Assembly: GCA_017459895.1 (NCBI GenBank)
Contig: JAFUCA010000010.1
Coordinates: forward strand, 1 to 64,000
DNA: 64,000 bases
Reading direction: 5' to 3'
Source: Bacillota bacterium
GTDB taxonomy: Bacteria > Bacillota > Clostridia > Peptostreptococcales > Anaerovoracaceae
How positions within the stretch are numbered: the stretch's first letter is position 1; each line of letters opens with the position of its first letter. Shown piece by piece: positions 1-64,000 of the stretch. The notes below the pieces were generated by a model. The model did no database searches. It worked only from the letters and a program-made list of their open reading frames with translations, and had not been told where the DNA came from. The position numbers were made by a program, and so were the translations under genes.

Positions 1-1
1 A

Positions 2-199
2 GCGCTGTTCTTCCTCTGGCTGTATCTGCCAGGTCTGGGCAGCCCGGCGCCGCTGACCGGTCCGGAGTGGGGCTTCGTCGGTGGCTGGATCGTTCTGGGC
101 ATCATCCTGTTCATCGTGAACAAGGTGGGCAAGAACGGCAAAGTTCCTGTGGAGGAGAGGGAATACCTCATGTTCGGAAACGACTACAAGAGATTCTAG
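2..199 (+). CDS. APC-family amino acid permease, C-terminal fragment (runs off the left edge)
   Basis: The first 65 codons read in one frame to a TAG at 197-199. They contain a hydrophobic segment (FVGGWIVLGIILFIV), then a basic loop and a short cytoplasmic tail ending in NDYKRF. A last membrane helix plus a charged tail fits the end of an amino acid/polyamine permease, and a complete APC permease follows 88 bases later. The family call is inferred from the neighbour and the hydrophobic pattern, because the diagnostic N-terminal half lies outside the window. Confidence 0.55.
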   Translation, partial: ALFFLWLYLPGLGSPAPLTGPEWGFVGGWIVLGIILFIVNKVGKNGKVPVEEREYLMFGNDYKRF

Positions 200-244
200 A
201 CATTTCATCCCCCTTATTGAATACTACATTCGCTTATGCGGACG

Positions 245-273
245 AAAAGGAGTGGCACAGCCACTCCTTTTTG
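245..273 (+). terminator. Intrinsic terminator of the upstream permease
   Basis: A perfect 12-bp stem (245-256 with 260-271) closes a 3-nt loop and runs into a T tract. The T tract also forms the upstream part of the extended -10 element of the next gene, so terminator and promoter are fused. Confidence 0.85.
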
Positions 274-280
274 TTATAAT
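272..280 (+). promoter_or_regulatory. Extended -10 promoter giving a leaderless start
   Basis: TG-T-TATAAT sits directly after the terminator hairpin. The -10 hexamer (275-280) ends 7 nt before the ATG at 288, so transcription should begin at or next to the start codon. No convincing -35 is visible, as is common for extended -10 promoters. Confidence 0.6.
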
Positions 281-287
281 ACAAGGT

Positions 288-1721
288 ATGAATGAGAGCA
301 GAAGTATCCTGAGCCGGGGGCTCGGAAGAACCGATATCATCGCGCTGGGCTTCGGCACCATGGTGGGCTGGGGCTGGATCATGATGGGCGCCTCCTGGGT
401 GAGCGGCGCCGGGTATTTCGGTGCCATTGCCGCGTTCCTGATCGGCGGTGGGATCCTCCTTCTGATCGGTCTGATCTACGGCGAGCTGACGGCGGCGCTG
501 CCTCTGGCGGGAGGAGAGTTTGTCTTCGTCTACCGGGCCATCGGTAAGAAGACGGCATTCCTGACCGGCTGGATCATGGCGCTGGCCTACCTGAGCGTCG
601 CGGCGTGGGAGGGGATCGCGCTGGCCACCGCCATCAACTATCTGCTGCCGATCCCGCGGATCGGACCGCTCTGGGAGATCGCGGGCTATGAGGTATATCT
701 GTCCTGGGCAATGGTCGGCATGGTGGGCGCCGCCGCTTTGATGGTGCTGAATCTGATCGGATCCCGGACAGCGATCCTGTTTCAGGTGATGGCAACGATG
801 GCCATCATCGCCGTCGTTCTGATCCTGCTTCTGGGCGGGCTGATCTATGGGAGCCGGGAGAACATCGGCAGCGCCTTCACCACCGGGCGCGGATTCAGCT
901 ATGTGCTTCTGATGGTGCCGGCGATGATGATCGGCTTCGATGTCATCCCCCAGTCCGCGGAGGAGATGAATCTGGAGAAACGGGACATCGGCCGAATGAT
1001 CATCATCTGCATAGTCTTCAGCATCGCCTGGTACTGCCTGCTGATCCTCGGCATCGGACTGGCAGCGCCGGAGGAGGTGCGCTTCTCCGGGATCATTCCC
1101 ATTGCGGACATCGCCGCCTACGCCTTCCGTTCCCGGCTGTTTTCGGACATCATGATCATCGGCGGGATCCTGGGGATCCTGACCACCTGGAACGGGTTTT
1201 TCCTGGGGGCCAGCCGTCTGATCTTCGCCATGGGCAGGGCCCGTCTGATCCCGGCCGTGTTCGGCCGGTCGGTCGGCCGCAACCACGTTCCCGTCATGGC
1301 CATCCTGGCAGTGGGGATTCTCTGCATCGCGACGCCGCTGCTGGGGAGAAACGCCCTGATATGGCTCGTCAACATGAGCGCCCTGTGCGCGCTGTTTACC
1401 TATACCATGGTTGCCGTTTCCTTCGTTCTCCTGCGCCGCAAGGAGCCGCAGCTGGAGCGGCCGTACAAATTATGGAACAACGCCTGGATCGGGGCGGCGA
1501 TCTCTCTGATCGCGATCGTATACACCGTGTTCTACATCATCAATGCGGTTACCCAGGGCGAGATCACGGCGGCTTATGCGATGCTGATCGCCTGGCTGAT
1601 GGCCGGCGTCTTCCTCTACGGGCTGGCGGACCGGCAGAGACGGGCGATGAGCGACGCAGAGGTCGAATATATGGTATTCGGCCGGTTCGATCCCCAGAGA
1701 AGAGGTGAGCCCCATGCGTAA
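288..1721 (+). CDS. APC-family amino acid permease
   Basis: This 477-residue polytopic membrane protein has about twelve hydrophobic segments. The N-terminal motif DIIALGFGTMVGWGW (residues about 11-25) is the conserved first-helix signature of APC-superfamily amino acid permeases (GxG in the unwound TM1). A run at about residues 205-225 and the tail RRKEPQLERPYKLWNN also fit the family. Start ATG 288 is chosen because an upstream in-frame ATG at 252 lies inside the terminator stem and before the -10 element. The 3' end overlaps the sensor-kinase start by 8 nt, so transport and sensing are translationally coupled. The substrate cannot be read from sequence. Confidence 0.85.
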   Translation: MNESRSILSRGLGRTDIIALGFGTMVGWGWIMMGASWVSGAGYFGAIAAFLIGGGILLLIGLIYGELTAALPLAGGEFVFVYRAIGKKTAFLTGWIMALAYLSVAAWEGIALATAINYLLPIPRIGPLWEIAGYEVYLSWAMVGMVGAAALMVLNLIGSRTAILFQVMATMAIIAVVLILLLGGLIYGSRENIGSAFTTGRGFSYVLLMVPAMMIGFDVIPQSAEEMNLEKRDIGRMIIICIVFSIAWYCLLILGIGLAAPEEVRFSGIIPIADIAAYAFRSRLFSDIMIIGGILGILTTWNGFFLGASRLIFAMGRARLIPAVFGRSVGRNHVPVMAILAVGILCIATPLLGRNALIWLVNMSALCALFTYTMVAVSFVLLRRKEPQLERPYKLWNNAWIGAAISLIAIVYTVFYIINAVTQGEITAAYAMLIAWLMAGVFLYGLADRQRRAMSDAEVEYMVFGRFDPQRRGEPHA

Positions 1722-3690
1722 ACGAACCACGGAATGGATCATCATCCTTGTGATCATCGTGCTGTTTCTGCTGCTGTGCGTCTTTCTGATCCGGGAGCAG
1801 GACCGCAGTATACTGCCGGTCCATCGCAGCGAACTGAACTTCTCTCTGGCGGATCGAAACTACATGCGGGAGCATGAGCAGATATCCATCTACGTTGAGA
1901 AGGATCTTCGGTATCTGATCGGCGATGGGGAGGGAGGCTATCTGCAGCAGTATCTGGGAGAAGTGCTTGCCCCGGCGCAGATGAGCCCGGTGTTCGAGAC
2001 CGGAGATGAGAAGAAAGCCGACGCCAGCCTTTGCGTGATCACGCCCCAGGTCCGGGCCCATATGCAGGGCCGCGAATACACATCGCCTCTGTTCCAGATG
2101 GAGGGAGCGCTGTTTCTGAGAACCGGCAGGGCGCCGGAGGAAACGATCCGGGCGGTGCTTCAGGAGGATCGTCTGAGGGATTCCAGGGCAGAGGCTCTGT
2201 CCTATCAGGAGCACGGTTTTTCTTATGCAAAGGCTGCCGGGGCGGCGGAAGCGGTCGCCCTGGCGGAGAAGACGGACGCGGACGGAATCATCGGCGACCG
2301 AAGCAGCATTGCGGCGGAGCTTGCGGGGGCAGGGCTGCAGACGGTCTTTCAGCCCCGGGAGAAGAGCATCTATACCATCAACGCCTGCATCATCGTGGAT
2401 TCAGACCGCGCAGAAGTTCACGATATTCTGGATCAGTGCATCCAGGCGGCGGACCGGCACAACGTGAGCTTTGAAGCCAGCCAGCGGTGGCTGAACGGGA
2501 GCGGCCCCGTGTTTATGGATCAGAGCTATCAGCTGACCTGGATGCCGGTGCTGATCATTCTCCTGTCCGTGCTGATCGCTTTCTTCGTATATTATCTGAG
2601 CAACCGGAGCATGTATGAGGAACTGAATGCCCGGATGGATAAGATCACCGAAAGCCGCAACGAAATGCAGACCACATTCCACGGGGTGGGGCATCTGATG
2701 GCGGAGCTGACGCCCGGCGGGGAGATCACCGATCTGAACCAGGCCTTTACCCGGGGAGCACCGGCGGGAGCACTGCACCGAAAGATCTGGGATGTGCTGG
2801 AGACGGACGATCAGAGCCGGCAGCGGATCCGGCGCATGGTGGAGCACGGAGCCCGGGGCAGGCAGGATGAGCGTTTCGAAACGAACCTGGGGAAACAGAC
2901 CTACGTGATCGATGTTTTCCCGGTGGAGGATGCCAGAGGCGATGTTGCCCAGTTGCTGTTCATGGCCATTGATGTCACCCAGGAGCGCATGGCGAAACGC
3001 CAGCTTTTGCAGGACAATAAGATGATCGCCATCGGACAGCTGGCCGCCGGTGTGGCCCATGAGATCCGAAATCCACTGGGGATCATACGAAACTACTGCT
3101 ATGTTCTGAAGACCATGGAGGATGAGGAGGTGCGGGCCAAGGCCATCGAGGAGATCGAGCGGGCGGTGGATACCTCCGGCGGCATCATCAACAACCTGCT
3201 GGATTTCTCCAGGATTTCCTCGGGAAGGCGGGAGCAGATCGATGTGGAGGAGCATGTCCGGTCGCTGCTGGCCCTTAACGAGTCCGCCTACCGGTCGAAG
3301 AACATCGAACTGTCGATCGTGTGTCCGGAGCCGATCCACACGTATATGGCGCGGGAATCCTTCGATATGATCCTGCTGAATCTGGTGAACAACGCGATGG
3401 ATGCCATCGCGGACGGCGGGAGGATCACGGTCCGCCTGGAGAAATCCGGGGAAGCCTTCGTCATGTCCGTGGAGGATACGGGGGAGGGAATCGAGGAAGC
3501 GGTTCTGGAGGAAATATTCAATCCGTTCTTTACGACGAAAGGAAATGAAGGAACGGGACTTGGGCTGTATATCGTATATAATGAGACCGAGAAGCTGGAT
3601 GGTGAGATCGATGTATCAAGCCGCAGGGGTGAGGGAACGACGTTCCGCGTACGCCTGCCGATCCGCCGCCCGGAGGAGAAGGAGGATTAA
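1714..3690 (+). CDS. Membrane sensor histidine kinase
   Basis: A 658-residue two-component sensor. TM1 (about 8-28) and TM2 (about 272-295) flank an extracellular domain of about 240 residues that resembles a periplasmic-binding fold and may sense the transported solute. A PAS-like segment follows (about 320-430), then HisKA with AAGVAHEIRNPLG (phospho-acceptor His449), the N box NNAMDAI (about 559) and HATPase motifs DTGEGI and GTGLGL. Start ATG 1714 has an upstream GAGGTGAG; a GTG at 1705 is an alternative. It lies directly between a permease and a sigma-54 activator, so it very likely phosphorylates the latter. The ligand is unknown. Confidence 0.9.
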   Translation: MRKRTTEWIIILVIIVLFLLLCVFLIREQDRSILPVHRSELNFSLADRNYMREHEQISIYVEKDLRYLIGDGEGGYLQQYLGEVLAPAQMSPVFETGDEKKADASLCVITPQVRAHMQGREYTSPLFQMEGALFLRTGRAPEETIRAVLQEDRLRDSRAEALSYQEHGFSYAKAAGAAEAVALAEKTDADGIIGDRSSIAAELAGAGLQTVFQPREKSIYTINACIIVDSDRAEVHDILDQCIQAADRHNVSFEASQRWLNGSGPVFMDQSYQLTWMPVLIILLSVLIAFFVYYLSNRSMYEELNARMDKITESRNEMQTTFHGVGHLMAELTPGGEITDLNQAFTRGAPAGALHRKIWDVLETDDQSRQRIRRMVEHGARGRQDERFETNLGKQTYVIDVFPVEDARGDVAQLLFMAIDVTQERMAKRQLLQDNKMIAIGQLAAGVAHEIRNPLGIIRNYCYVLKTMEDEEVRAKAIEEIERAVDTSGGIINNLLDFSRISSGRREQIDVEEHVRSLLALNESAYRSKNIELSIVCPEPIHTYMARESFDMILLNLVNNAMDAIADGGRITVRLEKSGEAFVMSVEDTGEGIEEAVLEEIFNPFFTTKGNEGTGLGLYIVYNETEKLDGEIDVSSRRGEGTTFRVRLPIRRPEEKED

Positions 3691-5088
3691 ATGGCCAGAG
3701 ACTATATGCGGATCCTGGTGGTCGATGATGAACAGAATTATCGGGACGTACTGAAGATGATTCTGACGGCCAAAGGCTATGATGTGGATACGGCCGGCAA
3801 CGGACAGGAGGCGCTGGAGCTGCTGGAGAAAGCCGCCTACGATGTGGTGGTCTCCGATCTGAAGATGCCCGTGATGGACGGATACGCCCTGCTGCAGCAG
3901 ATCCGCCAGCGTCAGTACGACACGGAGGTGATCATCCTGACCGCCTTCGGAACCATCGAGAAGGCAGTGGAAACCATGAAGGCCGGGGCCTATACCTATG
4001 TTACCAAGGGCAACGATCCGGAGGAGCTGCTGATCGAGCTGGAGAAGATCGGAGAGATCCGCAGGATGAGCCGGGACAACCGGATGCTCCGGGAGAAGAT
4101 GGTGGGCGACTATATGCTGGAGAGCCGTAACGATCAGGTCAATCAGATGATGCGCCTGGCCCAGCGGGCTGCCGCCAGCGATTCCAACATTCTGATTCTG
4201 GGAGAGTCCGGCTGCGGCAAGGAAGTGCTGGCATCCTTCATTCACCGTCAGAGCAGCCGCTGCCGCGAGAACTTCATGGAGCTCAACTGTCAGAGCATTT
4301 CCGAGTCCATTCTGGAATCGGAGCTGTTCGGCCATGAGAAGGGTGCCTTCACCGGAGCGGACAAGCGACGCATCGGCTATTTCGAGAGCTCCGACGGCGG
4401 AACCCTGTTTCTGGATGAGATCGGAGGCATTTCCCTGAACCTGCAGTCGAAGCTGCTGCGGGCGATCGAGAACAAGAAGATCTACCGGCTGGGCAGCAGC
4501 AATCAGATCAGTGTGGATTTCCGTCTGATCACAGCGACCAACCGGGATCTGAAGCGGGATATGGAGGAGGGGCTGTTTCGGAGCGATCTCTTTTACCGGA
4601 TCAGCACCATTGTACTGGAGGTGCCGCCGCTGCGCCGGCGCCGGGAGGATATTCCTCTCTTTATTGACTATTTCGTCAGGAAATTCGGCTTTGAAATGAA
4701 AAAAGAAAACATTCGGTTCGATCCGGAGGTGCGCCAGGTCCTTGAGAGCTACGATTATCCGGGCAATATCCGGGAACTGAAGAATCTGATCGAGCGGCTG
4801 CTGGTCCTGTCGGACCGGGGAGAGATCCGCGCCGAGTACCTGCCGATGGATATGGCGAAGTATCTGGACGGTGCGGCCGGCGGAAAGGCTTCCGGTTCCG
4901 GCGCAAAGGCTGACGGGTCCGGGGTGGATTTCGCCGGGTCTTTGCGGGAGTACCGCGCCCAGGCGGAGAAAGCCTACATCCAGCAGCTGATCCTGCAGCA
5001 TCCGGAGGATATGAACCGGGTCGCGGAGATCCTGTCCATCTCCCGCCGGCAGCTGTTCAACAAGCTGGTGGAGTACGGGCTGAAGTAG
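3691..5088 (+). CDS. NtrC-type sigma-54 response regulator
   Basis: The 465-residue regulator has a receiver domain (LVVDDE, phospho-acceptor Asp56 in SDLKMP), an AAA+ domain with Walker A GESGCGKE (171-178; Cys replaces the usual Thr/Ala), the sigma-54 contact loop GAFTGA (218-223) and Walker B GGTLFLDEIG, and a C-terminal Fis-type helix-turn-helix (RVAEILSISRRQLFNKLVEYGL). It needs RpoN, which is not in the window. It follows the kinase with no gap and has a strong GGAGGA ribosome site. A Gly/Ala/Ser linker (about 390-410) precedes the DNA-binding part. Likely role: switching on amino acid uptake or catabolism genes. Confidence 0.93.
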   Translation: MARDYMRILVVDDEQNYRDVLKMILTAKGYDVDTAGNGQEALELLEKAAYDVVVSDLKMPVMDGYALLQQIRQRQYDTEVIILTAFGTIEKAVETMKAGAYTYVTKGNDPEELLIELEKIGEIRRMSRDNRMLREKMVGDYMLESRNDQVNQMMRLAQRAAASDSNILILGESGCGKEVLASFIHRQSSRCRENFMELNCQSISESILESELFGHEKGAFTGADKRRIGYFESSDGGTLFLDEIGGISLNLQSKLLRAIENKKIYRLGSSNQISVDFRLITATNRDLKRDMEEGLFRSDLFYRISTIVLEVPPLRRRREDIPLFIDYFVRKFGFEMKKENIRFDPEVRQVLESYDYPGNIRELKNLIERLLVLSDRGEIRAEYLPMDMAKYLDGAAGGKASGSGAKADGSGVDFAGSLREYRAQAEKAYIQQLILQHPEDMNRVAEILSISRRQLFNKLVEYGLK

Positions 5089-5117
5089 CCTCGGAGAAAC
5101 CGATAAATGTAAGGTAA

Positions 5118-5171
5118 AAATCCTTGACACCACAATGAGAACAGGGTATACTACCATGGTGTCAAGGATTT
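5118..5171 (+). promoter_or_regulatory. Promoter of the ylxM-ffh operon inside a perfect 15-bp inverted repeat
   Basis: TTGACA (5124-5129), a 17-bp spacer and TATACT (5147-5152) form a strong promoter. AAATCCTTGACACCA (5118-5132), which contains the -35 box, is repeated exactly in reverse complement at 5157-5171, in the early leader. The arms are 24 nt apart. The arrangement suggests an operator or a looping site. Confidence 0.8.
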
Positions 5172-5202
5172 CTGCTTGTCAGAATGAGTCGGAGTGAGGG
5201 CG

Positions 5203-5604
5203 ATGAACCGCGCGTGGGATATTGATGAGATCACGAAACAGAGTCTGCTGTACGATTTCTACGGACAGCTGCTGACGAAGCGGCAGCAGCAGGTGATGGA
5301 GCTGTATCATGGCGAGAATCTCAGCCTGGCGGAGATCGCGGAGGAATTCGGGATCAGCCGGCAGGGCGTGCACGACGCGCTGCGCAGCGCCCGGAAGGCT
5401 CTGGACGGATACGAGGAGAAGCTGGGGCTGGTGGAACGTTTCCTGAAGACCGAAACGGCCGTGCAGGAGATCGACGGCCAGATCCTGGCCATGATCGGAC
5501 TGCTGCAGACAGGCCCATCGGAAGGGGGCGCCCTGCCGGACACAGAGGATCTGATCCGGCGGCTGAAGAAAGTCAAATCGATCATAGATCGACTGGAGGA
5601 ATGA
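5203..5604 (+). CDS. ylxM: YlxM/UPF0122 helix-turn-helix protein, SRP-associated
   Basis: A 133-residue protein whose central part, LTKRQQQVMELYHGENLSLAEIAEEFGISRQGV, is a sigma-70 region-4-like HTH. This family sits immediately upstream of ffh in many Firmicutes and is implicated in the signal recognition particle pathway. ATG 5203 is preferred because GGAG (5191-5194) lies 8 nt upstream; a GTG at 5194 would overlap that site. The gene ends 4 nt before ffh. Confidence 0.9.
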   Translation: MNRAWDIDEITKQSLLYDFYGQLLTKRQQQVMELYHGENLSLAEIAEEFGISRQGVHDALRSARKALDGYEEKLGLVERFLKTETAVQEIDGQILAMIGLLQTGPSEGGALPDTEDLIRRLKKVKSIIDRLEE

Positions 5605-5608
5605 ACCG

Positions 5609-6943
5609 ATGGCTTTTGAAGGATTATCAGATAAATTACAGGGAGTATTCAAGGGACTGAAGGGCAAGGGTTCTCTGACGGAGGCGGATATCAACGCCGC
5701 CATGAGAGAGGTCAAGCTGGCGCTGCTGGAGGCGGACGTCAACTTCAAGGTCGTCAAGGAGTTTGTCGCATCCGTGAAGGAGAAGTCCCTGGGAGAAGAG
5801 GTCATGGCGTCTCTGACACCGGCCCAGCAGGTCATCAAGATCGTCAACGATGAGCTGGTGGATCTGATGGGCGGGACCGGGACAAAGCTGACCTACTCCC
5901 CGAAGGGATTCACCGTCTACATGATGGTCGGTCTGCAGGGTACCGGTAAGACGACCACCTGCGGCAAGCTGGCGTTATGGCTCAAGAAGAACGGCAAGAA
6001 GCCCATGCTCTGCGCCTGCGACATCTACCGTCCGGCGGCGATCGACCAGCTGGAGATCGTGGGTGAAGCGGTAGAGACACCGGTGTTCACCATGCGGGAG
6101 AGCCGGGATCCCTCGAAGATCGCTGCCGCGGCCATCAGCGAAGCCGAGAAGAAGGGCTGCAACGTGCTGATCATCGACACGGCCGGCCGGCTGCAGATCG
6201 ATGAGGCTCTGATGGTGGAGCTGGAGGAGCTCAAGAAGACCGTCCGTCCCCACGAGATCCTGCTGGTGGTGGACGCTCTGACCGGACAGGACGCGGTCAA
6301 CGCGGCCGAGGGCTTCAATGACCGGCTGGGCATCGACGGCATCATCATGACCAAGATGGACGGTGACTCCAGAGGCGGCGCGGCCCTCTCCACGAAGAAG
6401 GTCACCGGGCGGCCGATCAAGTTCGTCGGTATGGGCGAGAAGCTGGATGAGCTGCAGGAATTTCATCCCGAGCGAATGGCCAGCCGGATCCTGGGCATGG
6501 GCGACATGCTCTCTCTGATCGAGAAGGCCCAGGAGGACTACGACGAGAAACAGGCGGAGGAGCTGGAACAGAAGATCCGCAAGAATAAATTCACCCTGGA
6601 AGACTTCCTCGACCAGATGGGACAGATCCGGAAGATGGGCGGGATCGCGAAGATTCTGGACATGATGCCGGGCATGGGAAATGCCAGATCGGAGGACATC
6701 GCCAGAGGAGAACAGGAATTCGTCCAGTTCGAAGCCATCATCCAGTCCATGACGAAGCAGGAGCGGGAGAATCCGCAGATCCTCAACGCCAGCCGCAGGA
6801 AGCGCATCGCCGCAGGATCCGGGCAGTCGGTCCAGAAGATTAATCAGCTGGTGAAGCGCTATGAGGAAGCCAGGAAGATGATGCGCCAGATGATGAAACC
6901 GGGCGCCATGAACAAAATGAGCCGGATGTTTAAGGGCATGTAA
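5609..6943 (+). CDS. ffh: Signal recognition particle protein Ffh
   Basis: The 444-residue SRP GTPase delivers nascent membrane and secreted proteins to FtsY. It has an N domain (1-90), a G domain with GLQGTGKTTTCGKLA (about 107-121), DTAGRLQ and TKMDGDSRGG, and a methionine-rich M domain at about 325-444 (GGIAKILDMMPGMGN and a C terminus with repeated Met). Length is normal. It is translated right after ylxM and no terminator separates it from rpsP. Confidence 0.98.
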   Translation: MAFEGLSDKLQGVFKGLKGKGSLTEADINAAMREVKLALLEADVNFKVVKEFVASVKEKSLGEEVMASLTPAQQVIKIVNDELVDLMGGTGTKLTYSPKGFTVYMMVGLQGTGKTTTCGKLALWLKKNGKKPMLCACDIYRPAAIDQLEIVGEAVETPVFTMRESRDPSKIAAAAISEAEKKGCNVLIIDTAGRLQIDEALMVELEELKKTVRPHEILLVVDALTGQDAVNAAEGFNDRLGIDGIIMTKMDGDSRGGAALSTKKVTGRPIKFVGMGEKLDELQEFHPERMASRILGMGDMLSLIEKAQEDYDEKQAEELEQKIRKNKFTLEDFLDQMGQIRKMGGIAKILDMMPGMGNARSEDIARGEQEFVQFEAIIQSMTKQERENPQILNASRRKRIAAGSGQSVQKINQLVKRYEEARKMMRQMMKPGAMNKMSRMFKGM

Positions 6944-6994
6944 ACCAGCCTTTGCATATAATTAACAGAACAAAATTTCAGGAGGAACACAATA

Positions 6995-7234
6995 ATGGTA
7001 AAAATCAGACTGAGAAGAATGGGAGCACACAAGAAGCCGTTCTACCGCATCGTCGTTGCGGATTCCAGAGCGCCGAGAGACGGCAGATTCATTGAGGAAC
7101 TGGGATACTACGATCCGATGAAGAACCCGGCGGACATCAAGATCGACGAGGAGAAGGCGAAGAAGTGGCTGGCTACCGGCGCGCAGCCGACCGATACAGT
7201 GAAGAAACTCTTCCGGAACAGCGGCATTGTATAA
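6995..7234 (+). CDS. rpsP: 30S ribosomal protein S16
   Basis: 79 residues beginning [20 protein letters not shown], the canonical S16 N terminus. AGGAGG lies 7 nt before the ATG. It follows ffh, as in many Firmicutes, with rimM and trmD downstream, forming the ribosome-assembly operon. A TATAAT at about 6957-6962 may provide an extra promoter. A copy of the 10-mer CAGCCTTTGC lies in the ffh-rpsP gap (6946-6955). Confidence 0.98.
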
Positions 7235-7250
7235 GAAAGCGGTGAAGTGA

Positions 7251-7481
7251 ATGGTAGAATTAGTCAATGCAATTGCCAGATCCCTGGTCGAGCATCCGGA
7301 GGCGGTGGAGGTGACCGAGTCGAAGTCCGATGACACGACGGTCATCCAGCTGAAGGTCGCGGAGGACGACATGGGCATGGTCATCGGCAAGCAGGGCCGG
7401 ATCGCCAAAGCAATTCGGACGGTCGTGAAGGCGGCAGCAGCGAAGACAAACGAGAAGGTTGTCGTGGAGATCGTTCAGTAA
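7251..7481 (+). CDS. khpA: KH-domain RNA-binding protein KhpA
   Basis: A 76-residue single KH domain with the GxxG loop inside MVIGKQGRIAKAIRTVVKA (about 43-61). KhpA (YlqC) partners KhpB/Jag in RNA binding linked to cell elongation and division. Its place between rpsP and rimM is the usual Firmicute order. Confidence 0.95.
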   Translation: MVELVNAIARSLVEHPEAVEVTESKSDDTTVIQLKVAEDDMGMVIGKQGRIAKAIRTVVKAAAAKTNEKVVVEIVQ

Positions 7482-7544
7482 CAGGAAACACAGACGGGGG
7501 CGCATCAGTGTATGTGCCCTCGATTGCTAATGACAGGAATTATC

Positions 7545-8042
7545 ATGGAGAAGATTTTGATCGGAAAGATCACGAGCGCCGTCGGACTGAAGGGCGAAGT
7601 CAAAGTCTACAACTACTCCGACAGCACCGAGATCTATGAAAATACACCGGAGATTTACGTTGGCGAAGAGCGAATGGGCGTGCGGTCCGTGCGGACCCAG
7701 AAGAACATGGTCGTTCTCGGCCTGGAGGGCATCTGCGACCGGGACGCCGCGGAGAAGACCAGAGGCCGGGAGCTGTTTGTGACCGAGGAGGATCTGCCGG
7801 AGCTTCCCGAGGGGCAGTTTTATGTGAGGGATCTGATCGGCATGGAGGTGTTCAGCGAGGAGGGCCAAAGGCTGGGGCCGGTTACTGACGTCATCCAGAA
7901 CACAGCGCAGGACATCTTTGAGATCGAGATGGAGGACGGCCGGAAGGTGCTGATCCCGAAGGTGGACGCCTTCGTTCTTGGCATCGACGGGCAGCAGCGC
8001 AGGATCACCGTGCATCTGCAGGAAGGAATACTGGATCTGTAA
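7545..8042 (+). CDS. rimM: 16S rRNA processing protein RimM
   Basis: 165 residues starting MEKILIGKITSAVGLKGEVK, the RimM N-terminal beta-barrel signature, with a C-terminal PRC-barrel (FYVRDLIGMEVF and KVLIPKVDAFV). It assists maturation of the 30S head. ATG 7545 is chosen by homology and a nearby AGGA; an upstream in-frame ATG at 7512 would add eleven unrelated residues. The TAA overlaps the trmD ATG by one base. Confidence 0.95.
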   Translation: MEKILIGKITSAVGLKGEVKVYNYSDSTEIYENTPEIYVGEERMGVRSVRTQKNMVVLGLEGICDRDAAEKTRGRELFVTEEDLPELPEGQFYVRDLIGMEVFSEEGQRLGPVTDVIQNTAQDIFEIEMEDGRKVLIPKVDAFVLGIDGQQRRITVHLQEGILDL

Positions 8043-8803
8043 TGAAGATAGACGTACTGACACTGTTTCCGGAAATGTTCACCCCGGTCACCGAGGCCAG
8101 CATGCTGGGCCGGGCGGCGGAGAAGGGCATTCTGCAGATCGGGCTGCACAACATCCGGGATTATACGCAGGACAGGCACAACCGCACCGACGATTATCCC
8201 TTCGGCGGCGGAGGCGGCATGGTGCAGATGGCCGATCCGATCTTTCGCGCCCTGGAGGATATCGGCGCCGAAGGACAGCGGCTGCTGTACATGTCCCCCC
8301 GGGGCAAGGTCATCGATCAGCCGATGCTGGAGGAGCTGGCGGAGGAGAAGCAGATGGTGATTCTCTGCGGCCACTACGAGGGGGTGGATCAGAGAGTTCT
8401 GGATCACTGGAACGCGGAGGAGGTGTCCATCGGCGATTACATCCTGACCGGGGGAGAGCTTCCGGCCATGGTGCTGATCGATGCGGTGGCCCGCCTGATC
8501 CCGGGGGTTCTGGGCAACGCCGATTCGGCCCTGGATGAATCCATCTACTCGGGACTGTTGGAGCATCCTCAGTACACCCAGCCCCGTTCCTATCGGGACA
8601 TGGAGGTGCCGGAGGTGCTGACCAGCGGCAACCATCGCCGGATCCATCTGTGGAGGCTGCAGCAGTCTCTGGAGCTGACCGCCCGCCGCCGCCCGGAGAT
8701 GCTGGCGGAGTACGCGAAACGGCGGGAAACACTGGACAAGGATGAGCGGCGACTTTTGGATAGTACATTGCAAGCCTACGATCTTTATCGTATAATAAAG
8801 TGA
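8042..8803 (+). CDS. trmD: tRNA (guanine-37-N1)-methyltransferase
   Basis: A 253-residue SPOUT methyltransferase beginning MKIDVLTLFPEMF. The trefoil-knot motifs LCGHYEGVDQRVLD and SIGDYILTGGELPAMVLIDA are present. It makes m1G37 in tRNAs reading CNN codons, preventing frameshifting. It overlaps rimM by one base. The promoter of the next gene lies inside its last codons. Confidence 0.98.
   Translation: MKIDVLTLFPEMFTPVTEASMLGRAAEKGILQIGLHNIRDYTQDRHNRTDDYPFGGGGGMVQMADPIFRALEDIGAEGQRLLYMSPRGKVIDQPMLEELAEEKQMVILCGHYEGVDQRVLDHWNAEEVSIGDYILTGGELPAMVLIDAVARLIPGVLGNADSALDESIYSGLLEHPQYTQPRSYRDMEVPEVLTSGNHRRIHLWRLQQSLELTARRRPEMLAEYAKRRETLDKDERRLLDSTLQAYDLYRIIK
8768..8796 (+). promoter_or_regulatory. 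Promoter inside the trmD 3' end giving a leaderless mRNA
   Basis: TTGCAA (8768-8773), exactly 17 bp, TATAAT (8791-8796). The ATG at 8803 is 6 nt after the hexamer, so no room is left for a 5' leader. A GTG at 8800 is also in frame. Confidence 0.75.
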
Positions 8804-9846
8804 TGAAGATCAATATTCCGAAAAAGATACGAAAATACATCATCCTATACATCATCCTGCTTATGGCACTATATCTTGTGATTGAGATCATGCCGCGGGT
8901 GACCGATATTTTTGAGACGACGCAGGTCCTGGAGCCGGGAGAGGTGCAGCTGACCTGTGAGGCTTCCGGTTATGTGATCAAAACCGAAACCATAGCGACA
9001 GCCCCCGAAAGCGCCGACATCCGGTACGTGAAGAAAGAGGGATCCGCGGTCAGGAAGAATCAGAAGGTCGTGGAGGTATCTCCGGACGAAGGGGACGGGT
9101 CTCCGGCCCACAAGGATCTTCTGCAAAAGCTGGAGAAATACGACGGTCTGATCGAGACATGGAAGACGCCGGCCAGCGGAATCCTCAGCTTTTACGCTGA
9201 CGGGGCGGAGCAGGCGCTGCACCCGTCCCGCATGGACGCGCTGACCCTGGAGGAGGTCAAGGATATCCCTATCAAGGAGAAGAGCCTGGAAGAAGACCAC
9301 GTCAGCGAAGGCCAGCCGTTCTATAAGATTACGGATGACAATAAGTGGTACGTTGTATGCTGGCTCAAGAAATCCGCTGGGGAAGACTTCTTTGAGGGGC
9401 AGAGCGTGAAGCTGCAGATGTCCGAGGACACGAAGGTGAACGCGACCATCCGCAGCATCACCAAAGAAAAAAAGAAATTCAAAATCATCTTCTTCTCGGA
9501 TATGTATTACCGGGAGCTGCCCCGGACCAGAGAGCTGGATTTCACCATCGAGAGCAGCGAGCAGTCCGGCCTTCTGATCGATAACGAATGCATCATCGAG
9601 AAGCATGAGCAGCCCGGCGTGTACGTCCGCAACAAGAACGGAGATTATTACTTCGTGCGGGTGAATGTAATCGAGACGGACGGCAAGGAATCCGTCATTT
9701 CCGAATCTTCCTTCTATGATCCGGAAGCGGAGGATATCGTCTATACCGTAAGTGTGTACGATGAGGTTCTGAGACAGCCCGAAAAGCAGCTCAAAAAAGA
9801 CCTTAAGAAAGAAGAAAAGGAACAGCAGAACAAAACCAAGCAATAG
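8803..9846 (+). CDS. HlyD-like membrane-anchored adaptor protein
   Basis: 347 residues. A basic N terminus and a single signal-anchor helix (about 12-30, YIILYIILLMALYLVIEI) are followed by an extracytoplasmic part with biotinyl-lipoyl/barrel-sandwich features (KKEGSAVRKNQKVVEVSP at about 79-96) and beta-rich segments, ending in a Lys/Glu-rich tail. This architecture matches HlyD-type adaptors found upstream of yggS-sepF in Clostridia. A role in envelope or division is inferred from that context. No ABC transporter partner is adjacent. Translation probably starts from a leaderless transcript. Confidence 0.7.
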   Translation: MKINIPKKIRKYIILYIILLMALYLVIEIMPRVTDIFETTQVLEPGEVQLTCEASGYVIKTETIATAPESADIRYVKKEGSAVRKNQKVVEVSPDEGDGSPAHKDLLQKLEKYDGLIETWKTPASGILSFYADGAEQALHPSRMDALTLEEVKDIPIKEKSLEEDHVSEGQPFYKITDDNKWYVVCWLKKSAGEDFFEGQSVKLQMSEDTKVNATIRSITKEKKKFKIIFFSDMYYRELPRTRELDFTIESSEQSGLLIDNECIIEKHEQPGVYVRNKNGDYYFVRVNVIETDGKESVISESSFYDPEAEDIVYTVSVYDEVLRQPEKQLKKDLKKEEKEQQNKTKQ

Positions 9847-9858
9847 GAGGCGAACCCA

Positions 9859-10584
9859 ATGGAAGACATCAGAGGCAATTTAATAAAAGTTCGTGAACGG
9901 ATCAGCAGCGCTGCGTCTCAGGCAGGCAGAGATGAGTCGGAGGTGTGTCTGGTCGCCGTGAGCAAGACCAGAACGCCGGAGGAGATCAATACGGCGATCG
10001 ATGCAGGGGTGACGGACATCGGCGAGAACAAGGTACAGGAGATCATGGACAAGTACGATGCCATTAAACCGGTTCGCTGGCACATGATCGGACACCTGCA
10101 GACCAATAAGGTGAAGTATATCATCGATAAGGTGGATCTGATCCACTCGGTGGATTCCCTGAAGCTGGCTAAGGAGATCAACAAACGGGCAGGACAGCAC
10201 GAAAAGACAATGGATATTCTGATCCAGATCAATCCGGCGGATGAGGAGAGCAAGTTCGGTGTCAGCCTTTCCGGGACAAAAGAACTGCTGGAGGAGATCC
10301 TGGAAACCTGTGAGAACATCCGGGTCCGCGGCCTGATGAGCGTCGCGCCCATCGCAGAGGATCCGAACGACGTGAAGGTGTATTTTGATGAGGTAAAGAA
10401 ACAGTACGACGAATTCAGCCGGATCGAGCATCCGCGGCTGGACTTCCAGTACCTTTCCATGGGAATGTCTCATGACTTCGAGGTTGCCATCGGCTCCGGG
10501 TCCAACCTGGTTCGTGTGGGCAGCGCGATCTTCGGGGAGAGAGACTATGAAGCGTTCAGGAGGATGAACAATGGGGGTAATTAA
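9859..10584 (+). CDS. yggS: YggS-family pyridoxal-phosphate homeostasis protein
   Basis: 241 residues with the alanine-racemase-like PLP barrel. VAVSKTRTPEEI holds the PLP lysine (about residue 36), and GENKVQE, WHMIGHLQTNK and LSMGMSHDFEVAIGSGSNLVRVGSAIFG are all diagnostic. It buffers PLP and amino acid pools. The ribosome site AGGAGG is well spaced. The gene overlaps sepF by 14 nt. Confidence 0.96.
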   Translation: MEDIRGNLIKVRERISSAASQAGRDESEVCLVAVSKTRTPEEINTAIDAGVTDIGENKVQEIMDKYDAIKPVRWHMIGHLQTNKVKYIIDKVDLIHSVDSLKLAKEINKRAGQHEKTMDILIQINPADEESKFGVSLSGTKELLEEILETCENIRVRGLMSVAPIAEDPNDVKVYFDEVKKQYDEFSRIEHPRLDFQYLSMGMSHDFEVAIGSGSNLVRVGSAIFGERDYEAFRRMNNGGN

Positions 10585-11074
10585 CAAGTTCAAAGATCTG
10601 ATCGGACTCGAGGACTACGAAGAGGAATACGAAGACTACGAGGAGGAGTACGACAAATCCAGCGGTTACTATGACAGCAAGACGGCGGAACCGCCCGCCG
10701 CTCCGAAGACGAGCGCGGCCAAATATACGGCAGCGAACGTCGTATCCATGCAGGAAAAGAGAGTCAGGGCGATTACGAATGCCTTCAAGCTCGTGGTGAT
10801 CGAGCCCCAGGGATTTGAGGACTGCTCCGGACTGGTGGACAGCCTGAAGGCGAGAAAGCCGATCATCGTCAATCTGGAAAAGCTGGAGCCGGAGACCGCC
10901 AGAAAAATCTTTGATTTTCTGGGCGGAGCTACCTATGCGCTGAGCGGGAATGTGCAGAAGGTAGCAAACAATATCTTTGTCTTTGCGCCGGAGAACGTGG
11001 TCATTGCGGCGGACGGCGAACACAAGCCCTACAACTTCCGGGATTCCGGCGGCGACTACGGCACGTGGAAATAA
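10571..11074 (+). CDS. sepF: Cell division protein SepF
   Basis: 167 residues. An N-terminal amphipathic membrane-targeting stretch (MGVINKFKDLIGL) leads into a Glu/Tyr-rich acidic linker and then the SepF core (KPIIVNLEKLEPETARKIFD and FLGGATYALSGNVQKVANN). SepF bundles FtsZ filaments and tethers them to the membrane in Gram-positives. It lies between yggS and divIVA as in other Firmicutes. Confidence 0.96.
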   Translation: MGVINKFKDLIGLEDYEEEYEDYEEEYDKSSGYYDSKTAEPPAAPKTSAAKYTAANVVSMQEKRVRAITNAFKLVVIEPQGFEDCSGLVDSLKARKPIIVNLEKLEPETARKIFDFLGGATYALSGNVQKVANNIFVFAPENVVIAADGEHKPYNFRDSGGDYGTWK

Positions 11075-11086
11075 CAGGAGGGACGT

Positions 11087-11641
11087 ATGATCAGGCCAAT
11101 CGATATTCAGGAGAAGGAATTTTCGAGAGCTGTCAGAGGATACAAAGAAGACGAGGTCAATGCCTTTCTCGCTGAGATCACGCTGGATCTGGAACGTCTT
11201 CTCAACGAACTCAGAGAAACGAAAGAAGAGAACAGCCGTCTGGTCGAGGAACTGGAACGGCACCGCGGCAGCGAGGGTACCGTGGTTGAGACGCTGGAGG
11301 CGGCCAAGTCCCTGATGGAGGATATTTCCGCCAGTGCCGAAAGACGCGCGGACATCCTCCTGAAGAACGCGGAGCTGGATGCGGAACTGATGAAAAAAGA
11401 AGCCCGGGAGACGGCGGAGGAGATCGCCAGAGAAAGCGAAGCCATCCGCACCCGTTTCATCAGCTTCCGAACCAGATATAAGCAGCTGTTGGAATCGGAG
11501 CTGCAGAAGTTTGATTCCCTCAGCATGGAGATTTTCCCGGAGCTGGCGCAGGATTACGACGTACAGGCACCGGTTGCCACACCTCCGGTGACTGCGAACA
11601 CCGCGGTTCCGCGGGATACACTGAAGAAGACAAAATTCTGA
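11087..11641 (+). CDS. divIVA: DivIVA-domain protein
   Basis: 184 residues. The N terminus MIRPIDIQEKEFSRAVRGY carries the DivIVA membrane-binding motif, followed by EDEVNAFLAEI and a long coiled coil to about residue 150. DivIVA/GpsB-type proteins mark curved membrane and recruit division or wall-synthesis factors. The stop overlaps the lspA start. Confidence 0.92.
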   Translation: MIRPIDIQEKEFSRAVRGYKEDEVNAFLAEITLDLERLLNELRETKEENSRLVEELERHRGSEGTVVETLEAAKSLMEDISASAERRADILLKNAELDAELMKKEARETAEEIARESEAIRTRFISFRTRYKQLLESELQKFDSLSMEIFPELAQDYDVQAPVATPPVTANTAVPRDTLKKTKF

Positions 11642-12102
11642 TGATCTATTTACTTATCATTGTGGCCGTTATGGTTCTTGACCGTCTGGTCAAGATGGCG
11701 GTCAGCACGAACATGGAGCCGGGGGATACGATCCCGGTGATTGACCAGATATTTCATATTACCTATGTGCAGAATACGGGAGCGGCGTTCAGCATGCTGC
11801 AGGGGCATCCGACGCTGCTGATCGTATTTCCTGCCATCGTGATCGGCATCGGCATTATTTTTGTTCTGGTAATGTCAAAAGCGTTTAACCGGATTTTTCT
11901 CGTGTCGGTCTCACTGATCTGCGGCGGCGGAGCAGGAAACCTGACGGACCGGATGGCCCAGGGGTACGTGACCGACATGTTTGATTTTCGCGTTTTCCCG
12001 GTATTCAATGTTGCGGACATCTGCGTCTGCGTCGGATGCGGACTGCTGATGCTGTATATGATCATCGATGCGAACAAAGACAAAAAACAAAATGGCAGAT
12101 AA
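11641..12102 (+). CDS. lspA: Lipoprotein signal peptidase II
   Basis: A 153-residue four-helix aspartyl protease. DRLVK, NTGAAFSML, GNLTDR and FNVADICVCVG carry the conserved residues, including the two catalytic aspartates of NLTDR and FNVAD. It removes signal peptides from diacylglyceryl-modified prolipoproteins. It is coupled to divIVA by overlap and overlaps the start of rluD. Confidence 0.97.
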   Translation: MIYLLIIVAVMVLDRLVKMAVSTNMEPGDTIPVIDQIFHITYVQNTGAAFSMLQGHPTLLIVFPAIVIGIGIIFVLVMSKAFNRIFLVSVSLICGGGAGNLTDRMAQGYVTDMFDFRVFPVFNVADICVCVGCGLLMLYMIIDANKDKKQNGR

Positions 12103-13057
12103 AGCGGCCGCAGGGGAGAAGGGAAAAACGGCGGAGGTCCTGGAATGCGTCATTCCCTCCGAGATGGACGGAATCCGCCTGGATAAGGTGCTCTCCGAAA
12201 CCTACGACGGTCTGTCCAGAAGCTACATCCAAAAGCTGTTTGAGCAGGGATGCATCGAGGTCGGAGGAGAGGTCTGCACCGAGAAGAAGACCGGCGCGTC
12301 CGCCGGACAGCCGGTGCGCGTTCTGCTGCCGGAGCCGGCGCGTCTGAACGTGGAGGGGGAGAACATTCCCCTGGACATCGTCTATGAGGATGAAGCGGTT
12401 CTGGTCGTCAATAAACCGGCGGGCATGGTGGTGCATCCGGCACCGGGCAGTCCTTCGGGGACGCTGGTCAATGCTCTGATCTACCGGTACGGCGATCAGC
12501 TCTCTTCGATCAACGGAGTGCTGCGGCCGGGCATCGTTCACCGGATCGACAAGGACACGAGCGGTCTGCTGATGGTGGCGAGGGACGATCAGGCTCACGA
12601 GAGCCTTTCCCGGCAGCTGGCGGCGCATACGATCACGCGCAGATACCGCGCCATCGTCTGCGATAATATCCGGGAGGATTCGGGAACCATCGACCGGCCC
12701 ATCGGAAGGGATCCCCGCAACCGGCTGCGCAACGCGGTGACAGCCGGCGGGGGAAAGCGGGCGGTGACCCATTACCGCGTGCTGGAACGTTTCGGAAGAT
12801 ATACTCTGGTGGAGGCGGTCCTGGAAACCGGCAGAACGCATCAGATCCGGGTCCATATGGCGTACATTCATCACCCGCTGCTGGGCGACAGCCTCTACGG
12901 ATCCTCGGCGGGGAGCACCGGAGCCCGCAGACAGATGCTGCATGCGGGCATTCTCGGCTTCAAGCATCCGAGGACCAGCGCGTATCTGGAATTTGAAGCG
13001 CCACTTCCGGAGGACTTCGAAACCGTGCTGGAGAGGCTGCGCACCGGGCGCCGCTGA
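12092..13057 (+). CDS. rluD: 23S rRNA pseudouridine synthase, RluA/RluD family
   Basis: 321 residues from ATG 12092 (an in-frame ATG at 12068 would add eight). An S4-like RNA-binding domain (IRLDKVLSETYDGLSRSYIQ) precedes the catalytic domain with GIVHRIDKDTSGLLMVA (catalytic Asp in HRIDKDT) and GRTHQIRVHMAYIHHPLLGD. It overlaps the lspA end; the ribosome site is poor at both starts, which fits coupled translation. RluD versus a paralogue cannot be settled by eye. Confidence 0.9.
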   Translation: MADKAAAGEKGKTAEVLECVIPSEMDGIRLDKVLSETYDGLSRSYIQKLFEQGCIEVGGEVCTEKKTGASAGQPVRVLLPEPARLNVEGENIPLDIVYEDEAVLVVNKPAGMVVHPAPGSPSGTLVNALIYRYGDQLSSINGVLRPGIVHRIDKDTSGLLMVARDDQAHESLSRQLAAHTITRRYRAIVCDNIREDSGTIDRPIGRDPRNRLRNAVTAGGGKRAVTHYRVLERFGRYTLVEAVLETGRTHQIRVHMAYIHHPLLGDSLYGSSAGSTGARRQMLHAGILGFKHPRTSAYLEFEAPLPEDFETVLERLRTGRR

Positions 13058-13062
13058 TTGGA

Positions 13063-13203
13063 TCATCCCGGTTCATCCACATTGAATTCGTCTTTCAGGA
13101 ATTCCAGGCACTGTTCACAGACACGGCCGTGCCGGAAGACGAATGTCTCATACTGAACACAGCCGCAGAGGCTGCACCGGCAGTTCGGATGATGTTTCTT
13201 CAT
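13063..13203 (-). CDS. Small four-CxxC-type zinc-ribbon protein (46 aa)
   Basis: Reading the minus strand from the ATG at 13203 gives 46 residues with cysteines at 8, 10, 13, 15, 29 and 32 (NCRCSLCGC near the N terminus and CEQC further on), a charged tail EFLKDEFNVDEPG and a stop at 13063-13065. GGAG lies 9 nt before the start. Two CxxC-type pairs suggest a zinc ribbon. It is convergent with rluD. The function is unknown; the strong ribosome site and cysteine pattern argue that it is real. Confidence 0.65.
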   Translation of the reverse strand: MKKHHPNCRCSLCGCVQYETFVFRHGRVCEQCLEFLKDEFNVDEPG

Positions 13204-13354
13204 GCTGATCAACTCCTTTTGATGCTACAGTTGGGGAATGAAATGTATATGAAATATATACCAGCGGCAGGAAGAAATCAATGGTAATTGCCATAAAATG
13301 TAATGAAATATCCATTTTTTGTAATTAGTGAAACGGATGAGGAGGTAAGGGATC

Positions 13355-14215
13355 GTGTACGAGACATTCACACTGCGGCAGACGCCGAAGGGCAGGATCG
13401 AAGGCCAGCACTGGCCGGCAGAAAACGCCACCCATGTGGTCTGCATCATTCACGGGATCGGAGAATACGGCGGCCGCTACGACCGGGTGGCGACGAAATT
13501 CAATGAAGCGGGCTATGCGGTGCTGGCGATGGATCAGCGGGGACACGGGCACTCCATGAACAAGTGGGGCCACTGCGCTCCGCGAAAGGACGTGCTGGAT
13601 GACGTCAGCGCGCTGATCACCTATGCCCAGATGACCTACCCGGATATCCCGATCATCCTCTACGGCCACAGCATGGGCGGCAACATCGGGCTGGATTACC
13701 GCAGCCGCGGCGGGCTGAACGATGTCCCGTCGGCTTACATCATCTCGGCGCCATGGATCCGGCTGGTGCGGCCGATCCCTGCCGCTCTGTATTATCTGAT
13801 GCGGGGGATGGCAAAGATCCGGCCGTCACTGATCATCAGCTCGGCGGTGGATGAGACGAAGCTGGGAAATCCGGAGTACGTGCTCCCATACAACGACAAT
13901 CCCATGGTTCACAATAAGATCTCCGCACTGTGCGCGGTGGACGGGTATGAGACCGGGCAGGCGCTGGAACAGGGAACGCTGCCGGACAATGGGCGCGCCG
14001 GGAGCATCCCGATGCTGCTGATGCACGGGACGGCGGATCAGATCTGCGATATCCGGGGAACAGAGAGGCTTGCGCAGCGCCTGGAAGAGCAGGGGGACGC
14101 GCTCGAGTACGTGGAATGGGAAGGCCTCTGCCATGAGATCCATAACGGCGGGCCGGAGAGCACCGGCGATGAAGTCATCGAGAAGATGATCCGTTTCATC
14201 GGCTCCATCGGCTGA
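13355..14215 (+). CDS. Alpha/beta hydrolase, monoacylglycerol-lipase-like
   Basis: 286 residues starting at GTG 13355 behind AGGAGGT. Serine-hydrolase motifs: HGIGEYGGRY (oxyanion region), nucleophile elbow GHSMGG (Ser about 107), the acid in LLMHGTADQICD and a catalytic His near WEGLCHEIHNG. The layout matches the lysophospholipase/monoglyceride lipase group (Hydrolase_4). The substrate is not determined. Its stop converges on rqcH with a 10-bp gap. Confidence 0.88.
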   Translation: MYETFTLRQTPKGRIEGQHWPAENATHVVCIIHGIGEYGGRYDRVATKFNEAGYAVLAMDQRGHGHSMNKWGHCAPRKDVLDDVSALITYAQMTYPDIPIILYGHSMGGNIGLDYRSRGGLNDVPSAYIISAPWIRLVRPIPAALYYLMRGMAKIRPSLIISSAVDETKLGNPEYVLPYNDNPMVHNKISALCAVDGYETGQALEQGTLPDNGRAGSIPMLLMHGTADQICDIRGTERLAQRLEEQGDALEYVEWEGLCHEIHNGGPESTGDEVIEKMIRFIGSIG

Positions 14216-14225
14216 GCCGCCGGCT

Positions 14226-15974
14226 TTATTTCCCGGCGTCGGGCTGGGGAAGCTCCGGATCCACGTACAAAGTTTTATTATGAGTGAAAATGACCATGCC
14301 GGGGCGTGCTCCGGCTGGTTTTTTTACGTGGCGGACCTTCGTGTAATCCACGGGGACGTTGCCGGATGCGCTGGCCTTGCTGTGGTAAGCGGCGATCCCG
14401 GCGGCCTGCGCCAGATCCTCCTCGGTAGGTTCTTCCCGGTCCAGCAGCAGGATCACATGGGAGCCGGGGATGTCCTTGGTATGAAACCACAGATCCGTTC
14501 CCGATGCCCGTTTCAGGGTCAGCCAGTCGTTTTCCTTGTTGTTCCGGCCGGCCAGAACCGTCTTGCCGGAGGTCAGCCGGTAGGTATAGGGCGCCGGTTT
14601 TGCCTTTTTTCTCGGCTGGTTCGCCGCCTTTTTCCGGTAGCGGATCAGTCCGGCATCCACCAGCTCCGTCCGGATCAGATCCAGCTCTTCGATGGATCCG
14701 GCCCGCTCGGCAAAGGACAGGACCGATTCCAGATACTCGATCTCCCGGGTAGTTTCCTCCATCTGGAAGGTCTTCTCATGGATGGCGGTCTTCGCCTTGC
14801 CGTATTTCCTGTAATAATTCTGGGCGTTGCGGGAGGGACTGAAGCGGGGGTCCAGAGGGATCTTCACCTCGCTTCCGTCGTAGTAGCTTACCACGGTGAC
14901 GCTTTTCGCTCCCGGCTCCACCAGATGCAGGTTCGCCGTCAGAAGCTCACCGTACAGCCGGTGCTGGTCCGCCTTCTCGGCCTTCTGAAGGTCATCTCCC
15001 AGCCTTTGCAGCTTCAGCTTCGCTTTGTCAAGAGCGCCCCGGATGACCCGCTGCAGGTCGTTGGACTTCTGCCGGATGGTATTGGAGGACTCCCGGTGGA
15101 CAAAGAAATATTCCGCTGCCCCGCTGAGAGTGTCGAACCGCAAAGGCTGGCAGGCGGGGTCGCCCTCATATAGCGACAGGGGGGTAATGTGAAAATCCAC
15201 CGGTTTGCCGTCCTCGTTCAGATAGACCACCGGCTGGGTCCGGTCTTCCCGGACAGTCTGGACCATTTCCCGCAGCGCCGCATACGCCCGATCCGGTTCG
15301 AATGCGGTGCCGTTTGCCTGATCCCCGCCGAAACCGGCATTGGCCAGCGTCTGGGCCAGCGCCGGAGAGATCCCCTGGATCCCGTTCAGAAGATCCCGCT
15401 CCGGCTGCAGCGCATTGCTCATCATGCTCCGGATATCCTCCTCGGTCACCTCCGTGAAGGGCGTCTTGTGCTGCAGAGGCGGATATTCATAAGTCTTGCC
15501 GGGGATCAGCTGCCTGGCCCGGTTCACATCGATGGACACGTGCTTGATGCAGTCGATGATCCGGCCGCTGCCCATGTCCACCAGCAGGATATTGCTGTGC
15601 TTGCCCATGAGTTCGATGATGAGTTTGCGGTTGACGGAAAACCCCATTTCGTCTACGGTTTCCAGGGAGATCTCCAGGATCCGGTCGTTTTCGTGCTGTT
15701 CCACCGCGACGATGCGGGCCGCGCCCAGGTGCTTTCGCAGAACCATGCAGAAGACCGGGGGAATCACCGGGTTTTCGGGGGTGTGATCGATGAGATAGGC
15801 GGCGCTGTGATTTCCGGCAGCCGAAACGAACAGCCGCCGGCGGCCCCGCTGGGTATGGATGCTCAGCAGGAGCTGCTCCGGTCCGGGCTGATATATTTTC
15901 TCGATCTTGCCCAGCAGAAGCTCCCTTCGGAGCTCGTGCGCTGCGGCAAAGGTGACCATTCCGTCATATGACAT
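14226..15974 (-). CDS. rqcH: RqcH/NFACT ribosome quality-control protein
   Basis: 582 residues on the minus strand. The NFACT-N domain starts MSYDGMVTFAAAHELRREL; a helix-hairpin-helix part (NGIQGISPALAQTLANAGFG) and a long coiled coil (about 290-400) follow, then NFACT-R (LWFHTKDIPGSHVIL, KVRHVKKPAGARPGMV). RqcH binds obstructed 50S subunits with tRNA-Ala and adds alanine tails; older annotation calls it fibronectin-binding protein. Start ATG 15974 has GGAG 11 nt upstream. The gene diverges from yicC. Confidence 0.94.
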   Translation of the reverse strand: MSYDGMVTFAAAHELRRELLLGKIEKIYQPGPEQLLLSIHTQRGRRRLFVSAAGNHSAAYLIDHTPENPVIPPVFCMVLRKHLGAARIVAVEQHENDRILEISLETVDEMGFSVNRKLIIELMGKHSNILLVDMGSGRIIDCIKHVSIDVNRARQLIPGKTYEYPPLQHKTPFTEVTEEDIRSMMSNALQPERDLLNGIQGISPALAQTLANAGFGGDQANGTAFEPDRAYAALREMVQTVREDRTQPVVYLNEDGKPVDFHITPLSLYEGDPACQPLRFDTLSGAAEYFFVHRESSNTIRQKSNDLQRVIRGALDKAKLKLQRLGDDLQKAEKADQHRLYGELLTANLHLVEPGAKSVTVVSYYDGSEVKIPLDPRFSPSRNAQNYYRKYGKAKTAIHEKTFQMEETTREIEYLESVLSFAERAGSIEELDLIRTELVDAGLIRYRKKAANQPRKKAKPAPYTYRLTSGKTVLAGRNNKENDWLTLKRASGTDLWFHTKDIPGSHVILLLDREEPTEEDLAQAAGIAAYHSKASASGNVPVDYTKVRHVKKPAGARPGMVIFTHNKTLYVDPELPQPDAGK

Positions 15975-16076
15975 ATAGAGATCCTCTCCGTACGAATCGA
16001 AATTGCGGTTGTACTTTTCGGGTTATTTCATTACAATAGGTATAGTATCACAAAAACGAATGAAATGGAGATTGCT

Positions 16077-16961
16077 ATGGTAAAAAGTATGACCGGCTTC
16101 GGCCGCGGAGAATATACGGATGACAAGCGAAGTGTAACGGCAGAGATCCGGACGGTAAACCACCGGTACGCCGACATCACGGTGAAGATGCCGAAGCGGT
16201 ATTCCTTCGCGGAGGAGACTGTGAAATCCATCGTGAAGGAGAAGATCCGCCGGGGCAAGGCGGAGGTTTCTATCATATTCGAAAACCTGTCGGAGGCGGA
16301 TGTGACGGTCCGGCTGAACACGCCGGTGGCGGAGCAGTATCTGCGGAATCTGCAGCAGCTGCAGCAGTCGTATGGGCTTGCCGGGGAGATCGACGTGCAG
16401 ATGCTGGCCTCCATGCCGGATGTGCTGCGGGCGATCCCGGACGTGGAGGATGAGGAGGAGATCACGGCAGCGATCTCCGAAGCTGCGCGGCAGGCTGCGG
16501 CGGCCAATGATGCCATGCGGCAGACCGAGGGAAAGCGTCTGGCGGAGGACCTTCTGGCCAGGGGAGAACTGGTCCGCTCCATTGTGGAGAAGATCGCGGT
16601 CCGGGCGCCGCAGGTCGCTCAGGAATATGTGCAGAAGCTGAACGACCGGATCGCGGAGCTGCTGGACGGAGCGGCGGAGATTCCGGCGGACCGGATCCTG
16701 ACAGAGGCAGCCATCTTCGCGGATAAAGCCAACATCACGGAGGAACTGGTCCGTCTGGACAGCCACATGAAACAGCTGGCGCAGATCCTGAACGGCTCCG
16801 AGGGCCCGGTGGGCAAGAAGCTGGACTTCCTGGTACAGGAGATGAACCGGGAAGCCAACACCATCGGCTCCAAGGCCAACGATCTGGAGATCACCTCTCT
16901 GATGCTGGAGGCCAAGAGCGAGATCGAGAAGATCCGCGAGCAGGTCCAGAATATCGAATAA
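16077..16961 (+). CDS. yicC: YicC/YloC-family endoribonuclease
   Basis: 294 residues beginning MVKSMTGFGRGE, the family hallmark, and ending in the conserved C-terminal domain (LDFLVQEMNREANTIGSKAN). YicC proteins are RNases that affect sRNA and stress responses. ATG 16077 gives the canonical N terminus with GGAG 7 nt upstream; an in-frame ATG at 16065 precedes that site. A promoter-like TTGTAC-17-TACAAT lies just upstream. It is followed by gmk and rpoZ as in many Firmicutes. Confidence 0.94.
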   Translation: MVKSMTGFGRGEYTDDKRSVTAEIRTVNHRYADITVKMPKRYSFAEETVKSIVKEKIRRGKAEVSIIFENLSEADVTVRLNTPVAEQYLRNLQQLQQSYGLAGEIDVQMLASMPDVLRAIPDVEDEEEITAAISEAARQAAAANDAMRQTEGKRLAEDLLARGELVRSIVEKIAVRAPQVAQEYVQKLNDRIAELLDGAAEIPADRILTEAAIFADKANITEELVRLDSHMKQLAQILNGSEGPVGKKLDFLVQEMNREANTIGSKANDLEITSLMLEAKSEIEKIREQVQNIE

Positions 16962-16986
16962 AACCGGCTCAGGACCAATTCCGGTC

Positions 16987-17015
16987 TTGAAGAAGGCCTG
17001 CGCGGGTGTTATAAT
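16987..17015 (+). promoter_or_regulatory. Promoter for gmk-rpoZ
   Basis: TTGAAG (16987-16992), 17-bp spacer, TATAAT (17010-17015), lying between yicC and gmk with a leader of about 37 nt. Confidence 0.75.
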
Positions 17016-17058
17016 ATTTAGCTGACATCAAGCGCCTGTTAGAGTGATAGGAGTGAAC

Positions 17059-17634
17059 ATGAAGAAGGGAAAACTGTTCATCATTTCCGGACCGTCGGGC
17101 ACAGGGAAGGGCACCATCTGTAAGAAACTGCTGGAAACAGAACCGAATCTGCGGCTTTCTGTGTCGGTGACGACCAGAGCTCCGCGGCAGGGAGAGGTGG
17201 ACGGCAGAGAGTATCACTTCATTTCCGCGGAACGTTATCTGCAGCTCCTGGAAGAGGGAGGATTGCTGGAGCACGCCAGCGTGTACGGCGCCGCCATGTA
17301 CGGTACTCCCAGAGAGCCGGTGATCGACTGGCTGCAGCAGGGCATGGACGTGATCCTGGAGATCGATGTGCAGGGTGCTTTTCAGGTGCGGGAGAATTAT
17401 CCCGACTGTGTCCTGATCTTCATCCTTCCTCCGTCCATGGAGGAACTGGAGCATCGGATCCTGGGGCGCGGCTCCGAAACAGCGGAGACGATGGCCGCAC
17501 GGCTGGGGGAGGCTCAGCGGGAGATCGATCTTTCCGAGCGGTATGACTACCGGGTCGTGAACGAAGACCTGGAGCAGGCGGTCGCCGAAGTGCGGCAGAT
17601 CATGAACGACGAAAGAACAGAAGGAGGTCTGTAA
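17059..17634 (+). CDS. gmk: Guanylate kinase
   Basis: 191 residues. P-loop ISGPSGTGKGTICKKL (about 9-24), the GMP-binding stretch VSVTTRAPRQGEVDGREYHF and LEIDVQGAFQVRENYPD identify guanylate kinase (GMP to GDP). Start ATG 17059 follows AGGAG; the upstream GTG at 17044 is not needed. It runs into rpoZ with a 1-nt gap. Confidence 0.97.
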   Translation: MKKGKLFIISGPSGTGKGTICKKLLETEPNLRLSVSVTTRAPRQGEVDGREYHFISAERYLQLLEEGGLLEHASVYGAAMYGTPREPVIDWLQQGMDVILEIDVQGAFQVRENYPDCVLIFILPPSMEELEHRILGRGSETAETMAARLGEAQREIDLSERYDYRVVNEDLEQAVAEVRQIMNDERTEGGL

Positions 17635-17635
17635 T

Positions 17636-17833
17636 ATGTTATATCCATCCATTAATACAATTCGAACCAAGGCGGACAGCAGATACACCCTGGTGATCCT
17701 GGCAGCGAAGAGAGCCCGGGATATCATCGACGGCATGCCGAAGCTGACGGAGCAGGAGATCGACAAGCCGGTTTCCATCGCGGCCAATGAGATCGCCGAG
17801 GATCTGATCACCTACCGGGAGGCGGAGGAATAG
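17636..17833 (+). CDS. rpoZ: RNA polymerase omega subunit
   Basis: 65 residues: YPSINTIRTKADSRYTLVIL and AKRARDIIDG match RpoZ, which helps assemble beta-prime. The gmk-rpoZ order is conserved. The ribosome site GGAGGT overlaps the gmk stop. Confidence 0.96.
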   Translation: MLYPSINTIRTKADSRYTLVILAAKRARDIIDGMPKLTEQEIDKPVSIAANEIAEDLITYREAEE

Positions 17834-17925
17834 GAGCCGCCGGACGTTATGATACTGTAACATACCGACACTTCCTCTGACGGAGAATGACGTTTGTCAT
17901 TACTATGGAGAGGAGGTGTTTTTTA

Positions 17926-18267
17926 ATGGAAAAAACGTTGGCCTTTAAGATCAGGGGAAGCGTGTACGCGATCCCGCTGCGGGAGATCGTTTATCTGGAG
18001 AACCGTCTGCGGAAGATCCGGATCTGTCTGAGCGGGGAGGATCTTGAATTCTACGGAACCTTTGACGACGTCCTGCAAAGGCTGGATGAGCGGTTTCTGC
18101 GGTGCAGCAGAAGCTTCATCCTGAACAAGGATCACATTCGCGCAATGCGGCATTGCGGGCAGTATGAGATCCTTATGGACAACGGAGACCGGCTGCTGTT
18201 CAGCAAGAAACTGTTCGATCGGGCGAAGAGCGATTTCGATGCTTATCTGCGGTCAAAATTGCAATAA
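17926..18267 (+). CDS. LytTR-type DNA-binding protein
   Basis: 113 residues comprising little more than one LytTR domain: YAIPLREIVYLENRLRKI, then ERFLRCSRSFILNKDHI and YEILMDNGDRLLFSKKLFD. LytTR domains bind tandem promoter repeats and usually carry an N-terminal receiver, which is absent here, so this is a stand-alone LytTR regulator. The start ATG 17926 follows AGGAGGT. A 6-bp inverted repeat AATGAC/GTCATT (17886-17901) lies 25 nt upstream and could be an operator. Targets are unknown. Confidence 0.85.
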   Translation: MEKTLAFKIRGSVYAIPLREIVYLENRLRKIRICLSGEDLEFYGTFDDVLQRLDERFLRCSRSFILNKDHIRAMRHCGQYEILMDNGDRLLFSKKLFDRAKSDFDAYLRSKLQ

Positions 18268-18272
18268 AACAG

Positions 18273-18301
18273 TTGCAATCATCACGTTTTTGTTGTATAT
18301 T
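18273..18301 (+). promoter_or_regulatory. rpsB-tsf promoter
   Basis: TTGCAA (18273-18278), 17 bp, TATATT (18296-18301), right after the LytTR gene. It leaves a leader of about 180 nt before rpsB. Confidence 0.7.
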
Positions 18302-18307
18302 TATTCT

Positions 18308-18489
18308 CGGTGTCGGCTCTGCCGGCACCGGGATATTATTTTACACACGAATCCGGGCAGATGCCGGTGCCTTAACGGCCGCAGACAGCGCTGTCGCACC
18401 GACGCAGGACCAGATTTTGAGAAGGTGTGCAGGAGGTTGCATCTGAGAAAGGCTTCGTGGAAGAACAAAAAACCGAAAGGAGAACAACA
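18308..18489 (+). promoter_or_regulatory. Long rpsB leader with hairpins, possible r-protein autoregulation site
   Basis: The leader starts with a hairpin CGGTG-T-CGGC / GCCG-G-CACCG (18308-18330) and carries further GC-rich pairings before GGAG at 18480. Long structured S2 leaders are known in bacteria; here this is inference from position and folding only. Confidence 0.35.
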
Positions 18490-19302
18490 ATGTCAGTAAT
18501 TTCAATGAAACAGCTGCTGGAAGCAGGCGTCCACTTCGGACATCAGACGCGCAGATGGAACCCTAAGATGGCTCCGTACATCTTCACCGAGAGAAACGGA
18601 ATCTACATCATCGACCTGCAGAAGACCGTTCGCAAGATCGACGAGGCGTATGAGTTCATGAAGGAAGTCGCGGCCAGCGGTAAGCCGGTTCTGTTCGTCG
18701 GAACCAAGAAGCAGGCGCAGGCGGCCATCCACGATGAGGCGCTCCGCTGCGATATGTTCTACGTCAACCAGAGATGGCTGGGCGGCATGCTGACCAACTA
18801 CAAGACGATCTCTCAGAGAATCAAGAGACTGTATCAGATCCAGGCCATGGAAGAAGACGGTACCTTTGAGAAGCTGTCCAAGAAGGAAGTCGGCAAGCTG
18901 AGACTGGAGTATGAGAAGCTGGAGAAGTTCCTGGGCGGCATCAAGGAAATGAAGGGAATGCCCGGCGCGATCTTCGTCGTTGATCCCAAGAAAGAAAAGA
19001 TCGCAGTCAACGAAGCCCGCAAGCTGAACATCCCGGTCATTGGTATCGTCGATACCAACTGTGATCCGGACGATGTCGACTACATCATCCCGGCCAACGA
19101 CGACGCGATCCGTGCGGTCAAGCTGATTGCAGGCTGCATGGCAGATGCGGTCATCGAGGCGAGACAGGGCGAAAGCTTTGACGAGGGCGAAGACGTTCAG
19201 GCAGAGGAAGCTGCTGCAGAGGAAACCGTGGAAGCCGCGGAAGAAGCGAAGGTTGCAGAGGATGAGGCTCCGGCTGAGGACGCACCGGCGGATGGTGAGT
19301 AA
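18490..19302 (+). CDS. rpsB: 30S ribosomal protein S2
   Basis: 270 residues. [20 protein letters not shown] and [20 protein letters not shown] are S2 signatures, as are [14 protein letters not shown] and [14 protein letters not shown]. The last 40 residues form an Ala/Glu-rich acidic tail, longer than in E. coli S2. The start ATG 18490 has AAAGGAG upstream. Pairing with tsf is universal. Confidence 0.97.
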
Positions 19303-19327
19303 TTGAGATACTTGGAGGTATAATACA

Positions 19328-20422
19328 ATGGCTGTAACAGCACAGATGGTAAAAGAACTGCGCGAGATGACAGGCGCAGGCATGATGGATTGCAAGAAGG
19401 CTCTCGTTGAGGCCGATGGCGATATCGATAAGGCGGTTGAAGTCCTGAGAGAGAAGGGACTGTCCAAGGCTGCCAAGAAGGCCGGCAGAATCGCTGCCAT
19501 GGGTCTTGTCAAGACCGCGTTCTCCGAAGACGGCAAGACTGCCGCGATCGTAGAGGTCAATTCCGAGACCGACTTCGTCGCTAAGAACGACGAGTTCATC
19601 GGCTTCGTCGACGGACTCGCGAAGCTGGCACTGGATGCGGAGAGCAATGACATCGAAGCGTTCAAGGCGATGGCTTATGAAGGCGCTACTGTTGGAGACG
19701 CTCTGACTGCCCTGATCGCCAAGATCGGCGAGAACATGTCCGTAAGAAGAATCGACAAGGCTTCCGGAGCCGTTATGGCTTCCTACATCCACGGCGGCGG
19801 CAACATCGGCGTTATCGTTGCTGCGGACGGCGAGGACAACGATGACAACAAGGCGGCGCTGAAGAACATCGCGATGCAGGTCGCAGCGATGAATCCTCAG
19901 TATGTCAGCAGAGACGAGATCTCCGATGAGGAGCTGGCGAACCTGGAGAAGATCACTCTGGAGAGCGCGCTGAACGATCCGTTCACGCTTCCGAAGCCGA
20001 TCCTGAACGGACTGCTCGACAAGGCGGTAGACGGCGTTTGGGGCGAAGAGGATACCGCGATCCTGCTGGAGAAGAGAGCGGACAAGAGCTTCAACTTCAA
20101 CTATCTGCCGAACTTCCTCTCCGAGGAAGCGAAGGCGAAGCTGGCCGGTCTGGCGGTTGCCGACAAGGCTGAGATCTCCGAAAACAAGATCTTCAAGGGT
20201 CTGGTTCAGGGACGTATCTCCAAGCAGCTGAAGGAGATCTGCCTGCTGGATCAGACTTACGTCAGAGCCGAAGACGGCAAGCAGACGGTTGCCAAGTATC
20301 TGGAATCCGTTGACAAGGCGCTGAAGCTGGCGAAGGTCATCCGTTTCGAAGTCGGCGAAGGCATCGAGAAGAAGCAGGAAGACTTCGCGGCAGAGGTTGC
20401 GGCACAGATCGCAAACGCTTAA
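19328..20422 (+). CDS. tsf: Elongation factor Ts, enlarged
   Basis: 364 residues; the family is usually about 200-300. The N-terminal UBA-like domain ([19 protein letters not shown]) and EF-Tu contact motif ([16 protein letters not shown]) are intact. There is extra sequence at about residues 200-290 (after [14 protein letters not shown]), probably an insertion in the C-terminal dimerisation region. The frame ends AQIANA-TAA, yet the next nine codons continue in frame as EFAQQMAQK before a second stop at 20450-20452, which resembles a lost or alternative C-terminal extension. It acts as the nucleotide exchange factor for EF-Tu. Confidence 0.95.
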
Positions 20423-20450
20423 GAATTCGCACAGCAGATGGCACAGAAGT

Positions 20451-20497
20451 AAGGTTTCCTCCGATCAAAACGGCGTTGCCGTAAGGTCGGAAACCTT
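20451..20497 (+). other. Stem-loop after tsf
   Basis: AAGGTTTCC (20451-20459) pairs with GGAAACCTT (20489-20497), enclosing a smaller GGC/GCC hairpin. There is no T tract, so it is more likely an mRNA-stabilising structure than the terminator, which lies about 70 nt downstream. Confidence 0.5.
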
Positions 20498-20565
20498 AAT
20501 CTCCGGAGGCAAGCTCCTCCGATACAAGGTTTTCGAACCCGAAAGAATACGTTGAAATTTGAAGG

Positions 20566-20611
20566 AAAATCCCCTGAAAATGCACGTTTGATGCAGGTTC
20601 AGGGGATTTTT
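20566..20611 (+). terminator. Intrinsic terminator of rpsB-tsf
   Basis: A 13-bp perfect stem AAAATCCCCTGAA / TTCAGGGGATTTT around a 19-nt loop, ending in T residues. Confidence 0.9.
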
Positions 20612-21046
20612 AATGGAGTCGCCACAGCGAACGTGCGTGAGCTGATGGGACTCCTTATGCTGTTGCAGCCCGAGAGCGCCGAGCGCGATCGGATAGCCGC
20701 AAGTCGTATGCGTTCTGCGGATAATAACGCGATTTGACGTTTTTCTTTCTGCATCTTGGGAAAAAGCTGGGACAAAGTTGGGAACAAAGCCCATTCCCAA
20801 CTTGCTCCTCAAAGTCTTCTCTCTGCTTCGTGTATTTGTAAAAAGGTGTCGTCGGCGTTCTTGAGCGACCTTGGCGGCGAAGTTTTCTGTCTGCTTTGCG
20901 GTTACGCACTGTATGGATATGGTAATGCCGTTGGAAATGTTTCGCAATTGTGTGATCCAACAGACAGATCGCATAATTGTCAGGAGGCAGCGGCTGTTTT
21001 ACTCTGTTTACAGGATGCAGAATAAAACGGTGGAAGGAGGACGGAT
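20612..21046. other. No confident gene; probable mobile-element debris
   Basis: Between the tsf terminator and the small ORF at 21047 there is no reading frame with a convincing start and ribosome site. The sequence is compositionally mixed and both strands hold medium-length unconvincing frames. Its position at the edge of the accessory patchwork suggests the remains of an inserted element, but I recognise no integrase or transposase motif. Confidence 0.4.
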
Positions 21047-21190
21047 ATGAGAATCGGAAAGATTAAGATAGGATTTACCGATGACGAGATCAGGATCATC
21101 GTCAAAAGTCTTGTGGAGTTAAGAAACGAACTGATCCGTGAAGGAAGATACACGGATGCTGTTGATGAGCTGCTGCTGAAGTTCATGTAG
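21047..21190 (+). CDS. Small hypothetical protein (47 aa)
   Basis: Starts MRIGKIKIGFTDDEIRIIVK and ends in DAVDELLLKFM. GGAAGGAGG lies 6 nt before the ATG, an excellent ribosome site. The sequence is mostly helical and charged with no cysteines. Short proteins of this look occur in conjugative elements of gut Firmicutes; the function is unknown. It has its own terminator. Confidence 0.6.
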   Translation: MRIGKIKIGFTDDEIRIIVKSLVELRNELIREGRYTDAVDELLLKFM

Positions 21191-21231
21191 GGAGCATGCC
21201 GGATGGCATCACAACAGAATAGATGATATAC

Positions 21232-21273
21232 AGCCGTTTGCATCATGACAGTTATGGATGCGGACGGCTTTTT
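21232..21273 (+). terminator. Intrinsic terminator
   Basis: AGCCGTTTGCATC pairs with GATGCGGACGGCT through two G-U wobbles (13 bp), followed by TTTTT. It closes the 47-aa gene. Confidence 0.85.
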
Positions 21274-21353
21274 ATATTTCTGCCTGCTACATTGTCCCGG
21301 TCACCAGGGAGCGGGGCAGGTATAGCAGCCGGCAAGGCAGAAAGGAATCAATT

Positions 21354-21452
21354 ATGAATAACAAGAAGAAACAGGAAGTGTATGTTCCGGCACTTTCGGA
21401 GGAAATGAAGGAATGCCCTACGAAGGAGATACTGAACCTTATCGTGGGATAG
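21354..21452 (+). CDS. Small peptide ORF (32 aa)
   Basis: ATG 21354 has AAAGGA 8 nt upstream and encodes a Lys-rich start (MNNKKKQEVYVPAL) and a tail SEEMKECPTKEILNLIVG with one cysteine, then TAG. The size and single Cys-Pro invite comparison with peptide precursors, but no processing gene is adjacent. It may be non-functional. A hairpin GGCAGCA/TGCTGCC lies about 40 nt downstream. Confidence 0.35.
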   Translation: MNNKKKQEVYVPALSEEMKECPTKEILNLIVG

Positions 21453-21554
21453 CAGACCGGGCCGGAGCGGGAACCCACAAAAACATTTATGGCAGCAGCA
21501 ATGCTGCCGGTACATGGTATCTGATCTTAAGGATACGTTCTGATCGGGAGACGA

Positions 21555-22112
21555 TCATGGCTCGTTCTGCCAGACTTTCAGAATACCGTCAGAAAGAAGC
21601 TTCCTGAGAAAGAGAATAAAATCTTCAGCGGATATCGATTCCTGATTCTCATACCAGTATGAAAATGCGCCGATGATCATAGAAAAGGACGCCTCAAAGG
21701 CAACATCCGTTTGCCAGCCGTCAGGGGCATGAAACCATGAAGGCCTGATATGCGAGATCCGATTCTTCCATTTGGTCCGGAACGAAGGATCTGTTTCAAG
21801 GAAGTGATACAGATAATCTCCGTGACTTAAATACAGATCCACCATCATTTCGAGTGCGTTCCCGGAGACCGGAAGTGCTGTCATGACACTGGCAATGCGT
21901 TCCTGAAGAGCATCCAGCACGATCTCTTCGATCTGATCTCTCAGCTCATAAATGTCGTTGTAATACAGATAGAATGTGCTTCGGTTATACCCTGCCAGGT
22001 CGGTGATCTCCCGGATGCTGATGTTCTCTATCGATTTCTGTTTATATATCTGCCAGAACGCATCTCTCAGATTCTGCCTGGTCTGTTCCTGTATCTGAGG
22101 CTGTTTATTCAT
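21555..22112 (-). CDS. TetR/AcrR-family regulator
   Basis: 185 residues. The N-terminal HTH is typical: NLRDAFWQIYKQKSIENISI, then REITDLAGYNRSTFYLYYND. The C-terminal ligand domain is variable. ATG at 22112 is preferred because GGAGGAG lies just upstream on the minus strand. It diverges from a pair of HXXEE membrane-protein genes that it probably controls. Confidence 0.88.
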   Translation of the reverse strand: MNKQPQIQEQTRQNLRDAFWQIYKQKSIENISIREITDLAGYNRSTFYLYYNDIYELRDQIEEIVLDALQERIASVMTALPVSGNALEMMVDLYLSHGDYLYHFLETDPSFRTKWKNRISHIRPSWFHAPDGWQTDVAFEASFSMIIGAFSYWYENQESISAEDFILFLRKLLSDGILKVWQNEP

Positions 22113-22124
22113 AACTCCTCCAAA

Positions 22125-22205
22125 ACTCGACAATTCTGCTGCAACTGTTTAGTGATGGATGCTTCACGAGCATCTATAATACTATTATACAACACGGTGT
22201 CGAGT
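22125..22205. promoter_or_regulatory. Divergent control region with split 8-bp inverted repeat
   Basis: ACTCGACA (22125-22132) and its exact reverse complement TGTCGAGT (22198-22205) bracket the intergenic region between the TetR gene and the first HXXEE gene. TATAAT (22175-22180) lies between them. Likely operator arms, though the 65-nt separation implies looping or two half sites. Confidence 0.45.
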
Positions 22206-22222
22206 GATGAAAGGAGGCCGGC

Positions 22223-22858
22223 ATGAGAAAGCTGATAAACAACTGGCAGAACATATCGGCGGTTCTGGCAGTCGTGACGATATTTATAGCAGTGTCCGGA
22301 CAGTGGGATCTCACGCAAAGGACACTTCTGCTGCTGAACGCATTCCTGCTTCTGCACTTCTTCGAAGAGTTTGGCTGGCCCGGAGGTTTCCCGTACATGG
22401 GAATGAAAGTAATGATGGGGAATACGGAGCCGGATCCGGGGAAATGGAACGTGAACAATCTGAGCTCAATGTTCGGCAACTGGGGATTCCTGCTGCTTGT
22501 GTATATTCCTTCGCTGTTCCTTACGGAGCTGAAGCCGCTGACGATCGCCGTGGTGCTGTTTTCAATACTTGAGGGTGCAGGCCACTTGCTGATCTTCAAT
22601 ATACGGATGAGGTCCTTCTATAACCCGGGGATGATAACAGCGGTTTTCGGAATGGTTCCAGTCGCTGTTTACTATCTGAACAGTATATCAGGCCGGCATC
22701 TGTATGTATGGCATGACTGCCTGATCGGTCTGGCATGGTGTGCAGCAGTATTCCTGTTCTGCTTCTGCTCTCCTCTGTATTGGAAACTGGGCGCTGTAAA
22801 AGGTTACCCGCTTACGCATCGCTCCGCGTTCGGGATGTACAAAGCCGGAATTGATTGA
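22223..22858 (+). CDS. HXXEE-domain membrane protein 1
   Basis: 211 residues with about six hydrophobic helices. LLHFFEEFGWPGGFPYMGM contains the HxxEE motif (about 49-53) followed by PGGF. A second motif EGAGHLLIF (ExxxH) and YNPGM follow. HXXEE proteins are a Pfam family of unknown function; the paired acidic and His residues on helices suggest a membrane metal site (inference). The start ATG has AAAGGAGG upstream. It is probably co-transcribed with the paralogue downstream and repressed by the divergent TetR protein. Confidence 0.8.
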   Translation: MRKLINNWQNISAVLAVVTIFIAVSGQWDLTQRTLLLLNAFLLLHFFEEFGWPGGFPYMGMKVMMGNTEPDPGKWNVNNLSSMFGNWGFLLLVYIPSLFLTELKPLTIAVVLFSILEGAGHLLIFNIRMRSFYNPGMITAVFGMVPVAVYYLNSISGRHLYVWHDCLIGLAWCAAVFLFCFCSPLYWKLGAVKGYPLTHRSAFGMYKAGID

Positions 22859-22875
22859 TAAAAGGGAGGTCCGCT

Positions 22876-23469
22876 ATGAAACAGAAGATACTCGATTACA
22901 GTCTGGAGATGTTCTCCTTTGCTGTATTGGTCTATGCAATATGCTTTGCGCTGTTCTTCAGAGAAGACTCACACCTTGGGATCATTACCGCGTTCATGCT
23001 GTGCGCAGTGATGCACGAGTTTGAAGAGAAGAGGGTGCCGGGAGGCTTCTTTGAACTGATGGCAAAGAAGTTCGGGATCAGGGCGGAAAACGATGATTTC
23101 AGGAAGCATACGCTTATAGTTGTCATCTATTGGATCGTCATGCTTTCGCTGCCTCTCATATTCCGCTCCGCTGTATTTCTTCCGATATCGCTGTCATGCG
23201 TAGGCATCTTCGAGGCATTCATCCATACTGCAGGCATAAAGATACACAAATTGAGGAAACCATACACGCCGGGGCTGGTATCCGCATGGATCATGGCAGG
23301 TGTTTCGGTATACACCCTTCGTTACGTCTCAGATATCGCGGGAACGGCTGATTATGTCATCGGAGCAGTTTTTATGGTCGTCACTTTCCTGATGATGGAT
23401 GTTTGTGTGCTTAGGAGCTTCAATGTCAGTATTTCGGACGTAAGGAAGAATATGAAGGGAAATGCCTGA
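22876..23469 (+). CDS. HXXEE-domain membrane protein 2
   Basis: 197 residues with several transmembrane helices. It repeats the motif set of its neighbour: MHEFEEKRVPGGFFELM (HxxEE then PGGF), FEAFIHTAGI (ExxxH) and YTPGL. Overall identity outside the motifs looks low, so the pair are diverged paralogues that may act together. ATG 22876 follows GGGAGGT. Confidence 0.8.
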   Translation: MKQKILDYSLEMFSFAVLVYAICFALFFREDSHLGIITAFMLCAVMHEFEEKRVPGGFFELMAKKFGIRAENDDFRKHTLIVVIYWIVMLSLPLIFRSAVFLPISLSCVGIFEAFIHTAGIKIHKLRKPYTPGLVSAWIMAGVSVYTLRYVSDIAGTADYVIGAVFMVVTFLMMDVCVLRSFNVSISDVRKNMKGNA

Positions 23470-23520
23470 GATCGTTTAAGGTGCATTTTGAATATCAAAT
23501 GAAATAAAGGCACCCTAATT

Positions 23521-23560
23521 ATTACATGGCCGGTTGGCAAATGTACTCACCGGTCTTTTA
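23521..23560 (+). terminator. Terminator-containing direct repeat, copy 1
   Basis: ATTACATGGCCGGTTGGCAAAT (23521-23542) is repeated exactly at 25094-25115. In both copies a GGCCGGT arm pairs with ACCGGTC before TTTT, forming a small terminator. The two copies bracket the AAA ATPase gene. Confidence 0.7.
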
Positions 23561-23590
23561 TTATGTCCTGATTCAGGGAAATTCCAATTC

Positions 23591-23697
23591 TGAAGAAATG
23601 CATATTTTGCATTATTAGTGCTTTGAAGAAATGCATGTAAAACAAAAAGTTTTGAAGAAATGCAGAATTTGTAGAATATAAAGATTGAAGAAATGCA
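23591..23697 (+). repeat. Four exact 12-bp iterons upstream of the ATPase gene
   Basis: TGAAGAAATGCA occurs at 23591, 23624, 23653 and 23686 (start positions), all on the same strand, spaced 33, 29 and 33 bp. Copies 3 and 4 extend to TGAAGAAATGCAGAAT. They end 35 bp before the ATPase start and look like multiple binding sites for a regulator. Confidence 0.85.
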
Positions 23698-23731
23698 GAA
23701 TCGGTGATACTATCAGGTTAGAGAGGAGAAT

Positions 23732-25069
23732 ATGAGCATGATATTCAAGAGAAAAGTGTACCCAAGGCTTCTGGAATGGAAGCAGAATTATGCGGATCAG
23801 TACGCAGTGCTGCTGGAGGGAGCAAGGCGTGTGGGCAAGTCAACTATTGCAGAGCATTTTGCCCGCAATGAATATAGATCCTATATCCTGATTGATTTTT
23901 CAAAGGACGCAGACAATATATTGCAATGTTTTGATGATATTGGTAATCTGGATGTCTTCTTTCTGAGGCTTCAGGCAGAGACCGGCACAACGCTGTATAA
24001 GGGAGAATCCCTTATTATATTTGATGAAGTACAACTGTTTCCGAAGGCCAGGCAGGCGATCAAGCATCTGGTCAAGGACGGAAGGTACCATTACCTGGAA
24101 ACCGGATCTCTCATTTCGATCAGAAAGAATGTAAAGGACATTCTGATACCGTCAGAAGAAATGAAAATACAGGTCTGCCCGATGGACTATGAGGAGTTCT
24201 GTGAAGCTGTAGGATATGAGTATTCACTGCTCGAAAAGATATATGAAACGAACAGACCGATCGGGCAGGCAACAAACAGAAAGTTGATGCGGGATCTGAG
24301 ACTCTATATGGCGGTCGGCGGCATGCCGCAGGCAGTAGAATCTTATCTTGCAGGTAATAATTTTGCTGATATCGATCAGGTGAAGCGGCAGATCATTCAG
24401 CTGTATGAAGATGACTTCAGGAAAATTGATCCGTCGGGAAGGATTTCTTCTATGTATCACGCTATTCCGGCACAGTTAGCAAAAGATGCCAGAAAGTACA
24501 GGATAAATTCTGCCATTGGCAAGAGAGGAAATACCAGGGCTGAAGAACTGCTCTACGAGCTGATAGATTCCAGGACAATCATACCGTGTTATAATTCGAC
24601 TGATCCCAGGGTCAGCCTGACGGATACTAAGGATTTTGATAGCTATAAGCTGTATCTGTCGGACACAGGATTGTTCGTGACTGCTATGTTCCTGGACAGA
24701 CCTTCAGTCGAAAATATGCTATATTCAAAGCTTCTGTCTGATAAGCTTCCTGCTAATCTAGGGTTCTTATATGAGAATCTTGTTGCACAGATGATTCATT
24801 CTTCCGGTCGGGAACTGTATTATCATACATGGGAAAAACCGAACAGTACTCATTATTATGAGGTCGACTTTCTGATCTCTAAAGGGAGTAAGGTCTCTGC
24901 GATAGAGGTGAAGTCATCGGGAATCGGAAAGCATGAATCGATCACTGAGTTCACAAGGAAGTATTCAGGTAATGTGGATTCTACTTATCTGCTGTCGCAA
25001 AAGGATGTTGGTGAAGAAGGCAGCCTGCGGAAAAAGCCGTTATATCTGGCACCTTTCGTTGTGAAATAA
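23732..25069 (+). CDS. AAA ATPase with DUF4143 C-terminal domain
   Basis: 445 residues. Walker A LLEGARRVGKSTIAEHFA (about 27-44), Walker B ESLIIFDEVQLF, sensor region YLETGSLIS; then the DUF4143 domain with a nuclease-like segment near the C terminus (YYEVDFLISKGSKVSAIEVK) resembling PD-(D/E)XK folds. Such ATPases are common in accessory DNA and their biological role is unclear. AT-rich composition and flanking repeats indicate transfer. An in-frame ATG at 23738 is an alternative start. Confidence 0.85.
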   Translation: MSMIFKRKVYPRLLEWKQNYADQYAVLLEGARRVGKSTIAEHFARNEYRSYILIDFSKDADNILQCFDDIGNLDVFFLRLQAETGTTLYKGESLIIFDEVQLFPKARQAIKHLVKDGRYHYLETGSLISIRKNVKDILIPSEEMKIQVCPMDYEEFCEAVGYEYSLLEKIYETNRPIGQATNRKLMRDLRLYMAVGGMPQAVESYLAGNNFADIDQVKRQIIQLYEDDFRKIDPSGRISSMYHAIPAQLAKDARKYRINSAIGKRGNTRAEELLYELIDSRTIIPCYNSTDPRVSLTDTKDFDSYKLYLSDTGLFVTAMFLDRPSVENMLYSKLLSDKLPANLGFLYENLVAQMIHSSGRELYYHTWEKPNSTHYYEVDFLISKGSKVSAIEVKSSGIGKHESITEFTRKYSGNVDSTYLLSQKDVGEEGSLRKKPLYLAPFVVK

Positions 25070-25093
25070 TCAATAGAGCATCCTGACTTATAT

Positions 25094-25133
25094 ATTACAT
25101 GGCCGGTTGGCAAATACGCTGACCGGTCTTTTG
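25094..25133 (+). terminator. Terminator-containing direct repeat, copy 2
   Basis: The second copy of the 22-bp repeat, with ACCGGTC then TTTT. It ends the ATPase gene. Just downstream, two hairpins with CTTTAG loops (GGTGC/GCACC near 25145 and a longer GGGTTGCA/TGCAACCC near 25177-25212) follow in noncoding DNA. Confidence 0.65.
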
Positions 25134-25256
25134 CTTGCCCTAACACGGTGCTTTAGCACCGATGTAGGTCAGCCGCCAGGGTTGCACGGCTTTAGCCGTA
25201 ATGCAACCCACGGCGATATTGCAAAATCAGAACAGATCGGAGTGTATTTGTCAAGT

Positions 25257-25294
25257 GAAAAATGGTCCACAAATCCGGCCGAAAAATGGTCCAC
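25257..25294. mobile_element. IS21-like terminal repeat remnant
   Basis: GAAAAATGGTCCAC occurs twice in direct orientation (25257-25270 and 25281-25294), preceded by TGTCAAGT. Multiple short terminal repeats of this kind characterise IS21-family ends. No transposase gene is present, so this would be a solo end. The family attribution is from memory of the pattern only. Confidence 0.35.
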
Positions 25295-25420
25295 CTGATC
25301 TTTACGATAACGGATGTTTATCCACAGGTGGACATGAGTACAGGGAGATACCAGCCTAATGCTCCTGAAAGCGGCTGCCGCAGGAACATCAGACCGGATA
25401 TTCAAGCCTCCTTCTAAGTG

Positions 25421-25714
25421 TTACCACTCAAAGGGGATGGGCTCATCTCTGTACTGGTCTACGAATTCCCTGGCGTCTTCGCCAAGCCCTTCCTGCCAGA
25501 CGTATCTCCACAGGCTGAACAATTCACGCTCCAGGGATCTGACATGATCCTTAACGATATTCGGGGTACGCTCTTTCGCCTTTGTCAGACTCATTTCTTC
25601 CGGTGACGGATCCTCCCAGCCCATATATGTTTTGAGGTAGGCGGTTTTTTCCTCCCGAAGCATACCTTTCATAAGAAGTGTTATCCGGCCCGCTTTTGCC
25701 ATAGATAGGTGCAT
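25421..25714 (-). CDS. Hypothetical protein (97 aa or 93 aa)
   Basis: A minus-strand frame beginning MHLSMAKAGRITLLMKGM and ending YRDEPIPFEW. Its balanced charged and aromatic composition (SLERELFSLWRYVWQEGLGE) looks protein-like, but the ribosome site is weak and no family is recognised. It could be the C-terminal remnant of a larger accessory protein. A start at the second Met (25702) is possible. Confidence 0.4.
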   Translation of the reverse strand: MHLSMAKAGRITLLMKGMLREEKTAYLKTYMGWEDPSPEEMSLTKAKERTPNIVKDHVRSLERELFSLWRYVWQEGLGEDAREFVDQYRDEPIPFEW

Positions 25715-25751
25715 TGTTCTGTGTTAGAATGAAGACATAAGACACGAGCGC

Positions 25752-25782
25752 TCTATAAAGTCACAAATTGTGACTTTATAGA
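25752..25782. promoter_or_regulatory. Perfect 31-bp palindrome (15+1+15) upstream of the ORF6N gene
   Basis: TCTATAAAGTCACAA, a central A, and TTGTGACTTTATAGA are exactly complementary. The site is about 90 bp before the ORF6N start and has no T tract, so an operator is more likely than a terminator. Confidence 0.75.
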
Positions 25783-25871
25783 ATATCCGAGAGAAATACT
25801 TTTTTCACAACGATACATACAATCTTGATGTCGCAGAATGCGATATCAAATCAGAGGTCGGGAGACGGTAT

Positions 25872-26849
25872 ATGGATGAAAAGAATGAAATCATGATTGT
25901 CGATGAGCAATCATTGAAGGATAAAATCTATACAATCCGAGGTATTCAGGTTATGATAGATCGAGACTTGGCTGAGATTTATGGATATACGACGAAATCA
26001 TTCAACCAGCAGGTCAAGAACAATATTGAAAAGTTTCCGGATGATTTTCGCTTTCAATTGACCAGGGAAGAGTACGACGACTTGAGGTCAAAAAATTTGA
26101 CCTCAAGTTGGGGAGGTGCACGGTATCTGCCATATGCATTTTCAGAGCAGGGTCTGTATATGCTGATGTCTATTTTGCGAGGGGAATTGGCTACAAAGCA
26201 GAGCATTACCTTGATACGTCTGTTCAAAGAAATGAAGGACTACATAATCACGAATCAGCAGCTCATGATCACGCAGAAAGACTATATGGCTCTTGCTGCC
26301 CGAGTGGATGAAAACACGACTGATATCAAAGAGATTAAGGAGAACATGGTTACAAAGGCTGACCTGTCTGATTTCATGAAACTCTTTGATGCAGGTATTG
26401 ATCACGAGGAAGTGCTGATACTTGACGGCCAGCCGTTCAAAGCAGATGTTGCCTATCAGAAAATCTATCGGAGCGCAAAAAAATCTATTATTATAGTTGA
26501 CGATTACATCAGCGTTAAGACACTTCAACATCTGGTGCATGCAAAGGCTGGCGTCGATTTGACGATCATCAGTGACAACAGGAACCGGATCCTCAAGCTT
26601 GCAGAGTACAACGATTTCATCACTGAATACCCGAAGAAAACCGTGACATTTCTGCAGTCGCAGAAGAGAGCGCATGACAGATACATCGTCCTTGATAACG
26701 GCACCACAAATATGAAAGTCTATCATTGCGGAGCAAGCAGCAAGGATGCAGGCAAGCGCATCACGACCATCACAAGACTGATGGAGATTGATGACTATAA
26801 GCGGACAGTGAAGGAATTGCTGGCCAACCCGCCGCTGACTCTGAGATGA
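25872..26849 (+). CDS. ORF6N-domain protein with C-terminal PLD-like domain
   Basis: 325 residues. The N-terminal ORF6N/KilA-like DNA-binding domain (IRGIQVMIDRDLAEIYGYTT and FPDDFRFQLTREEYDDL) is typical of phage and defence-related regulators. A short coiled region (about 125-165) joins a C-terminal domain with IIIVDDYISVKTL and HDRYIVLD plus CGASSKDAGKR, resembling a phospholipase-D-type nuclease half-site. Both parts suggest a toxin or host-defence protein. AT-rich and flanked by a palindrome upstream. Confidence 0.75.
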   Translation: MDEKNEIMIVDEQSLKDKIYTIRGIQVMIDRDLAEIYGYTTKSFNQQVKNNIEKFPDDFRFQLTREEYDDLRSKNLTSSWGGARYLPYAFSEQGLYMLMSILRGELATKQSITLIRLFKEMKDYIITNQQLMITQKDYMALAARVDENTTDIKEIKENMVTKADLSDFMKLFDAGIDHEEVLILDGQPFKADVAYQKIYRSAKKSIIIVDDYISVKTLQHLVHAKAGVDLTIISDNRNRILKLAEYNDFITEYPKKTVTFLQSQKRAHDRYIVLDNGTTNMKVYHCGASSKDAGKRITTITRLMEIDDYKRTVKELLANPPLTLR

Positions 26850-27130
26850 GCGCAATCGGTGCGTTTTCCGGTTACCGGATTCTGCCGAAATACTTGCATT
26901 TGAGTTGGGTATGCGGACAGCTTCCCAACCTTTAAAAACCACCGGATCGATAATAAAAAAATATTGAATGGTCATTTCTCGAAAAACTTGGGAAATGACG
27001 GTTAGGATTGGTCCGGAAACATGCTCTGAAAAGCTGATAATCCGAGCAGATGCGACAATATGCGAAACGCTGAATTTGCAAAGAAAAGCGTTCAAAAATG
27101 CTTGTTTTTGCGATTGCAGCAACTTAGCTG
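26850..27130. other. Noncoding AT-rich spacer with short inverted repeats
   Basis: No supported gene. Visible pairings include GTCATTTC (26971) with GAAATGAC (26992) and AACGCT with AGCGTT near 27066-27091. One stretch near 27060 resembles the tsf 3' end (NAEFA-like codons). Confidence 0.4.
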
Positions 27131-27326
27131 ATAGTCGCATTACAGCTCAGATAAAACCGCTGTACAGCTTAAATAATCAGCATCTCGGCAGGTAGCTGTA
27201 GCTGGAAAGTCGTACTTCAGATAGCCAACGCTTGAAAAAGTAGCACTTCAGATTGCAGGCAAATAGGATAAAGTCGCTCGACAGATCGCAAATGCCTGAA
27301 AAGTCGCACAGCAGATGAAGCAATAG
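27131..27326 (+). repeat. Degenerate tandem copies of the tsf 3' end
   Basis: Four well-matched units of 30-33 bp (starting 27206, 27237, 27270 and 27300) each read like the EF-Ts tail followed by a stop: KVVLQIANA, KVALQIAGK, KVARQIANA and KVAQQMKQ, compared with EVAAQIANA and EFAQQMAQK at the real tsf end. Two weaker units lie at about 27131 and 27153. None has a start codon or ribosome site. They are followed by a terminator, as tsf is. Confidence 0.65.
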
Positions 27327-27364
27327 AATCTGATAGAATCTGATCGAAATTAATGTTATTTGAG

Positions 27365-27401
27365 ACTCCGATGGGAAGTTTACATCCCGTCGGAGTTTTT
27401 T
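27365..27401 (+). terminator. Intrinsic terminator after the tsf-tail repeats
   Basis: ACTCCGATGGGA pairs with TCCCGTCGGAGT (one wobble) around an 8-nt loop, followed by TTTTTT. Confidence 0.9.
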
Positions 27402-27514
27402 GTCAGCAATATGCAATACGACAATTTCCACATTGCTTAATGGCATGATAAATGGTATGATAAATGAAACGATAAAGACATGATAAAGATATTATAAATA
27501 CTGAGGATCATTCT

Positions 27515-27820
27515 ATGGATAAAAGAGAAACGGAAACATTAGAGTTTAAGAAATCGACCAGTGAACTAAAGGAAGGGGTGATCTCTCTTGGCTCAATGTT
27601 GAATAAGCACAATCATGGGCTGCTGTATTTTGGCGTAAAAAATGACGGGACGGTTGTTGGACAGATGATAGGAGCTTCTACAACATCAGATATTTCGAGA
27701 GCCATAAAAGATAATCTCAAACCGAGGATAACACCGTCAATACAAGTTGTGACAGAAAATGGTAAGGATGTTATCAAAGTGGAAGTCCGTGGAGAGGATA
27801 CAATCGCATTACAAGTTTAG
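27515..27820 (+). pseudogene. Truncated AlbA_2/Schlafen-type DNA-binding domain protein
   Basis: 101 residues: TETLEFKKSTSELKEGVISL and NKHNHGLLYFGVKNDGTVVGQ match the N-terminal AlbA_2 domain of RecG-like transcriptional regulators, which are normally about 400-500 residues. The frame stops just after VEVRGEDTIALQV, where intact relatives continue, so only the first domain survives. No downstream remainder is visible before the yfcC gene. Confidence 0.7.
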
Positions 27821-27873
27821 TATTCTGAAGTAATCATTGTCAATTGTTCTTATTCTGTTAAAGGAGGTGTCTC

Positions 27874-29307
27874 ATGTCTATCTTTCAGAAAAAAGAAGAA
27901 GGCGCCGAACTGCAGGAGGTACATGAAGTAAAATCGGTCAATCCGATGATCATACTGGCATGTATCATCGTGCTCGCCGCGATTGCAACCTATATCGTAC
28001 CGGCGGGGCAGTTCGACCGTGTTCCCATTGAGGGAACCGAGTATGAAGGCATCGTTCAGGGGTCATATCATCATGTGGACAACAACCCGGTCGCTCCATT
28101 CGATGTATTCGTTTCATTCACGAAGGGGCTGCAGGATGCAGCGTATATCATTTTCTTCCTGTTGATACTCGGCGGTGTATTTAAGATCGTCGAGGCCACC
28201 GGCGCGCTCCATGCGGGAATCAATAACATGATCAAGGCAACCGCCGGCAAGGAGGTCATCCTGGTGCCGATCTGCATGATCGTGTTCTCTCTGATTTCTG
28301 CGACGGCGGCTTGCTGTGAAGAGTATCTGGCCTTCCTGCCGCTCATGTATATGGTATGTATGGGCTGCGGGTTCGATTCGATTCTCTCGGTCGCGCTCCT
28401 GTTCTGCGCGTCGGCGGTAGGATATGCGGGAGGCATGACCCAGGCCTTCTCCGTCGGCGTAGCGCAGACGATCGCGGGTCTGCCGATCTTTTCCGGTATC
28501 GGATTCCGTATCGTTGGCTGGGCTGTTCTCGTAACGGCAACGATCATCTACATGATGATCTATGCGCACAGAATCAAGAAGGATCCGACAAAGGCTTATA
28601 ACTTCGAGATCGATAAGAAGTTCAGAGCGGAAATGGATTTTCATCCGGAGAATATCGAAACCATGTCAAAGGCGCAGGGACTGATTCTGGCGATCTTCTT
28701 CGCGGGATTCGTGTTCGCGGCTTTCTCGGTCATTAAGCTGGGATTCTATATCGATGAGATGTCCGGCGTGTTCCTGATCGTCGGCATTCTCTGCGCAATC
28801 ATCGGCCGGCTCGCTCCGGGTAAAGCTGCGGATGCATTCGCAGAAGGCGCACAGGATCTTGTCTGGGCAGGTCTGATCATCGGCATGTGTTACGCGGCGA
28901 CGACCATTCTCCAGGACGCACAGATCATGGATACCATTGTCAACGGAATGGGAACAGCGCTTGGCGGTCTGCATTCGTCCGTTGCGGCTGTCGGTATGTT
29001 TTTCATGCAGGATCTCCTGAACTTCCTGATTCCGTCGGGATCCGGACAGGCTGCGATCACGATGCCGTTCATGGCTCCGCTGGCGGATGTTCTCGGTGTT
29101 TCGAGACAGACCGCGGTTCTGGCCTTCCAGTATGGTGACGCGTTCACCAATGTTATCTCTCCCACCAGCGGTGAGATCATGGCTGCGCTCGCCATCTGCC
29201 ACGTGCCCTACGGCAAATGGTTCAAGTTCATGTGGAAACTCTGGATCCTGTGGGCGATCCTGGCCTGCATCCTGTTGATAATCGCGACGGCCATCGGTTA
29301 TAATTAG
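27874..29307 (+). CDS. yfcC: YfcC-family (DcuC superfamily) membrane transporter
   Basis: 477 residues with about 12-14 helices. VNPMIILACIIVLAAIATYIV then PAGQFDR is the family N terminus; repeated re-entrant motifs appear at ATAACCEEYLAFLPL and near the C terminus (NFLIPSGSGQAAITMPFMAP and FTNVISPTSGEIMAAL). YfcC proteins are predicted carriers for C4-dicarboxylates, amino acids or peptides. AGGAGGT precedes the start. It is followed at 37 nt by pepD, suggesting import of a dipeptide or amino acid coupled to hydrolysis. Confidence 0.85.
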   Translation: MSIFQKKEEGAELQEVHEVKSVNPMIILACIIVLAAIATYIVPAGQFDRVPIEGTEYEGIVQGSYHHVDNNPVAPFDVFVSFTKGLQDAAYIIFFLLILGGVFKIVEATGALHAGINNMIKATAGKEVILVPICMIVFSLISATAACCEEYLAFLPLMYMVCMGCGFDSILSVALLFCASAVGYAGGMTQAFSVGVAQTIAGLPIFSGIGFRIVGWAVLVTATIIYMMIYAHRIKKDPTKAYNFEIDKKFRAEMDFHPENIETMSKAQGLILAIFFAGFVFAAFSVIKLGFYIDEMSGVFLIVGILCAIIGRLAPGKAADAFAEGAQDLVWAGLIIGMCYAATTILQDAQIMDTIVNGMGTALGGLHSSVAAVGMFFMQDLLNFLIPSGSGQAAITMPFMAPLADVLGVSRQTAVLAFQYGDAFTNVISPTSGEIMAALAICHVPYGKWFKFMWKLWILWAILACILLIIATAIGYN

Positions 29308-29344
29308 AGTGGTTTATGCAAAGGCAGGAAGGGGCGTGACAATA

Positions 29345-30772
29345 ATGGACAGGAATGTATTAAACCATGAAGTGATCAGCCTGTTTGCGCAGCTTTCACA
29401 GATCCCGCGCGAATCAGGACATGAGAAGGAAGTCAGCGACTGGATCAGGGGATGGGCAGAGGACCGGAGCCTTCAGGTAAGGCAGGACGAGATCTGGAAT
29501 CTGATTATAAAGAAACCGGCTTCGCCGGGCTATGAAGATCATCCGGCGGTTCTGATGCAGGCCCATATCGATATGGTATGCGAAAAGGACAGGGGAAGCG
29601 CGCACGATTTCGCTAAAGATCCGATCAGGCTGGATTTTGACGGTGAATGGATCAGATCGGCTGATGGGACAACGCTCGGTGCGGATAACGGCATCGGCGT
29701 AGCGGCAGCCATGGCTATTTTGGACGATGATACGTTGGAGCATCCGCCTTTGGAAGTGGTTTTTACCGTGCAGGAGGAGACGACATTTGCAGGTGCGGAA
29801 ACCGTCGATGTTTGGGATTGCAGTGCCATGCAGATGATCAATCTCGACCATGCGGACGAGCGGGAGCTGATCGTCGGAAGCTGCGGCGGCACCGGAGCAG
29901 AATTCACCATGCCGCTGGCAAGGGAAGCGGAAATCCCGCAAGGCTTTTCGGCCTTTCATATCCGGCTGACAGGTCTGCAGGGAGGCCACTCCGGAGAGGA
30001 TATCCATCGGGGCAGAGGCAATGCGATCAGCCTGCTTTTGCGTCTGCTGGAGAACCCAGGACTGAAGGTTGTCTCTATGATCGGAGGAACGAATCGTCTG
30101 TCGATCCCACGGGAGGCAGAAGCCATCGTGCTTGCGGAGAGCCGGCAGGACATGGACAGGTGTGCGGAAGAAGCAAAGGCTGTATTTCGCAAGGAGTACA
30201 GCGGAGCGGCGCCGGATCTGGACGTAATTATAGAAGACGCGGAGGCGGCAGCGCCGCTGACGCAGGAATCCTTCCGGAAACTGGCGGCGGCCATCAGACT
30301 TTATCCGAACGGCATCGCCCAGATGAACGGGAATCTGGAAGGTCTGGTCGAGAGCTCGGATAACATAGGCATTATTTCAACGGAAGGAGACGTGTTGAAG
30401 CTCACATCAGAGGTCAGAGGCGCTTATCAGTCGACCGTTGACGATCTGGTGAGAACGATCGATGTACTGGCGGACCTTCTGGGAGCGGAAGTTCGGTATT
30501 TCAACGCCTATGTGCCCTGGGAGTTTGCTGCAGATTCAAAACTCAGACCTCTGGCGACAAACACCTACAGGGAACTGTTCGGCGGTGAGATGAAGCAGCT
30601 CGCATTGCATGCCGGACTGGAATGCGGCTTCTTCGCTGAAAAAAAACCGGGGATCGACCTGATCTCCATCGGACCGGACTGTCAGTTCTTTCACTCGCCG
30701 AAAGAGCGGGTGAGAGCGGAATCGGTCGAGCACTTCTATGAGTTGCTGAAGGAAATACTCAGAAAGCTTTAA
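29345..30772 (+). CDS. pepD: Cytosol non-specific dipeptidase (M20, PepD type)
   Basis: 475 residues. FAQLSQIPRESGHEKEVSDW, AHIDMVCEK (metal His and Asp), DGTTLGADNGIGVA, VQEETTFAGA (catalytic and bridging Glu) and LQGGHSGEDIHRGRGN match aminoacyl-histidine dipeptidase PepD, a two-zinc M20 enzyme that cleaves carnosine and other dipeptides. ATG 29345 is chosen over a GTG at 29309 because homology begins at VLNHEVI. Confidence 0.93.
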   Translation: MDRNVLNHEVISLFAQLSQIPRESGHEKEVSDWIRGWAEDRSLQVRQDEIWNLIIKKPASPGYEDHPAVLMQAHIDMVCEKDRGSAHDFAKDPIRLDFDGEWIRSADGTTLGADNGIGVAAAMAILDDDTLEHPPLEVVFTVQEETTFAGAETVDVWDCSAMQMINLDHADERELIVGSCGGTGAEFTMPLAREAEIPQGFSAFHIRLTGLQGGHSGEDIHRGRGNAISLLLRLLENPGLKVVSMIGGTNRLSIPREAEAIVLAESRQDMDRCAEEAKAVFRKEYSGAAPDLDVIIEDAEAAAPLTQESFRKLAAAIRLYPNGIAQMNGNLEGLVESSDNIGIISTEGDVLKLTSEVRGAYQSTVDDLVRTIDVLADLLGAEVRYFNAYVPWEFAADSKLRPLATNTYRELFGGEMKQLALHAGLECGFFAEKKPGIDLISIGPDCQFFHSPKERVRAESVEHFYELLKEILRKL

Positions 30773-30828
30773 GCGAGTTGCAAGTATATACAAGGCCTAA
30801 AACAGCTTCGGCCACACTGACAGTACAG

Positions 30829-30857
30829 CTCCGGGAGGGTATTCTTTCCGGAGTTTT
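30829..30857 (+). terminator. pepD terminator, direct-repeat copy 1
   Basis: CTCCGG pairs with CCGGAG, then TTTTATT. TCCGGAGTTTTATTATGCAA (30847-30866) reappears exactly at 33601-33620 beside a similar stem. Confidence 0.8.
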
Positions 30858-31243
30858 ATTATGCAAGCGATACTGAGCTGCACCATCGACACCGGTATCC
30901 GCTATGCGGCAGGTGATTCTATTCAGTCAATTAACAACCTTGTCCAATTTCATTTTCGGCCTGGTCAGAGCCATCGGCCTGATTACTGCTTGGACTTGGC
31001 ATTATGCAGGTCAGCCTGTCGATGAAGTCGCATGATCCTTCGCAACGCACAGACAGATTCCCGACTCTGGCTAGCGGGATTATTATCAAATTCACGAAAG
31101 AAATATTGAATATGATTATGGGGTAAAATAACGAACCAATAAGCGGCAGAAATGCACCGATACATGATGCTATTGACAGGAAGGTGTATAATTTACTTAA
31201 ATATTGCAATATTTCTGATATTTCCCGTAGAGGGGGGGTAGTT
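30858..31243. other. Noncoding spacer with a 16-bp palindrome
   Basis: No convincing gene. A hydrophobic minus-strand frame (31209-30931) lacks a ribosome site. AAATATTGCAATATTT (31199-31214) is a perfect palindrome just after a TATAAT (31187-31192) and 30 bp before the HTH-ADP-ribosylglycohydrolase start, so it is a candidate autoregulatory operator. Confidence 0.5.
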
Positions 31244-32852
31244 ATGATGAAGAATGAAGAATTATTCGAAAGAATCGAGAGAATAGTAAAAAAAAAATAA
31301 AGGCATCAAAGCTAAAGACATCGCAAAAAGACTATCTGTAGAAAGAAGGGATGTTAATCGTGTATTCTACAGAAGTAAATATTCCAATAAGTTTTGGCAA
31401 GATGAGAAATATGGATGGCATTCTATAAATGAAAGAAGGCCAAAGAGCGAGGACAAAGAAGAAAGCAGAAGTAAAAGTGAAATCAGATATGACAGAATTA
31501 AGGGGTCACTTTTTGGGGGAGCTATTGGTGATGCATTAGGATATGCAGTTGAGTTTTTTGATGAAGACGAAATCCGGTTTCGATACGGAGAAAATGGGAT
31601 TCAGGAGTATGAAATAGATCCAATTACTGAAACTGCACCAATATCTGATGATACGCAAATGGCTCTATTCACAGCAGAAGGCATACTGGACTCTGAAATT
31701 AAACACAGCTATAGAGAGAACAGATCTTCAGTGCACAAATATATGGGAGACTACTATAAAGAGTGGCTTTTAACCCAGAAGCTGTCATTTGGCGAATACA
31801 ATAGAAGCAAGGCAAAAGAACAGTCTTGGCTCATGACTGTACCAGAGTTATTTTCAGAGCGAGCTCCTGGGCACACCTGTCTTGAAGCGATAGCAAACGG
31901 TATGGGTACTGTCGACAATCCTCCCAATAATAGCAAAGGATGTGGCGGAATCATGAGAATAGCACCATTGGCATTACGATACCCAAATGTAAATCATGCC
32001 GCTATAGATCTTGAAGGTGCTAAAGTAGCTGCATTGACTCACGGCCATTCTTTAGGATATATGCCTGCTGCCATGTTGGTTCACATCATTAACTCTATTA
32101 TAAGTAATGATAAAGAAGTAGACCTAAGGCTAATTGTTGAGGATGCAGTTAAAACTACGCAAGAATTGTTTGAAGGTGACGATCACTTAGAAGAATTAAT
32201 AACAATAATTAGTAATGCTTTGAGTTTGTCTAAATCAAAAGATAATGATTTGCAAAATATACACCGGTTAGGTGAGGGCTGGACGGCAGAGGAAACACTA
32301 GCAATAGCAATATATTGTTGTTTGCGTTATCCGGAGGATTTTTCTAAAGCGATTATCACATCAGTTAATCATAATGGGGACAGCGATTCAACAGGAGCTG
32401 TAACAGGAAACATCATGGGTGCAATCCATGGATATGACGCAATAGATGAAAAATGGAAGGCGCATATAGAACTAAAAGATGTACTGACAGACATGGCTGC
32501 AGCAATCTTCTGTAATAATAGAGGTAGGACAGAGTCAAATACAGATGATTCGTACTGGAAAGAGAAATACACATCTGGGTATAGAGAGATGTATTCAACA
32601 AAGGCATATGAGTATCTTGCAAAAAGGAATGAAATTGAAGCACGAAAATGTTTTTATCAAGCAATGAAAGTCACAAAGGACAGGGATAAGCTTGTCGAAC
32701 TCGGAAGCGTCTGTGGGAAATATGCTTTGGAACATGAAGGCGCAAGTCATATGTATCGAGAATCAAGGCTTATTATAGAAAAATACAAATCGTTGTACAG
32801 AGGGAATGCCTTAAATAGTATTTATAATTCATTGAAGAAATTTGGGGACTGA
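31244..32852 (+). pseudogene. HTH-ADP-ribosylglycohydrolase fusion, frameshifted at an A10 tract
   Basis: ATG 31244 (after AGGGGGG) begins MMKNEELFERIERIVKK and runs into ten A residues (31288-31297), then stops. Removing one A joins it to a frame that continues KGIKAKDIAKRLSVERRDV, a winged-helix-like domain, then the DraG-type ADP-ribosylglycohydrolase with GSLFGGAIGDALGYAVEFF, SDDTQMALF and NHNGDSDSTGAVTGNIMGA, the metal-binding motifs. Either the gene is broken or polymerase slippage on A10 restores the protein. It is strongly AT-rich, unlike its flanks. Internal ATG 31659 could yield a partial enzyme lacking the first metal motif. Confidence 0.75.
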
Positions 32853-32874
32853 AGAATTGTTAAGCGTTATATGA

Positions 32875-32910
32875 CCGATGATTAATATGGCAGGTAGTCA
32901 TTGGGTTTTT
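32875..32910 (+). terminator. Terminator immediately before the group II intron
   Basis: CCGATGA (32875-32881) pairs with TCATTGG (32898-32904, one wobble), followed by GTTTTT. The intron begins 4 nt later, the typical position for class C group II introns. Confidence 0.6.
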
Positions 32911-32913
32911 AAT

Positions 32914-33469
32914 GTATGACGGGCATGCCGTCAGTGTGTGGTGAAAGTCCATAAGGGGAGTAGCCAGCGACGAATTCCATAGCGACTCCCAAGGTTTGAC
33001 ACTGTGAGGTGCAAGCGAGAAGAAGGGATAGCGAAATCGTAGCCTGACGAACAGGAACCTGATACCAAAGCGCATACGGCGGATAAGCGGGCATTGAGTC
33101 GCAGAGTCCAAAAGTTGCCCGTAACGCGTATGTATAGATCAGACAGGCAGCCGGGGAAAGACTGGTGACTTATCCCATGAGGTCTCATTAGCCGTAGTAA
33201 AACGAATCATGAGAAGTCAGCCAAGGCGATAGTAGTGTGGAAGCTCCTGTAATGGGAGTGGAGCGAAGGGCCGAACAACTTAAAGTGTCAACTGGAACTC
33301 GGAATGTGAGTATCAAAGCCTGACGAGGATCAGGAGTGAAGACGTAACGGAATAAACGAACCACAAGGAGGTAAGGCGATGAATACGAAGGCAAAGGAAG
33401 GAACCGCCGTATCCCGAACGGCACATACAGTAGTGTGAGAGGGACTACACAAGTCAGCCCCTACTCGAT
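32914..33469 (+). mobile_element. ORF-less group II intron, class C-like
   Basis: The element starts GTATG and ends CTACTCGAT. Near the 3' end, AACCGCCGTATCCCGAACGG, the following ACAGTAGTGTGAGAGG and the terminal CCCCTACTCGAT match bacterial intron domains V and VI. Upstream there are typical GNRA-like and paired domain I segments (GTGTGTGGTGAAAGTCC). AAGGAGGTAAGGCGATGAAT, about 100 nt before the 3' end, is where the reverse-transcriptase gene would start, but only 19 codons remain, so the maturase has been deleted. Mobility would need a protein supplied elsewhere. Confidence 0.8.
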
Positions 33470-33516
33470 TGTTCTTTTGCCAGTGCGATTCATAAAGCGT
33501 GACATATATCTTAATA

Positions 33517-33543
33517 AAAGTAGCACAACAGATGAAGAAGTAA
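33517..33543 (+). repeat. tsf-tail-like fragment
   Basis: Reads KVAQQMKK then TAA, matching the last tsf-tail repeat at 27300 (KVAQQMKQ) and EFAQQMAQK after tsf. There is no start codon. Confidence 0.55.
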
Positions 33544-33579
33544 GATTCAACAGGATCCTACCAAATTCAATAAAATTTG

Positions 33580-33615
33580 AAACTCTGGAGGGATTGCTTT
33601 TCCGGAGTTTTATTA
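33580..33615 (+). terminator. Terminator, direct-repeat copy 2 of the pepD terminator
   Basis: AAACTCTGGA pairs with TCCGGAGTTT around an 11-nt loop, then TATTAT. It includes the 20-bp repeat shared with 30847-30866. A GCAAAGGCTG 10-mer follows at 33617. Confidence 0.8.
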
Positions 33616-33672
33616 TGCAAAGGCTGGAGATGAGGGCGGCCATTCTGCGGGCGGTTGATTTACGGAAGGAAA

Positions 33673-33871
33673 GTTCGAGATTCTTTGCGTTCAGTCCGTA
33701 TCAGATCTCGAAAACTCGTTCCCGTTGAGGCAAGTCTGTGCTGTAGATCAGAGATATGAGCGGATTCTACGAGACAGAGTCTCGAATCACAGAATGAAAT
33801 CAGCGCTGATCCATTGAGTTGAGAAGGAAAGTTCGAGATTTCCCAGATGCAAAGTACCATAAATCTCGAAG
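33673..33871. repeat. Inverted-repeat array 1 (three hairpins)
   Basis: GTTCGAGATTC (33673-33683) faces AGATCTCGAAA (33703-33713); GATCAGAGATA (33746-33756) faces AGTCTCGAATC (33778-33788); GTTCGAGATTT (33831-33841) faces AAATCTCGAAG (33861-33871). The inner gaps are 19, 21 and 19 nt. Hairpins 1 and 2 are 73 bp apart; hairpin 3 is 85 bp on. A degenerate relative of arrays 2 and 3. Confidence 0.65.
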
Positions 33872-34304
33872 ATTCCTTCTGGGGCGCAATCTGATAATCA
33901 AATTATGATATATGTATTCTGCGATCTGCTGCAGAACTCTGCCGGGAGGATCCCGGACTTTAGCAGAACGGAGATTTTCCGCGATCCGTTGTGCTTCCCG
34001 CGAAAACCGATATTTGCTCAGATATGGGAAAAATGTCTCATAAGCGAGTCGAATCGACTTTTCGTGAGACGATTCACTGGGAAGATTCCCATAAATGAAG
34101 CACAAGGACCAGATCGTGGGAAAAAACAGGGCCGATGGCGATCCATGCATCCGTTCAGGTTTCATGAAATGCATGATCTGCTTGATTATGGGAAGAATGT
34201 CTCATAAACGGGCGAAATCAGAAATTCGTGAAACTGCCGCTTAACTCAGGTAAAGTCGATTGGCAGGATTCCGTCAAAAGCTTTTCTGACAGGGGAATAT
34301 GCCT
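33872..34304. other. Repeat-rich noncoding region before thpR
   Basis: No supported gene. TATGGGAARAATGTCTCATA occurs at 34023 and 34187 (one variable base), each followed 30 nt later by TGARAC that pairs with its GTCTCA, so two similar hairpins lie 164 bp apart. CCGGGA/TCCCGG (about 33943-33957) and AACGGA/TCCGTT are further hairpins. TATAAT at 34305-34310 may drive thpR. Confidence 0.5.
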
Positions 34305-34380
34305 TATAATAATATCCGAAGCAGCTGCCCGCAGGATTCTCTGTAGATCCGGCAGGGGAGACTGAAAGAAGAGGAACGGA

Positions 34381-34884
34381 ATGAGACTGTTCATAGCGAT
34401 ACAACTGAATCCGGATATCCGGGATGCGCTGACCGACCTTCAGAGCCGTATGCAAAGGCTGGGAGTGCGCGGCAATTACACCAGACCGGAGAATCTGCAT
34501 CTGACTCTGGCCTTTATCGGTGAGTACGGAGATCCGGACCATGTGCTGGAAGTTCTGGATCAGATCCGATTCGAACCGTTCCGGCTGCGGCTGAAGGGAA
34601 TCGGATCCTTCCGCAGCCTCTGGTGGGCCGGGACGGAGGAATGTCCGGAGCTGAACGCTCTGGTCCGAAGGATCCGAAGAGGGCTGTCCGAGGCGGGCAT
34701 TCCCTTCGACCGAAAGAAGTTCTCGCCCCATATAACGCTGGTTCGAAAACCGGTCAGCCGGGACGGGAGCATCCCGCGGGAGGTGCTGGAGCATGCCCCG
34801 GCAGCAGATATGATGGCAGATCACATCTCCCTCATGCGATCCGATCGGGGCAGGAAGGGAATGATATATACGGAGCTAACATGA
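34381..34884 (+). CDS. thpR: RNA 2',3'-cyclic phosphodiesterase (2H family)
   Basis: 167 residues with the paired HxTx motifs HLTL (about 40) and HITL (about 120) of the 2H phosphoesterase fold; MRLFIAIQLNPDIRDAL is the usual start. ThpR/LigT hydrolyses 2',3'-cyclic phosphate ends of RNA. It overlaps the next gene by 4 nt (ATGA). Confidence 0.92.
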   Translation: MRLFIAIQLNPDIRDALTDLQSRMQRLGVRGNYTRPENLHLTLAFIGEYGDPDHVLEVLDQIRFEPFRLRLKGIGSFRSLWWAGTEECPELNALVRRIRRGLSEAGIPFDRKKFSPHITLVRKPVSRDGSIPREVLEHAPAADMMADHISLMRSDRGRKGMIYTELT

Positions 34885-35558
34885 ACATCAACGACATTTA
34901 CATCAGTACAATGGAAGATTTGGAAGAAGCTGTGCAGGGACTGGGGTTCCTTCCGTATTTCACGAATTCCATTCCCGGATTCTCCATCGAAGAGCACGTG
35001 GATCCGCGGGTGTGGTTCGGCGACGGGCCGGGCACCTGGGAGTGGAAGGGCCCGGTGATCCATGATCTGGACTGCGCCTATGGGAAGTTCCTTGAGCGGA
35101 AGGCAGTCTATATCAGCCGGGACTGGTTCCCGGACTTCGCGAACTACCGGCGGGACGGATATGACTTCGATGCCCGGTATGAAGACGGACTGGCGGCGTA
35201 TCAGGACAAGGTCCTGTACGAGCTGGTGGAGCGAAACGGGCCGGTCCTGTCAAAGCGGCTGAAAGCCCTCGGAGGCTACCGCAAGGGCGGCAACAAAGGC
35301 TTCGATACCCGGATCACACGTCTGCAGTCCCAGGGATATGTCGTCATCAGCGACTTCGTATACATGATCGATAAGAAGGGCAACGAGTATGGATGGGGTG
35401 TGGCGGAATACACCACCCCGGAACAGTTTCTGGGGGAAGCCTTCACCGGGAACGTTTACCGGAGAGATCCGAAGGAATCCTATGAGAGGATCCGCCAGCA
35501 TTTGCATGAGATCCTGCCGGAGGCGGACGACGAAGCGATCCGAAAAATACTGCGGTAA
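34881..35558 (+). CDS. AlkZ-related protein
   Basis: 225 residues. PGFSIEEHVDPRVWF, WEWKGPVI, CAYGKF, FANYRRDGYDFDARYEDG and GGNKGFDTRITRLQSQGYVV match the AlkZ-related family seen in Clostridia, a relative of the winged-helix DNA glycosylase AlkZ/YcaQ. The glycosylase catalytic QxQ motif of AlkZ is not evident, so DNA repair activity is unproven. Translationally coupled to thpR. Confidence 0.75.
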   Translation: MNINDIYISTMEDLEEAVQGLGFLPYFTNSIPGFSIEEHVDPRVWFGDGPGTWEWKGPVIHDLDCAYGKFLERKAVYISRDWFPDFANYRRDGYDFDARYEDGLAAYQDKVLYELVERNGPVLSKRLKALGGYRKGGNKGFDTRITRLQSQGYVVISDFVYMIDKKGNEYGWGVAEYTTPEQFLGEAFTGNVYRRDPKESYERIRQHLHEILPEADDEAIRKILR

Positions 35559-35600
35559 TACCGCGGCAGCAGAAAAAGTTCTAAAAGCACGTGCGATTCA

Positions 35601-35609
35601 TGGTATAAT
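35601..35609 (+). promoter_or_regulatory. Extended -10 promoter giving a leaderless start
   Basis: TGG-TATAAT with the hexamer at 35604-35609; the ATG at 35617 follows after 7 nt. Confidence 0.65.
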
Positions 35610-35616
35610 GTCTGCT

Positions 35617-36066
35617 ATGGAGAATCAGGAAAAAACAATTTGCCGCATCGGGGAGAGGGCTTCACTGACGAAGACATTCACCGAAGAGGACATTGCAGCC
35701 TTTGCGAAGCTGTCGCTGGATGACAACGGAATGCACACGGATCCCGCGCTGGCCCGGCGGGGGCTGTTTCGCCGGCCGGTGGTGCACGGGGTGCTTGTCG
35801 CGAGCCTGATCTCTTCTGTGATGGGGACGAAGCTGCCGGGGCATGGAACGGTTCTGCAGGATCAGAAGATCGAATACGTGAACCCGGTCTATCCGGGGGA
35901 TACGATCACGGCGGAGGTCACACTGACCGGCGCGGAGGAGAGCGAGCGGTACTACATCGCGGAGTTGACCGGGATCTGCCGAAGCCAGGACGATGTGGTC
36001 TGCGCGAAGGCGGTATGTCATCAGCTGATGCTGAAGCGGTTTTTCACAGTCGAGGGACTGGAGTAA
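35617..36066 (+). CDS. MaoC-like hydratase
   Basis: 149 residues with the hot-dog hydratase pattern: FTEEDIAAFAKLSLDDNGMHTDP, then RPVVHGVLVASLISSVMGTKLPG (the Asp and His hydratase dyad). MaoC/PhaJ-type enzymes hydrate trans-2-enoyl thioesters or dehydrate 3-hydroxyacyl ones. An ACP gene follows 23 nt later, so its substrate may be ACP- or CoA-bound. The start ATG is 7 nt after the -10 box; an in-frame ATG at 35608 overlaps that box. Confidence 0.85.
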   Translation: MENQEKTICRIGERASLTKTFTEEDIAAFAKLSLDDNGMHTDPALARRGLFRRPVVHGVLVASLISSVMGTKLPGHGTVLQDQKIEYVNPVYPGDTITAEVTLTGAEESERYYIAELTGICRSQDDVVCAKAVCHQLMLKRFFTVEGLE

Positions 36067-36089
36067 GAGAAGAAGAAAGGAACAACAAC

Positions 36090-36338
36090 ATGGCAATGAC
36101 CAATCTGGAGAAGTACAATTACGCGTTCATGAGCAATTTCAGAGCATCGGAGAGCGAACTGCCCTCATTGAAGTATGAGGGCCTCGGCAAGTGGGACTCC
36201 GTCAGCCACATGGATCTGATCGCCGATCTGGAATCCGCGTTCGATATTCAGATGGACACGAAGGACGTGCTTGATCTGTCAAATTACGAAAAAGGCAAGG
36301 AAGTGCTGGCCAAATACGGCGTCAGCTTTGACGAATAA
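36090..36338 (+). CDS. Acyl-carrier-protein-like protein
   Basis: 82 residues, acidic. GLGKWDSVSHMDLIADLESAF carries the DS motif (Ser about 38) where phosphopantetheine attaches, and the second half (ALDE-type helix with YGVSFDE) fits the four-helix carrier fold. It is not the fatty-acid synthase ACP by context; it is embedded in the LuxE/LuxC cluster and probably carries that pathway's acyl group. GAAAGG precedes the start; the stop abuts the next ATG. Confidence 0.8.
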   Translation: MAMTNLEKYNYAFMSNFRASESELPSLKYEGLGKWDSVSHMDLIADLESAFDIQMDTKDVLDLSNYEKGKEVLAKYGVSFDE

Positions 36339-36986
36339 ATGACACTGCAGGTGATTCAGATTCCATCGGAGAAGATGGATTCCAACAGTTATCTGATCGA
36401 AGAGGGGGGTCATGTCATCATCGTCGACGGCTCCAGCTTCGAAGGGATTCTGGAGGCGGTCCGGGAGCACGGATGGACGGTGGATTATCTGGTCCTGACC
36501 CACGAGCATTTCGATCACATCTGGTTTCTCGAGCAGCTGCGGGAAGAGCTTTCGATGCCCGTGATCGCCTGCAGCCTCTGCAGCGAACGGATCCGGGATG
36601 TGAAGGCGAATCTGTCGAACATTTCGGATGTCCTCTACTACTTCAAAACAGGGATCGTGCGGGAAGGCAAGAGCCCGTCCTTTACCTGCAGGGCAGCGGA
36701 CATCACCTTTGAGGATTCCTGTGAGATGGACTGGCAGGGACACCACCTGCGCATGCAGCGGCTGCCGGGCCATTCACCGGCAAGCACCGTGGTCTGGCTG
36801 GATGAGAGCCACGTGTTTTCCGGGGATTATCTGATCCTGGAGGAGAAGGAGATCACCCGGCTCAAGGGCGGGAGCACCGAGGATTATGAGGCCATCGCCC
36901 GGCCGGTTCTGGAGCGGATCCCGGAGGGAACCTGTATCTGTCCGGGGCACGGACCGATGTATGAGAAGGGGCAGCAAGATGAGTGA
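36339..36986 (+). CDS. MBL-fold metallohydrolase
   Basis: 215 residues. LVLTHEHFDHIWFLEQL is the HxHxDH zinc motif (about 53-58); PGHSPASTVVW and CPGHGP supply the remaining ligands. The glyoxalase-II-like layout suggests thioester hydrolysis, perhaps editing of the adjacent carrier protein (inference). It begins one base after the ACP stop and overlaps the LuxE-LuxC gene by 8 nt. Confidence 0.85.
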   Translation: MTLQVIQIPSEKMDSNSYLIEEGGHVIIVDGSSFEGILEAVREHGWTVDYLVLTHEHFDHIWFLEQLREELSMPVIACSLCSERIRDVKANLSNISDVLYYFKTGIVREGKSPSFTCRAADITFEDSCEMDWQGHHLRMQRLPGHSPASTVVWLDESHVFSGDYLILEEKEITRLKGGSTEDYEAIARPVLERIPEGTCICPGHGPMYEKGQQDE

Positions 36987-39309
36987 ACAGGAGAAGAACA
37001 GGGAGTATTACCGGGAGCAGGCGCCCTTTGCGGCCGATCAGGCGGAGAAGGATGCCTTTTTTCGCAGGGAACTGAAGACACTGACAGAGCATCATCGTAG
37101 GTCGTGCGCGGCTTACGATGATATTTGTAATGGCCTGGGGGAGGACGGACCGTACATTCCGGTGGCGCTGTTCAAGGATCTGACGCTGGCCAGCGTTCCT
37201 CAGGAGGAAGTGGTCCGCCAGGTGACATCCTCGGGAACGACGGGGCAGCAGGTCTCCCGGATCCTTCTGGATGCTCCCACTGCGGAGCTGCAGCGGTGGG
37301 CGCTGGCGTCCATCACCGGCGATTTTATCGGCGGCAAACGCATGCCCATGCTGATCATCGACTCACCGGATGTGCTGCGGGACCGGAGCAAGTTCACCGC
37401 CCGGGGCGCGGGGATCCTGGGGTTTTCGATGATGTCCTCGAAGCGGTTCTACGCCCTGGATGAGAATATGCAGCTGGATATGGAGTCGATCGAGGCCTTC
37501 CGCGAGGCTGCTGCAAAGGCTGGCGCGTCCTTTGCCTTCGGTTTCACCTTCATGATCTGGGCGTATTTCGTGGAGGCGCTGAGAAGGGAAGGCAGATCCC
37601 TGGATCTGGGGAACTGTTATCTGATCCACGGCGGCGGATGGAAGAAGCTGCAGGATCAGAAGGTGTCGGATGAAGAGTTTCGTGAGGTGCTGCGCAGCGT
37701 CTGCGGCATTGCTCAGGTCAGCGATTATTACGGCATGGCGGAGCAGACCGGGAGCATCTTCATGCAGTGCGAAGAAGGGCATCTGCACGCCAGTATCTAC
37801 TCGGACATCGAGATCCTGGATCCGGAGGATTTCTCCCCCTGCTCGGCGGGAGCATGGGGATTGATCGCCCTGCGCAGCTGGATCCCAGGATCCTATCCCG
37901 GACATCTCCTGCTGACAGAGGACCGGGGGCGGATCCTGGGTACGGACGACTGCCCCTGCGGCAGGAAGGGCCGGTATTTTGAGGTTTCCGGACGGATCCG
38001 CAAGGCAGAGATCCGCGGATGCAGCGATACCTTTGAGGGAAGCTCTGCCGGCGGGGCAGGCGGCGCAGAAGCTTCGGAAGGCAGCGGAGCCTTGCAGGTG
38101 CTGGCCGGGGACGAATCTCTTCTGGGGCCGGAACCTCCGCTGGATCAGAAGACCATGAAAGCCTTCGATCCGCTGGTACTGTCCTTCCTGGAGGAGCTGT
38201 CCGCCCTGTTCATGAAGGATCCGGCCTACCGGCAGTATCCCGACATCTATGCTCTCGGGTTCTGGCTGCGGCCGGCGCATCTGAAGCAGTTGCAGGCCCG
38301 CCAGGAAGAGATGTGGAGAGCGGATGCATCAACGGACGGTTGCAGCGGCGCTCGATGCGGGCGGGGTCTGGCGCTTCACATCGCTCCCTCCAATATGCCG
38401 ACCATGTTCGCCTATTCCTGGATCACCGCCCTGCTGGCGGGATGCAGCAGCGTTGTCCGGCTTTCGGCGAAGGAATCGGAGATCAGCGATGCGATCCTGC
38501 AGGGGATCCGGGAGGTGCTTTCCCGGCCAGCCTTTGAAGCTCTGCGCCGCCGGAATGCGTTCGTCCGCTTCCCGAGGGATCATGAGGTTCTGGCCCGGAT
38601 CTCGGAGAAGGTATCCGCCCGGATGATCTGGGGAGGCGATGCGACCGTGGAGAAGATCTGCGGGGTTCCGAAACCGGAAGATGCCATCGACATCGGGTTC
38701 CCGGACAAGTATTCCATCGCGGTAATGGATGCCGGGACGGTCGAAGCCATGCCGGAAGAGGAACTCCGGCTGCAGGCGGACCGGTTCTGCCGGGACACCT
38801 ACGGCGCGGATCAGAACGCCTGCTCCAGTCCCCGAAGCGTCTTCTGGATCGGGGGCGGATCAGCCGCGAAAGCGAAAGAGCGCTGGTGGGACGCGGTGCA
38901 TGAGGCGTCCCGGCGCTATGAGCTTGCGCCCTGGATGGCCACCGAGAAATACCGGGTCCTGTGTCGGTCCTACGCGCAGACCGAAGGCCTGGGGCAGGTG
39001 AAGCGGCGGGGCAACCGGGTCTATACCGTGCCCTGCGGCAGCGCTTCGGACTGGGGAAACAGAAGCCTTCCCGAGGGGAGGCTGGGGATCTTTTTCGAAT
39101 TCAATCTGCAGGATCAGGAGCAGCTGCTGCCCCTGCTGGGAGAGAGGATCCAGACCGCGGTCTGCATCGGCATGGATCCGCAGGATCTGTACGAGCAGGC
39201 CCGCCGGGCGGGCTGCCCTGGTCTGGACCGGGCGGTCAGCGCGGGAGAAGCGCTGGAGTTTGATACGATCTGGGACCGCAAGGACCTGATCACAATGCTG
39301 ACGGAGTGA
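36979..39309 (+). CDS. LuxE-LuxC fusion: acyl-protein synthetase plus acyl reductase
   Basis: 776 residues. Residues about 1-350 are LuxE-like: VTSSGTTGQQVSRI (ATP-binding loop), SDYYGMAEQTGSIF and the C-terminal DDCPCGRKGRYFEV with RGCSD, where LuxE carries its acyl-cysteine. A Gly/Ala/Ser linker (about 352-395) joins a LuxC-like reductase (about 400-776) with APSNMPTMFAYSW and the probable catalytic Cys in DQNACSSPRSVFW. In luminous bacteria separate LuxE and LuxC proteins convert fatty acids to aldehydes with ATP and NADPH; here both steps are on one chain. The start MSEQEKNREYY overlaps the MBL gene. Confidence 0.85.
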   Translation: MSEQEKNREYYREQAPFAADQAEKDAFFRRELKTLTEHHRRSCAAYDDICNGLGEDGPYIPVALFKDLTLASVPQEEVVRQVTSSGTTGQQVSRILLDAPTAELQRWALASITGDFIGGKRMPMLIIDSPDVLRDRSKFTARGAGILGFSMMSSKRFYALDENMQLDMESIEAFREAAAKAGASFAFGFTFMIWAYFVEALRREGRSLDLGNCYLIHGGGWKKLQDQKVSDEEFREVLRSVCGIAQVSDYYGMAEQTGSIFMQCEEGHLHASIYSDIEILDPEDFSPCSAGAWGLIALRSWIPGSYPGHLLLTEDRGRILGTDDCPCGRKGRYFEVSGRIRKAEIRGCSDTFEGSSAGGAGGAEASEGSGALQVLAGDESLLGPEPPLDQKTMKAFDPLVLSFLEELSALFMKDPAYRQYPDIYALGFWLRPAHLKQLQARQEEMWRADASTDGCSGARCGRGLALHIAPSNMPTMFAYSWITALLAGCSSVVRLSAKESEISDAILQGIREVLSRPAFEALRRRNAFVRFPRDHEVLARISEKVSARMIWGGDATVEKICGVPKPEDAIDIGFPDKYSIAVMDAGTVEAMPEEELRLQADRFCRDTYGADQNACSSPRSVFWIGGGSAAKAKERWWDAVHEASRRYELAPWMATEKYRVLCRSYAQTEGLGQVKRRGNRVYTVPCGSASDWGNRSLPEGRLGIFFEFNLQDQEQLLPLLGERIQTAVCIGMDPQDLYEQARRAGCPGLDRAVSAGEALEFDTIWDRKDLITMLTE

Positions 39310-39313
39310 GACG

Positions 39314-40705
39314 ATGTATTTTTTCGAAAAAAATGAAGCATACAAAAATCGGGTATTTCTGATCGATGAGAGCGGCGCTTCCTATACCTACGGGCAGGTC
39401 TGGCAGATCGGCGATACGATCGCAGCGAAGATCCCGCCCAGGTCTTTGTGCCTTCTGCTGGTGGGAAACGACGTCAGCAGCATCAGCAGCTATTTCGCTC
39501 TTCTGCGCAAAGGCTGCCCGGTGATCCTCATGGGCAAAAACACGGAGGAGAGCCTGATCCGGAGGATGAAAGAGACCTACCGTCCAGCCTTTGTGATCGC
39601 CGGGGGAGCATCGGAGGATCAGAAGGAAGCGCCGGCGGAGCTGTATTCGAAGCTGGGACTGCTCCTGTCCACCTCCGGGAGCACGGGAGCACAGAAGCTG
39701 GTACGGCTCAGCTATGACAATCTGCAGGCCAACTGCGACTCCATCGTCGAATACCTGGAGCTGACGGAGCAGGAGCGCCCGATCACCACGCTCCCCATGG
39801 AATACACCTACGGACTTTCGGTGATCCACAGCCATGCGGCGGTGGGAGCATCTATCATTCTGACGGACCGCGCTTTTGTGGATCCGAAGTTCTGGGAGCT
39901 GGTGGAGAAGCAGGGTGCGACGTCCATGGCAGGCGTGCCTTATTCCTATGAGATGCTCCACCGTCTGCGGATCGAACGGATGGATCTGCCGAAGCTGCGG
40001 ACGCTGACCCAGGCGGGAGGCCATCTGAAGACGGAGCTGCAGGAGTCCATCGGAGCCTGGGCGCAGGAGAGCGGGCGCAGGCTGTTCGTGATGTACGGAC
40101 AGACGGAGGCGACTGCCCGAATGAGCTACGTGCCGCCCCGGCGCTGTCTGGATAAGATCGGGAGCATCGGCATTCCGGTGCCCGGGGGCAGGATCGAGCT
40201 TCTGGGTACGGAGGGAGAGCCGATCACCGCACCGAAGGAGAACGGGGAACTCATTTACTACGGAGCCAACGTGTCCCTGGGATACGCCTCCTGCCGGGAG
40301 GATCTGGCGAAGGGGGATGAGAACGAAGGCCGTCTCGAGACCGGCGACATCGCCTATCGGGACGAAGAAGGTTATTTCTATATTACCGGACGAAAGAAAC
40401 GATTCATCAAGCTGTACGGCAAGCGGATCAGCCTGGATCAGGTTCAGGAGGATCTGCAGGAGGAATTCGATACAGCGGATATCGTCTGTACCGGCAATGA
40501 CGATCAGGGCGTGATCGTCTGGCAAACGCGGCAGACCGCGGAGGCGGATCCGGAGAGGCTGGAACAGGTCTTCTGGGACCGCTGGGGCATCAGGGGTGAC
40601 AAGGTACATATGAGAACGATCGATCAGATTCCGCGCAATGCGTCCGGGAAGATCATCTACGCGGAGTTAAAGCAGGGGGAAGAAGATGGAGTACCGAAGC
40701 AATAA
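39314..40705 (+). CDS. AMP-dependent acyl/aryl ligase
   Basis: 463 residues of the ANL superfamily. P-loop LLLSTSGSTGAQKLV (about 115-129), YGQTEATARMSYVP, GDIAYRDEEGYFYITGRKKRFIKLYG and the C-terminal catalytic Lys in NASGKIIYAEL are all present. It is shorter than most acyl-CoA synthetases. Given the neighbouring ACP, it may load an acid onto the carrier protein. Its end overlaps the aldo/keto reductase gene by 20 nt. Confidence 0.87.
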   Translation: MYFFEKNEAYKNRVFLIDESGASYTYGQVWQIGDTIAAKIPPRSLCLLLVGNDVSSISSYFALLRKGCPVILMGKNTEESLIRRMKETYRPAFVIAGGASEDQKEAPAELYSKLGLLLSTSGSTGAQKLVRLSYDNLQANCDSIVEYLELTEQERPITTLPMEYTYGLSVIHSHAAVGASIILTDRAFVDPKFWELVEKQGATSMAGVPYSYEMLHRLRIERMDLPKLRTLTQAGGHLKTELQESIGAWAQESGRRLFVMYGQTEATARMSYVPPRRCLDKIGSIGIPVPGGRIELLGTEGEPITAPKENGELIYYGANVSLGYASCREDLAKGDENEGRLETGDIAYRDEEGYFYITGRKKRFIKLYGKRISLDQVQEDLQEEFDTADIVCTGNDDQGVIVWQTRQTAEADPERLEQVFWDRWGIRGDKVHMRTIDQIPRNASGKIIYAELKQGEEDGVPKQ

Positions 40706-41891
40706 GAAGGGGGAGCCGATCTCGATCCTGGGATACGGCTGCATGCGGCTGGCCAGAAAGGGCCGGGCCATCGATCTGGACAAGGCGCAGGCGGAGCTCA
40801 TGCGCGCCTACGAGCAGGGGGTCAATTATTTTGACACGGCCTACATCTATTCCGGAAACGAAGCGGCACTGGGGGAGGTTCTGGAGCGCACCGGCATCCG
40901 AAGCGAGATCAATCTGGCCACCAAGCTGCCCCATTATCTGGTGGGCAGCAGGAAGGCAGTGGAGCGGATCTTTCAGGAAGAGCTGTCGAGGCTTAGAACC
41001 GACTGGATCGACTACTATCTGATCCATTTCCTGACGGATGTCTCCCAGTGGGAAAAACTGAAACGCCTCGGCATAGAGGAATGGATCGCGGAGAAGAAAG
41101 CCTCCGGGCAGATCCGCAACATCGGTTTTTCCTTTCACGGGAACACCGAGAGCTTTCTGGCGATCCTGGGAGACTTCGACTGGGATTTCTGCATGATCCA
41201 GTACAACTACATGGACGAGCATGCCCAGGCGGGCCGCGAGGGTCTGGAGGCAGCCGAAGCCAAGGGGATTCCGGTCATCATCATGGAGCCGCTGCGGGGA
41301 GGCAAGCTGGTGGACGCCCTGCCCCGGGAGGCGAAGCAGCTCATCGCGGAAGGAGAGCAGGGATATACGCCGGCGGAGCTGGCGCTGCGGTGGCTGTGGG
41401 ATCAGCCGGCAGTGACCTGCGTCCTCTCCGGAATGAATTCCCTGGAGATGGTGGATGAGAACTGCCGGATCGCTTCCGATGCAAAGGCTGGAGCGTTCAC
41501 GGAGAAGGAGCGGGATCTGATCGACCGGGTCCGCTCAGCCATCATTGCCTCGACGAAAGTCGGCTGCACCGAGTGCGGCTACTGCATGCCCTGTCCCCAG
41601 AAGGTGGATATCCCGGGAACGTTCCGCTGCTATAACCGGATGTTTACTGAGACGAAACGGGCCGGTCAGAAGGATTACCTGCAGGCCATCGCTCTGAGGG
41701 ACCCGGCAGCCTTTGCAGGTCAGTGCAATGAATGCGGCCGCTGTGAGAAACACTGCCCGCAGAACCTGCCGATCCGAAAGGAACTGAAGGCGGCGGACCG
41801 GGCTCTGATGCCGCCGTACATGAAGCTGGGAATCACGATCGCCCGTAAGTACCTGCGTCTCGGCAAAAAACGAAAGGAGGCCGCAGAATAG
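40686..41891 (+). CDS. Aldo/keto reductase with C-terminal 4Fe-4S ferredoxin domain
   Basis: 401 residues. The AKR barrel has LGYGCMRL, NYFDTAYIYSGNE (Asp and Tyr of the tetrad), a Lys in ATKLPH and IHFLTD in place of the usual catalytic-His motif. The last 110 residues hold two cysteine clusters, CTECGYCMPCPQ and CNECGRCEKHCPQ, typical of the AKR-ferredoxin family of anaerobes. It could reduce a carbonyl intermediate of this cluster using ferredoxin or NAD(P)H. Confidence 0.88.
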   Translation: MEYRSNKKGEPISILGYGCMRLARKGRAIDLDKAQAELMRAYEQGVNYFDTAYIYSGNEAALGEVLERTGIRSEINLATKLPHYLVGSRKAVERIFQEELSRLRTDWIDYYLIHFLTDVSQWEKLKRLGIEEWIAEKKASGQIRNIGFSFHGNTESFLAILGDFDWDFCMIQYNYMDEHAQAGREGLEAAEAKGIPVIIMEPLRGGKLVDALPREAKQLIAEGEQGYTPAELALRWLWDQPAVTCVLSGMNSLEMVDENCRIASDAKAGAFTEKERDLIDRVRSAIIASTKVGCTECGYCMPCPQKVDIPGTFRCYNRMFTETKRAGQKDYLQAIALRDPAAFAGQCNECGRCEKHCPQNLPIRKELKAADRALMPPYMKLGITIARKYLRLGKKRKEAAE

Positions 41892-41899
41892 AAATTCTG

Positions 41900-41908
41900 T
41901 GGTATACT
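41900..41908 (+). promoter_or_regulatory. Extended -10 promoter giving a leaderless start
   Basis: TGG-TATACT with the hexamer at 41903-41908; ATG 41915 is 6 nt after it. The intervening GGAG is too close to the ATG to act as a normal ribosome site. Confidence 0.55.
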
Positions 41909-41914
41909 GGAGCC

Positions 41915-43042
41915 ATGAAAGAGTTCAATATCAGTACAAATGTATTTTTTGGAGAGAACTGCCTGGAGCGCCTGGATCAGATACAGGGGAAAAGGGTGAT
42001 CATCATCTGCGACGCGTTCATGGTCAAATCCGGCGTCGTGGATAAAATCAAAGCGCACCTGGGCAGCTGCAGCGTCAGCGTGTTCGACAAGACCGTGCCG
42101 GATCCGCCCATTGAAGTGGTTTCGGAGGGCATTCAGTGTCTGGCGTCCTGCCAGGCGGAGGTCATGATCGCGGTGGGCGGAGGCTCGGCGATCGATGCGG
42201 CCAAGGCGATTCGGGTGATCGGACACCGGCTGGGTATGGCGAACATCGAGGAGTGCTTCGCGATCCCGACCACCAGCGGAACCGGATCGGAGGTGACGAA
42301 ATTCTCGGTCATCACCAACGCGAAGGAGGGGGTGAAATATCCCCTCATCGACCAGGAACTGCAGCCGATGGTGGCGATCCTGGATCCGGATCTGGTGAAG
42401 ACCATGCCGCCGTCGATTACCGCGGATACAGGCATGGACGCGCTGACCCACGCGCTGGAGGCCTATGTGTCGACGGAAGCCAACGACTTCACCGACGCGT
42501 TATCGGAGAAAGCGGTCACGCTGCTGATGAAGTTCCTGCCGATGGCGGTGCAGGACGGAGAGGATCTGCTGGCCAGGGAGAAGGTGCACAATGCGGCATG
42601 CCTCGCCGGCATGGCATTCAACACAGCCGGCATCGGTATCTGTCACAGCATCGCCCATGCGATCGGAGCCAGATTCCACGTTTCCCACGGACGGGCCAAC
42701 GCGATGCTTCTGGCGGAGGTGATCCGGTTCAACGCGGATCTGGAAAACCGCGAGAAGACGCTGTGCGCCCGCAAGCTGCAGCGGATGGCCAAGCTGATCG
42801 GACTGCCCTATACCGACCACCGGGTGGCGGCCGCCGGTCTTGCCCGCAGGATCGAAGGCATGAAGCGTTCCTTCGGCATCCCGATGGATCTGAAGGGCCT
42901 TGGGATCGACCCGGCGGAGGTGATGCGGCAGAAGGATGCGCTCATCGAAGCCGCCCTCGCGGATGCTTGCACGAAGACCAATCCGCGGAAGGTCAGCGCG
43001 GAAGACATCAGCAAGATCCTGGATAAGATCACACCGCTGTAG
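41915..43042 (+). CDS. Iron-containing alcohol dehydrogenase
   Basis: 375 residues of the Fe-ADH family. The nucleotide motif VGGGSAIDAAKAIR (about 87-100), TTSGTGSEVT, and the metal-ligand region with ADTGMDALTHALEAYVS and GICHSIAHAIGARFHVSHG are canonical. It interconverts aldehydes and alcohols with NAD(P)H. As the last enzyme of the cluster it is the natural reductant for the aldehyde made by the LuxE-LuxC protein. It has its own promoter-like element. Confidence 0.9.
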   Translation: MKEFNISTNVFFGENCLERLDQIQGKRVIIICDAFMVKSGVVDKIKAHLGSCSVSVFDKTVPDPPIEVVSEGIQCLASCQAEVMIAVGGGSAIDAAKAIRVIGHRLGMANIEECFAIPTTSGTGSEVTKFSVITNAKEGVKYPLIDQELQPMVAILDPDLVKTMPPSITADTGMDALTHALEAYVSTEANDFTDALSEKAVTLLMKFLPMAVQDGEDLLAREKVHNAACLAGMAFNTAGIGICHSIAHAIGARFHVSHGRANAMLLAEVIRFNADLENREKTLCARKLQRMAKLIGLPYTDHRVAAAGLARRIEGMKRSFGIPMDLKGLGIDPAEVMRQKDALIEAALADACTKTNPRKVSAEDISKILDKITPL

Positions 43043-43057
43043 GAAGGAGCCGCGATC

Positions 43058-43171
43058 ATGAAACAATTCTTTTCCAGTCCGAAACGGGCGATCCTGTTTA
43101 TCGTGTTTGTCCTGTTCTGCATTCTGATGGCCATCGGAGGCGTGCAGATGGGCCTGGCCATGGGCGACTGA
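43058..43171 (+). CDS. Single-pass small membrane protein (37 aa)
   Basis: ATG 43058 behind GGAAGGAG, 15 nt after the dehydrogenase stop. KQFFSSPKRAILFIVFVLFC then ILMAIGGVQMGLAMGD: a basic N terminus and one hydrophobic helix. No family recognised; it may anchor or regulate a neighbour. Confidence 0.6.
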   Translation: MKQFFSSPKRAILFIVFVLFCILMAIGGVQMGLAMGD

Positions 43172-43242
43172 AGCCGGGCCAGGGGCGGCGTACCGCCGGG
43201 CCAGGGGTGGCGGATCGCCGGGTGAAAATCGCGGATTCCCCT

Positions 43243-43353
43243 TTGACAAACGGGCCGATCCGGTGGTAGGATAGGCAGGAAGAAAACAAAATAAACGAAA
43301 TGTTGTGTAGCAGGAATGCGTAAGTCCAGACAGGGCAGACGCATTCTTTTTTT
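43243..43353 (+). promoter_or_regulatory. Promoter and leader terminator ahead of the MFS gene
   Basis: TTGACA (43243-43248), 18 bp, TAGGAT (43267-43272) is followed by a leader that ends in a perfect 8-bp stem GAATGCGT / ACGCATTC and seven Ts (43347-43353). The T tract is only 13 nt from the MFS start codon, so most transcripts from this promoter should terminate unless attenuation is relieved. Confidence 0.6.
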
Positions 43354-43366
43354 GAGCGGAGGAACT

Positions 43367-44554
43367 ATGAAGAAAGTCAGTATTTTATCGTTATCCCTTT
43401 TAACGGTCATGGCCGGTGCGGCGGTGGCGCCGGCGCTGGGAGTGATCCGGGAGTATTTCGCAGGCAGCAGCGCCCTTGCGATTCAGATGATCATCAGTAT
43501 GCCGGCGCTGTTTATTTTTCTGACCAGTTTCATTTTCCCGAAGCTGACGGAGCGGCTGCCCGTGAAAAGTCTGGTAATGATCGGTCTGATGTTTTATGTG
43601 ATCGGCGGATGCCTTGCAGGGATGTTCAATCAGATCGGGCTGGTGCTGGCATTCCGCGCGCTGGTGGGAGTCGGTGTGGGCATCATCATGCCTCTCTCCA
43701 CGGGACTGCTGTCGTTTTATTATCCGCCGGAGGAGCTGGACGGGCTGATGGGACTTTCCTCTGCAATGAACCAGATGGGCGGCGTGGTCGCGACCCTGCT
43801 CTCGGGGATGCTGGCCGCGGTGAGCTGGCGGCTCAGCTTTCTCGTTTATCTGCTGGGTCTGATCTGCGCGGTGCTGTGTCTGTTGTTTCTGCCAAATGAC
43901 CGGCTGCAGCCGGAGCCGACGGAGCAGTACAAGGGGCAGGGAAGCCGGGATTCGGGGGAGGAGCAGGAGAGGCTTCGCTCCCGTCATCCGCTGCTGCGGT
44001 ATTATGTTTACATTATCGCCATGTTTCTTCTGATGGTGGTGTTCTTTCTCTATCCGTCCAACTTCGCCATCGAGACGGTGAAGGAGGGAGTGATCGGTCA
44101 GCACTGGATCGCAGTGATCATGGCCTTCATGGATCTGGTGGCCTTCCTCGGCGGACTCAGCTTCGCCCGGGTCAAGAAGCGGACCGGAAGGCACACTCTG
44201 CTGGTTCCGCCGGCGCTGTTTCTGGCGGGATACGCGCTGCTGGCGCTGGCAGGCGGGTGGATCGGCGCCATTGCCGGTTCAGCCTTTGTAGGATTTGCCA
44301 ACGGGATCGGGGTACCTTCGATCATTTCGGAAGCCTCGCAAAAGGCTGGTAAGTCCGCGGTATCGACGGTCATGCCGCTGCTTTCTGCCGCCATCTATCT
44401 GGGACAGTTTCTGGCGCCGTTTATCATGTCCGGAATGAACCGCCTGTGCGCCGAACTCGTCGCAGCCGGCGGAGCGGATTTTCATTTGCCCTATCTGTTC
44501 GCGGCTGGCCTGGCCGCAGTTCTCGCGCTTTGGGTCGCCCTTGCCCGCAGGTGA
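43367..44554 (+). CDS. MFS transporter
   Basis: 395 residues with twelve predicted helices. A signal-like first helix (ILSLSLLTVMAGAAVAPALG), the fourth-helix region RALVGVGVGIIMPLSTGLLS and a central basic loop (about 185-215) fit a drug- or sugar-type major facilitator. ATG 43367 has GGAGG 6 nt upstream; an in-frame ATG at 43316 lies in the terminator stem. No substrate can be assigned. Confidence 0.87.
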   Translation: MKKVSILSLSLLTVMAGAAVAPALGVIREYFAGSSALAIQMIISMPALFIFLTSFIFPKLTERLPVKSLVMIGLMFYVIGGCLAGMFNQIGLVLAFRALVGVGVGIIMPLSTGLLSFYYPPEELDGLMGLSSAMNQMGGVVATLLSGMLAAVSWRLSFLVYLLGLICAVLCLLFLPNDRLQPEPTEQYKGQGSRDSGEEQERLRSRHPLLRYYVYIIAMFLLMVVFFLYPSNFAIETVKEGVIGQHWIAVIMAFMDLVAFLGGLSFARVKKRTGRHTLLVPPALFLAGYALLALAGGWIGAIAGSAFVGFANGIGVPSIISEASQKAGKSAVSTVMPLLSAAIYLGQFLAPFIMSGMNRLCAELVAAGGADFHLPYLFAAGLAAVLALWVALARR

Positions 44555-44624
44555 GCAGCGGCCTTTTTTGGCATGCGGACCGGTTTTTCCCGGTTTTCTG
44601 CGCGGCACACGTCGCAGCGCTTGA

Positions 44625-44656
44625 TGCCGGCTGCAGGTGCAGCCCCGGCATTTGGC
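44625..44656 (+). terminator. Hairpin after the MFS gene, possible terminator
   Basis: TGCCGG-CTGCA pairs with TGCAG-CC-CCGGCA (one bulge); only three Ts follow. Confidence 0.4.
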
Positions 44657-44700
44657 TCTGATCTTTGCCGTAACAACGGCATTTGTGAATTTGAAAGCGT

Positions 44701-45034
44701 TTTCCACGAAATCACAAAGGCTGGCAGGATCCTTCGCAGAAATGATTATCATATGGTTGTTTCAAGATCGCTTTTTCTGCGAAGATTATACAAAAGCTGT
44801 GGTTCTTCGCGGAAATAATCCTTGTCATTCTAGCGTTTACCAGTGTTTTATGCGAAGAGTTCCATAATAACTACATCCTTCGCAGAAATGCGTCATCGAT
44901 CCTCTGGACTATATCATTTTGTTCCGCGAAGAGTGTTGATTTCAGAGGCAGGTTCGAAGAAAAGACACGTGGCAAGCGATCTTCGAAATTCTATTTCCGC
45001 GATCATCGAAAAGAAATATGTGATTTCGCAGAAA
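44701..45034. repeat. Inverted-repeat array 2 (five hairpins, 73-bp period)
   Basis: The 11-bp words TTTCTGCGAAG and CTTCGCAGAAA alternate. Left arms start at 44701, 44774, 44847, 44921 and 44994; right arms at 44732, 44805, 44878, 44952 and 45024. Gaps inside the pairs are 20, 20, 20, 20 and 19 nt; gaps between pairs are 31, 31, 32 and 31 nt. The gap sequences are all different. The best pairs match exactly; outer ones carry 1-4 changes. There is no gene and no promoter I can support inside. Confidence 0.9.
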
Positions 45035-45250
45035 TTCCGCCGGAGATCACCAAAGGAGCCAGCAGAGCGTCATCAGGCGGCGGGGGTATACTGTGGCAGT
45101 GCAGCGACACTGGGTGAAGTAGTTTTCTTTGTCGGGAGCCGGAGTTGTGTCTTTATTTATTTCCGAAACGTGATATACTATAATCTGTATGGGAAAAATT
45201 TGAAACAGATGGGCGGCGAAGCCGCTATTCGATAGAAAGGGATGAACAAC

Positions 45251-46366
45251 ATGGCAAAGGTAGATATTTTTTCGGGTTTCCTCGGGGCAGGCAAGACGAC
45301 GCTGATCAAGAAGCTCATCGCGGAGGCGTATGAAGAGGAGAAGATCGTGTTGATCGAGAACGAATTCGGTGAGATCGGCGTAGACAGCGGTTTCCTGAGG
45401 GATACCGGAGTTCAGATCAACGAGATGAATTCCGGATGCATCTGCTGCACTCTGGTAGGAGATTTCGGACGGGCGCTGAACGAGGTCATCGATACCTACG
45501 ATCCGGACCGGATCCTGATTGAGCCCTCGGGCGTGGGCAAGCTGAGCGACGTGATCATCGCCGTGCAGGATCTGAAAAACGACCGCATCGAGCTGAACGG
45601 CTTCACCACGGTCGTAGACGCGAAGAAAGCGCGGGTCTACATGACCAACTTCGGCGAGTTCTATCAGAACCAGGTGGAACACGCAAGCTCCATCATTCTC
45701 AGCCACACCGACGGTCTGTCCGAGCAAAAGCTGGACAAATGCATTGAGCTGCTGCGGAAGTACAACGACCACGCGGCCATCGTGACGACGCCCTGGGATC
45801 AGATCTCCGGGAAGTCGATTCTGGAAACAATGGAACAGAAGAAGACGCTGTCCGCAGAACTGGATAAGCTCCGGGAGGAAGCCTACGCCCATGAGGCGGA
45901 GCATCATCACCATGAGCACGGGCATGACCACGAGCACGAACATGATCACCACGACCATGATCATGACCACGAGCATCATGACCATGATCACGAGGAGCAT
46001 GATCACCACGACCACGATCATGACCATCATCATGATCACGACCACCACGACCACGACCACGATCACCACGACCACGACCACCACCACGCCGATGAGATCT
46101 TCGATGAATTCGGCGTGTATACCGCGCATAAGTTCACGGCGGATCAGATCGAAGATGCACTGAAAGCGCTGGGCAACTTCGGCGAGTACGGTCAGGTGCT
46201 GCGGGCCAAGGGCATCGTCGAGGGTGAAGACGGACAGTGGATCCATTTCGATTATGTGCCGGGCGAGCCGGAGGTACGCAGCGGCGGCGCGGAGACCACC
46301 GGGCTGATCTGCGTCATCGGTGTGGGTCTGGACAAGGAAGCCATCGAAGAGCTGTTCGGACTGTAA
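45251..46366 (+). CDS. CobW/COG0523 GTPase metallochaperone with a very long His tract
   Basis: 371 residues. FSGFLGAGKTTLIKKLI (Walker A), ENEFGEIGVD, and SGCICCTL, the CxCC metal motif, define COG0523 GTPases. A region of about 65 residues (about 215-280) is almost entirely His, Asp and Glu, an extreme metal-binding segment, followed by the CobW C-terminal domain (GQVLRAKGIVEGEDGQWIHF). The ATG at 45251 gives the canonical start with AAAGGG upstream. It probably handles zinc, nickel or cobalt. A LarA-family enzyme encoded 1 kb downstream is a nickel-protein candidate. Confidence 0.9.
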   Translation: MAKVDIFSGFLGAGKTTLIKKLIAEAYEEEKIVLIENEFGEIGVDSGFLRDTGVQINEMNSGCICCTLVGDFGRALNEVIDTYDPDRILIEPSGVGKLSDVIIAVQDLKNDRIELNGFTTVVDAKKARVYMTNFGEFYQNQVEHASSIILSHTDGLSEQKLDKCIELLRKYNDHAAIVTTPWDQISGKSILETMEQKKTLSAELDKLREEAYAHEAEHHHHEHGHDHEHEHDHHDHDHDHEHHDHDHEEHDHHDHDHDHHHDHDHHDHDHDHHDHDHHHADEIFDEFGVYTAHKFTADQIEDALKALGNFGEYGQVLRAKGIVEGEDGQWIHFDYVPGEPEVRSGGAETTGLICVIGVGLDKEAIEELFGL

Positions 46367-46409
46367 GCTGGTAAGCTGTAAACTGTAAGCAGAGAGAGTA
46401 GGAAAGAAC

Positions 46410-47393
46410 ATGCCAATGAATATGCCGCAGGAAATGCCGGTCTACCTGTTCACCGGCTTTCTTGATGCAGGGAAGACAACCTTTATACAGGATGCGCTGG
46501 AGAGCAGGGACTTTAACGAAGGCGAGCAGACGCTGCTGCTGGTCTGTGAAGAGGGCGAGGTCGAATACGATCCAGGCCGGTTCTATCAGAGCGGCAGCGA
46601 GAAAGTCGTCATCGAACAGATCGAAGACGAGACCGACCTGAGCACCTTCCTTTTGAACTCGCTGGTCAAAAAAGCAGGCGCCAGCCGTGTCATCATCGAA
46701 TGGAACGGCATGTGGAGCCTGTCCAGCCTTTACGAGAACATGCCCATCGGCTGGATGATCTACCAGCAGGTCATGCTGGCGGACGCGACGACCTTCCTGA
46801 TGTACAACCGCAACATCCGGCAGCTGACCTTCGAGCAGCTGCAGGGCGCGGAGATGGTCGCCTTCAACCGGTGCAAGCGGGATGAAAAGTTCGAGGACTG
46901 GCAGATGGAGGCCCACAAGATCTGCCGGGTCGCCAACCGCAAATCCCAGATCATCTATGAGTTCGGCAGAAACGACATTCTGATGGATGACATCGCTGAT
47001 CCTTTGCCCTATGATATGACAAAGAAGCTTCTGGATATCCAGGATGAGGATTTTGCCGAGTGGTACCGGGACATTAACGAGAAGCAGGATGAGTACGAGG
47101 GCAAGGAGATCATCATCAAAGGCAGGGCCGTCGTCGGAGACGAGCTGCCAAAGGGCAAATTTATCTTCGGCCGTCACGTGATGACCTGCTGTGAAGCGGA
47201 TATCCAGTTTGCAGGACTGCTGTGCCGCTACGATGAGAAGAAGACCGCCCGGCTCAGCAACGGTCAGTGGGTGGAGATCCGTGCCAGGGTGAAGAATGAA
47301 TACGACCCGATCTACGAAGAGGTCGGACCTGTCATGTACTGCAGCAAGGTCACGAAAGTGGATCCCTGCAGTCCGGAGGTCGCAACGTTCTGA
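46410..47393 (+). CDS. Second CobW-like GTPase fused to a TIGR03943/DUF1980-type domain
   Basis: 327 residues. VYLFTGFLDAGKTTFIQDAL is a Walker A like that of COG0523, but the CxCC metal motif is replaced by an acidic stretch (VCEEGEVEYD). The C-terminal part (about 225-327: GRAVVGDELPKGKFIFGRHV, CCEADIQFAGLLCR) resembles the TIGR03943 family found next to zinc-regulated YcgQ/YcgR permeases. It may be a partner of the preceding GTPase. Start ATG 46410 has AGGAAAG upstream. Confidence 0.75.
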   Translation: MPMNMPQEMPVYLFTGFLDAGKTTFIQDALESRDFNEGEQTLLLVCEEGEVEYDPGRFYQSGSEKVVIEQIEDETDLSTFLLNSLVKKAGASRVIIEWNGMWSLSSLYENMPIGWMIYQQVMLADATTFLMYNRNIRQLTFEQLQGAEMVAFNRCKRDEKFEDWQMEAHKICRVANRKSQIIYEFGRNDILMDDIADPLPYDMTKKLLDIQDEDFAEWYRDINEKQDEYEGKEIIIKGRAVVGDELPKGKFIFGRHVMTCCEADIQFAGLLCRYDEKKTARLSNGQWVEIRARVKNEYDPIYEEVGPVMYCSKVTKVDPCSPEVATF

Positions 47394-47418
47394 GGATGGA
47401 ATCTGAGGAGAACAGATC

Positions 47419-48675
47419 ATGAAAATCGAAGTAGGATTCGGTAACACCGTTCAGTCGGTGGAGGTCCCGGACAGGAATCTGCTGCAGATCCTGCGGGCCA
47501 ATCCTGCCCCGGAGCAGGCGGGTCCGGGGGGTGAGGAAGCCGTCCGCCGGGCGCTGGCAAACCCCATCGGATCACCCGGACTGGATCAGATCATCCATCC
47601 GGGAGAGAAGATCGTCATCATCACCAGCGATATTTCCCGGCCGATGCCGACCTGGGACGTCATGCCGTCTCTGCTGGATGCGCTGTACGAAGCCGGAGCA
47701 CGGCGGGAGGACATCACGCTGGTTTTCGCCCGGGGCTCCCACCGGGGGCACACGGAGGAGGAGCAGCGCCATCTCGCCGGAGAGAGAGCCTGGCAGGAGA
47801 TCCGGTGCATTGATTCGGATCCGGAGGACTGCGTCCACCTGGGAACCACCCGGCGGGGCACACCCATCGACATCATGAAGATCGTGGCTGAGGCGGACCG
47901 GCGGATCTGCGTCGGCAACATCGAGTACCACTATTTCGCGGGGTATTCGGGCGGCGCAAAGGCTGTATTTCCCGGGACTTCCACGCCCCAGGTGATCCAG
48001 GCCAACCATTCGATGATGGTGGATGAGCGGGCCCATGCAGGTAATATGGACACCAATCCACTGCGCCGGGACATCGATGAAGCCGCCGCCGTCTGCGGCA
48101 TCGACTTCATCCTCAATGTCGTTCTGGATGAGCACAAGAAGATCCTTTATGCCGTCGCAGGGGATGTGAAGGAGGCCCACCGGGCCGGCTGCCGGTTTCT
48201 GGACAGCCTTTATTCCGTGGAGATCCCCGAGCGGGCCGACATCGTGATTGTTTCCCAGGGGGGAGCACCGAAGGATGCCAACCTGTACCAGACCCAGAAG
48301 GCGCTGGACAATTCCAAGCACGCCATCAAGGACGGCGGGAGCATCATTCTGGTCGGCTCCTGCCATGAGGGCATGGGATCGGCGATCTTTGAAGAGTGGA
48401 TGACACAGGCACAGAGGCCGGAGGATCTGATCCGGCGGATCGGGGAGAACTTCAAACTGGGCGGACACAAGGCAGCCGCCATTGCGCAGATCCTGAAGCG
48501 GGCGGACATCCGCCTGGTATCCGAGATGGACCCGGAGTTCGTGCGGTCCATCTTCATGGAGCCCTACGAAAGCCTGGCTCCAGCCTTTGCAGACGCGATG
48601 AAGCAGCAGGGGCCGGAGGCGAAGGTGATCGTGATGCCCTACGGAGGCGCGACCCTGCCGGTGCTGCGCGGATAA
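47419..48675 (+). CDS. larA: LarA-family (nickel-pincer) racemase/epimerase
   Basis: 418 residues. SDISRPMP, ARGSHRGHTEEEQ (active-site His), EYHYFAGYSGGAKAVFPG (second His and the Lys that binds the pincer cofactor) and NPLRRDIDEAA match LarA. Lactate racemase uses a nickel pincer nucleotide made by LarB, LarC and LarE, none of which is in the window. Paralogues act on other 2-hydroxy acids, so the substrate is open. It follows two metal GTPases with 25-nt spacing. Confidence 0.87.
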   Translation: MKIEVGFGNTVQSVEVPDRNLLQILRANPAPEQAGPGGEEAVRRALANPIGSPGLDQIIHPGEKIVIITSDISRPMPTWDVMPSLLDALYEAGARREDITLVFARGSHRGHTEEEQRHLAGERAWQEIRCIDSDPEDCVHLGTTRRGTPIDIMKIVAEADRRICVGNIEYHYFAGYSGGAKAVFPGTSTPQVIQANHSMMVDERAHAGNMDTNPLRRDIDEAAAVCGIDFILNVVLDEHKKILYAVAGDVKEAHRAGCRFLDSLYSVEIPERADIVIVSQGGAPKDANLYQTQKALDNSKHAIKDGGSIILVGSCHEGMGSAIFEEWMTQAQRPEDLIRRIGENFKLGGHKAAAIAQILKRADIRLVSEMDPEFVRSIFMEPYESLAPAFADAMKQQGPEAKVIVMPYGGATLPVLRG

Positions 48676-48723
48676 CAGGAAAACTATGGAATTTTAGTGG
48701 ACAGAATCAACGGAGGACAGAAA

Positions 48724-49902
48724 ATGGATTATGCAAAGGAGTCCCTGCGGCTTCACGAAGAGGAATGGGACGGTAAGATCGAAGTCGTAGCAACGGTTCC
48801 GGTCAGAAATGAGGAGGATCTTTCGCTGGCATATACCCCCGGCGTGGCCCAGCCCTGTCTGGAGATCCAGAAGGACATCAGCAAGAGTTACACCCTGACC
48901 CGGCGGGCCAACATGTGCGCGGTGGTGACCGACGGCTCCGCGGTGCTGGGACTGGGAGACATCGGGCCGGAGGCAGGCATGCCCGTCATGGAGGGAAAAT
49001 GCGTCCTGTTTAAGTCCTTTGCGGATGTGGACGCCTTCCCGATCTGCGTGAAGACCAAGGACGTAGACGAATTTGTCGAGACGGTGTATAACATTTCCGG
49101 CTCCTTCGGAGGCATCAATCTGGAGGATATTAGCGCGCCCCGGTGTTTTGAGATCGAGCGGAAGCTTAAGAAAAAATGCGATATTCCGATCTTTCACGAC
49201 GATCAGCACGGAACGGCGGTCATCACGCTGGCCGGGCTGACCAACGCGCTGAAGGTGGTCGGTAAAAAGAAGGAGGACGTGAAGATCGTAACCTCCGGAG
49301 CCGGCGCGGCGGCGGTTGCCATCACCCGGATCCTGCTTTCTGCGGGGTACGAGAACGTGATCATGACGGACCGCTGCGGCATCATCTACGAGGGCCGCAG
49401 GGAAGGCATGAACTGGATCAAGGAGGTCATGGCCAAGGTCACGAACCTGGAAGGAAAGAAGGGGAGTCTGGCAGACGCCATGGAAGGCGCGGATGTGTTC
49501 ATCGGTGTATCGGCACCGGGGCTGGTCACCAAGGATATGGTCCGGTCCATGAACCGGGACCCCATCATTTTCGCCTGTGCCAATCCAACTCCGGAGATCT
49601 TCCCGGAGGATGCAAAGGCTGCTGGGGCCGCGGTGGTGTCAACGGGCCGCTCCGATTTCCCGAACCAGATCAACAACGTTCTGGCATTTCCCGGGATCTT
49701 CCGCGGGACCTTCGATGCCCATGCCAGCGACATCAATGAGGAAATGAAGCTGGCTGCAGCGGAAGCGCTGGCGGAACTGATCACAGAGGAGGAGCTGTGC
49801 GCTGACTACATCATTCCGAAAGCCTTCGATCCGAGGGTCGGCCCGGCGGTGGCTGCCGCAGTCGCGCAGGCGGCCAGGGAATCCGGCGTGGCCAGAGACT
49901 GA
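48724..49902 (+). CDS. Malic enzyme (oxaloacetate-decarboxylating malate dehydrogenase)
   Basis: 392 residues. LAYTPGVAQPCLEI, TDGSAVLGLGDIGPEAGMPVM (NAD(P)/metal region), FHDDQHGTAVITLAGL (metal-binding Asp) and SGAGAAAVAIT (Rossmann) are diagnostic of the short bacterial malic enzymes. Makes pyruvate and CO2 from malate. Neighbouring larA and ilvE suggest a pyruvate/2-hydroxyacid node. Confidence 0.95.
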   Translation: MDYAKESLRLHEEEWDGKIEVVATVPVRNEEDLSLAYTPGVAQPCLEIQKDISKSYTLTRRANMCAVVTDGSAVLGLGDIGPEAGMPVMEGKCVLFKSFADVDAFPICVKTKDVDEFVETVYNISGSFGGINLEDISAPRCFEIERKLKKKCDIPIFHDDQHGTAVITLAGLTNALKVVGKKKEDVKIVTSGAGAAAVAITRILLSAGYENVIMTDRCGIIYEGRREGMNWIKEVMAKVTNLEGKKGSLADAMEGADVFIGVSAPGLVTKDMVRSMNRDPIIFACANPTPEIFPEDAKAAGAAVVSTGRSDFPNQINNVLAFPGIFRGTFDAHASDINEEMKLAAAEALAELITEEELCADYIIPKAFDPRVGPAVAAAVAQAARESGVARD

Positions 49903-49960
49903 TCACCGGAAGGAATGTGTCGGGAATATTCAAAAAATTTGTACTGCCGGCAGACGGGTG

Positions 49961-49969
49961 TGGTACAAT
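49961..49969 (+). promoter_or_regulatory. ilvE promoter (extended -10)
   Basis: TGG-TACAAT with the hexamer at 49964-49969, 36 nt before the ilvE start, leaving room for AAAGGAGA. Confidence 0.55.
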
Positions 49970-50005
49970 AAAGCATAGTATTCAACCGAAAGGAGATATA
50001 GATTT

Positions 50006-51034
50006 ATGGCAAAAAACATTGATTGGGGTAATCTGGCTTTTGAGTATCAGCCGACAGATTATCGTGTCACTGCGAAGTGGAGTGACGGCAAATGGAGCGA
50101 TCTGGAACTGACTACGGACGCGACGGTTCACATCTCCGAATGCGCCGGTGTTCTGCAGTATGCTCAGACGGTATTCGAAGGTCTGAAGGCATACCGGACC
50201 GAGGACGGCAAGATCGTTACGTTCCGTCCGGATCTGAACGCCCAGAGAATGATCGATTCCGCGAAAAGGCTGGCCATCCCGGAGGTCTCGGAGGAGATGT
50301 TCATGGAGGCTCTGGACATGCTGGTCAAGGCCAATGAAGAATGGGTGCCGCCCTACGGCAGCGGAGCAACGCTTTATATCCGTCCGTTCATCTACGGCAG
50401 CGGCCCGGTCATCGGCGTAGCGCCGGCACCGGAGTATGAGTTCCGCATGATGTGCATGCCGGTGGGACCTTACTTCAAGGCAGGCATCAAGCCGATCGTC
50501 ATCAAGGTGTCCGATTACGACCGTGCGGCACCGCACGGCACGGGCAACATCAAAGCCGGTCTGAACTACGCTATGAGCCTGTACGCGGGCGAGCTTGCTC
50601 ACGCGGAAGGATTCTCCGAGAATATGTATCTGGACGCGGCGACCAGGACCTACGTCGAGGAGACCGGCGGCGCTAACTTCATCTTTATCACGAAGGACGG
50701 CAAAGTCATCACCCCGAAATCCAAGTCCGATTCCATCCTGCCTTCGGTCACCAGAAGAAGCCTGATGATCGTAGCCAAGGACATTCTCGGCATGGAGACC
50801 GAACAGCGCATGGTCGCCTTTGATGAGGTGAAGGACTTCGTCGAGTGCGGACTTTGCGGAACGGCGGCCGTGATCTCGCCGGTGGGCAAGATCAACGACC
50901 ACGGAACAGAGATCGCATTCCCCTCCGGCATGGATGAGATGGGACCGACCATCAAGAAGCTCTACGACACTCTGACCGGTATCCAGATGGGTACGGTGGA
51001 GGCGCCGGAAGGCTGGATCCACGAGATCAAATAG
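50006..51034 (+). CDS. ilvE: Branched-chain amino acid aminotransferase
   Basis: 342 residues, class IV PLP fold. QTVFEGLKAYRTEDGKIVTF, RMIDSAKRL, the PLP Lys in AGLNYAMSLYAGELAHAEGF region, YVEETGGANFIF and GTAAVISPVGKI match IlvE of the 340-360-residue type. Interconverts Val, Leu and Ile with their keto acids. Confidence 0.95.
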   Translation: MAKNIDWGNLAFEYQPTDYRVTAKWSDGKWSDLELTTDATVHISECAGVLQYAQTVFEGLKAYRTEDGKIVTFRPDLNAQRMIDSAKRLAIPEVSEEMFMEALDMLVKANEEWVPPYGSGATLYIRPFIYGSGPVIGVAPAPEYEFRMMCMPVGPYFKAGIKPIVIKVSDYDRAAPHGTGNIKAGLNYAMSLYAGELAHAEGFSENMYLDAATRTYVEETGGANFIFITKDGKVITPKSKSDSILPSVTRRSLMIVAKDILGMETEQRMVAFDEVKDFVECGLCGTAAVISPVGKINDHGTEIAFPSGMDEMGPTIKKLYDTLTGIQMGTVEAPEGWIHEIK

Positions 51035-51042
51035 CTTTTTTC

Positions 51043-51069
51043 ACAAAGGCAGGACCGTCCTGCCTTTGT
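51043..51069. terminator. ilvE terminator
   Basis: ACAAAGGCAGGA / TCCTGCCTTTGT, a perfect 12-bp stem with a 3-nt loop; T-rich on both sides (CTTTTTTC before), so it may work in both directions. Confidence 0.75.
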
Positions 51070-51096
51070 ATTGTAATGAACAAGGAGGTCAGGAAA

Positions 51097-51867
51097 ATGG
51101 CAGATCTGAGATTATGGGATATCGTTAATGAACTGAAGGGACCGGGATACAAATGGGTAAACCTGACTCATGAGCTCTCGCCGCAGACACCGCACTGGTT
51201 CGGTTTCGCGCCGATGCAGGGGGATCTGCTGTTCGATTATCTGGAAGGAACGCCGGAGGACAAGATGGCGCCCATGCGCTGCCACCAGTGGAGCGTCGCC
51301 AGCCAGTACGGCACCCACGCGGACGTTCCGATTCATTTCCACGGGGACGGCAGGGACATGAGCCAGATCACGGAGAAGGAACTGATGTATCCGATGGTCG
51401 TCATCGATAAATCAGCGGAGTGCGCGGCGGATCCGGACTTCATGCTGACGGTGGATGACATCAAGGCATGGGAAGAGGAATACGGCAGGATCCCGGAAGG
51501 AAGCTTCGTAGCCTTCCGTTCCGACTGGTACAAGAAGGAGGATCTGGAGAACAAGGACGCGGACGGACAGCCCCACTACCCGGGCTGGGACATCGAGGCC
51601 ATCCGGTGGCTGGTGGAGGAGAGAAACATCGGCGCCATCGGTCATGAGCCGGCGGATACCGATCCGGCGAAGGTCACCACGAAGGAAGACGCGTATCCGT
51701 ATCCGGGCGAGCAGTACATCCTGGCTGTGGACCGGATCCAGATAGAGGTCATGAGGAATCTGGATCAGCTGCCGCCGGTGGGCGCAATGATCCTCATTGG
51801 ATTCCCGAAGCTGAAAGACGGTACGGGATTCCCGACCAGAGTTTACGCGATCTGCCCGGCGGAATAG
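51097..51867 (+). CDS. Cyclase-family (kynurenine formamidase-like) metal hydrolase
   Basis: 256 residues. NLTHELSPQTPHWFGF, SQYGTHADVPIHFHGDGRDM (the HGxHxDxPxH metal motif) and IGHEPADTDPA fit the putative cyclase family, which includes KynB and isatin hydrolase. The exact substrate is unknown. It is followed 9 nt later by an AhpD-like gene, suggesting a shared catabolic step. AGGAGGT lies 9 nt before the ATG. Confidence 0.82.
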   Translation: MADLRLWDIVNELKGPGYKWVNLTHELSPQTPHWFGFAPMQGDLLFDYLEGTPEDKMAPMRCHQWSVASQYGTHADVPIHFHGDGRDMSQITEKELMYPMVVIDKSAECAADPDFMLTVDDIKAWEEEYGRIPEGSFVAFRSDWYKKEDLENKDADGQPHYPGWDIEAIRWLVEERNIGAIGHEPADTDPAKVTTKEDAYPYPGEQYILAVDRIQIEVMRNLDQLPPVGAMILIGFPKLKDGTGFPTRVYAICPAE

Positions 51868-51876
51868 GAGGAGACT

Positions 51877-52485
51877 ATGGCACTGGAATTTGACGAACAG
51901 CTGTCCCGTCTGCAGAAACCGGTCCGGGAGGACATGACAGACGAGGAATACGCTGTATTTAACAAAAATGTAGAAGTAATGACGGAGAACTGGGGGTTCA
52001 TCAACAACCTGTTTAAGATCCTCCCCCTGAACGCGAAGGAGTACATCGGATTTCTGAACTTCAAGGGATCCCTGTACAACGACAGCTGCTTCCTGACGGA
52101 TGCGCAGAAGGAAATGATCGGCGTGGTCGTTTCCTCCTACAACTGCTGCACCTACTGCCTGCAGACCCACGGAGACAACCTGCGGGGGATGTGGCAGAAT
52201 GCGTCCCTGGTGGACAAGCTGTCCGGCAACTACCGCTCCTGCAAGGACGAGCTGTCCCGGGAGGATTACGCTCTGTGTGAGTACGCCTGGTTCGTGACCG
52301 CTCATCCCAGAGACATCGAGCAGGAACAGGTGGACAAGCTGCGGGATGCCGGCTTCGACGATCATCAGATCCTGGAGGCCGCCTTTGTCGCCGGCTTCTT
52401 CAATTACACCAACCGCTGGGTCAGCACCATCGCGCCGGTGGTCAATCCGGGACACTTCAAGCACAACCGGGATTTTGAGAAATAA
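51877..52485 (+). CDS. AhpD/carboxymuconolactone-decarboxylase-like protein
   Basis: 202 residues, all helical. VVSSYNCCTYCLQTHGDNLRG has the CxxC...H motif of AhpD-type peroxidase-related enzymes, and AFVAGFFNYTNRWVSTI is a typical C-terminal helix. May reduce peroxides or act on a small substrate with the preceding cyclase-like enzyme. The 3' side abuts inverted-repeat array 3. Confidence 0.8.
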   Translation: MALEFDEQLSRLQKPVREDMTDEEYAVFNKNVEVMTENWGFINNLFKILPLNAKEYIGFLNFKGSLYNDSCFLTDAQKEMIGVVVSSYNCCTYCLQTHGDNLRGMWQNASLVDKLSGNYRSCKDELSREDYALCEYAWFVTAHPRDIEQEQVDKLRDAGFDDHQILEAAFVAGFFNYTNRWVSTIAPVVNPGHFKHNRDFEK

Positions 52486-52527
52486 GTGAGAAAGCGGGAC
52501 CCGCTTGGAACCTGGCTTGAAACGAAG

Positions 52528-52715
52528 AACTCTGCCAATGAGAAGGAAATATCCTCTTTTGGCAGAGTTTTTAACGTGTCGACACCCAACAGAAGACGAA
52601 AACTCTGTCAATATCGTGACGGAATCATGAATTGGCAGAGTTTGAGCTGTTTTTCACTATATTAGTTAGGACTAACTCTGCCAATAATAACAAAAATGGA
52701 GGATTTGGCAGAGTT
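52528..52715. repeat. Inverted-repeat array 3 (three hairpins, exact 73-bp period)
   Basis: AACTCTGCCAA starts at 52528, 52601 (one change) and 52674; TTGGCAGAGTT starts at 52559, 52632 and 52705. Each pair spans exactly 42 bp (20-nt gap) and pairs are exactly 31 nt apart. The gap sequences differ completely. A separate AGTTAG/CTAACT hairpin (52664-52677) overlaps the third unit. The first unit, followed by TTTTT, could also terminate the AhpD-like gene. Confidence 0.93.
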
Positions 52716-52727
52716 CGCGGAAAAGGA

Positions 52728-54683
52728 TCAACCCTTTCGGAAGGTATATCCCGCCTCGAAGCCTTCCCGGATCGCGGTAGCGATCCGGCCGCCTTTGCGC
52801 GCGTCTCCGACGACATAGACATTGTCAAAGGCAGCGCGGAACTGATCGACCAGTTCGGAATCCGGGCGGATGCCGGCAGCGAGGATGACGCAGTCTGCGG
52901 TGATGTCAAAGCATTTGCCGCTGGCAAGCTCCTTCACGGATACGCCGCCTTCATTAACGGACAGCAGCTGATGCCCCGGATAGAGCGCAGGCTCCGCGGG
53001 AAGGATTCTCGAGAGCTCGTCATTTCGAATGGCAGGGAAGATGCCGGGGCCGATGTCCGGCAGCATTTCCACGATGGATACCTCCGCGCCGCGGGCCAGG
53101 ATCAGTTCCGCGGTCTCAAGGCCGGTGAGGCCGGAGCCGATGATACACACGCTTCCTGCAGCAGCGCATCCGCGGATCACGTCTTCCGCCGTAACGACGA
53201 AGCCGCTGGCCAGGCCTTCTTCGATTCCGGGAACCGGAGGGATCGCCGGCCGGGCGCCGCAGGCGAGGATCACCCCGGCAGGCTCAAGGGAGGAGATCAG
53301 CTGCGGATCTGCCTCGCTGCCGGTGCGCACCTCCACATCCAGGGCGGAGAGCTGCGCCTTCATCGAGGCGGTCAGGGCCGTGATCTTATCTTTTAACAGA
53401 GGCTTGTCTGCAATGTTCAGTGTGCCGCCAAGCTCCGCTTCCTTTTCGAAGAGGACCGGACGGAACCCGCGCAGGGCGAGGACCCGGGAAGCTTCCATGC
53501 CGGCGGGACCGCCGCCGATGACCGCCACCGGCTCTCCGTGACCGGACCGGTGCAGGGGAGGGAACTCGATCTCCCGGGCGGCCTGCGCGTTCACAGAGCA
53601 GCGGATCGGAAGACCGGATCCCAGTACGCGTTCTCTGCAGTAGAGGCATCCGATGCAGCGGCGGATCTCAGCGGACCGTCCAGCCTTTGCCTTATTCATG
53701 AACTCGGGATCCGCCAGCTGGGAACGGCCCAGTCCCACGAAGTCGCAGACGCCTTCCTCCAGCAGTTCCTCCGCGAAGTCGGGATCCTTGATGGTATTGG
53801 TGGCGATGACCGGGATCTGCAGAGCCTCCCGGTAAGCCTTCGCGACGTGCTTCTTCCAGCCGGGCTGATAGGAGAAGGGCTCGCAGTTGGCGTCCCCGTT
53901 GCGGGCGCTGCCATTGCTGATGTTGATCGCGTCGATCCCCAGACTTTGCAGGTAAAGGGCGACCTCGAGACCCTCCTCCAGGCTCAGAAATCCCGGGACC
54001 GGAGTCATCTCATCGCCGCACATCCGCACCAGGATCGGGAACTTCGGACCGAGTTTGGCCCGGATCCCTTCGATGATCTCCGCAATGAAGCGGCAACGGT
54101 TCTCGACAGAGCCGCCGTAGGAATCGGTTCTGCGATTGTAGTATTTGCTGAAAAACTGGGCAATCAGATACCCGTGGGCCCCGTGGAGCTCGACCCCGTC
54201 GTAGCCCGCCTTAAAGCATCGGACGGCAGCGTCGATGAACTTGCCCTCGATCCGCTGGATATCCTCCAGGGTCATTTCCTTCGGAACGGGGCGCCCCTCC
54301 GCAATGGGCACCGCGCTGGGCGCCAGATTGTCCCGGCCGGTGAAGGCGGGATTCGATGTGGCTCCTCCGTGATGGATCTGAGCGATGATACGGCAGTCGT
54401 AGAGATGCACCGCGTCCGTCAGCTCCTCCATCGGAGAGATGTGATAATCCCGGGCGATCCGGAGATTATGGATCGATGGGATGCTGTCGATATCGTCCAC
54501 GCCGGTGTATTCGTGGATGATCATGCCGATGCCACCCTTGGCCCGCTCCTGATAGTAGCGAATCTGCCGGGGGGTCACAATACCGTCCTTATCGGCCATA
54601 TCCGTTGCCATGGGCATCATGACCGCGCGGTTCTTAATGGTCAAGGGGCCGATCCGGCCCGGCGTGAAAAGTTTCTCATACAT
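52728..54683 (-). CDS. Enoate-reductase/BaiCD-like FMN-FAD-4Fe4S oxidoreductase
   Basis: 651 residues. The N-terminal old-yellow-enzyme barrel (LFTPGRIGPLTIKNRAVMMP, DGVELHGAHGYLIAQFFSKY), the 4Fe-4S motif CIGCLYC with a further Cys (about 330-350) and a C-terminal FAD/NAD(P) domain (GGGPAGMEASRVLALRG, VYVVGDARKGGRIA) give the architecture of 2-enoate reductase, BaiCD/BaiH and 2,4-dienoyl-CoA reductase. Such enzymes reduce enoates or bile-acid intermediates. ATG 54683 has AGGAGG upstream. The neighbouring aminotransferase is on the same strand. Confidence 0.9.
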   Translation of the reverse strand: MYEKLFTPGRIGPLTIKNRAVMMPMATDMADKDGIVTPRQIRYYQERAKGGIGMIIHEYTGVDDIDSIPSIHNLRIARDYHISPMEELTDAVHLYDCRIIAQIHHGGATSNPAFTGRDNLAPSAVPIAEGRPVPKEMTLEDIQRIEGKFIDAAVRCFKAGYDGVELHGAHGYLIAQFFSKYYNRRTDSYGGSVENRCRFIAEIIEGIRAKLGPKFPILVRMCGDEMTPVPGFLSLEEGLEVALYLQSLGIDAINISNGSARNGDANCEPFSYQPGWKKHVAKAYREALQIPVIATNTIKDPDFAEELLEEGVCDFVGLGRSQLADPEFMNKAKAGRSAEIRRCIGCLYCRERVLGSGLPIRCSVNAQAAREIEFPPLHRSGHGEPVAVIGGGPAGMEASRVLALRGFRPVLFEKEAELGGTLNIADKPLLKDKITALTASMKAQLSALDVEVRTGSEADPQLISSLEPAGVILACGARPAIPPVPGIEEGLASGFVVTAEDVIRGCAAAGSVCIIGSGLTGLETAELILARGAEVSIVEMLPDIGPGIFPAIRNDELSRILPAEPALYPGHQLLSVNEGGVSVKELASGKCFDITADCVILAAGIRPDSELVDQFRAAFDNVYVVGDARKGGRIATAIREGFEAGYTFRKG

Positions 54684-54702
54684 TACCCGTTCCTCCTTAG
54701 CT

Positions 54703-55887
54703 TCAGCAGTTTCCCCGCAGGATATCGTTGTCAATGTTCTTCAGGACCTCCCGGTCGATGGAGGTGAGGCCCCGTATCAGCGCGTCGATATCTTCGCGGG
54801 TGTTAAAAACGCTCAGGCTGACCCGCAGGCAGCCGTCGTACTTCTGGTTCTTCAGATGTTTATGGATCAGACCGGCGCAGTGGTGGCCCGCACGCACGGC
54901 GATGTCCGACTGGCGGTCCAGAAGGGCAGCGACCTCGTTGGCCCGAAAACCCTCCAGGTTCAGACTGACCACACCCGCCTGCAGCGCTCCCGGCGGGGCA
55001 GCGTAGACCGTGATGTTCGGAACTTCCGGAAGCCTTTGCAGCAGATACCCGGTCAGCTCCGATTCCATCCCCCACAGGTCCCTGCCTTTCATCCATTCGA
55101 GAGCTGCCTGAAGGCCGCAGATGGCTGGTGTATCCATGCTGGCACATTCCATTTTCTCAGGCATGTGACGGGGCATGGCCGGGTCTTCGGAGCGGATGCC
55201 GTTGCCGCCGGCAAGCAAAGGCTGCAGGTCCACTCCGCTTCGAATAAAGAATCCGCCGATCCCGAAGGGAGCATACAGGGTCTTGTGACCGGCGAAGGCG
55301 ATGCAGTCCGCCTTCAGCTGAGCGAAACGCATCCGAAGAAGCCCCATGGCCTGCGCTGCGTCCAGCACCGTGAAGGCGCCGTATTCCTTTGCCGCAAGAA
55401 AGATCTCCCTGGCCGGGAGCACGTATCCGGTCACATTGCTGATTGCCGTCACAGCGACCAGCGACGGAGGATCCTCGCGAAACCGCTCCTTCATGCGGTC
55501 AAGATCGATGGAAAGGTCTTCGGCCAGAGGAAGTTCATGCAGCAGGATGCCGTGCCTTTGTGCCATCAGGTGCAGCGGGCGGAGCACGGCGTTGTGTTCA
55601 TAGGGGGACACGTATACATGCATCCCCGGCTGCCACGGCTGACCCTGCAGGATCTGATTCAGCGCGATGGTCACGGAAGGGGTCAGGGCGATCTCGGCCT
55701 GCCCTCTGGCATCGCAAAGGCTGATCAGCCTTTGCTTGACATCCCGGATCATGGCAGTCGCCTCCCGGGCGGATCCGTAGGCGCCGCGGCCGGCATTGAC
55801 AGCGCCGGTTCTGGCGAACCGGTCCACGGCATCGTAGACGCAGTCCGGTTTGGGGAAAGTGGTTGCTCCGTTGTCAAGATAGATCAC
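54703..55887 (-). CDS. Class V aminotransferase, cysteine-desulfurase-like
   Basis: 394 residues from GTG 55887, giving the typical start IYLDNGATTFPKP with AAGGAAGG upstream. ISNVTGYVLP, LDAAQAMGLL, FAGHKTLYAPFGIGGFF (PLP Lys in GHK) and RAGHHCAGLIHKHL (candidate active Cys) match the NifS/CsdA group. It probably releases sulfur from cysteine or acts as a selenocysteine-lyase-like enzyme. In-frame ATGs upstream lie in or before the -10 box. It holds a back-to-back pair of the GCAAAGGCTG 10-mer. Confidence 0.85.
   Translation of the reverse strand: MIYLDNGATTFPKPDCVYDAVDRFARTGAVNAGRGAYGSAREATAMIRDVKQRLISLCDARGQAEIALTPSVTIALNQILQGQPWQPGMHVYVSPYEHNAVLRPLHLMAQRHGILLHELPLAEDLSIDLDRMKERFREDPPSLVAVTAISNVTGYVLPAREIFLAAKEYGAFTVLDAAQAMGLLRMRFAQLKADCIAFAGHKTLYAPFGIGGFFIRSGVDLQPLLAGGNGIRSEDPAMPRHMPEKMECASMDTPAICGLQAALEWMKGRDLWGMESELTGYLLQRLPEVPNITVYAAPPGALQAGVVSLNLEGFRANEVAALLDRQSDIAVRAGHHCAGLIHKHLKNQKYDGCLRVSLSVFNTREDIDALIRGLTSIDREVLKNIDNDILRGNC
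55714..55735. repeat. Inverted pair of the GCAAAGGCTG 10-mer
   Basis: GCAAAGGCTG-AT-CAGCCTTTGC is a perfect 22-bp palindrome inside the class V aminotransferase gene. It is two of the 25 exact copies of this 10-mer counted in the window. Confidence 0.85.
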
Positions 55888-55927
55888 AGTACGGTCCTTC
55901 CTTCGTTCATAAAATCCTGTCCGTTTC

Positions 55928-55936
55928 ATTGTAGCA
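55928..55936 (-). promoter_or_regulatory. Extended -10 promoter of the aminotransferase gene
   Basis: On the minus strand TGC-TACAAT; the leader to the GTG start is about 35 nt. Confidence 0.5.
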
Positions 55937-56129
55937 CAAAAATAGTCTGACAATTAGAGAAATCAATGCGATTGCCGCATTTAAAGAAAAGATTGATGTA
56001 AATGGTTTCATCCCGGGAAAGCGGTGAAATTAGTGTTGATTAACTGCCGGGGCGATTTGTATATTAGTGGTGATATCAGATGAGAATCCTGTTGATCCGT
56101 TCGTATTGAACAAGAAAGGTAGATTGAGA

Positions 56130-57983
56130 ATGAGCAGATTGGAATTCAAACAGAAGTCGCAGGCTCAGAAGGAGGTCGAGGCTCTCTACGGAGATATCCA
56201 GCGCAGAGTCATCGCCAGCCCTCCGAGCCAGTGTCAGGTCGATCTGACCTGTTCCTTCCTGAAACTGTGCCAGGCCCAGTCCTGCGGCAAGTGCATCCCC
56301 TGTAGGACCGGCGTCAACCAGATGATCCTGATCCTGGAGAGGATTCTGGATCTGGACGAGTCGTCCTCGCTGGACGATCTGACGCTGCTGCAGAAGACGG
56401 CGGAGACCGTCCGGGATTCTTCGGACTGCGCGGTGGGTACGGAAACGGCGGAGATCGTTCTGAAGAGTCTGCACAGCTTCGAGGAGGATTATATCTCTCA
56501 TATTGAGAACAACCGCTGTTCGGACAGCGTTACCGATATGAGAAATACCGTTCCCTGCGTCGCCAAGTGCCCGGCGGAGGTCGATATTCCGGGATACATC
56601 TCCCTCATTAAGGCCGGCCGCTACGACGATGCGGTCAAGCTCATTCGCAAGGACAATCCGTTCCCGACGGTGTGTGCGCTGATCTGCGAGCATCCCTGCG
56701 AGGGGCACTGCCGGAGAAACATTCTCGATGCCTCCATCAATATCCGGGGACTGAAGATGTTCGCGGTGGACAACTGCTCCGAGACCGTTCCGATCCCGGA
56801 GAAGATGGAATCCACCGGCAAGAAGATCGCTATCATCGGCGGCGGTCCCAGCGGACTCACCGCAGCCTATTACCTGAGCCTCATGGGACACGATACGAAG
56901 ATCTTCGAGCGCCGGGCCCAGCTGGGCGGGATGCTGCGCTACGGCATTCCCAGCTACCGCCTGCCCCGGCATCGTCTGGACTGGGACATCAGGTCCATTC
57001 TCTCCGCCGGTGTGGAGGTGGAGCTGAATGCGGACATCAATACAGAGGAGGCCGTCAGCCGGTTAATGAAGGAATACGATGCAGTCTATGTCGCCATCGG
57101 TGCCCATAACTACAAGATGATCGGCATCGAAGGCGAGGAGAGCAACGGCGTTATCTCCGCGGTCGATATGCTTCGGGGCATCGGCGATGAAAAGATGCCG
57201 GACTTCAAAGGCAAGAGAGTCGTCGTAGTCGGCGGCGGCAACGTGGCCATGGACGTCGCCAGAACGGCGATGCGTCTGGGAGCGGCCCACGTGGACATCG
57301 CCTACCGGAGACGCAAGGTCGATATGACCGCGCTGCCCGAAGAGATCGACGGCGCCATCGCCGAAGGCTGCCGCCTGCTGGAGCTGCGGACCCCGGTGCG
57401 CATCGAATCGGATGCGGAGGGCAACGTGAAGGCGCTGGTGGTCAAGCCCCAGAAGGTCGGTCCCTACGATTCCTCCGGCCGCCCGAAATCCTTCCCGGCG
57501 CAGAAGGACGAAGAGGTTCTGACCTGTGACATCGTCGTCGGCGCCATCGGACAGGAGATCGATTCCGAGGTATTCGAAAAGGCTGGCGTGTCCGTCCTCT
57601 GGAAGAAGCTGAACACCGACGAATCCATGGCGGTGGAAGGCATGGAGGGCGTCTTCGCCGGCGGCGACAGCGTTACCGGACCGTCCACGGTCATCAACGC
57701 CATCGCACAGGGCAGAGTTGCCGCGGCGAACATCGACAGCTACCTGGGATACAACCACGAGATCAAGGTGGAGCTGGACATTCCGGATCCGGACCTGAAG
57801 GACTACATTCCCTGCGGCCGGTCCGAGCTGACATCCCGTTACCCGGATGAGAGAAACAGAGACTTCGACGGATTTGAGAACGGCCTCCTTCTGGAGGAGG
57901 CGATTCAGGAAGCGGGACGCTGCCTGAGATGCGATTGCAATAACCTCGGCGCATTCAGAGGAGGGAGGCACACATCATGGTAA
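56130..57983 (+). CDS. GltD-like FAD oxidoreductase with N-terminal NuoF-type Fe-S domain
   Basis: 617 residues. The first 130 contain CQAQSCGKCIPCRTGVNQM, the SLBB-adjacent 4Fe-4S motif of NuoF/HydB proteins without the flavin part. From about 150 the protein is a glutamate-synthase small-subunit type: CVAKCPAEVDIPGYI, CEHPCEGHCRRN, then IGGGPSGLTAAYYLSLMGH (FAD) and VVGGGNVAMDVARTAMRLGA (NAD(P)). It overlaps the hydrogenase gene by 7 nt and so is its electron-transfer partner. Start at MSRLEFKQK fits AAGAAAGG upstream. Confidence 0.88.
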   Translation: MSRLEFKQKSQAQKEVEALYGDIQRRVIASPPSQCQVDLTCSFLKLCQAQSCGKCIPCRTGVNQMILILERILDLDESSSLDDLTLLQKTAETVRDSSDCAVGTETAEIVLKSLHSFEEDYISHIENNRCSDSVTDMRNTVPCVAKCPAEVDIPGYISLIKAGRYDDAVKLIRKDNPFPTVCALICEHPCEGHCRRNILDASINIRGLKMFAVDNCSETVPIPEKMESTGKKIAIIGGGPSGLTAAYYLSLMGHDTKIFERRAQLGGMLRYGIPSYRLPRHRLDWDIRSILSAGVEVELNADINTEEAVSRLMKEYDAVYVAIGAHNYKMIGIEGEESNGVISAVDMLRGIGDEKMPDFKGKRVVVVGGGNVAMDVARTAMRLGAAHVDIAYRRRKVDMTALPEEIDGAIAEGCRLLELRTPVRIESDAEGNVKALVVKPQKVGPYDSSGRPKSFPAQKDEEVLTCDIVVGAIGQEIDSEVFEKAGVSVLWKKLNTDESMAVEGMEGVFAGGDSVTGPSTVINAIAQGRVAAANIDSYLGYNHEIKVELDIPDPDLKDYIPCGRSELTSRYPDERNRDFDGFENGLLLEEAIQEAGRCLRCDCNNLGAFRGGRHTSW

Positions 57984-59695
57984 ATATCACGATCAACGGA
58001 AGAAAAACCAGTGTCCGGGAGGGCACAACGATTCTGAACGCGGCTAAGACCGTGGGTGTGGAGATCCCCCATCTCTGTTACTGGGAAGACCTGAACGAGA
58101 TCGGCGCCTGCCGGATCTGCGTGGTGGAACTGGAGGGAAAGGACAAGCTGGTTTCCTCCTGCAACACCGAGGTGGAGGAAGGCATGGTCATTCTGACCAA
58201 CAGCCCGAAGGTGCGGCAGTCCCGAAAGATCAACGTCCAGCTTTTGCTCTCGGAGCATGACTGCCAGTGCGCGACATGCGCCAGAAGCGGCAACTGCATG
58301 CTCCAGACCATCGCCAGAGATCTTGGGGTGGTGAACTCCGTATTCGTCAACAACTGCGACGATTACAATTGGGACAGCAGCTTCCCGCTGATCCGCAACG
58401 CCTCCAAGTGCATCACCTGCATGCGCTGCGTGCAGGTCTGCGAGAAGATCCAGACCATGAATGTCTGGGAGAAGGTGGGTTCCTCCTTCCGGACTTCGGT
58501 GGGCGTCACCGATGGCGTGAAGATCGACAAGGCCAACTGCTCCCTGTGCGGACAGTGCATCACCCACTGCCCGGTGGGGGCGCTGACGGAGCGCAACGAT
58601 ACGGAGCAGGTGCTGGACGCTCTGGCGGATCCGGAGGTCATCACCATGGTCCAGTTCGCGCCGGCGGTCCGTGTTGCCTGGGGCGAGAAGGTGGGCATGA
58701 GCCGGGTGGAGCAGACCACCGGCAAGCTGGTCGCCGCCCTGAAGCAGATCGGCTTCGACTACGTGTTCGATACCGTCTATTCTGCCGACATGACCATCAT
58801 GGAGGAGGGAAGCGAACTCATCCAAAGGCTGGGTGAGAAGGAAGAACACAGCTGGCCGATGTTCACCTCCTGCTGTCCGGGCTGGCTGCGCTTCGTGCAG
58901 CTGGAGTATCCGGAATTTATTCCGAACCTGTCCACGGCCAAATCGCCGCAGCAGATGTTCGGCGCCATCAGCAAGACCTACATCGCGGAGAAGCTGGGGG
59001 TGGATCCGGCGAAGATCGTATCCGTTTCCATCATGCCCTGCACGGCGAAGAAATACGAGTGCGACGTGGATGTGCTGGAGGATTCGGGATACCGGGATGT
59101 GGATGTGGTCCTGACCACCAGGGAACTGGATCAGCTGATCTCCATCGACGGCATCAAGGCGGCCCAGCTGCCGGAGGCGCCCTTTGACAGCTTCTTCGGT
59201 GAGGGCACCGGCGCCGGCGTCATCTTCGGCGCGACGGGAGGCGTCATGGAGGCAGCGCTGCGTTCGGCGTACTTCCTGATCACCGGGGAGAATCCTCCGG
59301 TCAACGCCTTCAAGAATGTCCGGGGCATGGACGGCTGGAAGGAAGCGACCTTCACCGTGGCCGGGATCCAGCTGCGGGTCGCCATCACCAACGGACTGGG
59401 CAATGCCCGCAAGCTGCTGGAGGCCATCAAGGCCGGCAAGGTCCGTTACGACTTCGTCGAAGTCATGGCCTGCCCCGGCGGCTGCGCCGGCGGCGGCGGA
59501 CAGCCGATCCACGACGGCACCGAGATGGCGGCGCTGCGGGGCAAGGAACTCTACAACATCGACAACACCCTGGACATCCGGTTCTCCCACGAGAATCCCA
59601 CGGTGATCATGTCCTATCAGGAGTTCTTCGGCGAACCGAATTCCGAGAAAGCGCACCACCTGCTGCACACCGACGTGCATCAGTGGGAACTGTAG
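57977..59695 (+). CDS. hydA: [FeFe] hydrogenase, glutamate-synthase-linked (group A2-like)
   Basis: 572 residues. N-terminal 2Fe-2S ferredoxin domain (LCYWEDLNEIGACRICVVE), a His-Cys cluster (HDCQCATCARSGNC), two 4Fe-4S clusters (CITCMRCVQVC, CSLCGQCITHC), then the H-cluster motifs FTSCCPGW, SIMPCTAKKYE and ACPGGCAGGGGQP. All H-cluster cysteines are present. Group A2 of the HydDB scheme is defined by association with a GltA/GltD-like partner, as here. The likely reaction is reversible H2 production coupled to NAD(P)H. Maturases HydEFG are not in the window. Confidence 0.95.
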   Translation: MVNITINGRKTSVREGTTILNAAKTVGVEIPHLCYWEDLNEIGACRICVVELEGKDKLVSSCNTEVEEGMVILTNSPKVRQSRKINVQLLLSEHDCQCATCARSGNCMLQTIARDLGVVNSVFVNNCDDYNWDSSFPLIRNASKCITCMRCVQVCEKIQTMNVWEKVGSSFRTSVGVTDGVKIDKANCSLCGQCITHCPVGALTERNDTEQVLDALADPEVITMVQFAPAVRVAWGEKVGMSRVEQTTGKLVAALKQIGFDYVFDTVYSADMTIMEEGSELIQRLGEKEEHSWPMFTSCCPGWLRFVQLEYPEFIPNLSTAKSPQQMFGAISKTYIAEKLGVDPAKIVSVSIMPCTAKKYECDVDVLEDSGYRDVDVVLTTRELDQLISIDGIKAAQLPEAPFDSFFGEGTGAGVIFGATGGVMEAALRSAYFLITGENPPVNAFKNVRGMDGWKEATFTVAGIQLRVAITNGLGNARKLLEAIKAGKVRYDFVEVMACPGGCAGGGGQPIHDGTEMAALRGKELYNIDNTLDIRFSHENPTVIMSYQEFFGEPNSEKAHHLLHTDVHQWEL

Positions 59696-59714
59696 AAATA
59701 TAATAACTCTATGG

Positions 59715-59747
59715 AGCTGCCGTGTTGATCCGATGCGGCAGCTTTTT
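59715..59747 (+). terminator. Terminator of the hydrogenase operon
   Basis: AGCTGCCG / CGGCAGCT, 8 bp, 13-nt loop, then TTTTT. Confidence 0.88.
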
Positions 59748-59776
59748 CAGTTGGCGCGGCCGCCGGGAAGTTGGGT

Positions 59777-59805
59777 TTGCCAGAACCGGCCGGTTCATGT
59801 ATAAT
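59777..59805 (+). promoter_or_regulatory. Promoter for the small membrane protein and dsdA
   Basis: TTGCCA (59777-59782), exactly 17 bp, TATAAT (59800-59805). Confidence 0.8.
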
Positions 59806-59839
59806 GATAGAACTACATTCAAAACAGGAGGAATGTGCT

Positions 59840-60010
59840 TTGAGCAGCAAGAAATTCAATAAGACAAATCAGAAGAAGCCGGCGCCGGTCGAAAACTCCA
59901 GAGCATCCTATAACGGACGTTCTCCCGCTTTCGTCTGGTTCGTCAGGATCGTCGTCGTACTGCTCTGCGTTGCGGTAGCAGTCACGCTGATCCCGTCGAT
60001 CTTCTTCTAA
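59840..60010 (+). CDS. Small single-helix membrane protein (56 aa, TTG start)
   Basis: AGGAGG then TTG at 59840 gives a basic, Lys/Asn-rich N terminus ([19 protein letters not shown]) and one C-terminal membrane helix ([20 protein letters not shown]). An in-frame ATG at 59771 precedes the promoter and cannot be used from it. Family unknown; it resembles small tail-anchored stress proteins of Firmicutes in layout only. It lies 13 nt before dsdA. Confidence 0.65.
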
Positions 60011-60023
60011 ACAGGGAACGGAC

Positions 60024-61376
60024 ATGAACATAGAAGAACTGAAGAAAAAAACACCGGTCATCGAGGATATCGCGGCCTGCCGGGAAGTGTTCTGGAACAA
60101 TCCGAACTGCGGATGCGGCAGGGCGGGCGCACCGGCGGAGGCCAAGGCCGAAGCCGAAACCGAAACCAAAAGGCTCGTCGACATCGACGAGGCGGAGGCA
60201 CGGCTGCTGCGTTTCGCACCCTTCATTGAGAAGGTCTATCCGGAGGTGCTGGATGGGATCATCGAATCCGATCTGACGGAGATCCCCGATATGCAGGATG
60301 CCCTGGCGATGGATACCGAAGGCGTGCTGGATCCGGTGGAGATCCCGGGAAAGCTGTTTCTGAAATGCGACAGCCATCTGCCGATCTCCGGCTCGGTCAA
60401 GGCCAGAGGAGGCATCTACGAGGTCCTGAAATTCGCGGAGCAGGTGGCCATGGATAACGGAATGCTCACCGAAGAAGACGATTACAGTATTCTGGCCGAG
60501 CCCCGGTTTCAGGAGCTGTTCAGCCGCTACAGCGTTGCCGTGGGATCCACCGGGAATCTGGGACTTTCCATCGGGATCATGAGCGCGAAGCTGGGCTTTC
60601 AGGTGACGGTGCATATGTCATCGGATGCCCGCCAGTGGAAGAAGGACATGCTTCGCAGCAAGGGTGTCATCGTGAAGGAATATCCGGATGACTACGAGGC
60701 AGCGGTTGCCCAGGGAAGAAGGGAAGCGGAGGCGGACCCGAACTGTCATTTCGTGGACGACGAGAATTCCCTGGATCTGTTTGCCGGGTATTCGGTGGCC
60801 GGCAAGAGGCTGAAGCAGCAGCTGGAGAGCCGCGGGATCCGCATCGATGAGGAGCACCGGCTGTATGTGTATCTGCCCTGCGGCGTCGGCGGAGCACCCG
60901 GCGGCGTGACCTACGGCATCAAGGAATATTTCGGGGACCATGCGTATTGTTTCTTTGCCGAACCGACCCACGCGCCGTGCATGATGCTGGGCCTTGCGTC
61001 GGGACTGCATAACGGGATTTCCGTTAAGGACATCGGCATCGACGGGATCACGGAGGCAGATGGACTTGCCGTCGGCCGGGCGTCGGCCCTGGTGGCGGAT
61101 GCCATGGAGTCCAGGCTTTGTGGCTGCTTCACGGTGGATGACCGCCGGCTGTACCCGGCATTGGCGCTGCTGCAGGATACGGAGGATCTGTTTATCGAAC
61201 CATCCGCCTGCGCGGGGTTTGAAGGGCTGAAGCACATCTGCGGCGGAGCGGCGGACTGCCCCGCACCGGATGAGAATTCGATCCATATCGTCTGGGCGAC
61301 CGGCGGCAATATGGTGCCGGAGGAGGAGAAAGAGAGCTATTATCGCAAAGGCTGCCGGGCGCTGGGATCCGAGTGA
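60024..61376 (+). CDS. dsdA: D-serine ammonia-lyase
   Basis: 450 residues. [20 protein letters not shown] holds the PLP lysine; [36 protein letters not shown] and [11 protein letters not shown] are diagnostic of DsdA. It converts D-serine to pyruvate and ammonia. A short Ala/Glu insertion (about 37-52, [12 protein letters not shown]) is unusual. It ends with a copy of the GCAAAGGCTG word. Confidence 0.94.
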
Positions 61377-61414
61377 GCGGCAGAGTATCGTATTATTTAT
61401 AACGGAGGTTTAAC

Positions 61415-61900
61415 ATGATTGGTTGGAAGTCAATGGAGAGCGATGAGGGCCAGAAATTGATGGAGGCCCACGTAGAGAAGACGTTATATCAGAACAACAT
61501 CGAACAGGAAGAGCAGATCAACGGTATGATGCGCTGCTCCGCGGGAGGATGCTCCTTTGACGATCAGACGATCGTATTCGAGTTCCCGATCGAGAAGTGG
61601 CAGACAAACCGCGTCGGACAGCTGCACGGCGGCATCATCTGCACCGCATTCGATCTTTCGATCGCGGCGCTGGCCAGGTTTTATATCGGAGAGAACTTCG
61701 CTCCCACCGTCAGCCTGAACGTGAACTATATCCGTCCGGCAGGAGAAGGAGACACCCTTGTGATAACCGCGAAGGTGACATCCATCGGACGGCGTCTGAC
61801 CCACCTGACCGGAGAAGCGCATTCGAAGAAGACCGGCAAGGTGATCGCATCGGCTTCTTCCGTCTATATCAACGTCGATACCGACAAGGAGCATAAATAA
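61415..61900 (+). CDS. PaaI-type hot-dog thioesterase
   Basis: 161 residues. GQLHGGIICTAFDLSIAALA carries the HGG-x-D motif of the PaaI/YbgC thioesterases and TVSLNVNYIRPAGEGD the beta-strand signature. Hydrolyses acyl- or aryl-CoA thioesters. CGGAGG precedes the start. Confidence 0.85.
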   Translation: MIGWKSMESDEGQKLMEAHVEKTLYQNNIEQEEQINGMMRCSAGGCSFDDQTIVFEFPIEKWQTNRVGQLHGGIICTAFDLSIAALARFYIGENFAPTVSLNVNYIRPAGEGDTLVITAKVTSIGRRLTHLTGEAHSKKTGKVIASASSVYINVDTDKEHK

Positions 61901-61934
61901 AACGATAGTATTATAAAAAATATACTCATTTCGG

Positions 61935-61997
61935 TTGAATAAATATTAATATTGATGTATTATTAAACACGAGCGGATCGATCTGCTCGTGTTTTTT
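61935..61997 (+). promoter_or_regulatory. carA promoter overlapping a terminator hairpin
   Basis: TTGAAT (61935-61940), 17 bp, TATTAT (61958-61963), immediately followed by AAACACGAGC / GCTCGTGTTT (61965-61974 with 61985-61994) and TTTTTT. The hairpin can end the thioesterase transcript; for carA transcripts it would sit at the very 5' end. Confidence 0.65.
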
Positions 61998-62026
61998 GTA
62001 CCGATACGAAGAAGGAGTGACAATTC

Positions 62027-63238
62027 ATGAAAGACTGGAAAGAGGCGCTGCTGTATCTGGAGGACGGCAGTGTCTTCCGCGGCAAGGGATTCGGGTCCCG
62101 GGCGACCGCAGTGGGGGAGCTGGTTTTTAATACATCCATGAGCGGCTACCAGGAGATCCTGACGGATCCTTCCTACAAGGGGCAGATCATCAATATGACC
62201 TATCCGCTGATCGGAAACTACGGCATCAGCGCTGTGGATAATGAATCCGAAGCGATCCATGCCTTCGGACTCGTTATCAAAGATCTCTGCGAAATGCCGT
62301 CCAACGCGAAGAGCATCAAGACGATGGATCAGTGGCTGAAGGAGCAGCAGGTCCCCGGCATCTGCGGGGTGGATACGAGGCAGATCACGAAGAAGATCCG
62401 CACCAACGGGACGATCAAGGCGCTGATCAGCACGGAAGGCATCTCCATCAGCAAGGCGCGCCAGATCTGCCAGGAGGGGCAGCTGCGGGGGGACTGGATG
62501 AAGGAGGTCGCCGTCCCGGCTAAAACCGTGCTCCAGCCGTCAGATGCCACGGACCAGCAGTCAGGCACCACGGAGCAAAGCTCCTGTGCCTGTTGCAGGA
62601 CACCTGCGCGCCAAATCAAAGATTTGGGCCAGGGGTTCCAGCCTTTGCATGTTGCGGTCCTGGACTTCGGCGTGAAGCGGAACATCCTGAAATGCCTGTG
62701 CGATAGAGGCTGCAGGCTGACGGTCTACCCGTATGGGACACCGGCGGAGGAGATCCTCGGGGACAGCCCGGACGGGATCTTCCTCACCAACGGACCGGGG
62801 GATCCGGAGGAGGCGACCGAGGCCATCGAAGAGGTGAAAAAACTGATCCGCCTGTCGGAGATACCCATGTTCGGCATCTGCATGGGACACCAGATCCTGG
62901 CCATCGCGCTGGGGGGCAGGACGTACAAGATGAAATACGGGCACCGGGGCGGCAACCACGGGGTCTACGACAAAAATACGAAGCGCTCCTACATCACATC
63001 CCAGAACCACGGGTATGCGGTGCAGTATGAGAGCATCATCCTGAAGGGCATGGAGATCACCCACCTGAATCTGAACGACGGGACCGTCGAGGGCATGGAG
63101 CACCGGGATCACCCGATCTTTTCGGTGCAGTTCCATCCGGAGGCGTCCCCGGGACCCCAGGACAATTCCTATCTGTTCGATCGGTTCATCGAACGTATGA
63201 AGCAGGCAAAGGCTGACAGCGAAGGGGGTGACCGGTAA
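62027..63238 (+). CDS. carA: Carbamoyl-phosphate synthase small subunit, with an insertion
   Basis: 403 residues (usual about 360-380). The N-terminal domain ([35 protein letters not shown]) and class I glutaminase ([26 protein letters not shown] with the catalytic Cys, [20 protein letters not shown]) are intact. Between them, residues about 166-206 are a Ser/Thr/Gln/Cys-rich insertion encoded by DNA with three tight hairpins. It makes carbamoyl phosphate with CarB for arginine and pyrimidines. One-base overlap with carB. Confidence 0.95.
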
Positions 63239-64000
63239 TGCCGAAGAAACCATCACTGAAGAAGATCCTGATCATCGGCTCCGGCCCGATCATCATCGGG
63301 CAGGCGGCGGAATTCGATTATTCCGGAACCCAGGCCTGCAAGGCCATCCGGGAAGAGGGGATCGAGACCATCCTGGTCAACTCCAATCCGGCCACCATCA
63401 TGACGGACCAGGGAATTGCCGACACCGTCTACATGGAGCCCCTGACGGAGGAGGCGCTGGAGCAGATCCTGGACAAGGAACGCCCGGACGGGATCCTGGC
63501 GGGATTCGGCGGGCAGACCGGCCTGAATCTGGCGATGGAGCTGGAAGAAAAGGGCATCCTGAAAAAGTTCGGGACCCAGCTTTTGGGCGTCAACCGGGAG
63601 AGCATCAAGAAGGCGGAGGACCGGGAAGCCTTTAAGGAACTGATGGAGGAGATCGGAGAGCCGATTCCCGGATCCGTCATCGCGACGAGCATCGAAGAGT
63701 GCTACGATTTTGTGGAGAAGGAGGGGCTGCCGGTGATCATCCGGCCGGCCTATACCCTGGGCGGCACCGGCGGCGGCATCGCCACCACCATGGAGGAGCT
63801 GCAGCAGCTCTGCTATTCGGGCATGGAATCCAGCGCCATCGGACAGATCCTGCTGGAGAAGTCGGTGGCCGGATGGAAGGAGATCGAATACGAGGTCATC
63901 CGGGACAGCCGGGACAACTGCATCATCATCTGCAGCATGGAGAACATGGATCCGGTGGGGGTGCACACGGGGGACAGCATCGTCGTGGCGCCGACCCAGA
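63238..64000 (+). CDS. carB: Carbamoyl-phosphate synthase large subunit (N-terminal part, runs off the right edge)
   Basis: The first 254 residues of a protein usually about 1,070 long. [44 protein letters not shown] and [14 protein letters not shown] are carB N-terminal ATP-grasp signatures. It overlaps the carA stop (TAATG). Confidence 0.97.

Follow-up and report, generated by a model that had tools for sequence, protein, structure and literature searches.

Within the 64-kb stretch of DNA analyzed here (the window), two arrays of short inverted repeats, arrays 2 and 3, have the same dimensions and are built from different words. What binds such an array, and how would it have come to its place between two metabolic genes? 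The answer that we favor, at a probability of about 0.6, is that each paralogue of a nuclease-like protein family binds its own phased array and that the arrays spread by copying, which would make the family a candidate for binding, cutting and mobility. Throughout, word A denotes AACTCTGCCAA and its reverse complement TTGGCAGAGTT (array 3), and word B denotes TTTCTGCGAAG and CTTCGCAGAAA (array 2). G000 is the source genome of the window, G011 is a sister species and G030 is a third species.

Anatomy and recurrence of the arrays

Array 3 consists of six 11-bp half-sites in strictly alternating orientation with a single mismatch in total (Table 1). A sequence-only reading of the window had described three pairs starting at 52528, 52601 and 52674, with a span of 42 bp, 31 nt between pairs and a period of 73, all of which were reproduced. 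The positions and spacing given by that reading are correct, and the mismatch in the arm at 52601 (AACTCTGTCAA) went unmentioned in it. A search of the whole 64 kb for any word in the pattern W-N20-rc(W), with 11-bp arms and up to one mismatch, identified five matches, none of them outside arrays 2 and 3. Array 3 is located between convergent genes for a carboxymuconolactone-decarboxylase-like (CMD) protein and a flavin oxidoreductase, both metabolic. Elsewhere in the window, a CobW-like GTPase gene (45242-46366) contains short tandem repeats at 45902-46088 with His, Asp and Glu codons, as judged by eye, that resemble metal-binding stretches.

Table 1. Coordinates of arrays 2 and 3 and of the genes flanking array 3 in the window
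Feature	Position	Strand	Sequence or remark
Array 3 half-site 1	52528..52538	+	AACTCTGCCAA
Array 3 half-site 2	52559..52569	-	TTGGCAGAGTT
Array 3 half-site 3	52601..52611	+	AACTCTGTCAA, one mismatch
Array 3 half-site 4	52632..52642	-	
Array 3 half-site 5	52674..52684	+	
Array 3 half-site 6	52705..52715	-	
CMD (carboxymuconolactone-decarboxylase-like) gene, left of array 3	51877..52485	+	42 bp from array
NADH:flavin oxidoreductase gene with FAD/NAD domain, right of array 3	52728..54683	-	3' end 12 bp from array
Array 2	44701..45034		ten word-B copies, TTTCTGCGAAG or its reverse complement, with at most 3 mismatches
Array 2 half-site starts	44701, 44732, 44774, 44805, 44847, 44878, 44921, 44952, 44994, 45024		

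Both words recur throughout the G000 assembly (2.50 Mb in 55 contigs). With up to three mismatches, AACTCTGCCAA-N20-TTGGCAGAGTT occurs as 34 pairs at 18 loci and TTTCTGCGAAG-N20-CTTCGCAGAAA as 21 pairs at 7 loci, and the reversed-pattern controls of words A and B yielded 0 pairs each genome-wide at the same tolerance. The genome-wide scan with these two words returned many further arrays, which are uniform internally, distinct from each other and similar in dimensions in the word-A and word-B listing of G000. The 18 word-A loci leave out L010, which matches L013 base for base (778/778) over the array and 300 bp on either side. Sixteen of the 18 word-A sets contain three pairs, one (L019) contains four and one (L006) contains a single pair. 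The word-B arrays at the seven loci are longer than the word-A arrays, and additional word-B pairs are found beyond these loci at C37:88957 and C41:35408. The word-A half-site carries 0.79–1.92 bits per position over its 11 positions, with no more than 0.45 bits in the flanks (109 sites), and word-A sites deviate by a mean of 0.77 mismatches of 11 (107 sites). Word-A arrays are A/T-rich at the center of the within-pair spacer.

The step from one half-site to the next differs somewhat between the two words. Within pairs, the step is 31 (34 cases) or 32 (19 cases) for word A and 30 (18 cases) or 31 (25 cases) for word B. Between pairs, when sites with up to four mismatches are included, word A uses steps of 31–32 (12) and 41–42 (21) and two others (19, 21), and word B uses 42–43 (25) and 11 others; in both words, these other steps involve the sites of up to four mismatches. 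At this relaxed tolerance, same-orientation neighbors occur 3 times in word A and 10 times in word B; at one word-A locus (L016), an extra perfect half-site precedes the next same-orientation one by 21 bp. Thus, the identical 20/31 dimensions of arrays 2 and 3 are common in the genome but not universal. Tandem duplication, already judged a poor explanation from the window, was rejected as the origin of the arrays; it is visible in one word-B array alone (L026, 1986-2763 of G000 C47), in which 11 pairs form 147-bp tandem units of two 73.5-bp periods, unlike the other arrays.

Helical phasing and independence of the arms

The distances between same-orientation neighbors (up to 130 bp) favor multiples of 10.5 bp, including those from arrays of unrelated words. 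For word A, the resultant at 10.5 bp is 0.94 (71 distances). For word B, it is 0.80 (54 distances), and a period of 8.3 bp fits slightly better (0.84). Other words give a resultant of 0.79 at 10.5 bp with a best period of 10.65 (66 locus-distinct distances from 22 arrays); their distances cluster near 21, 31, 41, 52, 63, 73, 84, 94, 105, 115 and 126 bp, with off-phase values of 9, 14, 23, 29, 75 and 97. Of these 22 arrays, 15 adjoin nuclease-like genes and seven come from G011 and G030. L026 and L010 were excluded from the phasing analysis. The arrays used for phasing were obtained from scans, some of which favored steps of 27–46 bp; the 7-mer test described below applies no spacing selection, and the arrays from that test display the same steps by eye.

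The two arms of a pair do not covary. At position 11, the paired word-A arms are AA in 18 cases, GG in 7, AG in 13 and GA in 10 (Fisher p 1.0; 5 cases set aside), and the paired word-B arms are AA in 4, GG in 7, AG in 6 and GA in 4 (Fisher p 1.0; 11 set aside). Arms compared between pairs at the same position give p values of 0.72 for word A and 0.48 for word B, and no covariation between the arms of pairs was found at the variable positions of either word. The arms therefore vary independently, unlike those of a base-paired stem, and the quantization of distances by 10.5 bp, which extends to unrelated words, points to a protein on one face of double-stranded DNA and not to RNA hairpins or CRISPR. 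Array 3 is thus predicted with high confidence to be a phased set of double-stranded-DNA protein sites. The protein recognizer envisaged by the sequence-only reading fits the helical phasing and the absent covariation better than RNA does.

The inverted pairs would also be expected if the alternating words were stems of RNA hairpins that serve as terminators, processing signals or guide-like RNA, and gene orientation is partly consistent with such a role. Among 25 G000 loci, 18 lie between co-directional genes, seven between convergent genes and none between divergent genes. Convergent placement is in excess (7/25 versus 4/56 gene gaps of the window, p 0.03) and the deficit of divergent placement is not significant (0/25 versus 4/56, p 0.31), both on rough gene calls from a simple codon-usage caller, in which an alternative frame would make L016 co-directional. 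Against stems, the arms lack covariation, the between-pair distances are quantized as well as the within-pair ones, and an Rfam search of 51800-53200 returned three weak matches, none near the gathering score. RNA structure was rejected on the absent covariation together with the lack of a convincing Rfam match in that segment, and RNA hairpins are a highly improbable explanation of the arrays.

A protein-bound array 3 can be pictured as a platform of six double-stranded half-sites, alternately inverted and spaced 3 and 4 helical turns apart. A multimeric protein would bind all half-sites from one face of the helix, and the length of the spacers would matter while their sequence would not.

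A nuclease-like protein family beside the arrays

A comparison of array-flanking genes revealed a recurrent protein, which is encoded beside one word-A and two word-B arrays in G000 and beside one G011 array. The G000 genes are located 138, 205 and 352 bp from the arrays, and the gene beside word-A arrays lies at C34:214955. The four array-adjacent proteins have no above-threshold match in Pfam, PHROGs or NCBIfam. Through their C-terminal half, all four match the C-terminal domain of PDC-S68, a PADLOC defense candidate, as homologues (best E 4e-31), two of the four match PADLOC PDC-S69 (best 1.4e-5) and one matches a PD-DEXK model (0.0066); a sequence search of the PDB gave a best E of 0.048, which is not convincing. 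The PDC-S68 models comprise 1202–1273 residues, in contrast to the proteins described here, which are stand-alone, mostly 260–330 residues long and associated with arrays. Six residues (R214, E218, D248, E262, G265 and Y272) are invariant in 35 nuclease-like proteins, and E218, D248 and E262 constitute the acidic core E...(P)D...E of PD-(D/E)XK enzymes. K is absent among the invariant or nearly invariant columns of these 35 proteins and is found within an RSKSE segment of many members. With the (D/E)XK lysine not strictly conserved, cutting is uncertain.

The family is widespread among close relatives. Matches occur in 46 of 49 genomes of the genus, with 15 matches in G000 (duplicated contigs included). 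In the bacterial family, 137 of 212 genomes have a match, distributed over 38 of 69 genera. Across the phylum, 16 of 398 genomes match; matches that cover most of the protein come only from this bacterial family and one other of the same class, and the remainder cover the C-terminal domain, so the count within the bacterial family may include domain-only matches. Three scans confirmed no viral relative. Nine matches in plasmid records span the C-terminal part only, and of three in phage records, two (L128 and L129) lie in frames of ~1200 codons and one (L130) looks stand-alone; no arrays were found in these plasmid and phage records. No conserved partner gene of the nuclease-like gene was detected, the large neighbor clusters being apparent antisense frames of that gene or the neighborhood of one orthologue group.

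The association between gene and array was evaluated on genes collected largely without reference to arrays: four seed proteins had come to light through their nearness to arrays, and all others through sequence searches. In the final test, at least five alternating exact 7-mer copies were required in the 700-bp flanks of nuclease-like genes. This arrangement was observed at 19 of 103 distinct genes versus 2 of 223 real control windows, all from genus contigs (p 1e-8), and at none of 515 Markov shuffles. The 19 include one seed (L014) and some that are not phased-looking (e.g. L109), and 84 of the 103 genes are array-negative under this strict test, whose threshold is not reached by the word-B arrays at L022 and L023. 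Four of the 19 come from the nine loci of a second bacterial family. An earlier test, which used chains of at least four sites in 900-bp flanks, gave 11/95 flanks versus 0/475 shuffles and 2/302 real windows, the 11 positives comprising three seeds, two flanks on a duplicated contig and one doubtful case (L082). Applied to other genera, it gave 5/40 genes versus 0/234 shuffles and 0/85 distant windows, and two of these five were judged convincing (L163 and L183).

The words near the family genes are diverse, including GTGACAA, TGGACAA, GTGTACA, TACAAGA, TCAGTAA, GTCGAAA, ATAGAAT, CTTCCAA, GAGCAAA, CGCGTAA and GCGTAAC, and AGGCTAA, CACGGAC and AGACGTA in the second bacterial family. Since different words adjoin different paralogues of one family, the recognizers appear to have diverging specificity, and the idea of one shared recognizer with array-specific flanks, raised by the sequence-only reading, is not supported. 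Word similarity follows protein identity at 25 loci (Mantel r 0.43, 0/2000 permutations), a result partly due to an orthologue group at one chromosomal site, the words of which were chosen by eye from few sites (1–5 in several cases). For the 292 pairs below 50% identity, taken as independent of one another, the Spearman correlation is 0.14 (p 0.018). The orthologue group accounts for 8 of the 25 loci; its words have the form TTTTGYCA with differing ends and stem from the intergenic DNA 5' of the gene, in which a promoter would be expected, with L115 and L166 unused. In favor of a word that follows its protein, G030 paralogues at different loci that are 45% identical have the common word TTGTACAC. 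Against it, and as an exception to one word per paralogue, the two proteins beside word-B arrays are only 16% identical.

Some further loci were noted. At the orthologue loci L115, L161-L163, L165-L167 and L171-L173, from several genera, most 5' intergenic regions contain short word arrays; the genes beside this group are presumably ornithine aminomutase genes. A third G000 word, TTTGTCACG, has a second array ~4 kb from its gene (L114, 10622 onward, G000 C34), and that word, too, thus occurs away from the gene. Plain direct tandem repeats without alternation lie beside nuclease-like genes at L123, L194 and L197 (19–20, 51 and 21 bp, respectively); these and the repeats at L200 were set aside as direct, non-alternating structures.

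The adjacency could be incidental if the arrays are bound by a nucleoid protein or a fast-diverging regulator outside the nuclease-like family, and the nuclease-like genes merely settle within or close to them by homing-type insertion or hitch-hiking. Most arrays have no such gene nearby (G000 contains at least 25 word-A and word-B loci and 15 gene matches, three of them within 352 bp), and word B is common to two very different proteins. However, the association extends across genera and into a second bacterial family, most loci having their own word, and word similarity follows protein similarity, which leaves the unrelated regulator an unlikely explanation.

We therefore return to the nuclease-like family, which is multi-copy in this bacterial family and most likely supplies the binder; it is probable that one of its PD-(D/E)XK-like paralogues binds array 3. 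The paralogues would have different words, and the cognate array often flanks the gene closely on its upstream or downstream side; the presence of some arrays where the promoter of the gene should be suggests autoregulation. The pairing links a protein family that has no model in Pfam or NCBIfam, judging by scans of four members, to a DNA architecture set by helical phase and not by spacer sequence, and the many paralogues and words constitute natural protein/site pairs for studying the evolution of specificity.

Probable spread of the arrays and comparison with known repeat systems

Spacers of different word-A arrays were compared using the best of both strands and both anchors. In-register identity of at least 0.6 was reached in 27 of 1324 within-pair comparisons versus 3 shuffled and in 5 of 313 between-pair comparisons versus 0 shuffled, with mean identities of 0.36 and 0.37, respectively, versus 0.34 and 0.32 shuffled. 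Most word-A spacers have thus diverged past recognition, with a faint common origin still visible. This residual similarity suggests that whole arrays were probably copied between places, long ago, and that the half-sites were retained meanwhile.

Related genomes indicate turnover of the arrays. Among 41 genus genomes, core pattern pairs number 63 in G000, 16 in G011 and 0–3 in the others (controls 0–1). The G011 word, AATTCTGCCAA, is one base off word A, and at least four G011 array loci are among the matches listed. Two of these four share a gene gap with a G000 array: L040/L009, beside a gene that we take to be an S20-like ribosomal gene, and L041/L014, upstream of the nuclease-like gene. 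A further G011 array (L039) occupies the gap next to the one occupied in G000 (L021). Three gaps hold an array in one species only, namely the gap after the second gene of L014 (array in G000, 8 bp in G011) and the two gaps of L021/L039, one array-free in G000 (116 bp) and the other array-free in G011 (44 bp). Arrays have therefore been gained or lost between G000 and G011, and with two of four listed G011 loci in a common gap, the case for sites held in place is weaker. Alongside the one-base change in the word, the nuclease-like gene that has word-A arrays on its flanks shows 60% identity between the two species, compared with 89% and 79% for its two neighbors. In the common gap L009/L040, the spacers are 0.17–0.39 identical, which is random-looking. 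Four-fold sites of nine G000/G011 gene pairs are identical at 0.41–0.60 in seven pairs and at 0.72 and 0.90 in two; given this divergence, drift or independent insertion suffices for the L009/L040 differences, and spacer acquisition is an unneeded explanation.

None of 393 genomes drawn order-wide (G011 outside the draw) has more than three core pairs besides G000. Word A in named genomes was found in 7 stretches with one match place each, which is near chance by an estimate made with no control and with G000 possibly left out. Three of these seven, L031, L033 and L034 from Bacteroidaceae MAGs, belong to one family and contain one ACTCTGCCA-N22,23-TGGCAGAGT place each, probably by chance. Loose-pattern counts were raised in G371, G031, G017, G026, G347 and G027, yet a tighter pattern listed no arrays there.

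A scan free of word assumptions (362 kb, mostly genus contigs) surfaced the G030 word TTTCTGACAAR together with the G011 arrays. G030 contains 60 pairs of this word (control 0), including a dispersed 288-bp version resembling a miniature element (MITE). One copy matches ten other loci of the 15 fetched, eight over 285–296 bp at 78–85% identity and two over 109 and 73 bp. The copies terminate at the outer half-sites and have differing flanks, except for L064/L065, which have a common flank; in more diverged copies, the half-sites are kept and the spacers differ. The word of this element lies beside none of the five G030 nuclease-like genes, which counts against the favored reading. One copy has as its direct neighbor, at L055 (10738-11235), the gene of a protein with the transposon-related HTH domain HTH_Tnp_2, and the DNA matches among copies stop short of this gene.

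Like a bacterial MITE, the G030 element is small, non-coding and multi-copy, with inverted-repeat ends and differing flanks; the word-A arrays of G000 display only faint relatedness to one another. The arrays could on this basis be purely mobile repeats without a host role, their half-sites serving a transposase, as the bounded G030 copies at ten further loci, the three one-species gaps and the weak in-register similarity of word-A spacers would suggest. Unlike in a MITE, the phased half-sites inside the element, six to eight or more in number, are kept while the rest diverges, and neither a target duplication nor a parent transposon was identified for the G030 element (no duplication was recognized by eye in a 15-row alignment). 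Near-perfect half-sites amid mostly diverged spacers would be unexpected after insertion without selection or repeated copying, and a purely mobile origin is rather unlikely, though it deserves more credit than an unrelated regulator. Given the compactness of these genomes, the dispersed arrays raise two questions: how dozens of half-sites stay intact and how they come to be copied.

Under binding by the nuclease-like family, the arrays would in addition have spread by copying into further intergenic gaps, one species having them in the form of the 288-bp MITE-like element. The PD-(D/E)XK-like protein may itself spread the arrays, at roughly even odds, and the protein or a partner might move them.

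This logic would resemble that of REPIN-RAYT systems, except that the sites would be double-stranded and in phase and the enzyme would have a different fold. REPINs are described as inverted doublets in extragenic space with an enzyme gene near some of them and with enzyme groups that co-evolved with the repeats (PMC3116915, PMC8266576). RAYT, or TnpA-REP, is described in the latter as an HUH enzyme acting on single-stranded REP (PMC8266576), and REP repeats are given as 20–40-bp palindromes in a third report (PMC3733652). Words A and B likewise form short inverted doublets dispersed in intergenic DNA, with a putative cognate enzyme gene near some copies. The 11-bp half-site is, in contrast, not self-complementary and its arms lack covariation, so the arrays are not palindromes of the REP type; the phasing of the sites is that of double-stranded DNA, and a PD-(D/E)XK-like protein stands in place of the HUH enzyme of RAYT. 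A Pfam scan of the four array-adjacent proteins returned no transposase. Whether this is a previously undescribed bacterial repeat-enzyme class is evenly balanced: in such a class, the paralogues of a multi-copy family of PD-(D/E)XK-like proteins would each have their own alternately inverted word, with each paralogue expected to bind cooperatively from one face beside its gene and at dispersed copies, and switch word together with its sites between species. The literature covered, which largely excluded subscription papers and wholly excluded bioRxiv, contained no description of such arrays or of their pairing with a nuclease-like gene.

TIGR-Tas loci place 8–12-nt repeats beside an effector gene, with repeats conserved within a locus and variable between loci, and the TIGR array consists of two distinct alternating repeats with 9-nt spacers and yields a guide RNA for Nop-domain proteins (PMC12045711). 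The arrays described here share with TIGR-Tas loci the short repeats adjoining an effector-type gene and the words that are conserved per locus and differ between loci. Short conserved repeats, variable spacers of set lengths and an adjacent nuclease-like gene would be found in CRISPR-like or TIGR-like arrays with acquired spacers. However, one word alternates with its own reverse complement, in place of two distinct repeats or the one-orientation direct repeats of CRISPR, the spacers of array 3 are 20 and 31 nt long, and a Pfam scan found no Nop domain in the four array-adjacent proteins. CRISPR or TIGR identity was rejected on repeat orientation and spacing, and a guide-type array is scarcely conceivable here: the lengths are set by helical turns, the copies are dispersed, and the spacers of the G030 copies are related by descent.
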